Below are positions 1 to 64,000 of a DNA stretch of 64,000 bases, one piece after another; position 1 is the stretch's first letter, and every line of letters begins with the position of its first letter. The position numbers and the translations under genes are program-made. The notes under the pieces are model-generated. The model worked only from the letters and a program-made list of their open reading frames with translations. It searched no databases and was not told the DNA's origin. The stretch comes from Undibacterium sp. YM2 (GTDB lineage Bacteria; Pseudomonadota; Gammaproteobacteria; Burkholderiales; Burkholderiaceae_D), in contig NZ_AP018441.1 of NCBI RefSeq assembly GCF_009937975.1, forward strand, positions 1,674,001-1,738,000. The letters are read 5' to 3'.

Positions 1-318
1 ACCAGCGATACCAATCAACTGGCTTTTGCCAGCATGGCCGGTGTCATGCCGACGACCAAACAGGCATTGGCAAATTCCTACTTCAAGAAGATATTACCCA
101 ATGCTGGCGCATCAGAGCAGGCGTTGGCAGTGGCGGCAAATTCCATGAATTCTGCCCGCAGTCTGTACGTCAGCGGCATTGATGATTATGATGAATTGCG
201 CCGCTTTCTGGTCAAGGCTGTCGAAGCTGGCGTTACGGGCCGCCGTGATATACAAGAAGCGCTGGATGAGGCAGTCGCTATCTGGAACCGCAAGCTGCAA
301 GGGGTGAAGCTGCCATGA
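1..318 (+). CDS. Sugar ABC transporter substrate-binding protein, C-terminal part
   Basis: Only the last 105 codons are in the window; the reading frame is open from base 1, so the gene begins upstream. The fragment is helical and carries the motif MPTTKQA, followed by a C-terminal helix like that of carbohydrate-binding family 1 proteins, whose last domain closes over the sugar. Its stop overlaps the start of the first permease (ATGA), which makes it the first visible gene of a transporter operon. The assignment rests mainly on this context and on the family-like C-terminus. The ligand cannot be read from the fragment; the downstream glycosidase suggests an amino-sugar oligosaccharide. Confidence 0.75.
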   Translation, partial: TSDTNQLAFASMAGVMPTTKQALANSYFKKILPNAGASEQALAVAANSMNSARSLYVSGIDDYDELRRFLVKAVEAGVTGRRDIQEALDEAVAIWNRKLQGVKLP

Positions 319-1208
319 GTATGCCTGGCTCTTTATCAGCAAGCAACAAGCGGCGTAATCTGCTCGCCTATGCCTTCCTGGCACCAGCTTTGTTATTGCT
401 ACTGATGTTTTCTTTCTGGCCTGTCATGTATGGCTCTTATCTGAGCTTTACAGACTTCAGCCTGATACGCGAAGTGCACTGGGTAGGTTTCGCCAATTAT
501 CGCGCCTTGTTTGCAAATGACATGTTTTTGACCGGGCTTAAAAACTCCTTGCTATTTTTGCTGGTCGTACCTTTCACGCAATTAGGGGCGATATCACTGG
601 CAGTGCTGGTGAATAATCAATTGCCCGGCATACGCTGGTTTCGTGCTGCCTATTATGTGCCTGTAGTGACGACGGTTTCTGTCGTCGGCATCATGTGGGG
701 CTTCATGTTCCACGACCAGGGCACACTCAATTATGTACTGCTGCAATTGCATATCATTGCTGCGCCACTGGGCTGGTTGTCGGACGATGCACTCGCTCTG
801 TTTGCCGTGATGTTCGTCTCTTTCTGGCGCGGCCTGGGCTGGTATATGGTCATGTACCTCGCGGCCCTGCAATCGCTGCCATCCGAAATGCAGGAAGCCG
901 CCATACTGGACGGGGCCAATCGCTGGCAACGCTTCTGGCGCATCACCGTGCCCATGCTGAAGCCGACAATACTGGTCTGCAGCATCATGTCTGTACTGGC
1001 CGCTTTGAAGGCTTATCAGGAAGTTGATGTGTTGACCCAGGGCGGGCCCATGAACGCCACCTTCACGGCCCTGTATTATGCCTATGACCAGGGCTTGAAA
1101 CATCTGAAGTTGCCGCGTGGTCTGGCTGCGAGTTTTGTTGTATCCCTGTGCTGCATGGCGATTGCTTTCGTCTGCCTGCGCTGGCTTAAACCAGGGCACA
1201 GGGAATGA
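315..1208 (+). CDS. Sugar ABC transporter permease, MalF/UgpA type
   Basis: A 297-residue inner-membrane protein with about six hydrophobic segments. The first is near residues 15-40 (LLAYAFLAPALLLLLMF). The cytoplasmic coupling loop follows the family pattern EAAILDGANRWQRFWRITVPML at about residues 193-214 and contacts the ATPase. The length is normal for the MalF/UgpA branch without the large periplasmic insert of enteric MalF. The ATG overlaps the preceding stop as ATGA, and the next gene overlaps in the same way, so all are translationally coupled. It should form a heterodimeric channel with the following permease. Confidence 0.9.
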   Translation: MSMPGSLSASNKRRNLLAYAFLAPALLLLLMFSFWPVMYGSYLSFTDFSLIREVHWVGFANYRALFANDMFLTGLKNSLLFLLVVPFTQLGAISLAVLVNNQLPGIRWFRAAYYVPVVTTVSVVGIMWGFMFHDQGTLNYVLLQLHIIAAPLGWLSDDALALFAVMFVSFWRGLGWYMVMYLAALQSLPSEMQEAAILDGANRWQRFWRITVPMLKPTILVCSIMSVLAALKAYQEVDVLTQGGPMNATFTALYYAYDQGLKHLKLPRGLAASFVVSLCCMAIAFVCLRWLKPGHRE

Positions 1209-2032
1209 GCATGCACATCAAAAAAATCCTGCGTAAGGCTTCACAATATGGCTTGCTGAGCCTGATTGCCATCATCTGTATTTTTCCATTCTGGTGGACG
1301 CTGGTAGTGGCGATGTCCACCGAGGGCAATCTGTTCGAATTCCCACCCACATTCTGGCCGCGTGGCATTTCGCTGGATAATTTTATAGAGGCTTTCCGCG
1401 TTATCCCCATCATCGCTTTCTACAAGAACTCACTGTTGATCACTTTGACGACAGTGCTGGGCAAGCTGGTCGTGTGCTCACTTGCTGCTTACCCTTTGTC
1501 GCGCATGCAGTTCAGCGGCAGCAAGCTCATCATGGGGGTGATACTGGCGACCATGATCTTGCCGTCTGAAGTCAATTTCCTGGTCAACTTCATCACCATG
1601 ACCAAGATATCTTTGGTGAATACTTATACCGCCGTAGTGCTGCCAAATATTGTGACAGCAGTCTCGATACTCTTGCTGAAGCAGGCTTTTGATGAAGTGC
1701 CGCAAGACTTGCTTGATGCTGCTCGCGTCGATGGTGCCACAGAATGGATTATCTTTTACCGTATCGTCTTGCCATTGATTACACCCTGGCTGGCAACAGT
1801 CGGCATCCTGACTGCGGTGGAGGCATGGAATGAATACATCTGGCCATCCATCGTCATCAGCAAGCCAGAAGACTTTCCCTTGTCTGCCGGTGTGCTGTAT
1901 TTGCGCGGCACTTACGGCAGCAGCACCCGCGTGATCGCGGCAGGAACCATTTTGACAGTTGCACCTATATTGGTCGCCTTTTTATTTACCCAGCGCTTTT
2001 TTATGCGCGGCATGGATGGAGCAGTGAAATGA
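1205..2032 (+). CDS. Sugar ABC transporter permease, MalG/UgpE type
   Basis: A 275-residue membrane protein with an N-terminal hydrophobic helix (YGLLSLIAIICIFPFWWTL) and five more segments. The coupling-loop motif is DAARVDGATEWIIFYRIVLPL at about residues 177-197. This is the second permease half of the importer begun at position 1. The start codon overlaps the stop of the first permease, and its own stop overlaps the start of the glycosidase gene, a continuous polycistronic arrangement. Family identity is clear; the transported sugar is inferred only from the neighbouring hydrolase. Confidence 0.9.
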   Translation: MSMHIKKILRKASQYGLLSLIAIICIFPFWWTLVVAMSTEGNLFEFPPTFWPRGISLDNFIEAFRVIPIIAFYKNSLLITLTTVLGKLVVCSLAAYPLSRMQFSGSKLIMGVILATMILPSEVNFLVNFITMTKISLVNTYTAVVLPNIVTAVSILLLKQAFDEVPQDLLDAARVDGATEWIIFYRIVLPLITPWLATVGILTAVEAWNEYIWPSIVISKPEDFPLSAGVLYLRGTYGSSTRVIAAGTILTVAPILVAFLFTQRFFMRGMDGAVK

Positions 2033-3585
2033 CGCAAGACAATAAACAAAACAATAAGCAAGACAAAAATGCGCAACAAACCCTGACACGCGAAGAAGCA
2101 CGCCGCCTGGCCGGGCAACTAGTGATGATACGTATGCCCATCACCAGCCTGGATGAGACATCGGCACAATTTTTAAAAGACAATCATATCCGTGGCATTT
2201 GCCTGTTCAGGCAAAACATGGTTGACGAAATCCAGCTGAAAAAACTGACGGCTGATCTGCGCCTTATCTTGGGGGAGGAGGCGCTGATCGGCATTGATCA
2301 GGAAGGGGGCGCAGTCGTGCGTTCCACCTGGGTACCGCAGCCCCCGGCGGCAATGTCGCTGGGGGCCAGCGATGATCCTGAGCTATGTCGCCAGGTGGGC
2401 GCTGCTGTTGCCCGTGGTGTCAAGGCCCTGGGCTTCAACTGGAACTTTGCGCCAGTGCTGGATTTGAATAACAATGTCGATAATCCCGTCATCTCTGAAC
2501 GCTCCTTTGGTTCTGACCCCAAACGCGCCAGCGAACTGGCCCTGGCCTGGATGGATGGCAGCCTGGCTGAAGGCGTGGCTTGCTGCGTCAAGCATTTCCC
2601 CGGTCATGGCGACACCAATGTTGACTCCCATCGCGACCTGCCTACCGTGAACAAGAGCCTGGCAGAATTGCAGGCGCTGGAACTCGCACCTTTCCAGATT
2701 GCTGTCAGCCGCAATGCACCCGCGATGATGACAGCACATATCGTCTATCCTGCACTGGATGCAGAAAACCCGGCCACCATGTCCAAACCGATATTGACTG
2801 GCCTGCTGCGCGATCAATGGAATTATCAGGGCGTCGTCATCACAGACGGCATGGACATGCATGCAATAGCGGGCCGCTATGGCGTAGGCAATGCCGCAGT
2901 ACGTGCCTTGCTGGCCGGTGCCGACATGGTCATGGCTCTGGGCACCACAGAGACGCAACTGGAAACCCTGAATGCCCTGACAGAAGTAATTTTGTCTGGC
3001 CAGATATCTCTCGCAGAAGTACAGCAAAAACTGCAACGCATGGCTGACCTGACCAAGACCTATCCTTGCATAGACACCGCCTACCAGACCGACATGGCAG
3101 ACCGTATCCTCATGTCCAGCGCCTGGAAGCGCGGCCTGACTACCCAGGGCAATGCACAACCGCCTGCGAAGGGCAGCAAGCTGCGCCTGGTCATCAGCGC
3201 CGATGTCGTCAGCGATGGCGTATCGGAAGCGGGTATACCCGCAGCAAAAGTCAGCGCCATGTTGGCAAGTTTGTATGATGTTGATACCGTCACCTTTGAC
3301 AATGCCGACAGCTTTGACTGGAATGCCTTGCCAGATGATGGCCGCTTTGTCGTGCTGGCATCCACCGTGCGCATACGCTACAGCAAACAGGTGCGCGACA
3401 CCTGGAAACCAGACCTGCACCTGGTCTTGTGGAACCCGTTTCAAATGCTGGACATTCAGGCTCCAGCACTCATTACCTACGGCTTTGCACCACCTGCGAT
3501 TGATGCAGCTCGCGCCTGGTTTGCCGCAGAAGTGGTCGCCAGCGGCCAGATACCGGTCGTGGGTTTTTCCAGCGCTGCTGCATAA
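2029..3585 (+). CDS. Glycoside hydrolase family 3, beta-N-acetylhexosaminidase-like
   Basis: 518 residues without a signal peptide, so predicted cytoplasmic. The NagZ-type motif KHFPGHGDT lies at residues 188-196, followed by DSHRDLP. It supplies the histidine/aspartate dyad typical of family 3 N-acetylglucosaminidases. The nucleophile motif TDGMDM places Asp at residue 273. A C-terminal domain of about 170 residues follows the barrel, longer than in classical NagZ (about 340 residues) and similar to two-domain family members. The gene sits inside an ABC sugar importer operon, overlapping the permease stop and 12 bases ahead of the ATPase. That placement suggests it cleaves the imported oligosaccharide, plausibly chitobiose or a muropeptide sugar, rather than serving general wall recycling. 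Confidence 0.87.
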   Translation: MTQDNKQNNKQDKNAQQTLTREEARRLAGQLVMIRMPITSLDETSAQFLKDNHIRGICLFRQNMVDEIQLKKLTADLRLILGEEALIGIDQEGGAVVRSTWVPQPPAAMSLGASDDPELCRQVGAAVARGVKALGFNWNFAPVLDLNNNVDNPVISERSFGSDPKRASELALAWMDGSLAEGVACCVKHFPGHGDTNVDSHRDLPTVNKSLAELQALELAPFQIAVSRNAPAMMTAHIVYPALDAENPATMSKPILTGLLRDQWNYQGVVITDGMDMHAIAGRYGVGNAAVRALLAGADMVMALGTTETQLETLNALTEVILSGQISLAEVQQKLQRMADLTKTYPCIDTAYQTDMADRILMSSAWKRGLTTQGNAQPPAKGSKLRLVISADVVSDGVSEAGIPAAKVSAMLASLYDVDTVTFDNADSFDWNALPDDGRFVVLASTVRIRYSKQVRDTWKPDLHLVLWNPFQMLDIQAPALITYGFAPPAIDAARAWFAAEVVASGQIPVVGFSSAAA

Positions 3586-3597
3586 GGAACACAAGGA

Positions 3598-4698
3598 ATG
3601 GCCGAAGTCAGACTGCAGCAGATCAGCAAATCCTATGGCAATAATCAGGTTTTGCAAGGCATAGACCTGCATGTGCGCAATGGTGAGTTCATGGTCTTTG
3701 TCGGCCCCTCGGGCTGCGGCAAATCCACGCTCTTGCGCATGATTGCCGGTCTTGAAGATATCAGCGCCGGTGAGCTGCATATAGACAATCAACTGGCGAA
3801 CGATATTCCGCCCGCCAAACGCGACCTGGCCATGGTGTTTCAGTCATATGCGCTGTACCCGCACATGACTGTGTATGAAAACATGGCCTTCAGCCTGAGC
3901 CTCACCAGCATGAGCAAGGCCGAGATAGACACAGCCGTACAACATGCAGCCAGCATCCTGCAAATGACTCACCTGTTGCAACGCAAGCCACGCGACCTGT
4001 CCGGCGGCCAGCGCCAGCGCGTCGCCATAGGCCGCGCCATCGTACGCAAGCCAGGCCTGTTCCTGTTTGATGAACCGCTATCGAACCTCGACGCCAGCCT
4101 GCGCGTACAAATGCGCATAGAACTCAGCAAGCTGCACAGAGAGCTTGCCGCCACCATGATCTATGTCACGCACGACCAGGTAGAAGCGATGACCCTGGGC
4201 CAGCGCATCGCTGTATTCAACGGCGGCAAGATAGAACAGATAGGCGCACCGCTGGAACTCTACGACAAACCCGCGAATCTCTTCGTCGCAGGCTTCCTCG
4301 GTTCACCGAAGATGAACATCGTCAAGGCCAGGGTATTACGCAATCTTGGTGACGAGGTAGAACTGCAACTGGCCGCAGGCACGCATATCAACGTCCAGCT
4401 TGATAGCAGCAATTTACAAACAGGTGACGAAGTCAGCCTGGGCATCAGGGCAGAACACATCCTGCTGGCCTCACAAACCACAGAGCACAGCAACCAGCTC
4501 GAAGTATGCATCAGCTTTGTTGAACATCTGGGGGATGCTGCCATCGTGTATGCAACACTGGCAGGCGAAGAAAACCTGTTTGCTGTCAAGCTGCCAGCGG
4601 ATACTTCAGACCTGTATGCAGGAGCTGATCTTTGCATACAACTGCCGGGGCATAGGTGTCATGTGTTTGATGGGGCTGGAAGGACTATGAAGAATTAG
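3598..4698 (+). CDS. Sugar ABC transporter ATP-binding protein, MalK/UgpC family
   Basis: 366 residues. Walker A GPSGCGKST is at residues 36-44, the signature LSGGQ at 134-138, Walker B LFLFDEPLSNLD follows, and the switch histidine is in YVTHDQVEAMTL. The C-terminal third (from about residue 240) is the TOBE/OB-fold regulatory region of the MalK/UgpC group. It is the last gene of the sugar transport operon and powers the two permeases upstream. A weak inverted repeat just after the stop may end the transcript. Confidence 0.92.
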   Translation: MAEVRLQQISKSYGNNQVLQGIDLHVRNGEFMVFVGPSGCGKSTLLRMIAGLEDISAGELHIDNQLANDIPPAKRDLAMVFQSYALYPHMTVYENMAFSLSLTSMSKAEIDTAVQHAASILQMTHLLQRKPRDLSGGQRQRVAIGRAIVRKPGLFLFDEPLSNLDASLRVQMRIELSKLHRELAATMIYVTHDQVEAMTLGQRIAVFNGGKIEQIGAPLELYDKPANLFVAGFLGSPKMNIVKARVLRNLGDEVELQLAAGTHINVQLDSSNLQTGDEVSLGIRAEHILLASQTTEHSNQLEVCISFVEHLGDAAIVYATLAGEENLFAVKLPADTSDLYAGADLCIQLPGHRCHVFDGAGRTMKN

Positions 4699-4724
4699 CA
4701 AATGGCCTGAAAGTTTGCTATTTG
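4696..4724 (+). terminator. Weak candidate terminator of the sugar ABC operon
   Basis: A 7-bp perfect stem (TAGCAAA / TTTGCTA) with an 11-base loop starts at the ATPase stop codon and is followed by only a short T tract. It is AT-rich, so its strength is doubtful. Confidence 0.35.
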
Positions 4725-4767
4725 ACTGCAGCCTTAAAGCTTTTATAAACAACTCAATCGGGATTTT

Positions 4768-5205
4768 TTATTCATTTCCATCCAAGATTTGTGCACAAAT
4801 TGAGTGCCAGACATTGGCATCCAAAGCGATGGCGTTTGCCCAATCAATGCGACCAACAAAAGCGGGATGTGGTGCAAATCCATAAAATTGATTTGCACCG
4901 CGCTCTACTCCTTTTTCTTTCAGCAGGCACATACCTTCGGTAAGCAGATTTGTTTCTTGCCATTCTGGTGAGTTCATCATGATTTGAAACTCTTCAATAT
5001 CAGAAGCAATGATATGGGTGCCTCCTTCAAGCAAATCCAGCCGCTCAATGTGGCCATTCTGTCTTTCAAAATACAAGTCACCAAAAGCAGAGCAACCTAA
5101 GGCACGCATTTTTCCAGTCATGGTCTTGGGCCAGTTAGCCAGCAAACCGGAGGTGTCAAGTAGGGAAGCGTCTATGAAAATATCCGACCAGGTGAGTGTA
5201 GTCAT
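4768..5205 (-). CDS. DUF1851 (Tdi1-like) domain protein
   Basis: 145 residues with no signal peptide or membrane segment. The C-terminal half, with GFAPHPAFVGRIDWANAIALDANVWHSICAQIL, resembles the DUF1851 domain found in type VI secretion immunity proteins of the Tdi1 type and in many orphan proteins of unknown role. No cognate toxin or secretion gene is visible nearby, so an orphan immunity protein is one reading and a general housekeeping role another. The gene stands alone, convergent with the sugar ABC operon. The domain call is from memory of the family, without a profile search. Confidence 0.65.
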   Translation of the reverse strand: MTTLTWSDIFIDASLLDTSGLLANWPKTMTGKMRALGCSAFGDLYFERQNGHIERLDLLEGGTHIIASDIEEFQIMMNSPEWQETNLLTEGMCLLKEKGVERGANQFYGFAPHPAFVGRIDWANAIALDANVWHSICAQILDGNE

Positions 5206-5280
5206 AAGTGTTGAGAGTTAAACAGCACGTAGCCACTATAAACCATGGTAGCGTGACTTATGCTTTGTTGAACTTTAGAA

Positions 5281-5496
5281 TTATTTCTTTTCAGTAGCTA
5301 GGGCATAAGCAACAATCGCATTGGCATGCCCATGCCCCATCTCATGTTCGGCCTTGAGCTTGCTGACTATCTCCATGTGCTTCAATCCTTTGTTCTGCTG
5401 AATCAGGTCCAGCCAGTGCTGTATGGGCTTGCCATATTTCTTTTCTATTGATGGGAAATACGAGGCAGGGCCTTTGACTTTTTCTTCAGCAGACAT
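5281..5496 (-). CDS. DUF4287 small protein
   Basis: 71 residues if started at the ATG at 5496, which has a purine-rich ribosome-binding region (GAGAAAGAG) upstream; a longer frame to 5547 lacks this. The sequence contains YFPSIEKKYGKPIQHWLDLI and ends in a helix with GHGHANAIVAYAL, the pattern of DUF4287 proteins, which also occur fused to DUF5655. Function is unknown; it is probably a small soluble helical protein. It is monocistronic with about 250 bases of upstream non-coding DNA. Confidence 0.75.
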   Translation of the reverse strand: MSAEEKVKGPASYFPSIEKKYGKPIQHWLDLIQQNKGLKHMEIVSKLKAEHEMGHGHANAIVAYALATEKK

Positions 5497-5743
5497 GGTG
5501 TATTCTCTTTCTCGGAGTGTTTTAAAGTGAAGAGCAACTTCAATCACAATTAAGCATGCAGGCGCAGATTTCTTAAGCCTGAATTTGCATCATGCCAAGA
5601 ATTGGCTTAATCTTATCGCAACTTTAGGTGATTTACGATATTTCGATGGAATTGTTTGAGTGATAGGGATGAACATATTCGCTGACAAAGAATATCGTTA
5701 AGCTAGGTATTCTTTAACTACTATTTGAGCGACTGAAATTATC

Positions 5744-5986
5744 TTGAGAAACTATCCAGCGACATGGTACGAACGTGTTCCCGCAGAGGTGTTCGCTTGT
5801 TTGCTGCCAGGTGAAATTCAGCTTCTATTATGCCCAGGTGTTGGCCTGGCAAATGGTGGCGCACGCTATCATGTTCCTTTCGAAATTGTGCCACCAGAAC
5901 TGCGCATGCCTAACACCTTGCTTTGGGTAAAGCTCGATGAAAACATGAATGTGGTGAAAGTGTGGAAGCGAGAATTGGAGGAGTAG
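5744..5986 (+). CDS. Small hypothetical protein
   Basis: 80 residues starting at TTG; no in-frame ATG exists before or near it, and an in-frame stop lies 18 bases upstream. The protein has a hydrophobic core (FACLLPGEIQLLLCPGVGLANGGARYHVPFEIVPPELR) and a charged end (VKVWKRELEE), a composition compatible with a folded small protein. I do not recognise the family. It lies alone between the DUF4287 gene and the LysR gene, and may be real but is unproven. Confidence 0.45.
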   Translation: MRNYPATWYERVPAEVFACLLPGEIQLLLCPGVGLANGGARYHVPFEIVPPELRMPNTLLWVKLDENMNVVKVWKRELEE

Positions 5987-6022
5987 GGCGATCAGCTTAA
6001 TGAGACGATTTTGACGATTGCA

Positions 6023-6925
6023 TTAAGTATCAATTGCCGCAAACTTCCCCGCCAAAAACTCCACCAAAGCCCGCACCCGGTTAGGTATGAAACGCCCACT
6101 AGGCAACAGTGCATGCAGCGGATAGGCCTCAGTCTCCCAGTCCGTCAGCAGCGCCACCAAACTGCCATCTGCCAGTTCTTGCCTGACATCAATCAATGAC
6201 TTGAAGATGATGCCCGCACCTGCTATCGCCCACATGCGGGCTAGTGAGGCATCGTCGGCGCTGCGGTCGCCTTTTACTCTGACTTCTTTCCATTTACCGT
6301 TTTGCCCAAAGCGCCAGGTTTTGTGCAGGCGGCTGCTGCGCTCGAACAGCAGGCAATTGTGATGTGCAAGGTCTTGCGGTGTTTGCGGGGCGGGGTGGTG
6401 GGCCAGGTAGCTGGGGGCGGCGCAGAGTATGGGGCGGCTTTGTGCCAGTACCCTGGCGACCAGACGTGAGTCTGTCAGGGTGCCATATCTTATTGCGACA
6501 TCGACCTCATCACGTACTACGTCGAGTGGCCTGTCACCGACATTCAATGCCAGTTGCACACCTGGGTGCAGTGCCAGGAATTCATCCAGCCAGGGCAGCA
6601 GGGTGGTGCGGGTCAGGTCGGACGGGGCGGCGACGCGTATCGTGCCGACCAGGGCGGTGCGGGCTTCTGATACCTGGGATTCGCCTTCATCGAGCAAATC
6701 AAACGCCCTCTGCGCATAGTCGAGCAGGATTTGCCCTTGGGCGGTAATTCGCAGGGCGCGGGTAGATCGCTCGAACAGGCGGGTGCCCAACTGGGTTTCC
6801 AGTCGCTTGAGAGTGGCGCTGGCGGCGGCTGGTGTCATGCCCAGCACGCTGGCTGCGCCTGATAGTGAGCCGCAGCGTGCGGTTTGCACGAGTACATGCA
6901 GGTCGCTGAGATTTTCAATTTTCAT
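6023..6925 (-). CDS. LysR-family transcriptional regulator
   Basis: 300 residues from the ATG at 6925; a TTG-started form extends to 6958 but adds an unlikely N-terminus. The winged helix-turn-helix at residues 1-60 contains LHVLVQTARCGSLSGAASVLGMTPAAASATLKRLE. The effector-binding domain follows from about residue 90. It is divergent from the oxidoreductase gene at 7055 with about 130 bases between, the usual layout for a LysR protein controlling its neighbour. The likely target is therefore the oxidoreductase and the following GlcG-like gene; the inducer is unknown. Confidence 0.93.
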   Translation of the reverse strand: MKIENLSDLHVLVQTARCGSLSGAASVLGMTPAAASATLKRLETQLGTRLFERSTRALRITAQGQILLDYAQRAFDLLDEGESQVSEARTALVGTIRVAAPSDLTRTTLLPWLDEFLALHPGVQLALNVGDRPLDVVRDEVDVAIRYGTLTDSRLVARVLAQSRPILCAAPSYLAHHPAPQTPQDLAHHNCLLFERSSRLHKTWRFGQNGKWKEVRVKGDRSADDASLARMWAIAGAGIIFKSLIDVRQELADGSLVALLTDWETEAYPLHALLPSGRFIPNRVRALVEFLAGKFAAIDT

Positions 6926-7054
6926 TTGAAAGTGATAGTTATTTATCGGTCTTATCAATTCATGCTTCAGATTCTACAATGCCTGCACTGATCTGGAAAT
7001 GTTTCTGGACACCATACCGATACTTAACATACTCAACATACTCAAGGACTTAAC

Positions 7055-8065
7055 ATGAAAGCCATTGCTTACCGCCATTCTTTGCCTATCGACAACACTG
7101 CATCACTGGAAGATGTGGCATTGCCAAAACCGACGCTGGAAGCGCGCGACCTGCTGGTGCGCGTGAATGCCATCTCTGTCAACCCTGTCGATACAAAAGT
7201 CAGACTGGGCCGCGCACCTGCTGAAGGCCAGTTGAACGTGCTGGGCTGGGATGCGGTGGGCATCGTTGAAGAAGTCGGCGCGGCAGTCAGCAATTTCAAA
7301 GCGGGCGACCGTGTTTACTATGCTGGCGCGATAGACCGCCCCGGTGCAAACAGTGAATTGCATGCAGTGGATGAACGCATAGTCGCCAAGGCCCCAACCA
7401 CACTGGATGATGCACAGGCCGCCGCCTTGCCACTGACTACGATCACTGCCTATGAATTGCTGTTTGAACGCCTGGGTGTTGCCAAGAATGGTGGCGCAGG
7501 CCAGACCTTGCTGGTGATAGGTGGTGCTGGTGGTGTTGGTTCCATCCTCATACAACTGGCGCGCCAGTTGACGCAATTGCGTGTGATTGCCACAGCTTCA
7601 CGTGCCGAGACACGTCAGTGGTGCCTGGATCTGGGCGCGCATGCTGTGATCGATCATTCGAAACCTTTGAGTGATGAATTGAAAGCCATAGGCATCAATG
7701 AAGTCGATATCGTCGCTGGCCTGACGCAGACAGCCCAGCATTACGCAGAAATCATCGCCAGCCTGAAACCACAAGGCAAGCTGGCCGTGATTGACGACAT
7801 GGTGGCGCTGGACTTGATGCAATTGAAAGGCAAATCCATCTCCCTGCACTGGGAAATGATGTTCACCCGTTCGATGTTCAAGACGGTCGATATGGATGAG
7901 CAAGGCAAGCTGCTGGCAGAAGTGGCCGCACTGGTGGATGCAGGCAAAGTACGTACAACTGTGAATGCGAATTTTGGCAAGATCAATGCGGCAAACTTGC
8001 GCAAGGCGCATGCGCTGATAGAAAGCGGCAAGGCGCAAGGCAAGGTTGTTCTGCAAGGCTTTTAA
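7055..8065 (+). CDS. Zinc-type alcohol dehydrogenase-like / quinone oxidoreductase (MDR family)
   Basis: 336 residues. The N-terminal GroES-like fold has LLVRVNAISVNPVDTKVR at residues 30-47. The Rossmann NADPH-binding glycine motif VIGGAGGVGSILIQLAR is near residues 152-168. No catalytic zinc cysteines are visible, which fits the zinc-independent quinone-oxidoreductase branch (ZADH1/YhdH-like) and an NADPH-dependent reduction of an enone or quinone. It is divergent from the LysR regulator, which probably controls it, and is followed 33 bases later by the GlcG-like gene, a likely two-gene operon. Confidence 0.9.
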   Translation: MKAIAYRHSLPIDNTASLEDVALPKPTLEARDLLVRVNAISVNPVDTKVRLGRAPAEGQLNVLGWDAVGIVEEVGAAVSNFKAGDRVYYAGAIDRPGANSELHAVDERIVAKAPTTLDDAQAAALPLTTITAYELLFERLGVAKNGGAGQTLLVIGGAGGVGSILIQLARQLTQLRVIATASRAETRQWCLDLGAHAVIDHSKPLSDELKAIGINEVDIVAGLTQTAQHYAEIIASLKPQGKLAVIDDMVALDLMQLKGKSISLHWEMMFTRSMFKTVDMDEQGKLLAEVAALVDAGKVRTTVNANFGKINAANLRKAHALIESGKAQGKVVLQGF

Positions 8066-8098
8066 TTTAATCTCACCAGAATTCACCAGAAAGTTTTT

Positions 8099-8542
8099 AT
8101 GCAAACGACGAACATCAATAAATCATTTGCAGCAGCCAGCATCACCCGCGATGCTGCGAATGCGCTGATCACCGCAGCCGGTGCTGCTGCCCGCGATATC
8201 GGTATCGATGTCACGATAGCCGTCACTGACAATGCCGGTCACTTGAAAGCATTTGAACGAGCAGACAGTGCCGCATTTTTGACGGTAGATGTGGCAATCG
8301 ACAAAGCCTGGACGGCAGCCTCGTTTGGCCTGCCTCCTCACACCTGGACAGCGATCATTGGCAATGAGGTAGTAGCCCAGCTTGCCCACAGGCCGCGCCT
8401 GGTGGCCGTTGGTGGTGGTTGCCCGATTATTGAAAATGGCAAAGTCATAGGCGGTATAGGTATCTCAGGCGGTAATGCACTGCAAGACCAGCAAGCTGCG
8501 GAGATTACACTGGCTGCACTGGGTTTTGAAGTGAAGGCATAA
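8099..8542 (+). CDS. GlcG/HbpS-family protein
   Basis: 147 residues, spanning one complete HbpS/GlcG domain. The N-terminal helix is ITRDAANALITAAGAAARDIG. The family signature AVTDNAGHLKAFERAD lies at about residues 42-57, and a glycine-rich end (VGGGCPIIENGKVIGGIGISGG) at 101-122. Members are cofactor- or heme-binding accessory proteins, often beside oxidoreductases; the exact role is unsettled. No signal peptide is visible. It is probably cotranscribed with the oxidoreductase gene upstream. Its 3' end is part of a 20-bp inverted duplication with downstream DNA. Confidence 0.88.
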   Translation: MQTTNINKSFAAASITRDAANALITAAGAAARDIGIDVTIAVTDNAGHLKAFERADSAAFLTVDVAIDKAWTAASFGLPPHTWTAIIGNEVVAQLAHRPRLVAVGGGCPIIENGKVIGGIGISGGNALQDQQAAEITLAALGFEVKA

Positions 8543-8598
8543 GCTCAGACCCAAGCCCAGGCCATTTGTTGAGAGTGCATGCCTTCACTTCAAAGCCC
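8521..8598. repeat. Inverted duplication of the GlcG-like gene 3' end
   Basis: Bases 8521-8540, which run through the end of the coding sequence, pair with 8579-8598 over 20 positions with a single G-T wobble. The second arm is an inverted copy of the gene's 3' end lying inside the loop of the terminator hairpin (8571-8613). The two structures compete for bases 8579-8580. Confidence 0.8.
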
Positions 8599-8613
8599 AA
8601 TGCACTCTTTTTT
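8571..8613 (+). terminator. Intrinsic terminator after the GlcG-like gene
   Basis: Stem AGAGTGCAT (8572-8580) pairs perfectly with ATGCACTCT (8600-8608), followed by five more T residues. The 19-base loop contains part of an inverted repeat with the gene end, so an alternative fold is possible. Confidence 0.7.
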
Positions 8614-8629
8614 GTAGAGATCAAACAAC

Positions 8630-9103
8630 ATGACAACCATCATTAACCGCTCATTCGTCAACATTCTGGTGACAGTTTTACTCACACTGAGCATGTCCGT
8701 TGCCAGGGCAGAAAATACCAGCGGGGCAGATGCCGTAAAAGCGGCATCAGTCGATTTTTTCAACAGTGTCAGCCAACGCAATTTAACAGCAGTTGCGAGT
8801 TATCTTGACACTGAAGGTTTTACTGAATTCGTCGCTGAATCTGACAAGCTCTTGCAACTCGATGCGAATGCATTTGCCGGACTATTCAAATCTGGCGCAC
8901 AAATCGATTTGCGTCTGCTTGATGTGCAAGTCAAAGCCACGAGTGACGCAGCGATAGTCACTGGCACCCGTGTTGGTGCGATTACCAGGCCGGGTGCGGC
9001 AGTCGTCGAAGCTAAATCGCTGATCACGATGGTGTGGTTTAAAAAGGATAATGCCTGGCTATTAAAGCATATTCACCTGTCACCTGTGACCAGCAATAAA
9101 TAA
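8630..9103 (+). CDS. Secreted SnoaL/DUF4440-like (NTF2-fold) protein
   Basis: 157 residues with an N-terminal signal peptide (hydrophobic stretch FVNILVTVLLTLSMSVARA, cleavage likely after residue 27). The mature part has the spacing of an NTF2-like alpha+beta barrel: helix AVKAASVDFFNSVSQRNLTAVASYLD, then strands ending WFKKDNAWLLKHIHLSPV. This pattern fits SnoaL/DUF4440 proteins, which bind small ligands or have undefined roles. It is a single gene after a terminator and convergent with the DUF2306 gene. The fold call is moderate and the function unknown. Confidence 0.7.
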   Translation: MTTIINRSFVNILVTVLLTLSMSVARAENTSGADAVKAASVDFFNSVSQRNLTAVASYLDTEGFTEFVAESDKLLQLDANAFAGLFKSGAQIDLRLLDVQVKATSDAAIVTGTRVGAITRPGAAVVEAKSLITMVWFKKDNAWLLKHIHLSPVTSNK

Positions 9104-9110
9104 TCGATCG

Positions 9111-9974
9111 CTAAAGGCGCGGCAGCCACATACCCATAAACGCCACAAAGATACCCATGCCGCTGGTTGCACTTAAAACCAGCAATGTACCTGCCATGCC
9201 GAAGTGAACTGCTTTGTTCTTGCTGTCTTGCGCACGCAAATATAATTCACAGACGATCAGCGGTATGAGGGAATTGGCAAAGGAAATGAAGCTCAGGAAT
9301 GGTCCCTCGAAAGTTTTGGGATTAAAGCCTGCCGGACCCTGATTGATGGCTATCCAGAACATCAAGCCTATGCGAAAGAACCAGACGCCGTTCGCCAGCA
9401 AGAACAGACGCAGTGCCCAGCGGCGGTGCAGGGTGAACTGACGTGCGAGAGCATGGCGCAAGGCCATGGCTGAGCAGACCAGGATTAATATTGCATTCAG
9501 GCTGACACCCAGATGCTGGGTAAAGTCACCCACGCCATTGCGAAACCACACCATGTATAAACCAGTCGTGGCAGCGATGACGAGGCTGGATAAATAAATA
9601 CGGCCGTTCCAGCGATGGAATTTTGGTGCCCTTGCGCGGATTTGCGGGATCATCTGGAGTATACCGGCCAGGGTAATACTGGCCGCCAGAAAGATGTGCG
9701 TGATGATGGCGAAATTGCCTGGACTGTCGCCCTTGATATAGCCGTGGGGCAGTACTTTGCTCCATGCTGCAAGATCGCCTTTCATCGCTGACAGAACGTA
9801 AAAACCAAGGATGTAATAGACGAATAAGAGCTGGCCTATGATGGCGACTGAGAACCACAGTCCAGCGGCATATTTCAAACTAGCGCGGGAGAATTTTTCA
9901 TTACCATATTTTTTTGCCTGAGGTGTGGCCTGTGCAGAATATATATTCGTTTCATAAGCAGTGTCTTGCGTCAT
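9111..9974 (-). CDS. DUF2306 integral membrane protein
   Basis: 287 residues with about seven to eight hydrophobic segments. The core HIFLAASITLAGILQMIPQIRARAPKFHRWNGRIYL and the segment with RHALARQFTLHRRWALRLFLLANGVWFFRIG match the DUF2306 membrane family, whose paired histidines and arginines suggest a redox or heme-related role that is not established. It lies immediately downstream of the LytTR/kinase genes on the same strand, separated by about 130 bases, so cotranscription is uncertain. Confidence 0.85.
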   Translation of the reverse strand: MTQDTAYETNIYSAQATPQAKKYGNEKFSRASLKYAAGLWFSVAIIGQLLFVYYILGFYVLSAMKGDLAAWSKVLPHGYIKGDSPGNFAIITHIFLAASITLAGILQMIPQIRARAPKFHRWNGRIYLSSLVIAATTGLYMVWFRNGVGDFTQHLGVSLNAILILVCSAMALRHALARQFTLHRRWALRLFLLANGVWFFRIGLMFWIAINQGPAGFNPKTFEGPFLSFISFANSLIPLIVCELYLRAQDSKNKAVHFGMAGTLLVLSATSGMGIFVAFMGMWLPRL

Positions 9975-10105
9975 TTGAAAACTCCCTTTTTAATGTGAAT
10001 TAGTCGCGTCTGATCCTGCCGGACAGGCGTAAGTGTGCGTGCAACGCGTGCCTGCAAAGGCGGGTTTGCTTTTATGGTTTGTTACTGAAAAAATTCAGTG
10101 CGGTG

Positions 10106-10888
10106 CTACATCTGCCTGAAAAGATGCAGATAGCTGCGGCTGACCGGCAATACATCGGGGCGGCCGCGTATATGCAGTTCGGCAGTTTCATTCATGCCAC
10201 GTGTGACTTCACTGACATAGTGCAGATTGACGATGACGGAACGGTGGGTTTGTGCAAAACGGTCCGGGTCCAGCTCGTCGCTGAGTTCACGTATGCTCTT
10301 GCGTATCAGCGCATCGCCACCCTCCCAGGCGACCAGGGTATATTTATCGTCAGAGCGCAGGAAAGCGATTTGCTCTACCGGTATCAGGCGCACGCTATTA
10401 CCTACCGATGCTTTTATCCATTGCAGGTAGTTTGCTTTTGGGCTGCGCTGGCGCATGTCGCTGGCCATGCGGTCAAGCAGGGCATCATAGCTGGCACCAA
10501 TATCATTCGTTTGTGTCAGACGTTGTTGCAGGCGCTTGACGGTATCAGCCAGGCGTGCTTCTATGATAGGTTTGACGAGGTAATCAACAGCACCTTGCTC
10601 AAACGCCTGTACTGCATATTGTTCATAGGCGGTAAAGAAAACGATATGTGCCCTGCGGGCAATCGATCTGGCGGCTTCTATGCCGTTCAAGCCCGGCATG
10701 TGCACATCCAGAAAGACGATGTCGGGCTGATGGATATCAAACATCTCCACCGCTTCGCGACCATTGCGGGCTTCATCGACGATATGCAGTTCTGGCCACA
10801 GGCGTGCCAGGTTGCTACGCAGATGTTCCCTCAGCAACGGCTCATCGTCGGCGATCAGCGCGGTGATCTGTTTGCTCATTGCGCTCAT
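10106..10888 (-). CDS. LytTR-family response regulator
   Basis: 260 residues. The receiver domain (residues 8-125) has the acidic pair in ALIADDEPLLREHL and the phospho-acceptor Asp in DIVFLDVHMPGLNG. The C-terminal LytTR DNA-binding domain (about 155-258) contains VEQIAFLRSDDKYTLV and FAQTHRSVIVNLHYV. Its start overlaps the stop of the sensor kinase gene (ATGA), so the two are translationally coupled partners. The target promoter is not evident; members often control membrane or stress genes, and the DUF2306 gene downstream is a candidate. Confidence 0.95.
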   Translation of the reverse strand: MSAMSKQITALIADDEPLLREHLRSNLARLWPELHIVDEARNGREAVEMFDIHQPDIVFLDVHMPGLNGIEAARSIARRAHIVFFTAYEQYAVQAFEQGAVDYLVKPIIEARLADTVKRLQQRLTQTNDIGASYDALLDRMASDMRQRSPKANYLQWIKASVGNSVRLIPVEQIAFLRSDDKYTLVAWEGGDALIRKSIRELSDELDPDRFAQTHRSVIVNLHYVSEVTRGMNETAELHIRGRPDVLPVSRSYLHLFRQM

Positions 10889-11958
10889 GCTTTGGCCCCC
10901 GGATGGAAAATTAATTCAACCCGCAAACCATGCGGTGTCAGCTCATGCAAATCGACACGCGCATCTTTGCCAAAGCAGGCTTGCAGCCGCGCTTTCACAT
11001 TTGCCAGGCCAGTACCTGGTGCGGCAGTTTCTGCCATGCCTGTGCCGGTATCGGCTACCCAAAGTGTCACTATGTTGTTTGTGTCCTGCTTGCCACCGAC
11101 TTCGATCGTACCACCTTCAGTGCTGGGGTCTATGCCGTGGCGCACGGCATTTTCTACCAGGGTTAGCAAGGCCATGGCAGGGAAGCGCAAGCCTTTTAAT
11201 TCAGGTGCCAGCCGCAGTGCAAATTGCAGGCGGTCAGGCATGCGCATGTGCATGATTTCGAGGTAGGCACTGACTAATTGCATTTCGTTTTCCAGCGTCG
11301 CATCTGCATCATTCAGGCGTGGCATCGCGGCACGCAGATAGGCAATCAGGTGATGCAGGACAGGTGCTGCATTCTCTGAACCCGCTTCGACCAGGGCTTG
11401 CACATTCGCCAGCGTATTGAACAGGAAGTGTGGTTCTATCTGCGCTTGCAACAGCCGCAGGCGGGCATCCAGCACTTCACGTTCCAGCGCGTTCTTTTCC
11501 AGTTCCAGTTGCAGCCGGTCTGCACGTTCACGTTGCTTGTCTTCACGCTTGATAGCTGCGACGGCGACCAGGGACCCAAAAAACAACGCAAGTATCGTAC
11601 TGGTAGCAAAACCTGACAAGAGATTATTCGCCCTGATGAAGTTCATGAAACTGCCCGCTATCGCCACATAGGCTGTCAGGCTGGCAAACGGTGCCAGCAG
11701 GCACACAGCGGTCACCCGCACCAGCCAGCGTGGTATCCAGCGCGGCAACCACTGCAAGCGCCAGGTACCAGAGACCGTGAATGCCAGCAGCATGACCATG
11801 GCGATGAAGGTGGTACGCTTGAGTACGAGCGAGAAAGGTGACTGGAAGACTGGCGTGGTCACCCAGGCGATCAGCAGGCTGATGATAAGCACTACGGCAA
11901 TTTGTCGTAGTCTTGGCAGTGCAGGCCAGCGTGGGGAGGATGTATGTGCGGTTTTCAT
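10885..11958 (-). CDS. LytS-type sensor histidine kinase (His_kinase family)
   Basis: 357 residues from the ATG at 11958; the frame extends to 12060, but the extra N-terminus is unlike the family. About four hydrophobic segments in residues 18-140 form the membrane sensor. A coiled segment (KREDKQRERADRLQLELEKNALEREVLDARLRLL) leads to the phosphorylation motif LQAQIEPHFLFNTLANVQ. The ATPase domain has TLVENAVRHGI and GTGMAE/GTGLANVKARL. It is the partner of the overlapping LytTR regulator. The signal is unknown; no large periplasmic domain is present. Confidence 0.93.
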   Translation of the reverse strand: MKTAHTSSPRWPALPRLRQIAVVLIISLLIAWVTTPVFQSPFSLVLKRTTFIAMVMLLAFTVSGTWRLQWLPRWIPRWLVRVTAVCLLAPFASLTAYVAIAGSFMNFIRANNLLSGFATSTILALFFGSLVAVAAIKREDKQRERADRLQLELEKNALEREVLDARLRLLQAQIEPHFLFNTLANVQALVEAGSENAAPVLHHLIAYLRAAMPRLNDADATLENEMQLVSAYLEIMHMRMPDRLQFALRLAPELKGLRFPAMALLTLVENAVRHGIDPSTEGGTIEVGGKQDTNNIVTLWVADTGTGMAETAAPGTGLANVKARLQACFGKDARVDLHELTPHGLRVELIFHPGAKA

Positions 11959-12168
11959 GAAGCTAAGATAGCTGTAACTGGTATTTTGAACAAGCCAGCC
12001 TGTGGGGATATGCGACCAGTGACGGTTTTCAGGGGCTGAGTGACGGAGCCAGACCTGCATTCACCACCTCTTGCTTAACCATAGTTTGCAAATCAGCACG
12101 GCTATCAGAACGTATCTGTCATTTTTCTCGCTTACACTGCCGGGGATTGATACGGAAAAGGGTCGGCA

Positions 12169-12900
12169 ATGATGAAAAACTGTGTGTTCGCTGCAACAAT
12201 GCTGGTATTCCTACCTGCAAAGGCGGACACTTTTCGTATCGCTTATTATGAAGGTGGCGATGCGCCCTTTGTCTTGCTGGACAAGGCTGGTCCCAGGGGT
12301 ATTTTCCCCGATCTGATGACAGCTATTGTCAAGCTCAGTGGCGACAAGCTTGAGCAGCGCTATCTGCCCATGCGCCGGCTGCTCAAGTCATTTGAGGATG
12401 GGCAGCTTGATATGGAAGTGGGAGCCAATCCAAAGTGGCGTAGTCATTCGCCAGTGCCAGGTATGTATAGCATCGCCTTTGGCTTGCCCAGGGCTGTTCT
12501 CTGTTTCCGTCCTGGAGAAACACCAAAAGAACAGGCTGTCAGCGATTTTTATGGTCAGAAAGTAGGTGTGATCTCGGGTTATTCCTATCCCGAATTTGAA
12601 GTGGCTTTTGCCAGTGGCAAGATACAGAGGGAAGACATCTTCAATTCCCCCAATCTCTTGCTCACCTTAAGGGCTAAGCGCTTTGACCAGATCATCATCA
12701 GCAACTATGTGCGGCAATACTGGACCAAGGTCGATGCGCAGCGTTATGCCTGTGATGAAGGCCGCATGATAGATGAAAGCGAGATGATGCTGAGGCTGCA
12801 TCCATCCAAAGCCGATGCCCTGCCGCGCCTGAATGCGGCCATCGCCACTCTCAAAAAGAGTGGTGAGCTTGATGCCATCTTCAGGCGCTATACGGATTAA
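12169..12900 (+). CDS. Periplasmic solute-binding protein, family 3-like
   Basis: 243 residues with a short signal peptide (MMKNCVFAATMLVFLPAKA). The mature sequence begins DTFRIAYYEGGDAPFVLLDKAGPRGIFPDLMTAIVKLSG, the usual start of a type II periplasmic binding fold as in amino-acid-binding proteins, and ends with LKKSGELDAIFRRYTD, typical of that family. No permease or ATPase is adjacent, so it may act as an orphan receptor or sensor rather than part of a transporter. It stands alone on the plus strand, convergent with the cupin gene. Confidence 0.85.
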   Translation: MMKNCVFAATMLVFLPAKADTFRIAYYEGGDAPFVLLDKAGPRGIFPDLMTAIVKLSGDKLEQRYLPMRRLLKSFEDGQLDMEVGANPKWRSHSPVPGMYSIAFGLPRAVLCFRPGETPKEQAVSDFYGQKVGVISGYSYPEFEVAFASGKIQREDIFNSPNLLLTLRAKRFDQIIISNYVRQYWTKVDAQRYACDEGRMIDESEMMLRLHPSKADALPRLNAAIATLKKSGELDAIFRRYTD

Positions 12901-12917
12901 GCGAGCAAGCCGGGATA

Positions 12918-13328
12918 TCAGGGGGCAGAGGCTGGTGAAGCCAGCGGCTTGTCTTTATCCACGACATAGACTCCGACCAGCTTGATGGGTACTGTGCCAT
13001 GGTTTTTTGCACTGTGGACGACACCGGCAGGGATGACGAAACCCTCGCCAGCCTTGACCTTGCGTGGTGGATGGTTGGCGACCAGCAACTCTGCCTCGCC
13101 TTCCGAGATATAACTGATTTCATCGCCAGGATGGGTATGCCAGCCTACCGTCGCACCTGCCGCAATTTCTACTCGGGCAATCACGTCTTCCTTGCCGGGT
13201 ATCGACGAATCTGCCTTGGTGACGATGGTGCGGGTAATGCCTGTGTTTTGTGCCAGCAGGCTGGTGCTGATCAGCAATAAACTGACGGCACTTAATTGGC
13301 GCAGGATGTTGGTTTTGGTCGAATGCAA
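12918..13328 (-). CDS. Secreted cupin-domain protein
   Basis: 136 residues from a TTG at 13328, chosen because a GGGAGA ribosome-binding site lies six bases upstream and because it gives a clean signal peptide (hydrophobic stretch LRQLSAVSLLLISTSLLA). The longer open frame upstream (to 13607) reads as non-coding. The cupin core is visible as GWHTHPGDEISYISEGEAEL followed by GEGFVIPAGVVHSAKN, giving the metal-binding His/Glu set. A single-domain periplasmic cupin could bind a metal and a small ligand; the substrate is unknown. Confidence 0.85.
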   Translation of the reverse strand: MHSTKTNILRQLSAVSLLLISTSLLAQNTGITRTIVTKADSSIPGKEDVIARVEIAAGATVGWHTHPGDEISYISEGEAELLVANHPPRKVKAGEGFVIPAGVVHSAKNHGTVPIKLVGVYVVDKDKPLASPASAP

Positions 13329-13521
13329 GATAGATCTCCCGGTTGGATAGTCATGCGCAGTTGTACATGTTTGCGCATGATTATAATTACAATCCTTTTT
13401 GAAAAGATAGTAAAGAGGAAATGAATTTGTCTTCGGCTGGTGTTGTTTCCAGAGGGGCGGGAGGCTTGCAGGTGTTGCGGAATGATGCGAACTGCTGTCC
13501 GCATCATTGTGAGAAAGATGA

Positions 13522-14844
13522 TCAGGCGTCTGCAGTTTTTGCCATGCCTTCAGACGCAGCCTTGCTGTTGCCTTCTTTGTCGCCGGCATTGTCACCAAAA
13601 GAGACAAAGCGTGTCATGACCAGCACAGGAATGGCGCTGAGCAAAACCCAAAGGAAGAAGTTCTGGTAACCCAGCGCAACCTGTATATCACCGCTGATGG
13701 TCTTGAAAAACACAAAGCCCAGTTGCATGACGCCTGTGCCCAGCGCATAGTGAGCTGTCTGGTATTTGCCAGGCGCAACCACCTGCATGATGAACAGGAT
13801 CAGGCCGACGAAACCAAAGCCATAGCCAAACATTTCGAATGCCAGCGCTGCGGTGATGACAGTCATGCTTTCTGGCAGGCTGCTGCTGAGGAAGAAGAAA
13901 GCCAGGTTTGGGGTATTCATCGCCAGTATCAACCATGGCAGCGCACGCTTCAAGCCCAGCCAGGAGGCAAAGTAACCACCCAGTATGCTGCCGCCCAGGA
14001 ATGCGATGGTGCCAGCTATGCCATAAGCAGTGCCGACCTGGTCAGTAGTCAGGCCCAGACCACCAAGGTTTTTGGCTTCGCGCAAGAACAAGGGGCCTAT
14101 GGTTTGTATCTGGCCTTCCGCAGCGCGGAACAGGATAATGAATACAATCGCCAGCCAGATACCGGGCTTTTTAAAGAATTCAATGATCACGTCTTGTAAG
14201 GTGACGAAGATGCTATGTACAGACGCCTTGCTTTCTGTATTTTTAGTGCCTGGCAGCGACCAGCTGTTATACAAACCCAGACCGAACAAGAGCACGCCCA
14301 TGATGGCAAAAATGATCGTCCACGCTTGTGCTGGCGGCAGGCTTTTTTCTAGATAACCGGCCATATACACCAAAGGCCCCAGGGTAATGAATTTTGCTGC
14401 ATTAAAAAATGCGCCTTGCCAGCCAGCATAACTCGCTTGCTGGGCGTTGCTCAGACTGGCCATATACAAACCGTCGGCGGCAATGTCATGCGTGGCAGAG
14501 GCTATGGCGACCACGCCAAGCAGGGCAATGCTGATCGCAAAATAGGCAGGCAGTTGCAGCGACAGTGCCAGCAAACCCAGCGACACACCACCCGTCAACT
14601 GGAACAGTACTACCAGCATTTTCTTGCTGCCAGCAGCCTCCAGGAAGGGACTCCATAAAGACTTGAACACCCAGGCCAGACCGACCAGACCCGTCCAGTG
14701 GGCGATCTGGTCATTTGGTACTCCCATACTTTTATACATCAGCCCGGCGATCAGGGCGACAGCATAAAACGGCAGGCCAGATGCCAGATACAGGCTGGGT
14801 ACCCAGCGCATTGGCTGGGGAGTCTTGGTGTTTTCTATGCTCAT
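13522..14844 (-). CDS. MFS transporter, AmpG-like
   Basis: 440 residues with twelve predicted membrane helices. The N-terminal part (MRWVPSLYLASGLPFYAVALIAGLMYKSMGVPNDQIAHWTGLVGLAWVFKSLWSPFLE) and the ATHDIAADGLYM motif match the AmpG/SLC33-type branch of the major facilitator superfamily, which imports muropeptides or related GlcNAc-containing compounds. It is divergent from the NagX-like gene across about 390 bases that carry repeated TGGTATT heptamers. A role in amino-sugar uptake is therefore plausible, but substrate prediction within this family is weak. Confidence 0.87.
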   Translation of the reverse strand: MSIENTKTPQPMRWVPSLYLASGLPFYAVALIAGLMYKSMGVPNDQIAHWTGLVGLAWVFKSLWSPFLEAAGSKKMLVVLFQLTGGVSLGLLALSLQLPAYFAISIALLGVVAIASATHDIAADGLYMASLSNAQQASYAGWQGAFFNAAKFITLGPLVYMAGYLEKSLPPAQAWTIIFAIMGVLLFGLGLYNSWSLPGTKNTESKASVHSIFVTLQDVIIEFFKKPGIWLAIVFIILFRAAEGQIQTIGPLFLREAKNLGGLGLTTDQVGTAYGIAGTIAFLGGSILGGYFASWLGLKRALPWLILAMNTPNLAFFFLSSSLPESMTVITAALAFEMFGYGFGFVGLILFIMQVVAPGKYQTAHYALGTGVMQLGFVFFKTISGDIQVALGYQNFFLWVLLSAIPVLVMTRFVSFGDNAGDKEGNSKAASEGMAKTADA

Positions 14845-15103
14845 GTAAGTGTCTCTAGTTGAGGGTGTTCTTAAACCCGGTGCGTTTATATTATTTTTTG
14901 TATTTATCTGTCAGCAACGCAAACATACAAGCCGCAAAATTGCTGGTCAACTGGTTTTATATTTGCAATGCCACTTAAGTGCCAGTAAGATGTGGCAAGG
15001 ATGAAATTGACCTCAAATAATGCACATGTTTGAGGCAGTATTTCTGTATTCTTGCTATGAAATGGCAAAAGCTTTTACTATTTTTTTATAGGAGAGCAGG
15101 TTA

Positions 15104-15204
15104 AATACCACTTTGTCAGATTTTAGCACTGGTATTAAGCCATCGCTTGGCCATTCTGAGATTTTTCTTGATGCCGGGTAAGCTTGCCTGGCTGAATTGG
15201 TATT
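15104..15204. promoter_or_regulatory. Three TGGTATT heptamers in a 394-bp divergent intergenic region
   Basis: The gap 14845-15238 between the AmpG-like and NagX-like genes contains AATACCA at 15104-15110, TGGTATT at 15130-15136 and TGGTATT at 15198-15204. The first two form an inverted repeat. From memory, TGGTATT repeats are the reported operator half-sites of the GntR-type GlcNAc regulator NagQ in Xanthomonas. I see nothing else recognisable in the gap. Confidence 0.4.
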
Positions 15205-15238
15205 TCTGTACTGGTCTCAGCACACCCTGAAGCTGGAT

Positions 15239-16312
15239 ATGCTTACAGTAAAACGTTTTGCAGCATTGGATGCGATGCGCGGCCTCACGGTTGCTGCCAT
15301 GCTATTGGTAAACAATGCCGGTGACTGGTCGCATGTGTATCCCTGGCTGGAACATGCGGCCTGGCATGGTTGCACACCTGCGGATCTTATCTTCCCGTCC
15401 TTCTTGTTCATCATGGGTGCGTCTTTAGCGATGTCTGTGGATGCGCAAATCAGTAAAGCTGGCCATATTGTTGATATACGCAAGAAAGTACTCTGGCGCG
15501 GTTTGCGACTGTTCATGCTGGGTATCAGCTTGCACCTCGTCGCCTGGGTCTTGATAGACGGGCGTCAATTCCGCCTGCTTGGGGTCTTGCAGCGCATAGG
15601 CATTTGTTATGCAGTGGTAGCTTTCCTGATGACCTACGTGCGGCAATTGTCCAGCCTGGCGTTGCTCTGCCTCGCGGCCATGCTGGCATATTGGGCTTTG
15701 CTGGGCTGGGGCGGTTCGTATGAACCACATCTGAACCTGGTCGATAAAATAGATACTGCCATGCTCGGCAAACTGGCGTATAGCTTTGATGTACAAACCG
15801 GTCTCGCGCAAGAGCCCGAAGGTTTGCTTTCTACAGTGATGGCAATGATGAGTGTCTTGACCGGCGTCTGGGCGGGCAGGGCCATGCGTGATGCGCAGTT
15901 GATGCACATGCTGGCAGGTGCGGCTGGCTTGATATTGTTGGCGCTGATCTGGTCAGCTTATCTGCCTTTCAATAAACAACTGTGGACGCCATCTTTTGTG
16001 TGCTGGACCAGTGCCTGGGCGATCTTGCTCTTGCTGGGCATGCATCTGCTGATAGACAGGCAGGGCTGGCCTGCGATTAGTAAAAGCCTGGGTGTGAATG
16101 CGATAGCCGTTTATGCGGGCGCATGGCTGGCAACTTGTGTGCTGGCCTGGACTGGTTGGGCAAATGCGATCTACCAGCATGTATTTATAGCTGTGCTGCA
16201 AAAGCAAACAGGCGAAGAATTTTCATCCTTCGCCTATGCAGCATGCTTTACTTTGGTGTTTGCCGGCCTGGCATTTGCCATGAACAAAAAGGGCTGGCGG
16301 ATAGTGATCTGA
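15239..16312 (+). CDS. NagX-like membrane acyltransferase family (DUF5009 / HGSNAT-like)
   Basis: 357 residues from the ATG at 15239; a TTG-started form from 15197 is also open but less likely. The family start RFAALDAMRGLTVAAMLLVNNAGDWSHVYPWLEHAAWHGCTPADLIFPSFLFIMG is present. It contains the conserved Asp/Arg of helix 1 and the His proposed for acyl transfer in heparan-alpha-glucosaminide N-acetyltransferase relatives. About ten membrane helices follow. In several proteobacteria this family (NagX) sits in GlcNAc and chitin utilization loci. Here it is divergent from an AmpG-like transporter, which supports an amino-sugar role. Confidence 0.87.
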   Translation: MLTVKRFAALDAMRGLTVAAMLLVNNAGDWSHVYPWLEHAAWHGCTPADLIFPSFLFIMGASLAMSVDAQISKAGHIVDIRKKVLWRGLRLFMLGISLHLVAWVLIDGRQFRLLGVLQRIGICYAVVAFLMTYVRQLSSLALLCLAAMLAYWALLGWGGSYEPHLNLVDKIDTAMLGKLAYSFDVQTGLAQEPEGLLSTVMAMMSVLTGVWAGRAMRDAQLMHMLAGAAGLILLALIWSAYLPFNKQLWTPSFVCWTSAWAILLLLGMHLLIDRQGWPAISKSLGVNAIAVYAGAWLATCVLAWTGWANAIYQHVFIAVLQKQTGEEFSSFAYAACFTLVFAGLAFAMNKKGWRIVI

Positions 16313-16327
16313 GGTTTTGCTTCTTTA

Positions 16328-17164
16328 TTACATCATCAGGGCAGTAGCCAGAGTATCTATCTGTTCTTCCTGCTCTTCCATGATGATCTGGAAGTTACTG
16401 TCTTCAGTATCAAAATTCAGGCGGCGGGCAAATTTCTTATTGTATTCCCTGTCCACATCATGCAGAGGCGACAGCACTGGTGCGATGTCATTCGCCAGGA
16501 TCAGGGTGTCACCCAAGGATTCTGGAGGGAAGGCGCAAACGCCATGCCACATGGCTTCTACTGCCTGCATGACGCTCTCGGGTATGCCCAGCTGGCGCAT
16601 AATGCCGCGGCCTATCATGCGTTCGCCGTATTCAATCCAGATTTCTGGTTCGCCATCAAGCAAGCCAGGGAATTCTTCTGCACGGGAGATCAGGTAAAAG
16701 CCGCCAATTTCATGCACGATACCGGCAAACATGGCAGTTTCAGGATCTACCCTGGTGACCTGTTTGGCAATGACCTGCGCCAGTGAAGAGACATGGGCAG
16801 AGTGTTCCCACAATCTGTCGGCCTTGTGCTTTAAAACCGGGTCAGTGACCTTGCTATTGAGTTGGCGCACGATGACGGCAGCCAGCATGGCTTTGAGAGT
16901 ACGGAAACCGAGGCGGTTGACCGCGAGCCGGACGTGCGTAATTTCATTCGTCGAACGGCGGTAGGCTGCCGAATTGGCGATGGCAACAGTGCGGGCTGAA
17001 AGCAAGGGATCAGCCATGATGAGCTTGGCTGCCGTATCTATATGGCAATCGGGATCGTCCAGGGTACGTTGTAGTCTTAGCGAAGCTTCCACATTGGTAG
17101 GGAAGACGATGTCCCCACGATTTACCTCTGCGGCTATGCTTTTAAAAATTTCCAACCTGTCCAT
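16328..17164 (-). CDS. HDOD-domain protein
   Basis: 278 residues from the ATG at 17164, which has GGGAG seven bases upstream; the frame is open to 17200. The HDOD core runs from about residue 10 to 210: IDTAAKLIMADPLLSARTVAIANSAAYRR, then HSAHVSSLAQVIAKQVTRVDPETAMFAGIVHEIGGFYLI. HDOD domains are HD-like but usually lack full metal ligands and act in signalling or regulation. The protein has no output domain. It is convergent with the NagX-like gene and monocistronic. Confidence 0.9.
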   Translation of the reverse strand: MDRLEIFKSIAAEVNRGDIVFPTNVEASLRLQRTLDDPDCHIDTAAKLIMADPLLSARTVAIANSAAYRRSTNEITHVRLAVNRLGFRTLKAMLAAVIVRQLNSKVTDPVLKHKADRLWEHSAHVSSLAQVIAKQVTRVDPETAMFAGIVHEIGGFYLISRAEEFPGLLDGEPEIWIEYGERMIGRGIMRQLGIPESVMQAVEAMWHGVCAFPPESLGDTLILANDIAPVLSPLHDVDREYNKKFARRLNFDTEDSNFQIIMEEQEEQIDTLATALMM

Positions 17165-17386
17165 GACTTTCTCCCGGTAAACATCTGGCGATTCCTCCAC
17201 TCATAGGCTATTGCTGCATGAGTTTGCATGCTGTGCTTGTACAGAATGCTAAAAGTTGCCTTGAGGAATGATTGACTGTCTGTATGATAGTCAATAAATT
17301 CTCAAAAGCAACTTATAATTTAACTTTATTTTGCAATCATCCAGAGCCTGTCGATAGCATACGCGCTCGGGAAAATCTTGCAAGTT

Positions 17387-18694
17387 CTAATCAGGGGGGT
17401 AATTTACCAAAATATCGAGTATTACGTATATAGACGGAAAGTCATCTCTCTGCACTTTGACGTGATAAGTGCCAATTTTTGTGGGCGCAAGATAATTACC
17501 TGACAAGTTAATGCTGCCGCCATCAGCTTCAATCACACTCCAGGTCACTGGCTGGCGTATATAGTTGACATTTGGTGGATAATTAATGCTTGCCTGCAAG
17601 CCCATGGTCGCACCCGGCATGACATTGACAATGTGCCTGTCCACGCTCAGCGTTGGCACAAAGTCAGGTGTGCTGTTATCCACGACTACCAGAGCAGTCG
17701 TGCTCAGTGAAGGATAATCCTCACGCTGTGCCCTGACATGATAAGTACCTGGCTTGCTGGGGGCGGTGTATTCGCCATTGATACTGATAACTCCACCATC
17801 GGTTTCCACAATCTGCCAGGTGACAGGTTGCCTTATATAGTTGATATCAGGTGGATAGTTGATGGCAGCATTGAATACCTGTTTGCTGCCTGGCTTCATG
17901 ATCAAGGCACCTGGGCTTATATCAATGCGGGGTGCTGTCTCCCAAAGGCCGGGACCACTGCATGACATGAACTGCTTGTCGACTAACTGTATTAAGCAGC
18001 CTGGACGGCCAAATACCGGGAGACCGGCAGGTGGATTCGTTTTCGCCAGCATGGTCAGTAGCGGCTCGTATAAATTTGCTGCCAATGCCAGGTTCAGGGT
18101 GTCCAGTATTTTGTCCTGAGCATCTCCACCTGCCGGGTTGGCGCTGGTGGCTGCTTTCAGGGGTGTGCTGTAAAAATCACTTATGCTACTGGTATCGAGC
18201 AAGCCGCTGAGTACATTGCGAATTTCGGTTTGCGCCGTCGTGACGTTGGTGCTGGTCAGGGTCTTTGTTACCGCATCCAGATCAGGATTGGTAAAAAAAG
18301 TAGCCATATCGGTACGCATGAGACGGGTAGAAAGCATCTCGGTCAAGGGCGTCAGGTTGATGACACCAGTATTGACCGCAAGCGCATGCAGTTTTTTGCC
18401 ATTCGCAGGATTGGAGGTTTCCAGTACGCAGGGAAGTGCACTACTTGCGGGCAGATTGATTTCAAACGTGCCATCGGCAGCAGTTTTTGTCGCCCCTGTA
18501 CCTGTGCGGCATTTGTAATTGACAGCCGAATCAGCGATGGCCTTGCCTATTGCCGCCGTGCCACGCAAGCTGAGACTGGTGACCTGTGGTGTTACCACAG
18601 GGTTGCTTGCAGACGAACTGCCACCACCACAGGCTGCCAGCAGGCTGGTCATCAGAGACAAGCTGCCTGTCAGTAATATATGTCGAGCTTTCAA
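17387..18694 (-). CDS. Lipoprotein with two tandem Ig-like repeats
   Basis: 435 residues. The lipobox is LLAAC with Cys at residue 22, followed by a GGGSSSAS linker, so it is predicted to be lipid-anchored. A middle region (about 40-240) resembles a carboxypeptidase-regulatory-like segment followed by an alpha-helical stretch. The C-terminal 180 residues hold two copies of a unit of about 90-100 residues, each with INYPP-N-YIRQPVTW, GG-I-I-GEYTAP and GTYHV-AQR-DYPS, an Ig-like/bacterial cell-surface arrangement. It is downstream of the phytase gene on the same strand. Function unknown; binding or adhesion is a guess. Confidence 0.8.
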   Translation of the reverse strand: MKARHILLTGSLSLMTSLLAACGGGSSSASNPVVTPQVTSLSLRGTAAIGKAIADSAVNYKCRTGTGATKTAADGTFEINLPASSALPCVLETSNPANGKKLHALAVNTGVINLTPLTEMLSTRLMRTDMATFFTNPDLDAVTKTLTSTNVTTAQTEIRNVLSGLLDTSSISDFYSTPLKAATSANPAGGDAQDKILDTLNLALAANLYEPLLTMLAKTNPPAGLPVFGRPGCLIQLVDKQFMSCSGPGLWETAPRIDISPGALIMKPGSKQVFNAAINYPPDINYIRQPVTWQIVETDGGVISINGEYTAPSKPGTYHVRAQREDYPSLSTTALVVVDNSTPDFVPTLSVDRHIVNVMPGATMGLQASINYPPNVNYIRQPVTWSVIEADGGSINLSGNYLAPTKIGTYHVKVQRDDFPSIYVILDILVNYPPD

Positions 18695-18794
18695 TTTGCC
18701 GCCTCATTATCTAATTTCACAGTCCACTATAATCATAGACGCTGAGGTAAAGCAGACTTCTGGAAAAGTGTCGGCAAATTGTCATGAATTTGTA

Positions 18795-18819
18795 TCGCGC
18801 CTGTTTTTTTCAGGCGCGA
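18795..18819 (-). terminator. GC-rich hairpin between phytase and lipoprotein genes
   Basis: A perfect 9-bp stem TCGCGCCTG / CAGGCGCGA with a seven-base T (A on the minus strand) loop lies 13 bases after the phytase stop. No T run follows on the minus strand, so it may stabilise the 3' end rather than terminate efficiently. Confidence 0.45.
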
Positions 18820-18831
18820 CACCAGTCAAAA

Positions 18832-20691
18832 TCACTCCAGCTTGAATGATCTGGCAATTGCAGACCAGGGGATATATTTGAAGTTTTGCGTACCATCCGG
18901 AAGGCGTTTGTAACCATCTTGCACGACCAGCATGCCTAGTGCGAACTCGCCGCCAAAATTGACAGAACTGACCTCTATCCCATCTGTTTCTGAAGTGCCA
19001 TCAATACCCTTGGCCAGATTCATGCCTACGCGAAACTTGCCGCGCAGACGATAAGGGGCTTGGGCTTCCAGCACCAGATAACTGCTGTCACCCTGGCTCG
19101 ATACCAGCAGGTAATTTTTCTGCTGACCAAAGTACATGGCCAGGCCCTCAACATCAGCCACCAGTTGTTTGCCAACAGGCATCACCATTTGCAAATCCGC
19201 AGGCTGATCTGCCTTGGCAGACGTGACCCAGATACCGCGCTTTTCTTCACCCATGAACAGGCGGTCAGTCTTGTCGTCCGCCACGCAGCCTTCCGGCTGA
19301 CTCTCCAGCTTGAAACTGCGCACCAGGCTGCTGCTGAAACCTTGCTCATTGTGATTGATGCGGAACTGCTGGTAAGTGCCATCCTTGTCATTCACAAAGG
19401 CTTCCAGACCACCGGTGCGTGGCTGGTACAGGCAAAAGCCATAGATTTTGTCCAGCTTGGTAGCGAAGCGGGCTGCCTCTGCTACTTGTCCCTGGTCATT
19501 GATGACATATAGCACCAGACTATTTTCATCACGCTGGGTCGCCATGGCGATGTCAAAACTCTGCTGACCCCACTTGATATGCTGGCGTACATCGACATTG
19601 TTCAAACGCCCGCTTTCCAGCAACTGGGTTTGCTTGCCCTGCATGTCGTACACCAGCAGGCCCTGTTTCTTATTGGTGCCCAGCACGCGTGAGAGCTTGG
19701 CATCTTGCGGGTGCGCCCAGATGGCTGGATCATCAGCAACATCGCCATGACGGGCGACGGTATCGGTTTGCACTGTGGGTTCGATGACCACTATCTCTGA
19801 GGCTGCTGGCTGCGTCCAGGCAGTACTGCTGGAGCGCCAGGTTTTTGCCTGTTCATCCTGCAGCAGAAAATCCAGTTTATTGCCGGATGCATTCACATGG
19901 ATATTCGTTGCACTGTAAGGCAGGTTCAAGATTTGTTCAGGATAGAAATGCTGCCCATCTTTTTGGCGATACAGATGCAGTTTCTTGCCAACGGCATCTA
20001 GCACCGCCACGCCACCCGGTAACGCATTGATGGCACCTGCACCTCCTTGCAATTTTCCAAATGGAGCAAGCATGGCGACAGGTTTCAGTTTGGCTGCAGT
20101 TTCTGCCTCTGCCGTAAATGCCCAGACGCCGCTATCTGGCACGCTCAGGTAGAGGGTCTGGCTCTGGTCATCGACACGGCAATGCTTGCTGTGTGGTGGC
20201 AGCGCCAGCTTGCGTACCAGTTGCGCGTTGCCTTTGTGCATGACCCATTGTTCGCTCAGTCCTTCCTTGCCAATCAGGAAGACATGATCCAGCTGTTGTG
20301 CATCACGGTACAGACATACACTTTCCAGTGAAAAATCTGGAGAAGCCATGCTGGCTTGCAAACGCAGTTGCCCGGTTTTTATATTTGCTAAGTAGGCATA
20401 CGTCTTTTGCGTGTCGGCATCCGTGAAGACCGCCAGCATGCCATCTGTGTGAGGGCGGGCATCAAGGTGTTTTGCCCGCAGGCTGACTTTGCTGCGTTCC
20501 TTGCCTTGCGCGTCCAGAAGACGCACTCCTTGTTTGTCTAGTGTGAGCCAGCCGCCATCTGGCAGGGCGATTATTTCCTGGGCTCTGCCAGTGACTGCGG
20601 GTGGCAAACCTGCTGCTGAAACGCAGGAAAAGGTCAGTATTGATGCCAGACTCGATATCAGATATTTTGTTTTCATCGTTTTCATTCTCAT
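18832..20691 (-). CDS. Beta-propeller phytase, dual-domain, secreted
   Basis: 619 residues with a signal peptide (LISSLASILTFSCVSAAG, residues about 11-28). The C-terminal half (from about residue 305) has the catalytic phytase propeller pattern: VARHGDVADDPAIWAHP, GTNKKQGLLVYDMQGK, GRLNNVDVR, EGCVADDKTDRLFMGEE and DVEGLAMY. These acidic residues bind calcium and phytate. The N-terminal 270 residues look like a second, degenerate propeller, as in reported dual-domain phytases. Its start overlaps the TonB-receptor stop by one base, so it is translationally coupled. The pair probably releases phosphate or inositol from phytate and imports a product. An alternative start at residue 3 or 6 is possible. 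Confidence 0.9.
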   Translation of the reverse strand: MRMKTMKTKYLISSLASILTFSCVSAAGLPPAVTGRAQEIIALPDGGWLTLDKQGVRLLDAQGKERSKVSLRAKHLDARPHTDGMLAVFTDADTQKTYAYLANIKTGQLRLQASMASPDFSLESVCLYRDAQQLDHVFLIGKEGLSEQWVMHKGNAQLVRKLALPPHSKHCRVDDQSQTLYLSVPDSGVWAFTAEAETAAKLKPVAMLAPFGKLQGGAGAINALPGGVAVLDAVGKKLHLYRQKDGQHFYPEQILNLPYSATNIHVNASGNKLDFLLQDEQAKTWRSSSTAWTQPAASEIVVIEPTVQTDTVARHGDVADDPAIWAHPQDAKLSRVLGTNKKQGLLVYDMQGKQTQLLESGRLNNVDVRQHIKWGQQSFDIAMATQRDENSLVLYVINDQGQVAEAARFATKLDKIYGFCLYQPRTGGLEAFVNDKDGTYQQFRINHNEQGFSSSLVRSFKLESQPEGCVADDKTDRLFMGEEKRGIWVTSAKADQPADLQMVMPVGKQLVADVEGLAMYFGQQKNYLLVSSQGDSSYLVLEAQAPYRLRGKFRVGMNLAKGIDGTSETDGIEVSSVNFGGEFALGMLVVQDGYKRLPDGTQNFKYIPWSAIARSFKLE

Positions 20692-23228
20692 CAGAATACG
20701 CTGGCTTTCAGGCTGATTTTGTAAGTACGTCCATATTGTTCATATTGCGCGTTGTACTGATGCGCACCTTGGTATACATAGTATTTTTCATTGTTCAGGT
20801 TTGCCGCTTCAAAGACCAGTTGGAAGCGCTTGCTGAGTTGATAGGCCAGCGAAAAATCGAGCTGCTTTTGGGTGTCAACAATACGGTCCTGATCTGCGCG
20901 CAAAATATCCGTACCCAGTTCCAGCAGATAAGGAGATTTATAGTTGAGCGCGAGACGGCTGCTGACACGGCCATGCTCGTAACCCAGCATCAGGTTCATG
21001 ACACGGTCAGACTGACCGGGCAGGCTGATGGAACGGCTACGGGATTTACCCAGTGCAGTATCAAAACGGGCAATGTCAGCACTGGAGCGTGTCAAGCTGG
21101 CATTCGCACCAACGATCAGATATTTCCACGGAGCCGGCAACATGCGCAAAGGTTGCGAGTAAGACAGTTCCAGGCCTTTTACATTGGCTGTATCACCGTT
21201 CGCATAGGACACCGCACTGGTATAGCCCTGCCATGCGCCTGAACCGGCCAGGTTGGTGGTGTAGGTGAAGTTCTTGATATCCTTGTTGAACAGATAGGCA
21301 GATACGCTGCCATCATGGCTCAGAATTTTTTCTACACCCAGATCAAGATTACTGGCTTTCAGTGGTTTCAAATCCGGGTTGCCAATCACTGCCTCGGTAG
21401 TGCTGGTGAGGTTGATGCCGGGTGCCAGTTGGCTGAAGTTGGCACGCACGACAGCATTGGTCCAGGCCGCGCGCACACTGGTTTTCTGGTCCAGGTCATA
21501 GCGCAGGTGCAGGGACGGCAACCAGTCGGAATAACTGCGCTGGCGGCTGATGGCTTGCAGGCTGGTACCTCCAGTCACTTGCGTGCCAGCGGCATCAAAC
21601 TGCGTGCGCTCTACGCGGGCACCGGCCAGTATGTGTAGCTTATCCATGTCGAAGCTGTTTTGCAGATAAGCGGCGTCAATATTTTCATTGATCTTGTAAT
21701 CATTGATGGCAGATTCCAGCACCAGGCGCGCAGCATTTCTGTCCAGGCCTGCCACGCGGGCGCGTATCAAGTCAGCACTGATGGCGGTGCCTATATTACC
21801 CAGGGGATAATCGAGCGCCTGGTTTTGGACGAAGGCGCTCATGGACGTAGAGCCCGGCCCCCAGTAATTGCCACTGCTGGTTTTGCTACTGTTGTAAGTC
21901 CATTGATTGGTGTCATTGGTCTTTTCACGACGGCTGCTCTTGGCACCGAATTTCAGATTCGATTCAAACTGCTCGAAATGGAACTTACGGGTCAGATCAA
22001 ATTTGAGATGCTGTTCAGTATCCTTGGAAAAACGCTGTTGCAGGCTGATGGCATTCAGGCTGTAGTTCGCCGGATCATACAGGCTGGCCGGGCCTATGAT
22101 CTTGGGTATTTCTCCATCGACAAAACCAACGCCGGCGAAATTGGCATTGCCACGGAAGCGGCCATCATTCAGGGCTTCAGGCGTATCTTCACTGGCGCGG
22201 CTGGAGCCTGCTGCCAGGTCCAGTTTCCAGTCCTTGAATTTTTGTTCCGTGCCCAGCTCGATGGAGCTGATGGTCTGGGTATATTTACGCTGGCGTATGC
22301 GGCGCTCTGCTCTGGCCGTAGTCGTTGCACCTTCGGCCAGAGTGCCGCTGGCAAAGCTGCCTATGGTGATGCGGTCGCGTACTTCATCATCGCTGAAGTC
22401 ACTCAAAAAGCCGTGCATAAAGTAAGTCTGTGATGCAGTCGGCTTGTAATCCAGGTTTAATGCATAGGCATGTCGTTCACGCACAGGCAGGTAATCACGC
22501 AATTCAAATCCACCCAGTTTGCCATTGTCCCAGGCACCACCGGTTTCCACATTGTCTGAACCAAAGCTGCGTTTCTCAGCGCTAATGCCAGCAGCGATAC
22601 CCAGCTTGCCACCAGCAAAGCGGTCAGCCCACAAGAGACCTGCATTAGGGCTGGTCTTGCCTGTAACCTGGTCATAGCTGGCACCCGTATTCAAAGTGAG
22701 AAATTTCCCTGGCAAATCAAAGGCAGTCAGGCTCTTGACTTCGACCGCGCCGCCGAGTGAGCTGGCATCCTGTTCAGGGCGCAGGGTCTTGGTGACTTCC
22801 AGTGAACGTATCATCCCGGCAGGCAATACATCGAGCGCTACCGCACGGCGGCTGGCCTCTGGTGAGGGCACAAGAGCACCGTTGATCGTGACGCCATTCA
22901 GGTCAGCACCCAGACCACGTACAACAATATAGCGGCCTTCGCCCTGATCACGCTGTACCGAGATGCCGGGCAGGCGTGCCAATGCTTCAGCTGCATTTTT
23001 ATCTGGCAGGCCACCGATGTCATCACTACTGACCACGCTGACGATATTGTCGGCCTTTTCCTGCATCTCCAGCGCCTTGCGCAAACTGGCACGCTGGCCG
23101 CTGATGACAACGCTGCTGGCATCACTGACAGTTACGTTCGGCCCCTGGGCATTGGCGTTCAGCATGGCTGAGATGCCCAGCATGATGATGGATAGTTGGG
23201 GGACAGGTTTTTTCTTCAGGGTTTTCAT
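20691..23228 (-). CDS. TonB-dependent outer membrane receptor, phytase-linked
   Basis: 845 residues with a signal peptide (LSIIMLGISAMLNANAQ). The N-terminal plug domain contains VVSSDDIGGLPDKNAAEALARLPGISVQRDQGEGRYIVVRGLGADLNGVTINGALVPSPE, the form usual in the carbohydrate-type TonB receptor subfamily. The beta-barrel fills the rest and ends in aromatic SLKASVF, as expected for outer membrane insertion. It is the first gene of an operon with the beta-propeller phytase, so phytate, an inositol phosphate or a metal complex of it is the probable substrate. No exbB/exbD/tonB lies beside it; exbBD at 38.4 kb could supply energy. Confidence 0.92.
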   Translation of the reverse strand: MKTLKKKPVPQLSIIMLGISAMLNANAQGPNVTVSDASSVVISGQRASLRKALEMQEKADNIVSVVSSDDIGGLPDKNAAEALARLPGISVQRDQGEGRYIVVRGLGADLNGVTINGALVPSPEASRRAVALDVLPAGMIRSLEVTKTLRPEQDASSLGGAVEVKSLTAFDLPGKFLTLNTGASYDQVTGKTSPNAGLLWADRFAGGKLGIAAGISAEKRSFGSDNVETGGAWDNGKLGGFELRDYLPVRERHAYALNLDYKPTASQTYFMHGFLSDFSDDEVRDRITIGSFASGTLAEGATTTARAERRIRQRKYTQTISSIELGTEQKFKDWKLDLAAGSSRASEDTPEALNDGRFRGNANFAGVGFVDGEIPKIIGPASLYDPANYSLNAISLQQRFSKDTEQHLKFDLTRKFHFEQFESNLKFGAKSSRREKTNDTNQWTYNSSKTSSGNYWGPGSTSMSAFVQNQALDYPLGNIGTAISADLIRARVAGLDRNAARLVLESAINDYKINENIDAAYLQNSFDMDKLHILAGARVERTQFDAAGTQVTGGTSLQAISRQRSYSDWLPSLHLRYDLDQKTSVRAAWTNAVVRANFSQLAPGINLTSTTEAVIGNPDLKPLKASNLDLGVEKILSHDGSVSAYLFNKDIKNFTYTTNLAGSGAWQGYTSAVSYANGDTANVKGLELSYSQPLRMLPAPWKYLIVGANASLTRSSADIARFDTALGKSRSRSISLPGQSDRVMNLMLGYEHGRVSSRLALNYKSPYLLELGTDILRADQDRIVDTQKQLDFSLAYQLSKRFQLVFEAANLNNEKYYVYQGAHQYNAQYEQYGRTYKISLKASVF

Positions 23229-23429
23229 GAGTGAAATTTTCCGCAGGTAATGGATGGCATAGAGTGGGCGGATTCTAGGAGTTACATGTGTCGGGTTTGT
23301 GACAGATGGGAGCAGGATTTGCCGTTGCGGGGAAATCGCACTGTAAATCGCGAAGATGTGAGCTGAAATGACTTTTGCGTTTGGCGATACTCAACTGATA
23401 ACGGGCCCATTTTGAAAAACAGACCAAAA

Positions 23430-23560
23430 AGCTCACCACAGAGACACAGAGGAAGAAAGAAGAGAATACTCAAATCAAGTCTATCCATTTTGGCAAAGAG
23501 ATTTTTTCCTCTTGCTTTTCTCAGTGTCTCTGTGTCTCTGTGCCTCTGCGGTGAAAGGTC
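23430..23560. repeat. Imperfect inverted repeat of the CAGAGACACAGAG type
   Basis: The 486-bp gap between the TonB receptor and the GGDEF gene holds a left arm near 23431-23457 (CACCACAGAGACACAGAGG) and a right arm near 23519-23557, whose reverse complement reads CACCGCAGAGGCACAGAGAC followed by ACAGAG. This sequence type recurs in intergenic regions of many unrelated bacteria. It creates a spurious reading frame of 115 codons on the minus strand. I see no gene in the remainder of the gap. Confidence 0.65.
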
Positions 23561-23714
23561 TTTCAGGCATTGAACCCGTGAAGATGAAAAAGAACTGAGC
23601 CGTTTGCACCCCCGTTGTTTTTCATCCATATGCCATACGAAAATGAACGCATGTCATCGTCCCGTCACGCACGTCCATTACCCTCGCGCGACTTGACCTT
23701 AGGATGTGAATGCA

Positions 23715-24638
23715 ATGCTTAAAAATTCCATGCTGCGCCTGCATAGAAACTTCATTATCACTGCCTGCGTGGCATTGATTGCCTTTATTTTTCTATATGC
23801 CTATATGGGCACACCCAAGCCCTTCATCAAATGGAAGTGGATGGACATCGTCGGTGAAGGCGGTACCTCGGTGATGTCTGGCCTGTGGTTGCTGATCATG
23901 CTCAGCAGCCGTCCCAAGGGGCTGGTGACGCGGCTGTTTGCATTTGGCCTGGCAGCCATCATGTTGGGTTCATGGGCAGATTGCCTGGATGAGTTTTTTG
24001 CGATACCCAAGGAAGATGTCTGGGATAACTGGCTGGAATCCATGCTGGTCTTTGCCGGTATGCTCATCGTCACTGCCGGCATGTATTACTGGCGCGAAGA
24101 ACAGTTCACGCTGAATGAACATTTGCAAAAGCGTGAGCGTCTGTTCCGTGACCACCGTGCAATTGACCGTGTGACCCAGCTCAGCAATGCTGATTATTTG
24201 CGCCTGCAAATCAAGCAGGAGCTGGACAGCCATCCCGGCGTGCCCTGTGCGCTGGTGTTGCTGGACATAGACCAGTTCCATCTGATCAACCGTCAGCATG
24301 GACAGCATGAGGGCGACCGTGTCTTGCAGGCTGTCAGCCACATGCTCTTGCTGAACCTGCGTAATGAAGATGTGTTATGTCGTTATGCAGGCGACAGGTT
24401 TGCCCTGGTCTTGCATGACACCAGTCTGGAAGAGGCGCAGGCACTGGCCGTGCATCTGTGCAAGATGGTCAGGCAGATGCGTTATTGCGCCAAAGAGGCG
24501 ACGCTGGAAATCAGCATGCGTCATGCCTGCACTATGGCAGACGATGCGCCAGATACTTTGTTGAGCAGGCTCAGCCGCGCAGTGGAAGCCAATGCACTTG
24601 CCTCTGCTGAGACGCAGTTGGCAACGAGGGGCTTGTAA
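23715..24638 (+). CDS. Membrane GGDEF-like protein with degenerate active site
   Basis: 307 residues from the ATG at 23715; a GTG nine bases earlier would sit on the AGGA site itself. Four hydrophobic segments occupy residues about 15-125, then a short coiled linker. A GGDEF fold follows (about 150-300) with LVLLDIDQFHLINRQHGQHEGDRVL but with AGDRF (in RYAGDRFALVL) in place of GGDEF. Loss of the second Gly and the Glu predicts no diguanylate cyclase activity, so it may act as a GTP or c-di-GMP sensor. Its stop overlaps the ATG of the AraC gene (TAATG), suggesting that the two work together. Confidence 0.87.
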   Translation: MLKNSMLRLHRNFIITACVALIAFIFLYAYMGTPKPFIKWKWMDIVGEGGTSVMSGLWLLIMLSSRPKGLVTRLFAFGLAAIMLGSWADCLDEFFAIPKEDVWDNWLESMLVFAGMLIVTAGMYYWREEQFTLNEHLQKRERLFRDHRAIDRVTQLSNADYLRLQIKQELDSHPGVPCALVLLDIDQFHLINRQHGQHEGDRVLQAVSHMLLLNLRNEDVLCRYAGDRFALVLHDTSLEEAQALAVHLCKMVRQMRYCAKEATLEISMRHACTMADDAPDTLLSRLSRAVEANALASAETQLATRGL

Positions 24639-25693
24639 TGCATTTCCATCAGGCGGCAGACGCCTGCCTGCAAGCCGGGTACCATGCGGCGCAGATATTG
24701 GCCTATACGCGCAGCCGCGAAGTCGATGATGAGCTCATCTTGCGTAGTGTAAGCCTTGAGGCGGCACGGATCACGCAAGGGCAATGTAGCATCAGTCCGC
24801 AGCAATATCTGCAACTGCTGGGTAACGCACTACAGGCCCTGCGCAGTGCCGACAGCAGTTTCATGCTGGGACAGCAAATGCTGCCTGGGCATTTTGGCAG
24901 CGTCAGTCATGCATTATTGCAGGCACAAAGCCTGCGGCAGGCATTGGAGATTTTGTGCGCGCATTCCACCCGCCTGTGTCCTTTGCTCAGACCCAGGTTC
25001 AGTGAAGGCAAGGATATGGCTGTCTTGTACTGGATGAATAGCTATGGCGCCCCCAGTCTGCACCCGGCAATAGTCGAGATGCACATGACAGCCGTGGTTG
25101 CGATGTGTCGTTGGCTTAGTGGTGTGCGCTTGCCATGGCGCTTTTGTTTCAACCGCAGCGCTGCCCGTCACACCGAGCAACATGAAGTACACCTCGGCAG
25201 TGAGTTGCGTTTTAATTGCCATCTGGATGCCATGTTGATCGCCACAGAATACCTGGATTTGCCGTGGCCACGCGGTAATGCGCTGGCAGCCAGCCTGGCC
25301 TTGCAACAGGCACAGCAAGAAGCCTTGCTCAGCGATGAAACGCCGAGCCTGTTAAATGCGGTCTATGATTACCTGCTGACCCATATACGAGGCAACCCCA
25401 GCCTGGAGCAACTGGCGGCCGCATTTGCAGTTAGCCCGGCCAGCATGAAACGCTATCTGGCCAAAGAGGGTACGCATTTCCAGGCCGAGCTGGATCAGGT
25501 CCGCACGCATGTCGCCCTGTATTTATTCCATAGCAGACATTACGACAATGAGGCAGTTGCCATGCACCTGGGTTTTCATGATGCGAATAATTTCCGGCGT
25601 TCTTTCAAGCGCTGGACAGGGCTGACGCCCAGCAGCCTGAAAGAAAATCTGACTCAGGATTTTCCTGGACTGAATTTCAGTGTTGGAATCTGA
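24638..25693 (+). CDS. AraC-family transcriptional regulator (OruR/ArgR-like N-terminus)
   Basis: 351 residues. The N-terminal domain (about 15-210) is of the Arabinose_bd-like type found in OruR-type regulators, with ALLQAQSLRQALEILCAHSTRLCPLL. The C-terminal pair of helix-turn-helix motifs (about 245-345) includes LEQLAAAFAVSPASMKRYLAKEG and VAMHLGFHDANNFRRSFKRWTGLTPSSLKE. The start codon overlaps the stop of the degenerate GGDEF gene, which implies coupled translation. Target genes and inducer are not visible. Confidence 0.93.
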   Translation: MHFHQAADACLQAGYHAAQILAYTRSREVDDELILRSVSLEAARITQGQCSISPQQYLQLLGNALQALRSADSSFMLGQQMLPGHFGSVSHALLQAQSLRQALEILCAHSTRLCPLLRPRFSEGKDMAVLYWMNSYGAPSLHPAIVEMHMTAVVAMCRWLSGVRLPWRFCFNRSAARHTEQHEVHLGSELRFNCHLDAMLIATEYLDLPWPRGNALAASLALQQAQQEALLSDETPSLLNAVYDYLLTHIRGNPSLEQLAAAFAVSPASMKRYLAKEGTHFQAELDQVRTHVALYLFHSRHYDNEAVAMHLGFHDANNFRRSFKRWTGLTPSSLKENLTQDFPGLNFSVGI

Positions 25694-25732
25694 TGGTGGG
25701 ATAATAATCAGGCGATTTCTTCCACCACTGGA

Positions 25733-26026
25733 TCAATGTATATCCTTGATCCGTCGTTCATACGGCACGCTTGAATCTTTACCCCGGTTTTGCCGTACGC
25801 TCACGGAAATGATTTTCAATAATATCCTGATGAGTACAAAAGCAATAAACAAGGTAATGATCAGCGGAATAATCGTGATCAGCAGCGCGATAGCAAGAAT
25901 GATAACCAGGATTTTTGGCAAGGGCGTGCGCAGCAGGCGTTCTCCTACCTTTTGTCCTATCTGACGAAACTCTTGTGCTGCCTGTCGGCAGACAGAGTAC
26001 AGGTATTGGCTGATGCTATTTTTCAT
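25733..26026 (-). CDS. Small membrane protein, hypothetical
   Basis: 97 residues from the ATG at 26026, which has an AGGAG ribosome-binding site; the frame runs on to 26089 without one. An amphipathic N-terminus (YLYSVCRQAAQEFRQIGQKVGERLL) precedes one long or two short membrane segments (LPKILVIILAIALLITIIPLIITLFIAFVLIRILL) and a charged tail. I do not recognise the family. It is convergent with the AraC gene and lies upstream of a bidirectional-looking hairpin. Confidence 0.65.
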   Translation of the reverse strand: MKNSISQYLYSVCRQAAQEFRQIGQKVGERLLRTPLPKILVIILAIALLITIIPLIITLFIAFVLIRILLKIISVSVRQNRGKDSSVPYERRIKDIH

Positions 26027-26183
26027 GGGTAACTCCTGAATCGGTGCTTGCCTGATCTGAAAATCAGGCGATGGGGGCATTATCAGCATGCTTGCGCAAA
26101 TAATCTACGGTAATTTTAATGCGAAATTGCCGTTCCCTGTTTTTCAGGGCCAATTCTGTAGTGTATTCCCTTGATAGAAGCGA

Positions 26184-26215
26184 AAAGAGCGACCAGCTTG
26201 GTCGCTCTTTTATTT
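26184..26215 (-). terminator. Intrinsic terminator near the S9 peptidase gene
   Basis: A perfect stem AAAGAGCGACC / GGTCGCTCTTT with loop AGCTT lies 25-57 bases after the peptidase stop (which is at 26241 on the minus strand). A-rich and T-rich flanks on the two sides allow termination in either direction. Confidence 0.75.
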
Positions 26216-26240
26216 CAGCTGACTACGGCTAGTTCATTAC

Positions 26241-28916
26241 TTATTTAGCCTTGCCCAAATGTTGCAGGAAGAAAGCTTCATATTTCTTGTGCAAAGCCTT
26301 GGGTTTGACTGTGCCACCCAGGCCATGTTCACCATCTGGATCAAGGAAGAGATCAACCAGGGATTCCTTGCCGTTTTCCAGCAATGCACGATACACATTC
26401 ACTGTATCCTGATACAGCACGTTAGGGTCTTGCATGCCATGTACCAGCATCAGCGGTTTTTTCAGGCCAGCAGTCAGGGGCAGCAGCGAATATTTACGCA
26501 GGTTGGGTTTACTGCGTTCTGTCTTGCCTATGGTGCGGCCGCTGTACCAGCTATTGTAGTTTTCCCATTCTGTCGGGCCAGCACCGGCGATACCGGCAGC
26601 AAAGGTATCAGGGCTGGTGTACATGGTGTATTGGGTCTGGAAGCCGCCAAAGCTCCAGCCTGTGAGGCCTATGCGTTTGCCATCTACGCCCAGGTTCTTT
26701 TGCATGTACTTGGTCAGGTCTTCCAGGTCTTCTGCCTGCGGCTTGCCTACCTGTTCCCAGTTGGCATCGCTGAACTTGCGGCCATAATTGGAGTGGCCGC
26801 GTGGGTCAACTGCCACAGTCACATAACCATGCTTGGCTGCCATATACATGCCAAACATATAGGCGGTCTGCTGGAAGCTGTCAGTCTCGACGATATGCCT
26901 GTCATTCAGTGGGCCGCCATAAGTGTAGACAATCGCAGGGCGGTGGTCAGATGAGCTCAGACCGGCTGGCTTGAACACATAAGCCTGTATCTTGTCACCA
27001 TGGCGGTTGGTGTAACTGAAGCGCTCAGGGCGTTGCAGGTCTATCGCATTCCAATGCGGGTCATGGCTTTGTGTCAGCGTCGTGGATTTCGCTTTATTGA
27101 TATCCACCAGTTTCAATTCAGGGCGGCTGGCCCATTGGCCTGCCATGCTGGCCAGTTTGTCGCCGCTTTCTGTCACGGTACTGTTGCGGTGGAAGTCACC
27201 AGCCTGGCCCAGAGCTTTCATGTCACCAGTTGCGAGATCGACCTTGTACGCATTCATGGCGGCAAAATCATCCTTGTTGGCGAGTACGAACATGGATTTA
27301 TTGTCATCGCTAAAACCGATGATGTTGTGGGCTTCAAAATCACCTTTGAGCAATGGTTTTGCGCTGCCATTGCTGACATCAATCACGTAGGGCTGGCGAT
27401 AACCTTGCTCGTCGAGGACGGCAACCAGTTGCTGGCTGTCTGCAGTGAAGCGTGGTGCCAGCACATTGACAACTTCGTGGCCAACATTGCCACGTCTTTC
27501 AAAAACCATTTGTGGCTTGACGCCTTCTTCTGCCTTGCCTACATAGATGCGCAGCAAGTCTTTTTCACGTTCCCAGGTGGAGAAGGTATAACGGCTGCCA
27601 TCCTTGGCCCAGGCTACCGGGCTCATTTCAAACCAGACATCGCCACCATCATTGGTGAAGACTGGTTGTGGCTGGCGTGCTGATGCTTCGCCGACACGGC
27701 GTATGTACAGGGCCGTGGCAGGTACTTTGCGCTTGTCATCGGACACTTCACGCGGCACTTTTTTGGCCGTAGCAAAGCGCTCGCTGTAGTTCATGATCTC
27801 TACCTGGCGTTCAGAAGGTGGGGGCGGTTTGCCGTTTTCTGGCTTGGCATCAGGTGCCTCGGCAGAAATCGCCATCCATTGCTTGTCTTCACTGAGCACG
27901 GTATTGGCGATGCGGTATTTTTTCTCGGCATCGTCAGGGTGTATCAGTTCGCGGTTCAACTGTCGTATTGTGCTGCTGCCAAAGCTGGCGCTGTACAGGC
28001 GTTTTTCATCCATGTAGATATAGCCATTATCATCTGCCTTGAAGGCGACGATGCGTTCAGGCTTGTCAGTCTGGGTCAGGCGTTCTATCTTGCCATCTGC
28101 GGCATTCAGGCGGAACAGGTCGCCGCGATACTGGAAGATCAGTTCATTCTTTTTATTCGCCCAGACCAGGGCATCCACACCAGGATATAGGTCAGTCGGT
28201 TTGAGTTTTTCTTTTTCGAGTTTCTTTTTCAGCTCGTCACGCAATTCCCATACTTCCTTGGCCTTGTCGTCCTTGGCTTCTTTCTTTTCCTCTTTTTTGT
28301 CGCTGTCGTTTTTAGCTACGCTGGCTGTGCCGGTTTTTGCGGCGGCCGCTTTTTCTTTGGCGGCTTCTGCATCAGCCTCTGCTTTCTTGGCAGCGTCCTT
28401 GGCTTTTTTTTCGGCCAGTTCACGTTTCACTTCTTCCAGCGCGGTTTCTTCCCACTGCATCAGGTTGACTTTTTCACCGCGCAGGTAGGCGGCCTGGGCT
28501 TCTGCCTTGGCCTGGCGCTCGGCTTCTTCTTTTTCTTTTTGTTTGGCTTTTTTATCGAAGCGTTCCCAGTCTTCTGGCGCATCGTAGGTTTTCATCAATG
28601 CTGGTGAAGTGATGCGTTTGGTTTCACCAGTCTGGGTGTCATGTACATATAAATCAAAACCATTTTCACCGAAAGGGTTCCAGGTGTATGCCAGGTAACG
28701 GCCATCCTTGCTGAATTGTATATGGCGGGCGGCCTGGCCTGCATAGCCTTTGGCGCGGTATACCTGTTCCAGCGTCAGGTCGGCTGGCTTGATTTTGGCG
28801 ACACTAGCAATTGCTGGGGCAGCAGGTGCGGCCTGCGCAGTTTCTTGAGGAAATAGCAAGCTGGCTGCCCCGCTAAAAGCGAGCGCAATACTGACGGTGA
28901 GAATTTTCCGAGACAT
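26241..28916 (-). CDS. S9-family prolyl oligopeptidase-like peptidase, exported
   Basis: 891 residues, larger than usual S9C peptidases (about 650-750). A signal peptide covers residues 1-29. The beta-propeller N-terminal region is interrupted from about residue 118 to 245 by a strongly charged stretch rich in Lys, Glu and Ala, predicted as coiled coil. The catalytic alpha/beta-hydrolase domain begins near residue 640 (YTYGGPLNDRHIV). It has the nucleophile elbow GWSFGGFQTQY, Asp in MLVHGMQDPNV and His in DGEHGLG. It probably cleaves peptides in the periplasm. It is monocistronic, with a terminator downstream. Confidence 0.92.
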   Translation of the reverse strand: MSRKILTVSIALAFSGAASLLFPQETAQAAPAAPAIASVAKIKPADLTLEQVYRAKGYAGQAARHIQFSKDGRYLAYTWNPFGENGFDLYVHDTQTGETKRITSPALMKTYDAPEDWERFDKKAKQKEKEEAERQAKAEAQAAYLRGEKVNLMQWEETALEEVKRELAEKKAKDAAKKAEADAEAAKEKAAAAKTGTASVAKNDSDKKEEKKEAKDDKAKEVWELRDELKKKLEKEKLKPTDLYPGVDALVWANKKNELIFQYRGDLFRLNAADGKIERLTQTDKPERIVAFKADDNGYIYMDEKRLYSASFGSSTIRQLNRELIHPDDAEKKYRIANTVLSEDKQWMAISAEAPDAKPENGKPPPPSERQVEIMNYSERFATAKKVPREVSDDKRKVPATALYIRRVGEASARQPQPVFTNDGGDVWFEMSPVAWAKDGSRYTFSTWEREKDLLRIYVGKAEEGVKPQMVFERRGNVGHEVVNVLAPRFTADSQQLVAVLDEQGYRQPYVIDVSNGSAKPLLKGDFEAHNIIGFSDDNKSMFVLANKDDFAAMNAYKVDLATGDMKALGQAGDFHRNSTVTESGDKLASMAGQWASRPELKLVDINKAKSTTLTQSHDPHWNAIDLQRPERFSYTNRHGDKIQAYVFKPAGLSSSDHRPAIVYTYGGPLNDRHIVETDSFQQTAYMFGMYMAAKHGYVTVAVDPRGHSNYGRKFSDANWEQVGKPQAEDLEDLTKYMQKNLGVDGKRIGLTGWSFGGFQTQYTMYTSPDTFAAGIAGAGPTEWENYNSWYSGRTIGKTERSKPNLRKYSLLPLTAGLKKPLMLVHGMQDPNVLYQDTVNVYRALLENGKESLVDLFLDPDGEHGLGGTVKPKALHKKYEAFFLQHLGKAK

Positions 28917-29139
28917 AGTGAAAACCTTGGTTTTAGTTTAATTAGCAGGTATGGGATTGATCAGGAGGTGATGCGCAAATGCCGATGTTAGCAAGCTATC
29001 GCTGGAATTAACGCATTTTCCATAGACAAATGCCAGTGAAGACAGTTCCACAGGAAAACAAATTCTACAAAATTCGGTAGAAAATTTGCTTTTGCCTTAT
29101 TAAAGCGGAGTTAGCTTCAGTTTTTTGTGGGATTGAGCT

Positions 29140-29937
29140 TCACCCAAGCAGCTTGCGGTATTGCTGAGGGCTGAGTCCCAGCCTGGATTTGAAGGCGCTG
29201 CCAAGATGGGATTGATGAGCAAAACCACAATCTGCTGCAATATCTGCAATAGATAAATTGCTATCAAGGATGAGCAAGCGCGCCCTTTGCAGGCGACGCT
29301 CAGTGATGTAGGCATGTGGTGTGGTGCCGGTTGCATGGGCAAAGCTGCGCAAGAAGCGCAGCAGTGGCATATTTGCCATCGTTGCCAGCTCTTCCAGATT
29401 CAAGGCGGTGTCGAGTTGATCTTCGATGTAATCCAGTATGCGGCCATGTAAAACTTTGTCTTGTGCATATGGGCTAGATGTCTTTACCTTGCTTGATTTT
29501 TCATTGGCGAGCGCTAAGCCCCGCTGCAAAAACAGGCCAGCTTTTTCTTGCAGGAGCAGAGCATCTTTATCTTTTTGCAAGAGCAGACTGCGCAATTGCC
29601 AGGCCAGCATGACGGCCTGTTTGTCGCCATGGAATATCTGTCTCGGCGATGATGCACGCATGTCTGCCAGCAGATCAGGATTGGTGATGTGCATGAGCAG
29701 GTATTCACCGCCATGTGCAGATTCTGAAAACATCGGTAAGCCAGCGGTGCTGATGGCAAAGTCGCCTGGCCAGGCATCAAAGTCATGACGGATATCGCTG
29801 CCTATCGCATGCACGCCTGTCTGACGTGCAAACGCCAGACCCAGGCTGGTATGGGACGATGCACTATTGGTGGTATAGGGCGCGGCTGGTAATAATTCCA
29901 GTCTTGCCCACTTGATGTCGATAGTATCCATGCTCAT
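29140..29937 (-). CDS. AraC-family transcriptional regulator
   Basis: 265 residues; an equally possible start lies at the third codon. The N-terminal 130 residues form a cupin-like/AraC_binding sensing half of low recognisability. The C-terminal region (about 160-262) has two helix-turn-helix units, LEELATMANMPLLRFLRSFAHATGTTPHAYITERRLQRARLLILDS and IADIAADCGFAHQSHLGSAFKSRLGLSPQQYR. It is divergent from the racemase gene at 30052 with about 115 bases between, which may be its target. Confidence 0.92.
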   Translation of the reverse strand: MSMDTIDIKWARLELLPAAPYTTNSASSHTSLGLAFARQTGVHAIGSDIRHDFDAWPGDFAISTAGLPMFSESAHGGEYLLMHITNPDLLADMRASSPRQIFHGDKQAVMLAWQLRSLLLQKDKDALLLQEKAGLFLQRGLALANEKSSKVKTSSPYAQDKVLHGRILDYIEDQLDTALNLEELATMANMPLLRFLRSFAHATGTTPHAYITERRLQRARLLILDSNLSIADIAADCGFAHQSHLGSAFKSRLGLSPQQYRKLLG

Positions 29938-30051
29938 GACAAAAGCTCTCTGCTGAAATTTCTTGATAGCCTGGAAATGCGGTCTGCTTATTATAGAGGC
30001 GTTCTATCCAATGGCCAGGGCAGCGGCCTTTAATTTACACATGGAGTTGCA

Positions 30052-30744
30052 ATGAAAACCATAGGCCTGATAGCCGGCATGAGCTGGGAATCGACGATAC
30101 CTTATTACAAGCAAATCAATGAAACCATCAAGGAAAAACTTGGTGGCCTGCATTCTGCAAAAATCATCCTGTATAGCGTCGATTTTCATGAGATAGAAAA
30201 ACTGCAACGTGCCGGTGATTGGGATGCCGCTGGTGTCATCATGGCGCAAGCTGCACGTTCACTGGAGTTGGCGGGTGCAGATTTTCTGGTGTTGTGTACG
30301 AACACCATGCACAAGCTGGCGCATGTTATTGAGGCAGCGGTCGCGATACCCTTGTTTCATATCGCCGACCCTACTGCGCAAGCCATCAAGGATGCGGGCT
30401 ACGGCAAGATAGGTTTGCTGGGTACGCGCTTTACCATGGAGCAGGATTTTTACCGCGAGCGTTTGCATAGCAAACATGGTTTGCAAGTGTTGGTGCCCGA
30501 GCTGGCAGACCGTGACATTATTCACCAGGTCATTTATGAAGAACTTTGCCTGGGTAAGATCAACCCGGCATCACGCCAGCACTATCGCCGCATCATGGCC
30601 AGCCTGAAAGAGAGTGGGGCGCAGGCGATCATCCTTGGTTGTACCGAGATCAGCCTGCTGGTAGGCCAGGATGATGCCGGTGTGCCCTTGTTTGATACTA
30701 CGGCCATTCATGCGCGCCGTGCTGCGCTGCATGCTTTGTCGTGA
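30052..30744 (+). CDS. Aspartate/glutamate racemase family protein
   Basis: 230 residues, normal for the family. The N-terminus MKTIGLIAGMSWESTIPYYKQINE, the first catalytic cysteine in LVLCTNTMHKLA (about residue 83) and the second in IILGCTEISLLV (about residue 195) give the two-thiol set of PLP-independent amino acid racemases of the RacX/YgeA type. The enzyme interconverts D- and L-amino acids; the preferred amino acid cannot be told from sequence. It is divergent from the AraC gene and convergent with the DUF2785 gene. Confidence 0.9.
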   Translation: MKTIGLIAGMSWESTIPYYKQINETIKEKLGGLHSAKIILYSVDFHEIEKLQRAGDWDAAGVIMAQAARSLELAGADFLVLCTNTMHKLAHVIEAAVAIPLFHIADPTAQAIKDAGYGKIGLLGTRFTMEQDFYRERLHSKHGLQVLVPELADRDIIHQVIYEELCLGKINPASRQHYRRIMASLKESGAQAIILGCTEISLLVGQDDAGVPLFDTTAIHARRAALHALS

Positions 30745-30754
30745 GGGGTGGGTA

Positions 30755-31642
30755 TCAATTGACTTTGCGCAGGGCTTCCCTCAAAGCGGGCAAGAGATTT
30801 TCCTTCAGGGCGGGTTCGGTGCTCTCCCTGACTGAAAAATACAGGGGCAGCAAAAAGGCACTGACATTATGTCTTTGCGCCAGTCTGGCCTGAGTGTAAG
30901 GACCAGGTTGTATGCTGTTGTCTATCAGCTTGTTGAACCATAGATCCCAGTCGTGCTTGTTGAAACTTGGTGTGCGTGCCAGGTAATACACGGCCGTCAT
31001 TAACCTTACCCCTTCGCCATATTGATAGAAATGCGTGGATGGGGCGATCTGCGTAGCGATGGCTGCCAGCATGGTTTCATGCTGGGGTTTTTCTATGGCC
31101 GGGTTCATCGCCAGTTGCAGCATCAAGTCAGCACTATGGGCTATGCCATGTCGCCAGCCATCTTTTTCATCAAAGCCGCGATAGTCGCGCAGATTCGTCA
31201 GGTAATGACTGCCAGCATTGACGATATCGATTCTTTCTTGAGCACTCAGATATGGTTTTTTCCTGTCTGCCCGTACCAGTTCTGCCAGCGTCAATATAGC
31301 AAAGGGTCGCAAAAAACTGCTTTCTTCCGCCGCAGGCATCTGCACGGCATTCAGCATTTTCATGCGCAGGCTGGTGAGTGTCGCGACGTCCAGCTTCTCA
31401 GTACGCATCCAGGCGGACAACCCTTCAAACGCCAGTTCATCACGTAATTCTGTATCCGGGTTACCAAGGCAATCAGCCGCAGAGAGCGCCAGGCTTTGTC
31501 GCTTGCCATCATCGTCAAGCTTCCAGCCAGCAGATTTTGCGGACTTTAGTTCTTGCTTGGTAGGTTCAACACAATCGGCGAATGCTGCGGTGGTGATGAA
31601 CAATAAAACAAGCAGACAAAAAGTAGAGGTCAGACGATGCAT
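30755..31642 (-). CDS. Exported DUF2785 protein
   Basis: 295 residues from the ATG at 31642, selected because it opens directly onto a signal peptide (LTSTFCLLVLLFITTAAFA); the frame is open to 31714. The mature part is all-helical, with LAFEGLSAWMRTEKLD, YRGFDEKDGWRHGIAHSADLMLQLAMNP and LPLYFSVRESTEPALKENLLPALREAL, matching the DUF2785 pattern. Function is unknown. It is convergent with the racemase gene with only 10 bases between and divergent from the GntR operon. Confidence 0.8.
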   Translation of the reverse strand: MHRLTSTFCLLVLLFITTAAFADCVEPTKQELKSAKSAGWKLDDDGKRQSLALSAADCLGNPDTELRDELAFEGLSAWMRTEKLDVATLTSLRMKMLNAVQMPAAEESSFLRPFAILTLAELVRADRKKPYLSAQERIDIVNAGSHYLTNLRDYRGFDEKDGWRHGIAHSADLMLQLAMNPAIEKPQHETMLAAIATQIAPSTHFYQYGEGVRLMTAVYYLARTPSFNKHDWDLWFNKLIDNSIQPGPYTQARLAQRHNVSAFLLPLYFSVRESTEPALKENLLPALREALRKVN

Positions 31643-31738
31643 GAGTGCTATCCATACAGAAGAGGAAAGATTGACAAGTGTGCCATGCCGATTTTTTCTT
31701 GTCATGCGCCACAAAAAACTTGCACAAATTGAATTGAG

Positions 31739-31766
31739 TTAGTGTTATAGTTAACTACAACACTAA
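31739..31766 (+). promoter_or_regulatory. Palindromic operator upstream of the GntR-ABC operon
   Basis: A 28-bp palindrome with one mismatched pair, TTAGTGTT then a TAGTTAACTA core then AACACTAA, lies 68 bases before the GntR start. It contains TATAGT, which could be the -10 element. YtrA-type GntR proteins usually repress their own operon, so autoregulation at this site is the simplest reading. Confidence 0.6.
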
Positions 31767-31834
31767 TTTACTTGTGGATGACACATTAGAAGTATCAATC
31801 TCGTTGTCCCGGGTATTCACAGGAAGGTGCAAGC

Positions 31835-32203
31835 ATGAGTGTTAACTGGAATGACCAGACGCCGATTTACCGGCAATTGAAGCAGCGGGTGCTGGGCATG
31901 ATGCTGGATGGCTTGTTAAAGCCAGGCGATGTCTTGCCCTCGGTAAGGCAGGTGGCAGCAGAGTACCAGCTCAATCCGATTACGGTCTTGAAAGCCTATC
32001 AGGAATTGGTCGATGAAGAACTGGTGGAAAAACGAAGGGGTGTGGGCATGTATATGACCGAATCAGCGCTCGATAAATTACTGGCAAATGAACGCCAGCG
32101 TTTCATTGAAGAAGAATGGCCAGCCATGCTGGAGCGCATACGCAGGCTGGGTTTGGATGTGCAGCAATTGCCGGGTTTGATGGCGACAGGAGGAGGCAAA
32201 TGA
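31835..32203 (+). CDS. GntR-family regulator, YtrA type
   Basis: 122 residues. The winged helix-turn-helix (about 8-75) reads TPIYRQLKQRVLGMMLDGLLKPGDVLPSVRQVAAEYQLNPITVLKAYQELVDEELVEKRRGVGMYM. A short C-terminal helical tail replaces the large ligand domain of other GntR proteins, the hallmark of the YtrA subgroup. Such regulators control adjacent ABC transporter genes, and here the ATPase start overlaps its stop (ATGA). A palindrome in its promoter is the likely operator. Confidence 0.93.
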   Translation: MSVNWNDQTPIYRQLKQRVLGMMLDGLLKPGDVLPSVRQVAAEYQLNPITVLKAYQELVDEELVEKRRGVGMYMTESALDKLLANERQRFIEEEWPAMLERIRRLGLDVQQLPGLMATGGGK

Positions 32204-33077
32204 GCAGTATTACCAATACTATAAACAGCGTCATTTCCGCCCGTGGCGTCAGCAAGCAATATGGCAGACAGCGGGTGCTGGATGACATCAGCTTTGAGAT
32301 TGCTCCCGGTCGCATCGTAGGTCTGATAGGGCCGAATGGCTCAGGCAAAACCAGCACCCTCAAAGCAATACTGGGTCTGGGTAATTTTGATGGTGAGATG
32401 CAGGTATTGGGCCTGGACCCGCGTACCCAGCGTGATGCGCTGATGAATGATGTCTGCTTCATCGCCGATGTCGCCATTTTGCCGCGTTGGATCAAAGTGA
32501 AGCAGGCGATAGACTTCATTGCTGGCGTCCATCCGAAATTCAACCGTACCAAGGCTGAGAAATACTTGGCCAATACCAAGTTGACGCCGGACATGAAGGT
32601 CAGATCCATGTCCAAGGGCATGATAGTGCAATTACATCTGGCGCTGATCATGGCCATTGATGCGAAATTGCTGGTGCTTGATGAGCCTACTTTGGGCCTG
32701 GACATTTTGTACCGCAAACAGTTTTATCAAAACCTGCTTGAAGATTTTTTGATGAAAACAAAACCATCATCATTACTACGCATCAGGTGGAAGAAGTTGA
32801 GCATATTCTCAGTGACCTGATTTTTATTGATGATGGAAAAATCGTGCTGGAAACCAGCATGGAGCAAATGGCCGGGCGTTTTGTTGAAGTGATGGTCACA
32901 CCGGAAAATATGGAAAAGGCAGTTGCCTTACAGCCCATCGATCAACGTGCAGTATTTGGCAAAATGGTGATGCTGTTTGATGGCGTTGCGCAGGAGTTAC
33001 TGGCCAGCTTGGGTGAAACACGCATACCTGGCGTGGCAGACTTGTTCGTCGCCAGCATGAAAGGAATTGCTAAATGA
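32200..33077 (+). pseudogene. ABC transporter ATP-binding protein, split by a frameshift
   Basis: The first frame (32200-32820) has Walker A GPNGSGKTST, a degenerate signature (MSKGMIVQLHLALIMA) and Walker B LLVLDEPTLGLDI, then runs out of frame into an unrelated tail. The second frame (to 33077) begins with the expected continuation: switch region THQVEEVEHILSDLIFIDDGKIVLE and a C-terminal domain. The break lies at a run of six T at about 32755-32760; seven T would restore a protein of about 292 residues. The run with the next base forms the heptamer T TTT TTG, compatible with -1 slippage. It could be a recent mutation, a sequencing error, or recoding. Both neighbours are intact. Confidence 0.8.
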
Positions 33078-34015
33078 AAACCATGATTAGTCTTTTAAAG
33101 CGTGAATTCTGGGAACACAAGGGCATGTTCCTGTGGACACCCTTGTGTGTGGCCACTGTGATCATATTTGTGTTTATCCTGCCCTTCCTCAGAGGGCATG
33201 CATTATTTGGTGCCAGGATTTTGGGACGGGTAGCAACATTTAAAGAAGATGTTCCCAGAGTCGGTGATCTATTGGCAAGCATGTATCTGCTTTTCTCTGG
33301 CCCCATGCTGGTAGTAATGGCCATCATTATTTTCTTTTACTGTCTGGGTGCGTTATTTGATGACCGGCGAGATCGCAGTATCTTGTTCTGGAAGTCTTTG
33401 CCCGTCTCGGATTTTCAAACGGTATTGTCCAAGTTAATCACCGCCAGTCTGACCGTTCCGGTGATATTTATCCTGTGCGCTATCGCCATGTCTTTTCTCA
33501 TGTTGATGATAGTCAGTATTGCATTGACGACTCAGGATGTGTATGTATTCCAGGATTTGTTCTTGAATGGAAAATTGTATCTGGCACCCTTGCAGTTATT
33601 CGCTACCTTGCCAGTGTATATCCTGTGGGCTTTGCCCAGCATAGGCTGGTTGATGCTTGTATCGAGCTGGGCGCAGTCCCGGGTGTTTTTGTGGGCAGTT
33701 GGCATACCATTGCTCCTGGTATTTTTGGTGGGGATGCTGGATTTGCTGTTGGGGCAAAACGGTGACATGAAATGGTTCAGCAATTTGATTGTTGGACGTG
33801 CATTGGGAGGGATACTTCCAGGTGCATGGATAGAGTTTGAACATGTCCCGCTTGCCAGTTTCGCCCGCCCTTCGGGCACAGGCGTAGATTTCAGCAAGGT
33901 GCTGTCAGTATCCTGGCAGACGATGCTCAGCCTGCAATTATGGCTGGGTGTGGTGGCTGCAGCAGGAATGTTTTATCTGACCGTGCGATTGCGCCGCTGG
34001 CGCGAAGCAGCCTGA
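33074..34015 (+). CDS. ABC transporter permease
   Basis: 313 residues with six hydrophobic segments: about 20-38, 75-96, 125-155, 175-200, 207-228 and 283-303. The large loop after segment one and the motif LFDDRRDRSILFWKSLPVSDFQTVLSKL are typical of ABC-2 type permeases of the YtrC/YtrD group. The start overlaps the stop of the frameshifted ATPase (ATGA). It would export or translocate an unknown substrate together with that ATPase. A strong terminator follows 12 bases after the stop. Confidence 0.88.
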   Translation: MKTMISLLKREFWEHKGMFLWTPLCVATVIIFVFILPFLRGHALFGARILGRVATFKEDVPRVGDLLASMYLLFSGPMLVVMAIIIFFYCLGALFDDRRDRSILFWKSLPVSDFQTVLSKLITASLTVPVIFILCAIAMSFLMLMIVSIALTTQDVYVFQDLFLNGKLYLAPLQLFATLPVYILWALPSIGWLMLVSSWAQSRVFLWAVGIPLLLVFLVGMLDLLLGQNGDMKWFSNLIVGRALGGILPGAWIEFEHVPLASFARPSGTGVDFSKVLSVSWQTMLSLQLWLGVVAAAGMFYLTVRLRRWREAA

Positions 34016-34026
34016 AGCAAAAAATC

Positions 34027-34061
34027 GGGATTGCGGCAATAAGCGCAATCCCAAATTTTTT
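34027..34061 (+). terminator. Intrinsic terminator of the GntR-ABC operon
   Basis: A perfect 9-bp stem GGGATTGCG / CGCAATCCC with an 8-base loop is followed by AAATTTTTT. It ends the rightward transcript and abuts the convergent EamA gene stop. Confidence 0.85.
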
Positions 34062-34932
34062 ATCTCGATGGCCTCACCACCAGCGCCACACCCGCCAGGG
34101 CAATCACCATGCCAAAAATTGCTGTCATCGTCAGCTTCTCCCCAAACATCAGCCAGGCCATGGCGGCTGTGACTGCAGGTACCAGGTACATGTAGCTGGT
34201 GACCTTGGTCGCTTCGCCGTGCCGTATCATGATGAACAGCACCGAGATGCCAACGCCGGACAGTACAAATACCGACCAGGCCATGGCGGCAAAAAATTGT
34301 GGCGTCCAGATGATGGTCTGGGTTTCCAGCGTCAGTGCGAATGGCAGCGTCACCAATAAAGATGCAACAAACTGTATGACTTGCCCAGTTCTGACATCAA
34401 AACTGGGGCAGGTTTTTTTCTGGTACAGCGTACCTATGGTCATGGCTGTCAACGCTATGACGGCCAGTGCCACACTGCTGACGGACAAGCCTATGACAGA
34501 GATTTTGTTGGCCACGACCAACGCTACGCCGCAAATGCCAAGCGCCAGTCCTGCCCATTGTTTGCCATAGATGCGCTCACCGATGATGGGGCCGAGGAAT
34601 GCAGTAAAGATGGGTTGGGTATTGGCGATCAGTGCGGCGACGCCAGCCGGCATGCCTAGCTTGACCGCGCACCAGATACCACCGAGGTACATGGCCTGCA
34701 TCATGATGCCTGCGATAGCTATCGGCAGCCAGAAGCGGCGCTCAGGCCAGGGCGCGCGCATGGTCAGCGCCAGTATCAGCATGAAGATGATCACGCCCAG
34801 ATACCGCAGGCACAGGAAGGTCAGTGGTTCTGCATAAGGCAGGCCATATTTGGCAACGACATAACCGGATGCCCAGATGAAAATGAAGATGGCGGGGAGA
34901 AAACGTAATAGAGGAGAGGCTTTGGTTTGCAT
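34060..34932 (-). CDS. EamA-family (DMT superfamily) transporter
   Basis: 290 residues from the ATG at 34932; a TTG at 34941 gives three more residues. Ten membrane helices form two EamA repeats. The first starts LRFLPAIFIFIWASGYVVAKYGLPYAEPLTFLCLRY; the second ends VTAAMAWLMFGEKLTMTAIFGMVIALAGVALVV. It is likely a metabolite or amino-acid exporter, with no substrate evident. It is convergent with the ABC permease and separated from the upstream sodB gene by a long terminator hairpin. Confidence 0.92.
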   Translation of the reverse strand: MQTKASPLLRFLPAIFIFIWASGYVVAKYGLPYAEPLTFLCLRYLGVIIFMLILALTMRAPWPERRFWLPIAIAGIMMQAMYLGGIWCAVKLGMPAGVAALIANTQPIFTAFLGPIIGERIYGKQWAGLALGICGVALVVANKISVIGLSVSSVALAVIALTAMTIGTLYQKKTCPSFDVRTGQVIQFVASLLVTLPFALTLETQTIIWTPQFFAAMAWSVFVLSGVGISVLFIMIRHGEATKVTSYMYLVPAVTAAMAWLMFGEKLTMTAIFGMVIALAGVALVVRPSR

Positions 34933-35021
34933 GCTGTTCAAAGAGTAAGGCGATAGAGCTTAGGGGAAAGTTCCTGGCGCTCATTTGAGCCATGATCTTC
35001 GCATAATCAGCTTGAATGATG

Positions 35022-35069
35022 GATGAAAAAAAACCTGCGGTGCTGATGCATGCGCAGGTTTTTTTCATC
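35022..35069 (-). terminator. Intrinsic terminator downstream of sodB
   Basis: A 17-bp perfect inverted repeat (GATGAAAAAAACCTGCG and its complement) with a 13-base loop lies 57 bases after the sodB stop. The T-rich arm on each strand makes it usable in both directions. Confidence 0.85.
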
Positions 35070-35125
35070 TGTGATGTATATGTCATGAATATCTCATGAC
35101 GTGACTGGCATCACGACAAGCTGGT

Positions 35126-35704
35126 TCAGCCCAGGTTTGCTGTTGCAAATTCCCAGTTGACCAGTGCCCAGAATGCTTCCAGGTATTTTGGACGTGCATT
35201 GCGGTAGTCGATGTAGTAAGCGTGTTCCCACAGATCGCAAGTCAGCAATGGTGTGTCAGCTGTAGTCAGTGGTGTCGCTGCATTGGACGTGTTAACGATG
35301 TCCAGTGTGCCGTCGGCTTTTTTGACTAGCCATGTCCAGGAAGAACCGAAATTGCCTACACAAGACTTGGTGAAAGCGTCTTTGAATGCATCGAAAGAAC
35401 CCCATTTAGCATTGATGGCATCTGCCAGTTTGCCACTTGGTGCGCCGCCGCCATTAGGTTTCAGGCCATTCCAGTAGAAAGTGTGGTTCCAGATCTGTGC
35501 GGAGTTATTGAAAATGCCGCCAGAAGATTTCTTGACGATTTCTTCCAGTGTGGAGTTTTCAAATTCTGTACCCTTGATCAGGTTGTTCAGATTGGTCACA
35601 TAGGTTTGATGATGCTTGCCATAGTGATATTCCAGAGTCTCCTGGGAGATATGTGGAGCCAAAGCATCCAGTGCATAAGGCAGTGCCGGTAAGGTATGTT
35701 CCAT
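35126..35704 (-). CDS. sodB: Superoxide dismutase, Fe type
   Basis: 192 residues, the usual length of cytoplasmic iron superoxide dismutases. The start at 35704 has AAGGA upstream, and the protein begins [36 protein letters not shown], holding the first metal-ligand histidine. The remaining ligands are in WNHTFYWN and the [11 protein letters not shown] block. The residues [10 protein letters not shown] and FGSSWTWLV favour iron over manganese. It dismutates superoxide. It lies downstream of xseA on the same strand with a 171-base gap and its own terminator. Confidence 0.96.
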
Positions 35705-35875
35705 ATCGTGTCCTTTTATCGTGAGTTCATCATTTCCGGCAATCCGGAAAAGCCAGACCAGCATTGTAAGCTTTTGTGCAAAAGCGTGCACGCGGCCTTA
35801 TACAAATTCTATGTATATGCGCAAAATGATGACTGTAATTGGCACTGCAGGTAATTGGTTTTGTATCGGTATGGA

Positions 35876-37189
35876 TCAATCCAGTTTGGTTTGCACACTA
35901 CTGATGCCAACTTCAGCGGTACCAGATGCCAGTCTGACTTGTATCAGTGATTGTGGTTTAAGTTCAGACGTCTTGCGCAAGGCCTTGCCTTTGTGATCGC
36001 TGAGGATGGCATAGCCGCGCTCCAGCGTGCGTTGTGGGTTAAGCAACTCCAGTTGGCTGCGCAGTGCCGACAACTGCTGTTGCTGGCCTTCACGGACGTG
36101 TCTGGCTGCTTGCTGCAGGCGTCTTTGCATGTCGGTCAGCAGCAGCCTGGGTTTGCTCAGGTCTGGCTTGTGTGTTTGCCAGCTCAGGGTCAGTTGCGTC
36201 AGCTCATGTCTGGCCTGGCGCACCGGCAAGCTGGCGCTGTGGCTGAGGTTGCTGGCCAGGTTTGCCAGTTGCAAGCGTCTGGCGGCAATGGCAGAGCTTG
36301 GGCTGAGCAGGCGGCGGCTTTGCCAGTCCAGGGTCTGGGCCTGGTCATCCAGTTGTCTGTGCATGCAGCGGCTGAGTATTTGCGCCTGGCGCTGTAATAA
36401 CTGTAGCCAGGCATCCCTGGGCGTGGCTGCCAGCTCGGCGGCGGCGGTAGGTGTGGCAGCACGCAAGTCGGCTGCAAAATCGGCGATGGTAAAGTCAGTT
36501 TCATGGCCTATGCCGGCGATCACAGGCATGGGGCAATTGACGATGGTGCGGGCGACCACTTCTTCATTAAAGGCCCACAGGTCTTCCATACTGCCACCGC
36601 CACGGCAAACCAGCAAGACATCGCATTCTTCGCGGGCAGCGGCAGAGGCTATCGCCTGGGCGATCTTCATGCCTGCGCCTTCGCCTTGTACTGGAGTAGG
36701 GTAGAGGATGACGTTGACGTGTGGCGCTCGCCTGTGCAGCGCGGTCAGGATGTCACGCAGGGCGGCAGCCTGCGGGCTAGTGACTATACCTATGGTTTTG
36801 ACAAAGGTGGGCAGGGGGCGCTTGCGTTCAACGTCAAACAAGCCTTCCTGCGTCAGTTGCGCTTTCAGGCGCAAGAATGCTTCATATAAATTGCCAACGC
36901 CGGCGCGGCGTATGGCCTCTACACTCAACTGATAATCGCCGCGTGGCGCGTACAGGGTGACCAGGGCGCGTACTTCTACCTTGTCGCCTTCTCTGGGCTG
37001 GAAGTCTGCATATTGCGCGCGGCCACGGAACATCACGGCCCTGACCTGGGCACCACTGTCTTTTAAAGTGAAATACCAATGTCCAGACGCGGCGCGGGTA
37101 AAGTTGGAAATCTCGCCAGAAACCCAGGTCAATGGCAGGTTGCGTTCCAAAAGCTGAGCAACGGCCTGATTCAGCGCCGTAACTGTCAT
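35876..37189 (-). CDS. xseA: Exodeoxyribonuclease VII large subunit
   Basis: 437 residues from the ATG at 37189; a GTG codon lies directly before it, and an in-frame stop 42 bases upstream limits other choices. The N-terminal OB fold has [38 protein letters not shown]. The catalytic region shows [31 protein letters not shown], the conserved GIGHE-D-T-D-AD motif. A long helical region ends with [14 protein letters not shown]. It forms nuclease VII with XseB, which is not in the window. It starts right at the edge of the repeat-rich intergenic region. Confidence 0.95.
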
Positions 37190-37290
37190 CACGGAGGGCG
37201 TGTTTACTGGGGGGCGTAAGGCGATTCAGGATTCATAAAGCTTGGCGGCTGAAATTCTGTCCACAGAAGCGTGGATTGGTCATCATGTCA

Positions 37291-38285
37291 TTTTGCCTCT
37301 GAGATGTCAAAAGAAATGAAAGTTTACTATCTAAGTCTTTGATTTTTAATAAAAATCAATCTGCAAAAGAATGAGGCAAAATGAAAATTCCCTTTCAAAT
37401 CAAGGACATTGCGCTGCATCAAGCCGCTTGTGCACAAACTTATCCACAGAAATTGTGGTTAAGCTGTTGAAAACTTTATTTTCCAGCCAGCTCTGGTGGT
37501 TTGCCTAAAATATTTGCACTGCGGTAATCTTTTTTAAAATCAAGTACTTAGTGCCTTTCCCTGCGCTTTTACACAAGCTTGTCCACACATTTTGTGCAGA
37601 ATAAGCTGCAATCTACAGAGAAAATGATGATAAAGACAATATTTTAAACCGGCCTGTGAATAATTGGAGTTTGCCACTTTTTAGGCGCGAATAAAAGAAT
37701 GATTAAAATCAGTGACTTAGTTACATACCCTATACTTTTTCACATAGTTGTCCACATATTTTGTGCAAAAGCCTGGATTAGTGCAAATCTGGCTTATAAA
37801 TATTTGTCTTAAAATCAATTTTTCTGTGGAAAAAGTATTGTGTCGCAGAAAAACTGCCGTTTGCCTGTTTTTCTGGCAGTGGGGATTAGTGATTAAAAAT
37901 CAGTGACTTGTGGCATTTATTTACGGTAATGCACAATCTTGTCCACATATTTTGTGCAAAACGCAGAGCATTTTCCTAGTCACATTTTTATGCTGAAAAT
38001 TTGTGCAAAAATGCGTCAGATTGGATGTTTGCCTAAAATATTGGCAGTACAATAATTTTCTTTTAAATCAGTCACTTGTCAGTATGTGCAAGACTTTTGC
38101 ACATACTTGTCCACAAATTATGTGTAGAAAAGACGGGGCTAAAATGGAAAAAATGCTGTTTTATCCACAAAATCGCTGTGCCTAAATCTTTGGCACAGTC
38201 AAAAAAATGAAATAAATCATGGGCTTAGGCGGAATCGATGTACTTATCCACAAGCTTGCGCACAGATTTTGTGTAAAACAGTGAA
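37291..38285. repeat. Array of imperfect ~150-190 bp direct repeats
   Basis: The 1.27-kb gap between xseA and exbB is non-coding. Five units begin near 37499, 37670, 37859, 38027 and 38175, with a partial one before them. A typical unit has four parts in order. First, a short hairpin of the form TTTGCCTAAAATATTGGCA. Second, an AAAATCAGTGACTT-like block. Third, often a second small hairpin. Fourth, a conserved block CTTGTCCACATATTTTGTGC. Spacing is irregular and units diverge, so this is an old, maintained array rather than a fresh tandem duplication. A longer inverted repeat (TTTTGCCTC at about 37291 with GAGGCAAAA at about 37372) borders it on the left. Confidence 0.85.
37428..38252. promoter_or_regulatory. 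Cluster of DnaA-box-like 9-mers
   Basis: Exact matches to the DnaA box TTATNCACA occur at 37440-37448, 38161-38169 and 38244-38252 (plus strand) and at 37655-37663 (minus strand). TTGTCCACA, one mismatch away, occurs at 37579, 37748, 37939 and 38107, one per repeat. After the variant boxes, about five bases later, comes an inverted TGTGCAAAA-like sequence (TTTTGCACA on the other strand), so boxes occur as convergent pairs. The flanks are AT-rich. Whether DnaA binds here is inference from the motif. Confidence 0.7.
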
Positions 38286-38463
38286 TATTTTCAATCGCAA
38301 TACAATCGTAATAATTTGCTGTGATGACGGCAAACTTTATGCTTTTTGTTGAAAATTATGCTTTGAAACATTTTGTGCCTAGTTTTTTGCTTTGCACTCT
38401 TGCCCGCAGGCAGACAACGCGCTACATTGCGGGCTTGGATTTAGGAACCTTCAAGGAGTTAAT

Positions 38464-39069
38464 TTGTTCGATATCATTCGCGCCGCGGGCTGGCCAATTT
38501 ATTTTTTATTGATTGCCTCAGTGATCGCGCTGGCATTAATCATAGAACGCAGCCTTTCTTTGCGTCGTAGCCGTATCTTGCCGCCCACTTTGCTGGACGA
38601 AGTTATCCGTGTTTATCAGGCTGGCAAGGTCAAGCCCGAAGTCATAGAACAACTGGCTGGCAATTCTCCTTTAGGTAAAGTTCTGGCAGCAGGTTTGCGC
38701 AATGTCAATGCGCCACGTGAAGTCATGAAAGAATCGATAGAAGAAGCGGGCAGTGCTGTTGCTCATGAACTTGAGCGTTTTCTGACTACTTTGGGCACGA
38801 TTGCTTCTCTGGCACCTTTGATGGGCCTGTTTGGTACAGTCGTCGGTATGATAGAAATTTTCGGTTCGCAAAACGCGACCGGTGCCAATCCTGCGCAACT
38901 GGCGCATGGTATTTCTGTGGCCTTGTATAACACTGGCTTTGGTTTGATGATCGCCATGCCTGCGATGGTGTTCTGGCGTCATTTCCGCGCGCTTGTTGAT
39001 AGCATCGTCGTCGATATGGAACAACAGGCAATCAAGTTTGTTGATGTCGTCCACAGCTCCAGGAAGTAG
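38464..39069 (+). CDS. exbB: ExbB/TolQ-family proton channel protein
   Basis: 201 residues from a TTG at 38464, which has AAGGAG five bases upstream; the longer frame from 38392 lacks such a site and reads poorly. Three membrane segments: residues 10-30 (WPIYFLLIASVIALALIIE), about 110-135 and 155-180. Conserved family stretches are LGTIASLAPLMGLFGTVVGMIEIF and GISVALYNTGFGLMIAMPAMVFW. With ExbD it forms the proton-driven motor that energises TonB, for example for the receptor at 20.7-23.2 kb. TolQ is the alternative name, but the pairing with a short ExbD and no tolAB favours ExbB. Confidence 0.9.
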   Translation: MFDIIRAAGWPIYFLLIASVIALALIIERSLSLRRSRILPPTLLDEVIRVYQAGKVKPEVIEQLAGNSPLGKVLAAGLRNVNAPREVMKESIEEAGSAVAHELERFLTTLGTIASLAPLMGLFGTVVGMIEIFGSQNATGANPAQLAHGISVALYNTGFGLMIAMPAMVFWRHFRALVDSIVVDMEQQAIKFVDVVHSSRK

Positions 39070-39071
39070 TC

Positions 39072-39515
39072 ATGAATTTTCGTAAAGGAAGGGGCAGGGA
39101 AGAGCCAGAGATCAACCTGATCCCGTTTATCGATGTCTTGCTGGTGATCCTGATCTTTTTGATGGTGACGACGACGTACAGCCGCTTCACCGAACTGCAG
39201 ATCACCTTGCCGACCGCTGACGCAGAAAAAGCCCAGGACAAACCGAATCAGATAGATATCGGTATTGATGCCCAGGGACGCTACAAGATCAATAACCAGG
39301 CCGTGTCTTTCCTTGACACTCTGACCCTGGCGGAAGACTTGAAAAAAGCGGCAGCAGCGCTGGAAGCTGGCAAGACCGGTGCCCAGCCTGATCCTGTGAT
39401 CATCATCAATGCAGACCGGGCAACCAGCCATCAATCTGTCATTGATGTGCTGGAAGCCGCACGTATTGCGGGCATGGCCAAGGTTACGTTTGCGGCCCAG
39501 GCAACTGCAAAGTAA
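39072..39515 (+). CDS. exbD: ExbD/TolR-family biopolymer transport protein
   Basis: 147 residues. The cytoplasmic N-terminus is followed by one membrane helix with the essential Asp (EINLIPFIDVLLVILIFLMVTTTY). The periplasmic domain ends IADRATSHQ-like (INADRATSHQSVIDVLEAARIAGMAKVTFA). It starts two bases after the exbB stop, so the genes form one transcript that ends at the following terminator. It transmits the proton motive force from ExbB to TonB. Confidence 0.93.
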   Translation: MNFRKGRGREEPEINLIPFIDVLLVILIFLMVTTTYSRFTELQITLPTADAEKAQDKPNQIDIGIDAQGRYKINNQAVSFLDTLTLAEDLKKAAAALEAGKTGAQPDPVIIINADRATSHQSVIDVLEAARIAGMAKVTFAAQATAK

Positions 39516-39565
39516 AGTATGGAATGACCAGCTTGTAAGTAGAGTCGTGCTTCAGGAGCTGGCGA

Positions 39566-39599
39566 GAAACCGGGGAGTGTTACTCCCCGGTTTCTTTTT
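39566..39599 (+). terminator. Intrinsic terminator of exbBD
   Basis: A perfect 12-bp stem (GAAACCGGGGAG and its complement) with a 4-5 base loop is followed by TTTTT. It lies 50 bases after the exbD stop. Confidence 0.93.
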
Positions 39600-39633
39600 G
39601 TAGAAAACAGCTAGAGAAAAACAAGAGAGTGAC

Positions 39634-40674
39634 ATGCGGGCAGTATTGGAAAAAGTCTTATTGAGTAGCTGGCAAAAGCGCGGGCTGCTGGCATGCCTGC
39701 TGTGGCCAGTGTCCAGGCTATTCCAGCTCATCGTGACTTTCCGTTTTGGCTTGTTTGTGATGGGCTACAAAGCGCAAACCAGATTACCCGTACCTGTGGT
39801 CGTAGTTGGCAATATCTTTATCGGCGGTACCGGCAAGACACCGCTGGTGATCTGGCTGGTGCAGCAATTAAAGCTTGCAGGCTGGCATCCGGCTGTTATC
39901 TCGCGTGGTTATGGTGTGCATGCCGAGAGCGTAATTTTGCTGGATGCTGCTTCGCAGCCGCAGCAGGTTGGTGATGAGCCAGTATTGATTGCTGCCAGGG
40001 CAGCATGCCCGGTAGCGGTAGGGCGTGACCGTGTTGCCGTGGCGCGTTGCGTACTGGCAGCCAATCCGCAAGTCGATATTATTATTGCTGACGATGGTTT
40101 GCAGCATTATGCCCTGGGGCGTGATGTTGAACTCGTGCTGTTTGACCAGCGCGGGGCTGGCAATGGCTGGCTTTTGCCAGCCGGGCCTTTGCGTGAACCC
40201 GTGGAAAGACGACGTGATTTTACTATCTGCAATATGCCGGCGCAGGAAGCAGTATTTCCGCCCGGGATGCCAGCAGACACCGTGCGCATGCAGTTACAGG
40301 CAGGTCAGGCTTATAGGTTGAATGATAATGCCCAGTGCAAGTCTCTGGTCGAGTTCTCAGGACAGCGTTTGCTGGCAGCGGCTGGCATAGGTAATCCACA
40401 ACGATTTTTCACTATGCTGGCAATGCAGGGTTTGGCATGCCAGACCTGGGCTTTTCCTGATCATCATGCCTTTGATGCGCAGAGTTTTGAAGGTGTTGAT
40501 GCTGATTGCATCCTGATTACGGAAAAGGATGCAGTAAAATGTAGGCAAATCCCGGCTTTACTGGACGATGCCCGCATCTGGGTAGTACCAGTCGAAGCTC
40601 AACTTGATGCAGCTTTTGCCGCATCCCTGATACAAATGATTTCGGAGAAAAAGCATGGACGCACGTCTGCTTGA
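39634..40674 (+). CDS. lpxK: Tetraacyldisaccharide 4'-kinase
   Basis: 346 residues, usual length. The N-terminal membrane-associated helix is followed by the P-loop [21 protein letters not shown] (about residues 54-74), the LpxK form of Walker A. Further conserved stretches are [29 protein letters not shown] and ITEKDAVKC. The enzyme phosphorylates the lipid A precursor at the inner membrane. It is the first gene of an envelope cluster with the Trm112 gene, kdsB and adk. The Trm112-like gene overlaps its 3' end by 20 bases. Confidence 0.95.
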
Positions 40675-40849
40675 TGTGTTGGTTTGCCCTTTGTGCAAAG
40701 GACAATTGGTTTACCAAAAAGCCAGTCAGGAATTGATTTGTTATGGCGATAAACTGGCTTACCAGATACGCGATGATATCCCCATCATGTGGGCAGATCA
40801 GGCGCGTGCGCTGACGAATGAAGAGCTTGATGCCAGACCCAAGGCGTAA
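40655..40849 (+). CDS. Trm112-family zinc-ribbon-like protein (YcaR type)
   Basis: 64 residues, normal length. [29 protein letters not shown] contains a CPLC pair and a third Cys, and [11 protein letters not shown] is the family signature. It resembles the zinc-binding activator Trm112, but in bacteria the small proteins between lpxK and kdsB have no proven role. It overlaps lpxK by 20 bases and lies 5 bases before kdsB, a conserved order in betaproteobacteria. Confidence 0.92.
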
Positions 40850-40854
40850 GTTTT

Positions 40855-41613
40855 ATGAGTTTTATCGCTATTATCCCGGCCCGGCTGGCCTCCAGCCGTT
40901 TGCCAAATAAACCGCTGGCTGACATAGGTGGCAAGCCCATGGTGGTGCGCACCGCCGAGCAGGCATTATTGTCTGGCGCCAGCGCCATTATGGTGGCTAC
41001 AGACCATGCTGATATCGTCGCAGCCTGCAAGGCCCACGGTGTGCCCGTCTGCATGACGCGGCCTGATCATCCGTCCGGTACTGACCGCATTGCCGAAGTT
41101 GCTGCCAGCATGAACCTGGCAGAAGATGCCGTTGTCGTCAATGTGCAGGGTGATGAACCACTGATAGATCCGGCCTTGATTGCCGCTACCGCAGCGCTGG
41201 TGAGCGCTGATGTGCCTATGGCGACTGCAGCCCATCCTATCCATGCGGTCGAAGATGGTTTTAATCCCAATGTCGTCAAGGTGGTATTGGACAAGCATGG
41301 CCGCGCACTGTATTTTTCACGCGCAACCATACCCTGGCACAGGGATGGATTTGCTGTCAGCCGCGAACAGTTCCCGCCAGCCTATGCACCTTTACGCCAT
41401 ATTGGTTTGTATGCCTACCGCAACGATTTCTTAAAAAAATATCCGCAACTCGCTGTTTCTCCATTGGAACAAATTGAGGCTTTGGAGCAGTTGCGGGTTT
41501 TGTGGCACGGCTATGCAATTGCTGTCCATGTGACAGCTTCCAGCCCCGCATCCGGCGTGGATACGGCAGAAGACCTGGAACGTGTCAGGCAGTTTTTCAG
41601 GGATAAGGTATAA
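40855..41613 (+). CDS. kdsB: 3-deoxy-manno-octulosonate cytidylyltransferase
   Basis: 252 residues, full length. The nucleotidyltransferase signature [33 protein letters not shown] opens the protein; [13 protein letters not shown] (metal-binding Asp) and [16 protein letters not shown] follow. It activates Kdo with CTP for lipopolysaccharide core synthesis. Its position directly after lpxK and the Trm112-like gene fits a lipid A/core operon. A gap of about 200 bases separates it from adk. Confidence 0.96.
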
Positions 41614-41743
41614 AAAAACGGGCAAAACCCCAAGTTTTCGTGGCAAAGCATCAAGAATTGCGAAAATTGTGGTAAGTTTCGTGAAAAGAAACTGTGTTAT
41701 CAAGCTAAAAGAAGAAAAGCAAAAAGAGCCGTGCCTGCAATGA

Positions 41744-42466
<723 letters not shown>

Positions 42467-42473
42467 GTAAGTA

Positions 42474-42502
42474 AAAAGCGGACTGTACTGTCCGCTTTTT
42501 TT
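42474..42502 (+). terminator. Intrinsic terminator of adk
   Basis: A perfect 10-bp stem AAAAGCGGAC / GTCCGCTTTT with a 6-base loop, extended by a T run, starts eight bases after the adk stop. Confidence 0.93.
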
Positions 42503-42733
42503 ATCGCTATCAAGTTACCAAGCTATTAAGTACGGCTAAGCCCCAGCCAGATTTCTCCAAAAATATGGGCTACGTAAAAGTTTCGCAGTGTGCAGGATTC
42601 ATTTTTGTCATTTGATGCAAGGCAGTCTGGCATCAAAGTCTGAAAAATGAAGAATTGTCGTTGTTTCACTTTGTCGTTAAAAAAATGCATGTGCCCACAA
42701 GGCCAACATGCCCATAACATTGGAGGAGTCAAC

Positions 42734-44947
42734 ATGACAGCAAGTCTTTGGTTTGTCATCGCATGTGGCGTCATCGCCGTACTATATGGTTTGATATCGC
42801 GCAGCTGGATCCTGAAGCAGGATGCCGGTAATGCACGTATGCAGGAAATTGCCGCAGCCATTCAACAAGGCGCTGCCGCTTATCTCGCACGACAGTACCG
42901 TACCATCGCCATTGTTGGCGTGGTGCTGTTCATTGCCGTCGCCGCCATACCAGGTCTGGGTTTGATTACTGCCATCGGTTTTCTGATCGGTGCGGTGTTG
43001 TCCGGTGCCTGCGGCTTCATCGGCATGAATGTGTCGGTCAGGGCAAATGTGAGAACTGCGCAGGCCGCAACCAAGGGCATGAATGAGGCGCTGGACGTGG
43101 CTTTCCGCGGTGGTGCCATCACCGGCATGCTGGTCGTTGGCCTTGGTTTGCTGGGTGTGACGATTTTTTACTGGGTATTGGTCATGAATGCTGCCGGCGG
43201 TACGCTGACCCAGCATGATGTCATCAAGCCCCTGATAGGCTTGGCCTTTGGGGCATCGCTGATTTCCATCTTCGCCCGTCTTGGTGGCGGTATCTTTACC
43301 AAAGGGGCGGACGTTGGTGCTGACCTGGTCGGCAAGGTTGAAGCCGGTATCCCTGAAGATGATCCGCGCAATCCCGCTGTGATTGCCGACAATGTAGGTG
43401 ACAACGTTGGTGATTGCGCCGGTATGGCCGCCGACCTGTTTGAAACCTATGTCGTGACTCTGATCGCCACCATGTTGCTGGGGGCGCTGGTGATTACCAC
43501 CAATGTCACCGAAGCGATTGTTTATCCCTTGTTGCTGGGTGCGGTTTCCATTCTCGCTTCGATTGTCGGCTGCTCCATGGTCAAAGCCAAGCCTGGCAAG
43601 AAAATCATGTCTGCCCTTTATACTGGTTTGTGGTGGGCTGCCGGTTTATCGCTGATCGGTTTTGCTGTCGTCACCTGGCAGGTCTGGCCTGATGAAGCGA
43701 TGCGCATGAAGATGATGGGTTCAGCCCTGGTCGGTATCGTGCTCACAGGCTTGATGGTATATATCACTGAATATTACACAGGCACAGACTTCAAACCGGT
43801 GCAGCATGTGGCACAGGCATCGACTACTGGTCATGGCACCAATATCATTGCAGGACTGGGTGTATCGATGAAATCGACGGCCTGGCCCGTGCTGGCTGTG
43901 TGTGTGGCTATCCTGGTGTCATTTAACCTTGCTGGCCTGTATGGCATCGCGATTGCGGCAACTTCCATGCTGTCGATGGCGGGGATTATCGTCGCGCTCG
44001 ATGCCTATGGCCCTATCACTGACAATGCCGGTGGTATTGCCGAGATGTCGGAAATGCCAGCCTCTGTGCGTGCCATTACTGATCCTCTGGATGCCGTCGG
44101 TAACACTACCAAGGCAGTTACAAAAGGTTATGCAATAGGCTCAGCCGGTCTGGCAGCGCTGGTGCTGTTTGCTGATTACACGCATGCGCTGGATTCAGTT
44201 GGCAAGAGTACTTCGTTTGATTTGTCGAATCCGCAAGTCATCGTCGGCCTGTTTATTGGTGGTTTGATCCCTTATCTGTTTGGTGCGATGGCGATGGAAG
44301 CCGTGGGGCGTGCAGCCGGTGCCGTGGTGGTCGAAGTGCGCCGCCAGTTCAAGGAAATCAAGGGCATCATGGATGGCACGGGCAAGCCTGAGTATGACAA
44401 GGCTGTTGATATGCTGACGACATCGGCGATCAAGGAAATGATTATTCCTTCGCTGTTGCCTGTCATTGTGCCTATCCTGGTTGGCTTATTGCTCGGGCCA
44501 GCCGCGCTGGGCGGTTTGTTGATGGGGACCATCGTGACTGGTTTGTTTGTTGCCATCTCCATGACGACTGGTGGTGGTGCCTGGGATAATGCCAAGAAAT
44601 ATATAGAAGATGGCCATTTTGGTGGCAAGGGTTCGGAAGCACACAAGGCTGCCGTGACTGGCGATACTGTTGGTGATCCGTACAAGGACACGGCTGGCCC
44701 GGCAGTCAATCCGCTCATCAAGATCATCAATATCGTGGCGCTGTTGCTGGTGCCCTTGCTGCCAGCAGCAGGACCGACAAGCGCAGCCGGTAGCCATCTC
44801 AGCCAGCCTGTGCAGACTGCAGCTCCGGCAGCGTCTGTATCCTCTGCATCTACCCAAGTTGCCGCACCTGTGGCTTCGGCGGTTTCGACTCCGGCAGAGG
44901 TGCCACCACCTCCAGCCATGGCCGATCCGGTATCTGCGAGTAAATAA
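42734..44947 (+). CDS. hppA: Membrane-bound proton-pumping pyrophosphatase, K+-insensitive type
   Basis: 737 residues from the ATG at 42734, preceded by GGAGGAG; the frame is open to 42647. About sixteen membrane helices. Pyrophosphate-binding Asp clusters are seen in [54 protein letters not shown] and in the C-terminal [29 protein letters not shown] carries Lys at residue 460 and Thr at 463, the pair known to make such enzymes independent of potassium. The last 60 residues are an unusual Ala/Pro/Ser-rich tail beyond the catalytic core. Confidence 0.95.
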
Positions 44948-44977
44948 GCAACAGCCTGCTTGAAAAGAAAGTAATGG

Positions 44978-45013
44978 AAAGTGGTGGCGAGTATATCGCT
45001 GCCACTTTTTTAT
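44978..45013 (+). terminator. Intrinsic terminator of hppA
   Basis: An imperfect stem of about 12 bp (AAGTGGTGGCGA with TCGCTGCCACTT, two non-Watson-Crick positions) and a 5-base loop, followed by a T tract, lies 31 bases after the stop. Confidence 0.75.
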
Positions 45014-45052
45014 TTTTGCGCGAAGAAGATTATTCGCTACAATACGTGGATG

Positions 45053-45072
45053 TGACGTTTACGTAAACGTCA
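45053..45072. promoter_or_regulatory. Perfect 20-bp palindromic operator candidate
   Basis: TGACGTTTACGTAAACGTCA is an exact palindrome 101 bases upstream of the SDR gene start, with CATATAGGAT just beyond it as a possible -10 region. The ACGT-T-ACGT-like core resembles sites proposed for MerR-type LiuR regulators of branched-chain amino acid and acyl-CoA catabolism; this comparison is from memory. Confidence 0.6.
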
Positions 45073-45173
45073 TATAGGATGCAACTCGGTGGACGCAGAT
45101 AAGTGGACACAAATAAGCACCATCCTCACAATTCGATTAATGTGCTCATAGATAATAGCCTGGAGAGACAAAC

Positions 45174-45932
45174 ATGCAAATTCAAAATCATGTATTTATT
45201 ATTACTGGCGGTGCTTCCGGCCTGGGTGCTGCTACGGCAAGAATGATCGTTGCCAATGGCGGCAAGGTCGTGCTGGCTGACGTGCAGGTAGAGGCGGGCG
45301 AGGCGCTGGCGGCTGAGCTGGGTGGCAAGTTTGTCAAATGCGATGTGACTTCCGAGGCCGATGGCAAAGCAGTCGTCGAGGCGGCAGCTACTCTGGGTAC
45401 TCTGCGCGGCCTGGTCAATTGCGCCGGCGTTGCACCCGCAATCAAGACTGTCGGTAAAGATGGCCCGCATCCGCTCGACGTATTCCAGCGCGTGGTCAAT
45501 ATCAACCTGATCGGCACTTTCAATATGTGCCGTCTGGCAGCAGATGCCATGGGCAAGACTGAAGCCGCAGAACATGGCGAACGCGGTGTCATCATCAATA
45601 CAGCATCGGTCGCTGCTTATGATGGACAGATTGGCCAGGCAGCTTATGCTTCTTCCAAGGCAGCAGTGGTTGGTCTGACCTTGCCTATGGCTCGTGATTT
45701 GTCACGCAGCGGCATCCGTGTCATGACGATTGCGCCGGGTATTTTTGAAACCCCCATGCTGCTGGGTATGCCGCAAGAGGTACAGGATGCTTTGGGCAAG
45801 ATGGTGCCGTTTCCTCCGCGCCTGGGCAAACCGGATGAGTATGCAAATCTGGCCAAGACGATTATTGAGAATGTGATGTTGAATGGGGAAACTATCCGGT
45901 TAGACGGAGCCATTCGCATGCAACCCAAGTAG
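45174..45932 (+). CDS. Short-chain dehydrogenase, 3-hydroxyacyl-CoA dehydrogenase type II-like
   Basis: 252 residues. The cofactor-binding motif [14 protein letters not shown] is at residues 11-24, [10 protein letters not shown] near 80, the catalytic Ser in [28 protein letters not shown] with Tyr and Lys at the YASSK motif. The sequence pattern is that of the HSD10-type branch, which oxidises 3-hydroxy-acyl-CoA or 2-methyl-3-hydroxybutyryl-CoA with NAD+. A palindrome upstream suggests control by a catabolic regulator. The substrate is inferred from family resemblance. Confidence 0.9.
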
Positions 45933-46053
45933 TAAGTGCTGATAAAGCTACTGCGCGTCGCGATTTTTGGTCGGCGATGCTCATCGTACTAAAGTACGAT
46001 TGCGCTTCTCAACCAAAACTAGCGCCGCTCGCTACGCTTTCTCAACACTTACG
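45931..46053. repeat. Large imperfect palindrome with CGTAC-TAAA-GTACG core
   Basis: The segment reads as two arms of about 55 bases folding around CGTACTAAAGTACG (about 45987-46000): outer arms TAAGTGCTGATAAAGC with GCTTTCTCAACACTTA, inner arms TTTTGGT with ACCAAAA. It begins at the SDR stop codon. A shorter sequence with the same core idea, CGTACGAAAAGTACG, lies at 50561-50575 in another intergenic gap. It may be a REP-like or transcript-end element. The 62-codon frame inside it (45967-46155) is not a gene. Confidence 0.7.
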
Positions 46054-46208
46054 CACCTTGGTATGCTGAGAGGAGAAAATCCCAAGGCTTCACGCGACTC
46101 AGTACGGTTGTTGTATTTGCAGAGCATGATTCTTTCACTGTGCCGTGCAGCATGACAAATTGCTAGGGGGCTACTACACTAGGGCAAATCTGGATTTGCC
46201 CTTTTTTT

Positions 46209-47423
46209 ATGCCTAAACAAACGAGCAATAACGCGGGAACAGGATTGATCTTGACGGGTGGTGGGGCGCGTGCGGCCTATCAGGTGGGGGTGCTGCATGA
46301 GATTTCGGCGATACTGGTGGAGTCTGGCTGGCATCCTGCCAGCAATCCTTTTGGCATTATCTGCGGTACTTCGGCAGGGGCGATCAATGCAACTTCACTG
46401 GCTTGCGGAGCCGATAATTTTGCTGATGCAGTCGGGCGCATGCTGCATATCTGGGAAAATTTTGAAGCGGCGCAAGTCTATCGTGCCGACTCTCTTGGTG
46501 TCATGCGTAGCGGCGCGCGCTGGCTGACCTTGTGGTCATTTGGCTGGTTGCTGAATAAATGGCGCAAAGCACCACCAAATTCGCTACTGGATAATTCTCC
46601 ACTGGAAGCCCTACTGACCCGCATGCTGGACTTGGGCAGTCTGGACGCTGCATTCAACAATGGCAGCCTGCATGCGTTGGCGGTGACGGCGTCTTCTTAT
46701 ACGGCTGGTCAGCATCTGACTTTTTACCAGACCCTGGCCGATATTGAACCCTGGGTCAGGAGCCAGCGACTGGCGCAGCGTGATTTCATTGGCGTCCAGC
46801 ATTTGCTGGCATCTGCCGCGATTCCCTTTATTTTTCCTGCCGTGCCACTGAATTGGGGCGGGCGCATGGAATATTGCGGTGACGGTTCCATGCGCCAACT
46901 GGCACCGATCTCTCCTGCTATTCATCTGGGGGCGCAAAAGGTCTTGATCGTTGGCGCCGGACGTTTGACCGAACCCCCCAGTGTCAGCACTGAAACTGCG
47001 CGTTACCCCAGCCTGGCGCAAATTGCCGGTCATGCCTTGTCCAGTATCTTCCTTGACAGCCTGGCGGTCGATATAGAAAGACTGACGCGCATCAACAAAA
47101 CCTTGTCGATGTTGCCGCCAGAGTTGCTGGAAAAAACACCCTTGCGGCCCGTGGATATACTGGTGATTGCGCCATCAGAAAGGCTGGATGAGATTGCCAG
47201 CCGCCATACCAATAGCCTGCCTTTGCCTGTGCGTACCATGCTGGGCGGCATAGGTGCTACCGAAGCGCGTGGTTCGGCTCTGGCGTCTTATCTTTTGTTT
47301 GAATCAAGCTATACCAAGGAGTTGATCGCTCTGGGGCGACGTGATACCCGCGCCCGTATGGATGATGTCCTGCACTTCTTCGGCGTTGATACTACCTCGC
47401 GGGTACCAGTGAAAACAGCCTGA
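46209..47423 (+). CDS. Patatin-like phospholipase
   Basis: 404 residues. The oxyanion motif TGGGARAAYQVGVL is at about residues 16-29, the nucleophile in CGTSAG (GxSxG) near 51-56, and the catalytic Asp in DGSMRQLAPISPAIHLGA near 222, in a patatin domain of about 220 residues. The C-terminal 160 residues are helical, as in bacterial patatin relatives of this size. No signal peptide. It probably hydrolyses an acyl ester of a lipid. It is monocistronic, upstream of the ribonuclease pair. Confidence 0.92.
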   Translation: MPKQTSNNAGTGLILTGGGARAAYQVGVLHEISAILVESGWHPASNPFGIICGTSAGAINATSLACGADNFADAVGRMLHIWENFEAAQVYRADSLGVMRSGARWLTLWSFGWLLNKWRKAPPNSLLDNSPLEALLTRMLDLGSLDAAFNNGSLHALAVTASSYTAGQHLTFYQTLADIEPWVRSQRLAQRDFIGVQHLLASAAIPFIFPAVPLNWGGRMEYCGDGSMRQLAPISPAIHLGAQKVLIVGAGRLTEPPSVSTETARYPSLAQIAGHALSSIFLDSLAVDIERLTRINKTLSMLPPELLEKTPLRPVDILVIAPSERLDEIASRHTNSLPLPVRTMLGGIGATEARGSALASYLLFESSYTKELIALGRRDTRARMDDVLHFFGVDTTSRVPVKTA

Positions 47424-47572
47424 TTGTCGTGCAAGATTGCCGCAAAGTATTTTTATCTGAAATGTGACAACTGTATGAATTAATACATTGTAACATCTGC
47501 AACAATGGTTGATTCATCATCGACAAACCGTTACTCTATGCGCTGTTTAAGCGTGTGCGGATAGACAAAATA

Positions 47573-47950
47573 ATGATAAATCCAACATTTTTTAAAAAAT
47601 GGCTGGTATTCCTGACGCTTGCTTTGCTGGCTGCAACCAGCTTCGCCAAAGGCCCAAATGGTGTTGGTCAGGTGGCGCTTGCCGAATTGCCTAAAGAGGC
47701 ACAGACCACACTCAAGCTCATCAAGCAGGGCGGCCCATTTCCTTATGACAAGGATGGCGTTGTGTTCGGTAATTATGAATCCAGATTGCCAAAGCAAAAG
47801 CGTGGTTACTATCATGAATATACGGTAAAGACGCCGCGTGCCCGCAACCGTGGCGTGCGCCGTATTATTGCCGGAGCAGACCCACAGACTTCGGGTGAAT
47901 ACTATTACACGGAAGACCATTACGAGAGTTTTCGCAGAATTAAAGAGTAA
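47573..47950 (+). CDS. Secreted guanyl-preferring ribonuclease (RNase N1/T1, barnase superfamily)
   Basis: 125 residues from the ATG at 47573; a GTG at 47555 is possible. A signal peptide (KKWLVFLTLALLAATSFA) is followed by a mature domain of about 100 residues with LPKEAQTTLKLIKQGGPFPYDKDGVVFGNYESRLPKQKRGYYHEYTVKTPRARNRGVRRIIAG and a C-terminal TEDHYESFRRI. The Glu in YHEYTV, the Arg in RGVRRII and the His in DHYESF match the catalytic triad of microbial ribonucleases. It cuts RNA outside the cytoplasm. The barstar gene follows two bases after the stop. Confidence 0.9.
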   Translation: MINPTFFKKWLVFLTLALLAATSFAKGPNGVGQVALAELPKEAQTTLKLIKQGGPFPYDKDGVVFGNYESRLPKQKRGYYHEYTVKTPRARNRGVRRIIAGADPQTSGEYYYTEDHYESFRRIKE

Positions 47951-47952
47951 AT

Positions 47953-48375
47953 ATGATCTCAGCAACCGAGGGAGAAATAGATTTGTTGGCAACGGTAGCG
48001 CCGAATGTGGTGCAATCCATACGTGCTTTCCGTGTACCGGATTTACAGGCCGAAGCCGCCAAACTGGGCCAGCATTTCCTGTATGCCTATTGCCTTGAGG
48101 CGGCGACCAAGCAGCAAGTGCTGGGGAAGATAGCCTTGTCTTTTGGTTTCCCCAAGCCCATGTGCCGCAATCTGGATGCCTTGTCAGATTGCCTGACTGA
48201 CATGATTTATAAGGCGGGCCCACAGCCTGGTTTTTTGATTGTGCTTGAGCAATTGCCAAATACACAAAAATTTGACAAAGAAGCACGTGAGACGCTGTTG
48301 GACGTGTTCCGCGACGCAGCCGATTTTTGGGCTGACAGAAAAGTCGCTTTCCGGGTGTTTTACTCCTTCGAATAG
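47953..48375 (+). CDS. Barstar-family RNase inhibitor
   Basis: 140 residues without a signal peptide. The barstar fold is seen in the central AYCLEAATKQQVLGKIALSFGFPKPMCRNLDALSDCLTDM, with the NLDALSDCL motif at the barnase-binding helix, and in the C-terminal strand VAFRVFYSF. N-terminal residues 1-45 extend the usual 90-residue domain. It begins two bases after the ribonuclease stop, the classic toxin-then-inhibitor order, so it protects the cytoplasm against unsecreted enzyme. Confidence 0.9.
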   Translation: MISATEGEIDLLATVAPNVVQSIRAFRVPDLQAEAAKLGQHFLYAYCLEAATKQQVLGKIALSFGFPKPMCRNLDALSDCLTDMIYKAGPQPGFLIVLEQLPNTQKFDKEARETLLDVFRDAADFWADRKVAFRVFYSFE

Positions 48376-48464
48376 CATTTTCATATCCCGCAGAATAGAT
48401 GCCGGTAAGCAAATGCTGGCATTTTTATTTGGGGCTAGACCCCTGTCAGCGGTACAATGCCGCC

Positions 48465-49070
48465 ATGAAAAAGATTGTTATCCTCATTTCTGGTCGTGGC
48501 AGCAATATGCAAGCCATTGTTGAAACTGCCGCAAAACAGCAATGGCCAGCACAAATCGCTGCCGTTATCAGCAACCGTGCCGATGCAGGTGGCCTGGAAT
48601 ATGCCGCCAGCCGTGGCATACCAACTGCCGTAGTGGTTAGCAAGCAATTTGCCACGCGTGAGGCATTTGATGCCGCTTTGCAAGCAAAGATAGATGAATT
48701 CGCCCCTGACCTGGTTGTCCTGGCTGGCTTCATGCGTATACTGACGGCAGGTTTTGTTGAACACTATGCAGGCAGGATGTTGAATATCCATCCATCCCTG
48801 TTGCCCAGTTTTGTCGGTCTCGCAACGCATCAGCAAGCCATAGATGCGGGCGTTAAAGTGCATGGAGTCACCGTGCACTTTGTGACTGCCGAACTGGATC
48901 ATGGTCCCATCGTTGCCCAGGCAGTTGTGCCAGTGCTTGACGATGATAATGAAGACACTCTGTCGCACCGTGTACTTGAACAAGAGCACCAGATTTATCC
49001 GCGTGCCGTATTGCAATTTGTCGAAGGCAAATTGCGTATAGAGGGCAACCGTGTTCATATCAGTAATTAA
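48465..49070 (+). CDS. purN: Phosphoribosylglycinamide formyltransferase
   Basis: 201 residues from the ATG at 48465; the frame opens at 48399. The N-terminus MKKIVILISGRGSNMQAIVE binds GAR phosphate. The catalytic region has LAGFMRILTAGFVEHYAGRMLNIHPSLLPSFVGLATHQQAIDAGVKVHGVTVHFVTAELDHGPIVAQ, with the conserved Asn/His/Asp set (N-HPSLLP and D in ELDHG). It transfers a formyl group from 10-formyl-tetrahydrofolate in purine synthesis. One point to check is GLATHQQA where GLNAHEQA or GAHTHERA is more common. Confidence 0.94.
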   Translation: MKKIVILISGRGSNMQAIVETAAKQQWPAQIAAVISNRADAGGLEYAASRGIPTAVVVSKQFATREAFDAALQAKIDEFAPDLVVLAGFMRILTAGFVEHYAGRMLNIHPSLLPSFVGLATHQQAIDAGVKVHGVTVHFVTAELDHGPIVAQAVVPVLDDDNEDTLSHRVLEQEHQIYPRAVLQFVEGKLRIEGNRVHISN

Positions 49071-49209
49071 CAAGCTGGATATTCAGAAATAAGAAGCTTG
49101 ATTAACCAGTATCAGCAAAATCGCTTGCGCGGTTTGCCATCCGTATTAACTAGCAAAAAATAGTAACAAGGCCCGTCCGGGCCATATCAGCATATCAGAA
49201 GGAAGCAGC

Positions 49210-50520
49210 ATGAGATTACCTCCAGCCATACTCGTCAATACCGAAGAAGTATTACGTGAGATTCTGCGTTTTACCGGCCCGGCAGATGGCACTTTGTCGC
49301 GTTATTTCCGTGATCACCCACGCCTGGGTTCACGTGAACGTGGCGTAGTTGCGGAGGCTGTCTACGGCTTGCTGCGCAATAAAGCGGTGTATACCAATTT
49401 TTCTGAGTCCGGCATAGGTTCTCCTATGCGCCGCCTGAGCCTGCTGGGTCTGGCTGATGCCGTTGGCGTCGATGCTCTGGGTGGTTTGACAGAAGATGAA
49501 ACTGCCTGGCTGCAACGTGTCATGGAAATTGATCGCACGCACCTGCCTTTGATGATGAAGGCCAATTTGCCAGAATGGCTGTGGACAAAATTGCTGGAAC
49601 GCTTTGGTGAAGAAGATGCTTTGGCCCTGGCCATGTCCCTCAATACCCCGGCACCGCTGGATTTGCGTGTCAATACCATCAAAGGCGATCGCGAAACTGT
49701 CATCACGACATTGGCACAGGCACCTATCATCGCCGAGCCTACGCCATATTCCAGCACAGGTTTGCGGGTACGTAAAAAACCATCCATCCAGAATCTGCCT
49801 TTGTTTAAAGATGGCACGATAGAAGTGCAGGATGAAGGTAGTCAGTTACTGGCGCAACTGGTGGGTGCCAAGCGCGGTGAAATGGTGGCCGATTTCTGCG
49901 CCGGCGCTGGTGGCAAGACTTTGGCACTGGGTGCATTGATGCGCAATACCGGTCGTCTGTATGCTTTTGATATTTCTGAAAAACGTTTGGCCAAACTGAA
50001 GCCACGCATGGCGCGCAGTGGTTTGTCGAACGTACACCCGGTCGTCATCGCCCATGAAAAAGATGCCAAGATCAAACGTCTGGCAGGCAAGCTGGACCGC
50101 GTGCTGGTTGATGCTCCTTGTAGTGGTCTGGGTACCTTGCGCCGTAATCCTGATGTCAAATGGCGTCAGACGCCAGAAGGCGTGGCAGAGTTGAATGTCA
50201 AGCAGGCTTCCATCCTGGCCAGCGCCGCGCGCATGGTCAAACCAGGTGGTCGTCTGGTATATGCAACCTGCAGTATTCTCGATGAAGAAAACGAAGGCAT
50301 AGTCCAGGCTTTCCTGGCTGAGCATGCTGATTATGCATTGGTGCCAGCTTCTCAAGTGTTGGCTGAGCAAAAAGTGGATCTGGAAATGGGCGACTATCTG
50401 AAGCTCTATCCTCACCTGCACCAGACTGATGGTTTCTTTGCAGCGATACTGGAGCGTAAAAAAGCGCCAGCCAAAGTTGCTCCAGAAGCTGCCGCGCCAG
50501 ATGCGGAAGCAGAAGATTAA
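49210..50520 (+). CDS. RsmB/NOP-family RNA (cytosine-5) methyltransferase
   Basis: 436 residues. The N-terminal helical NusB-like part (to about 130) precedes the methyltransferase domain: VADFCAGAGGKTLALGALM (SAM binding), the first cysteine in DAPCSGLGTLRRNPDVKWR and the second in RLVYATCSILDEENEGIVQAFL. The two-Cys arrangement is that of m5C methyltransferases. It most likely modifies 16S rRNA, but the RsmF and tRNA branches cannot be excluded. The last 20 residues are Ala/Glu/Pro-rich. It is followed by MscS across an 81-base gap. Confidence 0.93.
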   Translation: MRLPPAILVNTEEVLREILRFTGPADGTLSRYFRDHPRLGSRERGVVAEAVYGLLRNKAVYTNFSESGIGSPMRRLSLLGLADAVGVDALGGLTEDETAWLQRVMEIDRTHLPLMMKANLPEWLWTKLLERFGEEDALALAMSLNTPAPLDLRVNTIKGDRETVITTLAQAPIIAEPTPYSSTGLRVRKKPSIQNLPLFKDGTIEVQDEGSQLLAQLVGAKRGEMVADFCAGAGGKTLALGALMRNTGRLYAFDISEKRLAKLKPRMARSGLSNVHPVVIAHEKDAKIKRLAGKLDRVLVDAPCSGLGTLRRNPDVKWRQTPEGVAELNVKQASILASAARMVKPGGRLVYATCSILDEENEGIVQAFLAEHADYALVPASQVLAEQKVDLEMGDYLKLYPHLHQTDGFFAAILERKKAPAKVAPEAAAPDAEAED

Positions 50521-50601
50521 TACGGCCATTCACTTCAAGTCTCCGAGCGCACGATAAGCACGTACGAAAAGTACGCACAATAAGCACAATTAGCACCGCC
50601 T

Positions 50602-51900
50602 ATGAGCACACCTTTACTTGCCAGTTTGTTGTCTGATTTATCCAAGGATCTGGGCCAGCCTGATTTTTACTGGCAAGTTGGGGTGGTTGTTCTTTGCTTT
50701 GGCCTCGCATGGGTTTTGTCGCGTGCCCTGAGGCGCAGTTTTACTGCCAAAGACACTGATTCCGGTGTCGTGAAGCTGGGAGTGGAAAGCTTCACCCGCG
50801 TACTCTCGCCGACCCTGGCGCTGATTTTTATCCTGATTGCAAAGATGATTTTAGGCAAATGGCAGCACACGCATTTGCTGTCCTTACTGTTCCCTATCAT
50901 AGGTTCACTGGCACTGATAAGATTTGCCTTCTATGTGGTGCGGCAAACTTTTGCACGTGATGGTTATATAGGCAATTTTCTTGCCGCATTTGAAAAACTG
51001 TTTGCTGGCCTGGTCTGGCTGGGTGTCGTCCTGCATTTCACTGGTCTGGGTCTGGAGTTGTTCGCTGCCCTTGATGAGGTCTCCCTGCCTTTGGGTAAAA
51101 ACAAGGTATCGCTGCTGACCATATTGCAGGCCGTGGCCTCAGTCGTGGTTACCCTGGTTGTTGCCATGTGGGCCAGTGCTGCGCTCGAAAAACGCCTGAT
51201 GCAGCTGCCGGATGCGCATACTTCACTGAAGGTGGTCTTGTCACGGGTGAGCAGGGCAGTATTTATCCTGTTGGCCATACTCATCAGTCTGACCCTGGTT
51301 GGCATAGACCTTACCGTGTTGTCTGTCTTTGGTGGTGCGCTGGGCGTGGGCCTGGGTTTTGGCTTGCAGAAAATCACCAGCAGCTATGTATCCGGTTTCA
51401 TCATCCTGCTCGACCGCAGTATGTCCATAGGTGACATGATCACGGTGGATAAATATAGTGGGCGGGTCACGCAAATCAATACACGCTATACCGTCTTGCA
51501 GGGTACTGATGGCGGTGAAGCCGTCATACCGAATGAAATGCTGGTGTCTTCACCCGTGCAGAATTATTCCCTCAGTGACAGGACGGTCGCCATGTGGACT
51601 GATATGACGGTCGGCTATGAAACGGATCTTGGAAAGATCATGCCCATCCTTGGCGAGGCTGCAGCGACCGTGGAACGGGTGTGCAAAGACCCTGCGCCCG
51701 CTGCCTATTTGCTGAAGTTTGGCGCAGATGGTTTTGAGCTGAGGGTAGGGTTCTGGATTGCCGATCCTGAAAATGGACGTTCCAGCGTCATGTCTGCAGT
51801 GAATCTTGCTTTATGGCAGGTTTTGCAAGAGCATCAGGTGAATTTGCCCTATGGTCAACGGGTTGTGACTTTAATTAACAGTCCAGCCAAAGAAACTTGA
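50602..51900 (+). CDS. MscS-family mechanosensitive ion channel
   Basis: 432 residues. Five to six hydrophobic segments precede the pore helix. The MscS domain shows LTVLSVFGGALGVGLGFGLQKITSSYVSGFIILLDRSMSIGDMITVDKYSGRVTQINTRYTVLQGTDGGEAVIPNEMLVSSPVQNYS, including the glycine/alanine-rich pore stretch and the beta-domain signature. It should release solutes on hypo-osmotic shock at the inner membrane. It lies after the RNA methyltransferase gene on the same strand; an inverted repeat between them makes cotranscription uncertain. Confidence 0.93.
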   Translation: MSTPLLASLLSDLSKDLGQPDFYWQVGVVVLCFGLAWVLSRALRRSFTAKDTDSGVVKLGVESFTRVLSPTLALIFILIAKMILGKWQHTHLLSLLFPIIGSLALIRFAFYVVRQTFARDGYIGNFLAAFEKLFAGLVWLGVVLHFTGLGLELFAALDEVSLPLGKNKVSLLTILQAVASVVVTLVVAMWASAALEKRLMQLPDAHTSLKVVLSRVSRAVFILLAILISLTLVGIDLTVLSVFGGALGVGLGFGLQKITSSYVSGFIILLDRSMSIGDMITVDKYSGRVTQINTRYTVLQGTDGGEAVIPNEMLVSSPVQNYSLSDRTVAMWTDMTVGYETDLGKIMPILGEAAATVERVCKDPAPAAYLLKFGADGFELRVGFWIADPENGRSSVMSAVNLALWQVLQEHQVNLPYGQRVVTLINSPAKET

Positions 51901-52046
51901 GGCAAGGCAACAATATTAGTTCTAGAATTGGGTGAATCCCTCTAAAACCGCGTACAATGCCGTCCGATGTCTATAATGAAAAAAGTTGATGGCGTTTTTG
52001 CGAAATCAACCAAGATGCCGTCAATAACAATGGAGTACATGTCATT

Positions 52047-53249
52047 TTGAGCACTTTTATCGATACAGTAGTTGATTTTCTGTCCAACGGTCTGACCCGT
52101 GCGACAGCCTGGCAGGTATTTATCTTCACCATGGTTGTGACGCATATCACGATTGCCAGCGTGACAATTTTCTTGCACCGCTGCCAGGCCCACCGCGCGC
52201 TGGAATTGCATGCGATACCCAGCCATTTCTTCCGTTTCTGGTTGTGGCTGACCACTGGCCAGGTCACCAAGGAATGGGCTGCGATACACCGTAAACATCA
52301 TGCCAAGTGCGAAACTGAAGAAGATCCACACAGCCCGGTAACGCGCGGCATCAAAAAAGTCTTGTTTGAAGGCGCAGAGCTGTACCGTGCAGAATGCAAG
52401 AACCTGGAAACCATGGAAAAGTATGGCCATGGCACACCAGACGACTGGATGGAGCGCAATGTATATACCCGCTTTAGCTGGCAAGGCGTGGCCCTGATGC
52501 TGATCATCGACTTCTTGCTGTTTGGTGTTGTTGGCGTCACAGTATGGGCGGTACAGATGCTGTGGATACCTGTGACTGCGGCTGGCATCATCAACGGTAT
52601 TGGTCATTACTGGGGGTACCGCAATTACGATTGCACCGATGCCTCACGCAATATCCTGCCTATCGGTATTTTGATTGGTGGTGAAGAACTGCATAACAAC
52701 CATCATACATTTGGTACCTCAGCAAAACTGTCGTCCAAATGGTATGAGTTCGACATAGGCTGGCTGTATATCCGCAGCATGGAAATTGTTGGTCTGGCCA
52801 AGGTCAAGAAAGTCGCTCCTGAACCAAAGTTCAAGGAAATCAAGACCGTCGTTGATCTGGAAACGCTGCAAGCGGTCATCACCAACCGTTATGACGTGAT
52901 GGCGAAATACGCCAAGTCCCTGCGCCGCGCCTGGAGTGAGGAAGTTGCCAGCCTGCGTGAAAAAGCCATGTTCGAAGCGCAGATGCTGAAATCAACCAAG
53001 AAATTGCTGCAGCGTGAACCAACCAAACTTGAAGCACCGCAGCAACAGCAATTGTCTGAAGTACTGGCTCATAGTCTGGCACTGAAGACCATGCATGATA
53101 TGCGCGTGGAACTGGGCCTGATCTGGGAACGCTCTACCGTCAGCCGTGAACAACTGGTTCAGCAATTGCAGGACTGGTGTGTACGCGCTGAGGCATCTGG
53201 CATCCAGACTCTGCGCGAGTTTTCGCTCAGGCTGCGTACTTACGCTTGA
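52047..53249 (+). CDS. Acyl-CoA/fatty acid desaturase
   Basis: 400 residues from a TTG at 52047 with GGAG about eleven bases upstream; the nearby ATG at 52039 is out of frame and stops at once. Three histidine boxes are present: HRCQAHR (about 45-51), HRKHHAKC (about 81-88) and EELHNNHHTFG (about 214-224), the diiron ligands of delta-9 type desaturases. Membrane helices surround the boxes. The C-terminal 135 residues (from about 265) are soluble, helical and Gln/Glu-rich, with no feature of known desaturases. It would introduce a double bond into membrane acyl chains. Confidence 0.93.
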   Translation: MSTFIDTVVDFLSNGLTRATAWQVFIFTMVVTHITIASVTIFLHRCQAHRALELHAIPSHFFRFWLWLTTGQVTKEWAAIHRKHHAKCETEEDPHSPVTRGIKKVLFEGAELYRAECKNLETMEKYGHGTPDDWMERNVYTRFSWQGVALMLIIDFLLFGVVGVTVWAVQMLWIPVTAAGIINGIGHYWGYRNYDCTDASRNILPIGILIGGEELHNNHHTFGTSAKLSSKWYEFDIGWLYIRSMEIVGLAKVKKVAPEPKFKEIKTVVDLETLQAVITNRYDVMAKYAKSLRRAWSEEVASLREKAMFEAQMLKSTKKLLQREPTKLEAPQQQQLSEVLAHSLALKTMHDMRVELGLIWERSTVSREQLVQQLQDWCVRAEASGIQTLREFSLRLRTYA

Positions 53250-53269
53250 TATTTACTGAACGCATCTTG

Positions 53270-53299
53270 AAACGGCACTTAGGTGCCGTTTTGTTTTTC
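53270..53299 (+). terminator. Intrinsic terminator of the desaturase gene
   Basis: A perfect 9-bp stem AAACGGCAC / GTGCCGTTT with loop TTAG is followed by TGTTTTT, 20 bases after the stop. Confidence 0.9.
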
Positions 53300-53512
53300 T
53301 GTTCCCATGATGTATGTGTTGCCCGCTTGTTGCCAGTTTGTTGCGTGCGTGTGCAAGATGGTTAAACATTGTGGCTACTCAAGAAATACTGCTAAGCAGA
53401 TTAACTAACTGTTTAAGGTTTCCCCATTTGTTGGTACAGTAAAGTGTTGACAGACAGGCGCTCTGATTTACCTAATGCCCACTTGAGTGCTTAAATAACA
53501 GAAGAGGTTTAC

Positions 53513-54133
53513 ATGGTCGCCAGTGCCAACTTAAAAAGCAGGATACTGTTAGTTGATGATGATGAGTTCACGCTCACACTTCTGAGCAGGATTTTGGAGA
53601 AGGCTGATTATGAGATCATCCAGGCCCAGTGCGGTGAAGATGCATTGAATGTCATCTTGATGCAGGAGCCTGATATTGCTCTGCTTGATATCAATATGCC
53701 CGGCATGTCAGGCCTTGATCTGGCGAATCACTTGCGTACTGAAACTGCTATTCCATTTATGTTCCTGTCTGCCACTTCAGATACTGAAATCGTCAAGCAG
53801 GCGGTTGAGTACGGCGCGGTAGGTTACATGGTCAAGCCAGTAGATGTATTAAATATCGTTCCCACAGTTGAGGCAAGTCTTGCGCGCGCCAAAGAGATCA
53901 GGCAATTGAAGAAGAGCGAGGTTAATCTTACATCTGCGCTTGCTTCTGGCCGCGAAACCAGCATGGCGGTAGGCTTGCTGATGGCCAAATTTCAGTCTGA
54001 CAGGCAAGGCGCGTTTGATGTACTGCGCAACTTTGCCCGTTCTAATCGACGGCCCATACACGATGTTGCAAGTGAGCTTTTGCAAGCAGAAGAGACCATC
54101 AATCAATTTAAAAACCTGTTTAGTGGCAATTAG
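53513..54133 (+). CDS. Response regulator with ANTAR RNA-binding domain
   Basis: 206 residues. The receiver domain (about 9-125) has ILLVDDDEFTLTLLSR and the phospho-acceptor Asp in PDIALLDINMPGMSGLDL. The remainder (about 138-198) holds helices LTSALASGRETSMAVGLLMAKFQSDRQGAFDVLRNFARSNRRPIHDVASELL, the ANTAR pattern that binds RNA hairpins and acts as an antiterminator when phosphorylated. It is followed by an HD-GYP regulator and a hybrid kinase, its probable partners. Candidate antitermination targets are not obvious in the window. Confidence 0.93.
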   Translation: MVASANLKSRILLVDDDEFTLTLLSRILEKADYEIIQAQCGEDALNVILMQEPDIALLDINMPGMSGLDLANHLRTETAIPFMFLSATSDTEIVKQAVEYGAVGYMVKPVDVLNIVPTVEASLARAKEIRQLKKSEVNLTSALASGRETSMAVGLLMAKFQSDRQGAFDVLRNFARSNRRPIHDVASELLQAEETINQFKNLFSGN

Positions 54134-54739
54134 ATCGACACCATCAAAAGATGGTTAAATCTTGTTTCTCTGTATTGCCGGGTGGAAAAATTCAGATATT
54201 ATTCACTTCAGGCGAAGCGACTATCAGTTAATTCACCTGTCCCGTAACCATTTCCCCGTTATGGGACGTCTCATCAAATGCCGTCTGGCGTCGCCCCATT
54301 GCTGCGACCAATTGTCGGCTTCACCGGCCCAGAACCGCCGTCTTTCCCTAATCACATAGCGTCTTGTTTTTCGCTGGCAATTGCCCATGCGTCTGCTTAA
54401 ACTTGTTTTTAGTCTTTTGCACGAGAATGTGCGCAGATCGAAAGGAACAGATGTGTTCACAGATATTATTCAGCAGAATCTTTCGAATTCACCTGAACCA
54501 GGCAGGGCATATTCTTGCATTGGTTTTGCGATCAAGGTGTTGACATTGAAGTTAGATCCAATAGGTACGTTCAATGGATGATCAACGGGGCTTGTCAATT
54601 TGACTGGATAAGCGCAATAAAACGACTAAAGTAGAGAGTGCTATTTGCACTTAATAAACATCAGGCTGTGTCAGGCAAAAAGATAGTAGAAAAAACGCCT
54701 TCGATGCCAGTGTGAGTATCAAATAAATGGAAAAAAAGG
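54134..54739. other. 606-bp gap with no recognised gene
   Basis: Small open frames of 65-75 codons exist on both strands, but none has a plausible start context or a family-like sequence. A TTGACA hexamer near 54540 could begin the promoter of the HD-GYP gene. I see no RNA gene or repeat of note. Confidence 0.5.
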
Positions 54740-55783
54740 ATGACTGCGAAACCTAATGTATTGATCGTTGACGATAATGCCGTCAACCTGTTGCTGCTGG
54801 CGACGCTGACAGAATCGGTCAGCGGTTTTCCTGCCATAAGTTTTGATGATCCGCTCAAAGCTTGTGAGTGGTGCCAGTCAAATACGCCGGATCTTATTCT
54901 GGTTGACTATATGATGCCGGGATTGAATGGGCATGATTTCATCCGCAACGTCAGAAGGCTAGCACATTGCATGGATGTCCCCATCGTCATGGTGACCACA
55001 GAAAACGAAAAGGCGGTCAGGCATGAGGCCTTGTCTTTGGGGGCAACCGAATTTCTTGCCAAGCCTGTGGATATACCTGAATGCCGTAGCCGCATACGCA
55101 ATTTACTCGCTCTGCGCCATTCTCAAAATTTGATCAAGGACAGGGCCAAGCTACTGGAACATGAGGTACAACTGGCGACAGCTGCCATCATCGAAAGGGA
55201 GAGGGAGTTAATCGTGCGGTTATCCAAGGCTGCCGAGTTCCGTGATCCAGAAACAGGGGCGCATGTGCAGAGAATGGCACATTACTCCAGGATTATTGCA
55301 AAGAAAATGGGCTTGTCTGCTGAATTTCAACAACTCTTACTGGATGCAGCTCCCATGCATGACGTTGGCAAACTGGGGATTCCTGACCATATTCTGTTAA
55401 AGCCAGGGAGGCTGGATGACGATGAATTACGCATCATGCGGCGACATGCAGAAATTGGATCTGTGATCCTGGCGGGCAGTTCTGCACCTTTAATACAGTT
55501 GGGTGAGGAAATTGCCAGGACGCATCACGAAAAATATGACGGAACAGGGTATCCAAATAATCTGGCTGGGGAAAACATCCCACTCTCTGGACGCATTGTG
55601 GCCGTCGCGGATGTATTTGACGCCCTGACTTCAGTGCGTCCTTACAAAAAAGCCTGGTCTGACGAGGATGCACAGAAGTTTTTGCAGGATAACGCCGGTA
55701 GCCATTTTTGCCCCATCTGTGTGGCGGCATTTATCGATGCCTGGGATGAAGTCTTGCAAGTGAAAGCAAGCTTGCAGGATTGA
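54740..55783 (+). CDS. HD-GYP response regulator (c-di-GMP phosphodiesterase type)
   Basis: 347 residues. The receiver domain (about 5-120) has VLIVDDNAVNLLLLATL and Asp in PDLILVDYMMPGLNGHDF. A coiled linker (about 130-160) leads to the HD-GYP domain with AAPMHDVGKLGIPDHILLKPGRL, the His-rich RRHAEIGS, ARTHHEKYDGTGYPNNL and VADVFDALTSVRPYK. All metal ligands and the GYP motif look intact, so it should hydrolyse cyclic di-GMP to pGpG or GMP. It sits between the ANTAR regulator and the hybrid kinase, 86 bases before the latter. Confidence 0.95.
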   Translation: MTAKPNVLIVDDNAVNLLLLATLTESVSGFPAISFDDPLKACEWCQSNTPDLILVDYMMPGLNGHDFIRNVRRLAHCMDVPIVMVTTENEKAVRHEALSLGATEFLAKPVDIPECRSRIRNLLALRHSQNLIKDRAKLLEHEVQLATAAIIERERELIVRLSKAAEFRDPETGAHVQRMAHYSRIIAKKMGLSAEFQQLLLDAAPMHDVGKLGIPDHILLKPGRLDDDELRIMRRHAEIGSVILAGSSAPLIQLGEEIARTHHEKYDGTGYPNNLAGENIPLSGRIVAVADVFDALTSVRPYKKAWSDEDAQKFLQDNAGSHFCPICVAAFIDAWDEVLQVKASLQD

Positions 55784-55869
55784 TGACATTTTTTTAGATT
55801 CGAAATTTCTTTGAGCGGGCAGGTGCTTATGGTGCCAATCCAGCCTGCGCACCTTAGTGGATAAAGCAA

Positions 55870-58800
55870 ATGAAAACAGCCAGAAAACGCTTCCGCCGTC
55901 AGTTGATACTGATGTTCGCCCTGACGCTGCTGCTGACCTGGAGTTTTGTCGCCTATGAGCTGTTTCGCAGCCGCACGCAATATTTGCAAGAGGCAAACGT
56001 TCGTACTTACGTACAGTCACAGGTTTTTGCTGAATATTCACAGTCCGTCGTCCGACGCATCAATGAAGTGTTACTGGATATACGCGGCGACTGGGATGGT
56101 AACTGGGCTGAATTCGCTGACGTCGTGCGTCGTCGTCAGGAAATCTTGCAAGATATCTCTTTCCAGGTAGCAGTGATAGACAAAGACGGCATGATGCAAT
56201 TCTCAAATTTGTCTAAACCGAACGAAAAGGTGGATCTCAGCCAGCGCGAACATTTTCGAGTTCACCACGACAGCCCCGAAACCGACGCCCTGTTCATCAG
56301 CAAACCTTTAAAAGGGAAAGTATCGGGCAAATGGTCACTACAGTTCACGCGTCCCATATTGAGACAAGGTAAGTTTGACGGCGTTTTGGTGGTGTCCGTC
56401 AGCCCGGACCAATTTACTGCATTGGCAAAAAAACTCAATATGTCTGAAGGCGGAGCGGTAACAGTGTTGCGTGATAGTGGTGAGGTAATGGCACGTTATC
56501 CATCCATGGAATCCGTCCTGGGAAAAGTTATCGACAACAGCTTTCTTGGATTGTCTTCCACACCTAGTCTTGCCGGGAATTATAGGCGGGTTGCTAAAGT
56601 AGATGGTGTAGAAAGGATTTACGGTTACTTTCGGATACCTGAGTATCAATTAACTTTCCTGGTTGGTGAATCGGTCGAGAGCGTGTTGATGCCTTATGCG
56701 ACGCACAGGAATATGGTTTTGGGTGCCGCACTTGTCATCAGTTTGTGCGCCTCTTTCCTGTTTAGCCTCTTGTTTAAAGCGCTGAACGCCAGGGATGGCA
56801 TACAAGAGCAATTGGTTGAGCGTGAGGCTATCTTGCGCCAGTCCCAAGAAGTGGGACAGATAGGGAGTTTTTCACTGGATATCGCTCGCAAGATCTTCGA
56901 GTGTTCAGACACCATGAATGCTATTTTTGGTTTGCCTGCGGAGTTTGAGAAAACCTATGCCAACTGGCTGGAAATGATTGTCCCCGAGTTTCGTGAAACC
57001 GTTGGCAAGGCCATGAGCGCAGCGATCGAGCAGCATACCCGGTTCAGCTATGAATACAAGATCGTGCGGCCCGTAGATGGTCGCGAATGCTGGATACAGA
57101 CAGTGGGTGAAATCAAGCGCGGGGCAGCAGATCAAGCGAGGTACCTGGTCGGGATAGTTCTGGACACCACAGAACGCAGGTTGCATGAAGAAGAATTGTT
57201 GAAGGCAAAAGAGATGGCAGAAGCTGCCAATATTGCCAAGAGTTTGTTTCTTGCATCCATGTCGCATGAGATACGTACGCCCATGAATGGAATTCTGGGA
57301 ATGACGGAGCTTGCGCTTGATAGTAACTTGAATCGTGAACAGCGTCAGTATCTTAATTTGATCAAGTCGTCCGCTGATTCGCTGCTGACCATTATCGACG
57401 ACATACTCGACTCGTCCAAGATAGAGGCAGGTAAGCTGGTATTGGAAAATGTGGTATTTGATCTGGCCACAATGCTTGACGATGCGGTGAAAACCCTGGT
57501 CATTCCGGCTGAACAAAAAGGGCTGGAGCTGGTTGCTGATACTGATGTTGACAGTCGTCATACGCTCATCGGTGATCCTGTCCGCATACGGCAAGTTTTG
57601 TTTAACGTGGTCGGCAATGCAATCAAGTTTACTGAAAGTGGAGAGGTGGTTATCCAGGTCCGGCAAGAAGTAGTGCCTGGTGGCGAGGTGCTCTTGCATT
57701 TTAAAGTGACCGATACGGGCATAGGGATAGAGCAATCCAAAATTGCCAGCATTTTTGATTCATTTTCACAGGCGGATAATTCCATTACAAGAAAATATGG
57801 CGGTACCGGCCTGGGATTATCGATTTCCTCGCGCCTTGTAGAGATGATGCGCGGCCGCATCTGGGTTGAAAGTGAGTTGGGACATGGAAGTACCTTTCAT
57901 TTTGTCATCCGTCTGATCAAGGGAGGCGAAAGCCGGCTGCCATCGCTGCTACGTCTGCCTGAGCGCAAGTTCCTGGTGGTGGATGACAGCACTGCCAACC
58001 GGCAATTTCTGGCGGACTCTTTTCTGAAAATGGGTATCCAGGCTGTATGTGCCGAAACTGCTCAGGAAGCCTTGGGTGAGATGCTGCGCGCGCAGCGTAG
58101 CGGCAATGCTTATGACCTCATCTTAATCGATGCCCACATGCCCGGTATGGATGGATTTGCCCTGCAGAAGAAGATGGCAGAAACCATGCCTCCGCTTGCC
58201 GCCAAAGTCATCATGATGATTTCTGCTGGCATACGGGGGGATGCGGACCGTTGCCGCATGGCGGGCATAGAATTTTATATGAGCAAACCTGTCAGGTTGC
58301 CGGATTTAAGATCAACGCTGGTATCGGCATTGGATATGGATAGCGATAATGTTGCCGATTCAGAACGGGCTGAAAATCCAGCGCCTTCATCGCTAAAAAG
58401 ATTGTATATCTTGCTGGCAGAAGATAATTTGATTAATCAGCAACTGGCTGTACGACTACTTGAGAAGTCAGGGCACAGAGTCAAAGTCTGTGACAATGGC
58501 CAGGATGCCCTGAGTTTGGTTGAAACAGAAAAATTTGATGTCGTGCTCATGGATGTGCAAATGCCCGTGATGGATGGCATAGAGGCTTGCCTGGCAATCC
58601 GTGCCAGGGAAGAGCTGCGCGGCGGGCATCTGCCTGTCATTGCAATGACCGCCAACGTCATGGAAGGGGACAGGGAGCGTTGTCTTGCTGCTGGTATGGA
58701 CGATTATCTATCCAAGCCGATACAGTCAAAAAAACTGATGGATTGTATTGAAGCGGTATTGAGTGGACATCGGATAAGTCAGTTACTAGATGATCATTCG

Positions 58801-59160
58801 GGAGATGTTCTGCAGGTGTTACCTGAATTTGATTATGCAAAAGCCCTGGAAAAAACGGATGCTGAAGTGCTCGATATTGTGGGCAAGCTGGCTCTCACGA
58901 ACATACCAGCCCAGCTTGCAGAAATTGCATCTGCATTGCATGTCAGCCATTTATCAGACCTGCAGCGCGCCGCCCATACTCTTAAAGGGGTTATGGGATA
59001 CTTTGGAGCTACGCCCATCGTCGAATATGCGAAAAGAATTGAATTGAGTGCCAAGCAGGGGGAGTTGGAAGTGGCCCAGCGACATTTTCAGTTATTGGAA
59101 GTGGAAACCAGAAAATTTCTGGTTCATTTGACGGATAAATTGGGAAAACATGAGTGTTAG
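55870..59160 (+). CDS. Hybrid sensor histidine kinase with two receivers and an Hpt domain
   Basis: 1096 residues. Membrane helices at about 13-33 and 279-302 flank a periplasmic PDC/dCache-like sensor. A cytoplasmic PAS domain follows (about 325-440). The phospho-acceptor His is residue 466 in SMSHEIRTPMNG, with an ATPase domain after it (NAIKFT, DTGIGI, GGTGLGLSIS). The first receiver has Asp 754 (IDAHMPGMDG), the second Asp 895 (MDVQMPVMDG). The C-terminal Hpt has His 1036 (AAHTLKG). It can therefore run a full internal phosphorelay. Likely outputs are the ANTAR and HD-GYP regulators just upstream. The sensed ligand is unknown. Confidence 0.95.
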   Translation: MKTARKRFRRQLILMFALTLLLTWSFVAYELFRSRTQYLQEANVRTYVQSQVFAEYSQSVVRRINEVLLDIRGDWDGNWAEFADVVRRRQEILQDISFQVAVIDKDGMMQFSNLSKPNEKVDLSQREHFRVHHDSPETDALFISKPLKGKVSGKWSLQFTRPILRQGKFDGVLVVSVSPDQFTALAKKLNMSEGGAVTVLRDSGEVMARYPSMESVLGKVIDNSFLGLSSTPSLAGNYRRVAKVDGVERIYGYFRIPEYQLTFLVGESVESVLMPYATHRNMVLGAALVISLCASFLFSLLFKALNARDGIQEQLVEREAILRQSQEVGQIGSFSLDIARKIFECSDTMNAIFGLPAEFEKTYANWLEMIVPEFRETVGKAMSAAIEQHTRFSYEYKIVRPVDGRECWIQTVGEIKRGAADQARYLVGIVLDTTERRLHEEELLKAKEMAEAANIAKSLFLASMSHEIRTPMNGILGMTELALDSNLNREQRQYLNLIKSSADSLLTIIDDILDSSKIEAGKLVLENVVFDLATMLDDAVKTLVIPAEQKGLELVADTDVDSRHTLIGDPVRIRQVLFNVVGNAIKFTESGEVVIQVRQEVVPGGEVLLHFKVTDTGIGIEQSKIASIFDSFSQADNSITRKYGGTGLGLSISSRLVEMMRGRIWVESELGHGSTFHFVIRLIKGGESRLPSLLRLPERKFLVVDDSTANRQFLADSFLKMGIQAVCAETAQEALGEMLRAQRSGNAYDLILIDAHMPGMDGFALQKKMAETMPPLAAKVIMMISAGIRGDADRCRMAGIEFYMSKPVRLPDLRSTLVSALDMDSDNVADSERAENPAPSSLKRLYILLAEDNLINQQLAVRLLEKSGHRVKVCDNGQDALSLVETEKFDVVLMDVQMPVMDGIEACLAIRAREELRGGHLPVIAMTANVMEGDRERCLAAGMDDYLSKPIQSKKLMDCIEAVLSGHRISQLLDDHSGDVLQVLPEFDYAKALEKTDAEVLDIVGKLALTNIPAQLAEIASALHVSHLSDLQRAAHTLKGVMGYFGATPIVEYAKRIELSAKQGELEVAQRHFQLLEVETRKFLVHLTDKLGKHEC

Positions 59161-59281
59161 TTCTCTGGACATGTCACCTGTAGTCGCGATGAAAGTTACG
59201 TCCGGAGGAACTTGAGCTTCTTGCTTGAGGTCTTGCTTGCTGCTCACTTATGCATATTCATCATCAAGCCATTGGAATCAG

Positions 59282-59318
59282 ACATAAAAAAACCCTGCAA
59301 TGCAGGGTTTTTTTATGT
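59282..59318. terminator. Bidirectional intrinsic terminator between hybrid kinase and rpmG
   Basis: An 18-bp perfect inverted repeat has core CCCTGCA-A-TGCAGGG and A7/T7 flanks. It can terminate both the rightward kinase transcript and the leftward rpmB-rpmG transcript. Confidence 0.93.
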
Positions 59319-59336
59319 CTACAAAACTTACCAGAA

Positions 59337-59504
59337 TTACTTGATTTTGGTTTCTTTGTAGATGACGTGCTTGCGTGCTTTAGGATCAAACTTCATGATC
59401 TCCATTTTTTCAGGCATAGTGCGCTTGTTTTTGGAGGTTGTGTAGAAGTGACCTGTACCAGCAGTCGATTCCAGCTTGATTTTGTCGCGACCAGATTTAG
59501 CCAT
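59337..59504 (-). CDS. rpmG: 50S ribosomal protein L33
   Basis: 55 residues, the usual length of the cysteine-free L33. The translation opens [20 protein letters not shown] and continues through YTTSKNKR to [19 protein letters not shown]. It lies 25 bases downstream of rpmB on the same strand, the standard rpmB-rpmG pair, and its transcript ends at the adjacent terminator. Confidence 0.97.
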
Positions 59505-59529
59505 GATATTTTCCTAACTATAGTTTAGC

Positions 59530-59766
59530 TTAAACTTTTTCGCCGCGAGCACGCAGGTCAGCCAAAACGGCATCGATGCCGATTTTGTCAATGACGCGCA
59601 GGCCAGCATTGGACAAACGCAGAGAAACCCAACGGTTTTCTGATTCTACGAAAAAGCGACGATTTTGCAGATTAGGCAAAAAGCGGCGTTTTGTTTTGTT
59701 GTTAGCGTGGGATACATTGTTGCCAACCATTGGCCCCTTCCCAGTCACTTGGCAGACACGTGCCAT
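59530..59766 (-). CDS. rpmB: 50S ribosomal protein L28
   Basis: 78 residues, full length. It opens [34 protein letters not shown] and ends with [10 protein letters not shown], as in proteobacterial L28. The upstream gap (59767-60003) is AT-rich and must hold the promoter of the ribosomal pair. Confidence 0.97.
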
Positions 59767-60003
59767 GTTTTACTCCTTAGACGATTCCGAAATTGGAAAA
59801 ACGCAAGTATAAACAAAATCCCATGAAATATCAACGACTTGCGAAAAACAAGTGTGTCTTTTTTAAAAAATTAATTTAACAATTGAATTTTCCTGGTTTT
59901 TTCGCAGGTAAACGCGGGTGTAAACTGCGAGTGATAACAAAGTCTTATCTGCAACACTGGTTGTTTCAATGCTGCAAAATGGCTGGCCCGGCGGGGTTGA
60001 TGC

Positions 60004-60678
60004 TCACATCAGGCCATGCTCTGCAAATGAATACACATTGGGATTGGCAACGATAAAATGATCCAGCACACGCACATCGATCAGTGCCAGTGCCTGCTTC
60101 AAGGTTTGCGTGAGGCTGATGTCTGCCTGACTGGGTTCGCAGGAGCCTGAAGGGTGGTTGTGGGCCAGTATGATGGCTGCGGCATTTTGCTGCAGGGCCG
60201 ACTTCACCACCTCACGCGGATAGACGCTCGCATGATTGAGAGTGCCACGGAACAGTTCTTCAGCCTTGATCAGGCGGTTTTTGATATCCAGGAACAGGAT
60301 GGCAAAAGACTCATGTGGTTTATTTCCTATCATCAATTGCAGATAGTTTTTCACAGCCTGCGGTGATGATAGCGAGGCGTTTTCCTGCAGTTCTTCAGAA
60401 ATCGCCCGTTTGGCCAGTTCCAGTACGGCATGTAACTGTGCATACTTGGCTGCTCCCAGCCCGTGTATGGAGGAAAAATCCTTCATATTTGCTGCAAAAA
60501 GGCCTGAAAGAGAGCCAAAGTGCTTGATCATATCGCGCCCCAGATCTACTGCGCTTTTACCCTTGACGCCAACCCGGAGAAAAACAGCCAGTAATTCGGC
60601 GTCTGATAATGCGCTTGCTCCATGCTTGATCAGGCGCTCACGCGGGCGTTGATCTTCTGGCCATTCATTGATTGCCAT
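60004..60678 (-). CDS. radC: RadC-family JAB/MPN protein
   Basis: 224 residues. The N-terminal helix-hairpin-helix-like part ([49 protein letters not shown]) precedes the MPN/JAB domain with the metal motif [18 protein letters not shown] and an upstream Glu. The family was named for a DNA repair role that has since been questioned, so the function is open. It stands divergent from the peptidyl-prolyl isomerase gene, with about 95 bases between. Confidence 0.93.
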
Positions 60679-60774
60679 CTAGGTTTTCCCCATAGAATTT
60701 GGTCCTTGTCTCTTCATAAGCTAAAGCTGGCTTACAATATCGGATTCTCAGCCTCATAAGCCCAGTTTCATATC

Positions 60775-61230
60775 ATGTCTTCGAATGTTATCCCCACTGT
60801 GACACCCAACGCCTACCTGACCCTCCATTATCGCCTTGCGACGCTGGCTGGTGAAGATATACTCAGCACCTTCAAAGAGCGCCCAGCCACATTGCAACTG
60901 GGCACAGGGCAACTGGCACCAGAGCTGGAAGCATCCTTGCTGGGGCTCGAGGAAGGTTCTCATACCACCCAGGAACTGGCACCTGAAAAAGCCTTTGGGC
61001 CGCGCAACCCGGATTTGATACAAAGAGTATCGATGGCTACACTAAAAGAAAACTCTGCTTTTGGCGAGCAATATGTGATTGGCGACCTGGTTGAATTTGC
61101 CGCGCCTGCGGGTGGCAAGTTTGCCGGCATCTTGCGAGCAATTGACGATGAAGGTGCATTGTTTGACTTTAATCATCCTCTGGCCGGGCAGACCGTGCTG
61201 TTTGAAACAAAAATTATCGGGATTCTTTAA
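60775..61230 (+). CDS. FKBP-type peptidyl-prolyl isomerase, SlpA-like
   Basis: 151 residues of the SlyD/SlpA class. The FKBP part starts YLTLHYRLATLAGEDILSTFKERPATLQLGTGQLAPELEASLLGLEEG. The insert-in-flap domain carries APEKAFGPRNPDLIQRV, and the end is DFNHPLAGQTVLFETKIIGI. It has no His-rich tail. It lies nine bases before ispH; this pair is conserved in many proteobacteria (SlpA-IspH), so it is probably in the same transcript. Confidence 0.93.
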   Translation: MSSNVIPTVTPNAYLTLHYRLATLAGEDILSTFKERPATLQLGTGQLAPELEASLLGLEEGSHTTQELAPEKAFGPRNPDLIQRVSMATLKENSAFGEQYVIGDLVEFAAPAGGKFAGILRAIDDEGALFDFNHPLAGQTVLFETKIIGIL

Positions 61231-61239
61231 TCAAAGCTT

Positions 61240-62178
61240 ATGGACAAAGAAATCTTATTAGCCCAGCCGCGTGGATTTTGCGCTGGTGTCGATCGCGCCA
61301 TTGAAATCGTCGAGCGTGCCTTGCAACAATTCGGTGCACCGATTTATGTCAGACATGAAATCGTGCACAACGCCTATGTCGTGAATGACTTGAAAAACAA
61401 GGGTGCGATTTTTATTGAAGAGTTGGAAGATGTCCCGCCGGGTAATACCCTGATATTTTCTGCCCACGGCGTGTCGCAAAGCGTGCGCCAGGATGCCGAG
61501 GCCCGTGGCCTGACGATTTTTGATGCTACCTGCCCACTGGTGACCAAGGTGCATATAGAAGTGGCCAAGATGCGCAAGGAAGGCCGCGAAATCATCATGA
61601 TAGGCCACCATGGTCACCCTGAAGTGGAGGGCACGATGGGGCAGGCAGATGAGGGCATGTATCTGGTGGAAACCGTGGCCGACGTCGCCAGCCTGCAAGT
61701 AAAAAATGCAGATATGCTGGCTTTTGTATCGCAAACCACATTGTCTGTTGACGACACGGCAGAAATTATAGATGCTTTGAAAAAGCGCTTTCCTTTGATC
61801 AGTGAACCAAAAAAGGGCGACATCTGCTATGCCACGACCAACCGGCAAGAGGCGGTGAAATTCATGGCACCGCAAGTCGATCTGGTTTTGGTGGTTGGCA
61901 GCCCGAACAGTTCCAATTCCAACCGTCTGCGTGAAGTCGCCGAGAAGAAAGGTGTGACCGCCTATATGGTCGATAATGCCAGCCAGATCAAACCTGAATG
62001 GCTGGAAAACAGCTTGCGTATAGGTGTGACTGCCGGAGCTTCTGCACCCGAAGTGCTGGTGCAAGAAGTGATTGCCAGTTTGCGCCAACTGGGTGCACGC
62101 AGTGTGCGTGCGCTGGATGGTGTCGAAGAGGCCGTGACTTTCCCCATGCCCAAAGGACTGGCTGTAGCAAAAGTTTGA
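61240..62178 (+). CDS. ispH: 4-hydroxy-3-methylbut-2-enyl diphosphate reductase
   Basis: 312 residues, full length. The three cysteines that hold the iron-sulfur cluster are in [25 protein letters not shown] and [14 protein letters not shown]. The conserved HGVSQSVR and [13 protein letters not shown] stretches are also present. It catalyses the last step of the methylerythritol phosphate route, giving isopentenyl and dimethylallyl diphosphate. It sits nine bases after the SlpA-like gene, a common partner. Confidence 0.97.
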
Positions 62179-62394
62179 TGCTTGTAACTCTCTTAAGTAA
62201 GTGAATTTGATAAAAAATTTGTTTTGGCTGTTGTTTTCGATATTTTATTTTGCAAATACGTGTTTAAGATTGCGGCACAATCAAGTTCGGTATTTGCCGG
62301 ACTTGGCAAAACGTGTATGCTGGTATTCGGCACTTGTGGAAAGTACGTAGCTTGCGGTGGTTTTTTTACCACTGGAAGAGCAGGCAAACTATGT

Positions 62395-62400
62395 ATAATC
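62395..62400 (+). promoter_or_regulatory. Candidate -10 element of the liv leader transcript
   Basis: A consensus TATAAT preceded by TG lies 82 bases before the leader ORF start. The best -35 at the expected distance is weak. The 532-base gap 62179-62710 also holds the leader ORF and hairpin described separately. Confidence 0.5.
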
Positions 62401-62481
62401 CCGCCGACTTTACTGGGATAACCTTTAAGTCAAAATATATTACAAAAACTTTTACCAAAAGTTGCTGAGGAGAGTTCTACT

Positions 62482-62538
62482 ATGTGCATCGATTACGCCA
62501 TTATTGCTTCTACTTTGATGACGCGCCTGTTTGGCTAA
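62482..62538 (+). CDS. 18-residue leader peptide upstream of livH
   Basis: ATG at 62482 follows GAGGAGA at a spacing of about nine bases, the strongest ribosome-binding site in the area. The peptide is MCIDYAIIASTLMTRLFG, three Ile and two Leu in 18 residues, ending in TAA. A perfect GC-rich hairpin begins 17 bases after the stop, and livH starts 172 bases after it. This is the layout of a transcription-attenuation leader, with translation speed over Ile/Leu codons as a possible signal. It is too short for family matching, so the call is inference. Confidence 0.6.
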   Translation: MCIDYAIIASTLMTRLFG

Positions 62539-62555
62539 CGCGCGTTCGAATTCCG

Positions 62556-62584
62556 GCGGCACCCAGTCTGGGTGCCGCTTTCCT
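62556..62584 (+). terminator. Attenuator-like hairpin upstream of livH
   Basis: A perfect 10-bp stem GCGGCACCCA / TGGGTGCCGC with a 3-base loop is followed by TTTCCTT. The stem is strong but the T run is broken, so it may be a pausing or partial terminator. It lies between the leader ORF and livH. Confidence 0.6.
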
Positions 62585-62710
62585 TATCAGGAATGATTTT
62601 TGCTGAAACCTGCGTATTGTTACCCGATTCTTTCGGGTGGCAAGATGGCAAGCAGTTCATCTCCTGGTTTTTTCAGAAATTCGTTTCGTTTTTAAAGTGA
62701 GAAGCAAAAT

Positions 62711-63640
62711 ATGGATACCTTTATCCAACAAATTATTAACGGTCTGGTGCTGGGTAGCATGTATGCCCTGGTCGCATTGGGTTACACCATGGTCTATGGT
62801 GTGCTCAATCTGATTAACTTCGCGCACGGCGACGTACTGATGGTCGGTGCGATGGCCGGTCTGAGTATCATCAAGTTTTTATCCGTGGTAGCTCCTGAGC
62901 TGCCAGGCATAGTCAAACTGATTATCGCCATTCTCGGTGCCATCCCTGTCAGTATTGCTGTCAATGTCCTCATTGAGCGCGTGGCTTACCGGCGATTGCG
63001 AAATGCACCGCGCCTGGCTCCGCTGATTACGGCGATTGGTGTCTCCATCCTGGTGCAGACTTTTGCGATGATGATCTGGGGCCGCAGCCCTATTCCTTTC
63101 CCTTCCGTGATGCCATTGGAACCTGTGCAAATCGGCGGTGCAGTGATTTCACAAACACAGATACTGTTGCTGGTGTTGGCGACGCTCTCCATGGTTGCCC
63201 TGGTTTTGCTGGTGGAAAAAACCAAGATGGGCCGGGCCATGCGTGCAACTGCTGAAAATCCACGGGTTGCCGGCCTGATGGGCGTTGATTCCAACAAAGT
63301 GATTGTCGCAACCTTTGCGATAGGCGCTGCACTGGCGGCTGTTGCTGGTGTGATGTGGGCTGCCAATTATTCGTCTGCCCAGTTTGCCATGGGTTTTGTG
63401 CCGGGTCTGAAAGCATTCTCTGCAGCGGTGCTGGGTGGTATCGGTAATATCTACGGCGCGATGGTAGGCGGTATTGTCCTGGGTCTGATTGAAAGTCTGG
63501 GTGCCGGTTATATCGGTGACCTGACTGGCGGTATTCTGGGAAGTCACTATCAGGACATCTTTGCCTTCGTGGTATTGATTATCGTATTGACCTTGCGTCC
63601 ATCCGGCATCATGGGTGAACGTGTTGCTGATCGTGCGTAA
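62711..63640 (+). CDS. livH: Branched-chain amino acid ABC transporter permease LivH
   Basis: 309 residues with about eight membrane helices. The N-terminus [45 protein letters not shown] is the family opening. [24 protein letters not shown] is the coupling loop, and the end is [12 protein letters not shown]. It imports leucine, isoleucine and valine with LivM, which follows 11 bases later. A leader ORF and hairpin upstream suggest attenuation control. Confidence 0.95.
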
Positions 63641-63651
63641 GGAGAAAATCT

Positions 63652-64000
63652 ATGTCTACATTATTTGATGTAAAAGCCAATCCGCAAAAGGCATTTGCCA
63701 GTTTCGCCGTACTGGCGGTTATTCTGGTGGCATTTCCTTTTGTTGCTTCCAATTTTGGTAATTCCTGGGTCAGGATTATTGATCTGGTGCTCTTGTATAT
63801 CATGCTGGCCCTGGGGCTCAACATTGTGGTTGGTTTTGCCGGTTTGCTTGACCTGGGCTATATCGCATTTTATGCGGTAGGTGCCTATTTGGCGGGTATA
63901 TTTGCGTCTCCACAATTTGCCATTGCTCTGGAATCCATCGTCGATAACTACCCTGGTTTCGGCGCTTTCCTGGTCAATGTGCTGGGGCAGGAAGTCACTC
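63652..64000 (+). CDS. livM: Branched-chain amino acid ABC transporter permease LivM, N-terminal part
   Basis: The first 116 codons are in the window and the frame stays open to its end. The start has GGAGAAAATCT just upstream. The protein shows hydrophobic segments [15 protein letters not shown] and [36 protein letters not shown], the second being the LivM signature. It partners LivH; the ATPases and the binding protein would lie beyond the window. Confidence 0.95.

Follow-up and report, generated by a model that had tools for sequence, protein, structure and literature searches.

A predicted tandem, multi-core DnaA-reactivating sequence between xseA and an exbB-type gene in Undibacterium

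Undibacterium sp. YM2 carries a dense cluster of DnaA boxes in the non-coding gap between two divergently oriented genes, and the question is what such a cluster does there. An earlier note on this DNA had read it as a replication origin, a sink for DnaA or a regulatory locus, and had named datA as a likeness. The DnaA-reactivating sequences (DARS) were not among the loci named in that note; in E. coli, DARS1 and DARS2 regenerate ATP-DnaA from the inactive ADP form. We analysed the window, i.e. the whole stretch of 64,000 nucleotides that contains the gap, together with the genomes of relatives, and conclude from the sequence that the gap is probably a tandem, multi-core, IHF-dependent DARS. 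The anatomy of the sequence, its fixed spacing, its conservation at the locus and the genes for IhfA and IhfB are direct observations.

Anatomy of the array

The gap is bounded on the left by xseA (35876..37192, minus strand), encoding the large subunit of exodeoxyribonuclease VII (TIGR00237, 479 bits, cut-off 180), and on the right by an ExbB/TolQ-family gene (38392..39069, plus strand), assigned at family level only, below every equivalog cut-off. The two genes thus face away from the gap, in agreement with the earlier note. The true start of the latter gene may be near 38466, and the choice of start sets the size of the gap, about 1.2 or 1.27 kb. The gap is AT-rich (GC 0.36) and carries a direct-repeat family.

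Six tandem cores were found at 37,428-38,278, each with three DnaA boxes, two direct (a and b) and one inverted (c). On the plus strand a core consists of box a (TTNTNCACA-like) and box b (mostly TTGTCCACA), separated by 3 bp, and of the inverted box c (TGTGNANAA) after a further 5 bp; these are the boxes III, II and I of a DARS, respectively. Core 1 (37428..37462) has box a at 37428, box b at 37440 (TTATCCACA) and box c at 37454, with one mismatch to the core pattern. No mismatch is present in core 2 (37567..37601; boxes at 37567 and 37579, the latter TTGTCCACA, and inverted at 37593), core 3 (37736..37770; 37736, 37748, inverted 37762), core 4 (37927..37961; 37927, 37939, inverted 37953) or core 5 (38095..38129; 38095, 38107, inverted 38121), and two are found in core 6 (38244..38278; 38244 TTATCCACA, 38256 TTGCGCACA, inverted 38270). 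From one box b to the next the distances are 139, 169, 191, 168 and 149 bp, so that the unit size of 150-190 bp given before was roughly right, the measured range being 139-191 bp. The other elements then described, namely the repeats, the TTRTCCACA boxes, the facing TGTGCAAAA boxes, a TTTGCC..GGCA element and an AAATCAGTGACTT block, were all found in place, as were the four exact boxes in about 0.8 kb (three TTATCCACA and one TTATTCACA within 0.81 kb).

With up to two mismatches, the gap has six full cores on the plus strand and none on the minus strand, whereas 1000 dinucleotide shuffles of the gap average 0.001 cores and never exceed one; in the whole genome the same pattern has seven matches, of which six are the array. 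The looser motif TTWTNCACA occurs 15 times in the window, 12 of these at 37440-38278, compared with 6.7 +/- 2.3 (largest 13) in shuffled windows. Three other identities were ruled out: an RNA element, as an Rfam search of the gap gave no match up to E 0.1; a dispersed repeat, as the array was its own sole match in the genome in a similarity search; and a virus, as the module pattern had no match in viral contigs.

In four of the six cores (2-5) an exact match to the consensus for integration host factor (IHF) lies 41 bp before box b. The consensus, WATCAANNNNTTR, was taken from the accessible text of PMC4585315, with R accepted at the sixth place as our own relaxation, and in this form it is matched by the AAAATCAGTGACTT block of the earlier note. 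The predicted sites, all on the plus strand, are AATCAAGTACTTA (37538..37550) for core 2, AATCAGTGACTTA (37707..37719) for core 3, AATCAGTGACTTG (37898..37910) for core 4 and AATCAGTCACTTG (38066..38078) for core 5. Cores 1 and 6 have no exact consensus at -41. Core 6 is preceded by a degenerate IHF-like site, AATCATGGGCTTA (38215..38227, plus strand), in which one position fails; a full consensus precedes the last core in some gaps of the genus. Upstream of core 1 a candidate site lies on the minus strand (37332..37344), 96 bp before the first box, and a minus-strand consensus 96-98 bp before the first box is found in 17 of 20 listed loci of the genus. Many cores in the 35 gaps of the genus described below, and likewise in other genera, are without an IHF consensus at -41. 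In a profile of 125 units the fixed places of the IHF site carry 1.09 and 1.24 of information per position and its N places 0.47; the high scores of the boxes in this profile are partly built in, because the units were picked by the core pattern. IhfA and IhfB are encoded in the genome, both scoring above their NCBIfam cut-offs.

The TTTGCC..GGCA element, located 76 bp before box b, is a 15-mer with terminal G and C around an AT-rich centre. Such G-N13-C 15-mers are found on the plus strand before core 2 (37503..37517), core 4 (37863..37877), core 5 (38031..38045) and core 6 (38180..38194), and a 14-bp GCC..GGC variant before core 3 (37673..37686). It resembles a Fis site and may be one; the relaxed Fis pattern (GNNYRNNNNNYRNNC) matches at the conserved -76 position in 33 of the 125 units. 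The Fis assignment is disfavoured by PMC4245941, according to whose accessible text the conservation of Fis and of the DARS2 core is confined to relatives of E. coli among the gammaproteobacteria. Both labels, IHF and Fis, are consensus-based predictions.

Box geometry in E. coli and in relatives

DnaA boxes were listed in four control stretches of E. coli K-12 (DARS1, DARS2, datA and oriC). DARS1 has boxes at +813107, -813121 and -813133, and DARS2 at +2969135, -2969149 and -2969161. In both, box I on the plus strand is followed 14 bp on by box II and 12 bp further by box III, the latter two on the minus strand. The reverse complements, TAATACACA tgg TTATCCACA ggaat AGTGGATAA for DARS1 and TTCTTCACA act CTATCCACA gaaaa GGTGAATAA for DARS2, are collinear with the units of the window. 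The core pattern matches DARS1 with one mismatch and DARS2 with two, whereas in E. coli neither the datA nor the oriC stretch has a match to it up to four mismatches, and three oriC stretches of the genus have none up to three.

As described in the available parts of PMC5742627, DARS1 and DARS2 share the spacing between their boxes, with box I opposite to II and III, and head-to-head boxes I and II are characteristic of DARS and essential according to those of PMC10380432. All six cores of the window have three boxes with box I opposed to II and III, at the spacing of DARS1 and DARS2. Boxes a and b alone are no DARS signature, since E. coli DnaA binds double boxes 3 bp apart in general (PMC11317965, accessible text).

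DARS1, upstream of uvrB, is identical to the array in box order, orientation and 14/12-bp steps, and takes a similar place on its chromosome arm (0.66). Unlike the array, with its six cores of which four have an IHF consensus at -41, it consists of one core and has no IHF consensus within about 2 kb. DARS2, upstream of mutH, likewise shares the core geometry and has one core, but its accessory layout differs, because the only IHF consensus found in its stretch lies about 435 bp from the core, compared with 41 bp here; the array repeats the IHF-like site, the Fis-like site and the core as a compact unit. DARS2 requires both IHF and Fis, whose direction and distance matter: moving the IHF site away from the core by 5 bp hurts more than by 10 bp, and both shifts towards the core hurt (PMC4245941, in the text at hand). 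By analogy, such sensitivity fits the rigid 41 bp of the array.

A similarity search with the array matched 31 of 60 genomes (own included), i.e. 30 of the 36 of the genus and one of the 24 outside it, where the sole match was 27 bp. Of the 36 genus genomes (that of YM2 included) one, G028, has no exbB match and was left out; in three others (G007, G018 and G025) xseA lies outside the locus, so that at most 1500 bp before exbB were taken, in G007 a piece of 104 bp. The conservation check proposed in the earlier note came out strongly. Cores (up to three mismatches) number 2-9 in 34 of the 35 gaps, the remaining gap being cut by a contig end, and up to nine units are found in one 1.9-kb gap. 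When boxes were sought in the 35 gaps without the core pattern, direct pairs peaked at 12 bp (117, next-best 7), head-to-head boxes at 26 bp (103) and 14 bp (93), and IHF-to-box distances at 29 and 41 bp (71 each, next 7). The next-best count for head-to-head boxes, 23, is a 1-bp offset caused by palindromic TTGTGCACA boxes.

We also scanned 84,980 genomes, regardless of context, with a pattern of the IHF site, CACA (box III) and box b (II), leaving out box c (I). The scan yielded 83 stretches. Of the 80 that gave readable loci, 57 contain both xseA and exbB, 12 contain one of the two (69 in total) and 11 contain neither. Box I was absent from the pattern, yet TGTG stands exactly at +14 in 106 of the 115 matches, and 113 of them agree with box c in at least six of seven positions. 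Going by the titles of their records, most loci belong to the Oxalobacteraceae (Undibacterium, Janthinobacterium, Massilia, Duganella, Telluria, Herminiimonas, Glaciimonas, Sapientia and one 'Herbaspirillum'). They are not 80 independent cases, because several lie on one contig (L105, L114) and some come from the same species as the genus genomes. In other genera the xseA–exbB gap holds 1-8 cores in the loci read, as counted on one strand over the whole 8-kb locus in 34 of the 80 loci, hand-picked as non-Undibacterium. A relaxed core pattern matched all 195 sampled genomes of the GTDB family, from 44 genera and with sites outside the gap included, compared with three matches in total for a reversed control pattern. 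Within the genus, helical phasing of the units is strong: for 132 pitches R reaches 0.77 at best, at 10.4 bp, and with unique values none of 20000 random sets was as good, related species sharing pitches. In other genera the phasing is weak, with R about 0.43 for 160 pitches and 0.21 when unique values are taken, and it is therefore not a main argument.

The module lies between xseA and exbB in 87 of 87 matches at loci with both genes, and on the exbB strand in 96 of 96 at loci with exbB. The latter would suit a control region through which DnaA and IHF couple envelope genes (exbB/exbD-type, lpxK, kdsB, adk) to the cell cycle, the more so as DnaA regulates promoters in E. coli (PMC11317965, as far as available). 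Up to nine units in a 1.9-kb gap would nevertheless be unusual for a promoter, and in genome G184 the cores are split, two of them beside xseA and one beside exbB at a distance of about 20 kb, which makes this explanation very unlikely. A sink only, in which initiation is delayed because some 18 boxes titrate DnaA and leave its nucleotide unchanged, draws on the many good boxes within 0.85 kb and on PMC12371093, which in its accessible text makes the case for titration of DnaA by the E. coli chromosome, with DARS1, DARS2 and datA a large fraction of that power. It needs neither the fixed head-to-head geometry nor IHF at a fixed distance, however, both of which recur across genera, and in the stretches of this genome that were counted the boxes crowd near oriC, from which the array is 2.15 Mb away; we consider it unlikely.

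A module of IHF site and DARS core was also seen in gammaproteobacteria (L167 and L179 from Alkalimonas, L168 from Pseudidiomarina, L174 from Glaciecola), about 0.4-1 kb upstream of dapE, identified by family match in L179 and L168 and by resemblance in the other two. In one genus genome (G015) a short array match lies on a small second contig, away from exbB (C2:137626 of 171 kb, L097), possibly in a plasmid replication region. On contigs C1 and C2 of that genome there are also fourteen ORF copies in all, seven encoding 273 aa and seven 290 aa, whose match to a DnaA domain is weak; we presume them to be IstB-type transposition helpers.

Chromosomal position, oriC and dif

The earlier note had placed dnaA outside the window, correctly, as it is found at the contig start, 1.7 Mb away. 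Its use of this absence as an argument against an origin fails: it carries no weight here, because in the five near-complete genomes of the genus dnaA and oriC are themselves 83-442 kb apart. The evidence on the origin comes from elsewhere. An oriC with DnaA-trio was found at 6.042 Mb (C1:6,042,182-6,042,799), as two modules of TTATCCACA, DnaA-trio and AT-rich DNA, 2.15 Mb (2154 kb) from the array and opposite dif, which lies at 2.818 Mb. This oriC pattern, drawn from three of its 14 test genomes (G000, G014 and G016), was found at a single locus in every one of the 14; dif was found in eight of ten genomes, with oriC roughly opposite in those eight. Two or three trio-bearing modules make up oriC in the loci viewed (own C1:6,042,000-6,042,900, i.e. 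L050:2000-2900; L093, L095). The GC-skew check that had been proposed for an origin showed no sign change at the array within the window, the skew being positive on both sides; the sampled sign changes are at 2.5-2.8 Mb and, noisily, near 6.0-6.1 Mb. An origin, main or secondary, would account for an AT-rich gap with a cluster of DnaA boxes, yet with no skew change, no DnaA-trio in the gap and a trio-bearing oriC at another locus it retains next to no probability. As main origin the array is contradicted by the skew and by the positions of oriC and dif. What stands of the original reading is a regulatory locus for DnaA.

Relative to the arm from oriC to dif, the array lies at 0.661 in its own genome and at 0.47-0.70 in nine genomes of two genera (G005 being the outlier at 0.47), compared with 0.66 for DARS1, 0.41 for DARS2 and 0.20 for datA, the E. 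coli values being based on the generally known position of dif. For G014, in which no dif was found with up to three mismatches, half the circle was used, and G184 was placed by its xseA-side cores. Conserved gene order may explain part of this shared mid- to distal-arm position.

The likeness to datA suggested in the earlier note fits less well than one to DARS1 and DARS2. An IHF site, predicted in the case of the array, and DnaA boxes at constrained spacing are indeed common to datA and the array (PMC10380432, accessible text), and on this basis IHF and DnaA might promote hydrolysis of DnaA-bound ATP here. The E. coli datA stretch, however, is without the DARS core, and datA lies near oriC; a datA-like element so far out on the arm is, in our view, highly improbable. 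The biochemical effect of datA is opposite to that of a DARS.

In the region C1:5,980,001-6,100,000, TTRTCCACA/TTATNCACA boxes number 5-16 per 20 kb, against 0-2 per 20 kb in the other counted stretches; some of them lie inside genes, and TTATCCACA likewise crowds near oriC in G014 and G016. This crowding at 5.98-6.10 Mb is similar to the origin-proximal box enrichment described for E. coli in the accessible part of PMC12371093, and is a feature separate from the array. A single DARS-type core lies between hemE and priA (own C1:5,996,168, i.e. L048:16168; also L138, L208, L209 and L211), at a distance from oriC of 46 kb in YM2 and 55 kb in G184; the two genes were identified by family search in L048 (priA also in L138) and by tblastn in the rest. 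Judging from its sequence, this core is a possible second, early-replicating DARS.

A proposed role in recharging DnaA

As a DARS, the array could work as follows. In each of the six units box I stands head-to-head with box II, with box III behind II, and ADP-DnaA would fill these boxes as it does in E. coli (PMC4245941, PMC8682772 and PMC10380432, in their accessible text). IHF, by the same analogy, would bend the DNA at its site 41 bp from box II, bringing the DnaA molecules on boxes I and II into contact via their AAA+ domains; ADP would be released, and the freed DnaA could then rebind ATP. The third conserved element may bind Fis. Through its six cores the array would give a multiplied or a cooperative output, these being the simplest options for the role of multiple cores, and the array must presumably also hold some DnaA, with titration as a side effect. 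Placed about 0.66 along the arm that runs from oriC to dif, the array would be copied late in a round, so that reactivation capacity would rise before the next initiation. A more tentative extension, which we find possible rather than probable, is that a bacterial family has expanded the single DARS core into a multi-core device, in which up to nine IHF-bent units form a joint switch that would start to recharge DnaA sharply once about two thirds of the arm have been replicated, with the single hemE–priA core near oriC acting early.

Finding a DARS core in a betaproteobacterium is in itself no novelty, because wider occurrence has been described: the accessible text of PMC10380432 mentions DARS-like sequences in many proteobacteria, and that of PMC5742627 a DARS2 spacing conserved in beta- or gamma-species proximal to E. 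coli. In contrast to the latter, PMC4245941, in the part available, limits the DARS2 core to those gammaproteobacteria that are related to E. coli. Among the matches listed in a search of the open literature by title or abstract start, with most subscription papers outside the search, neither a tandem DARS array with an IHF site per core nor the xseA–exbB locus was found.

In the literature found, DARS biology consists of two E. coli loci with one core each. Here the form is tandem, with a predicted IHF site at fixed distance, at the same gene pair across many genera and with 2-9 cores within one genus. The array thereby offers a comparative and experimental handle on DnaA recharging and initiation timing outside the enterobacteria, and the results with the relaxed core pattern in the family suggest a simple way of finding DARS sites. 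The natural variation in core number gives a handle on whether core number tunes the timing of initiation; if the multi-core switch were true, evolution would be able to set this timing through the number of units.
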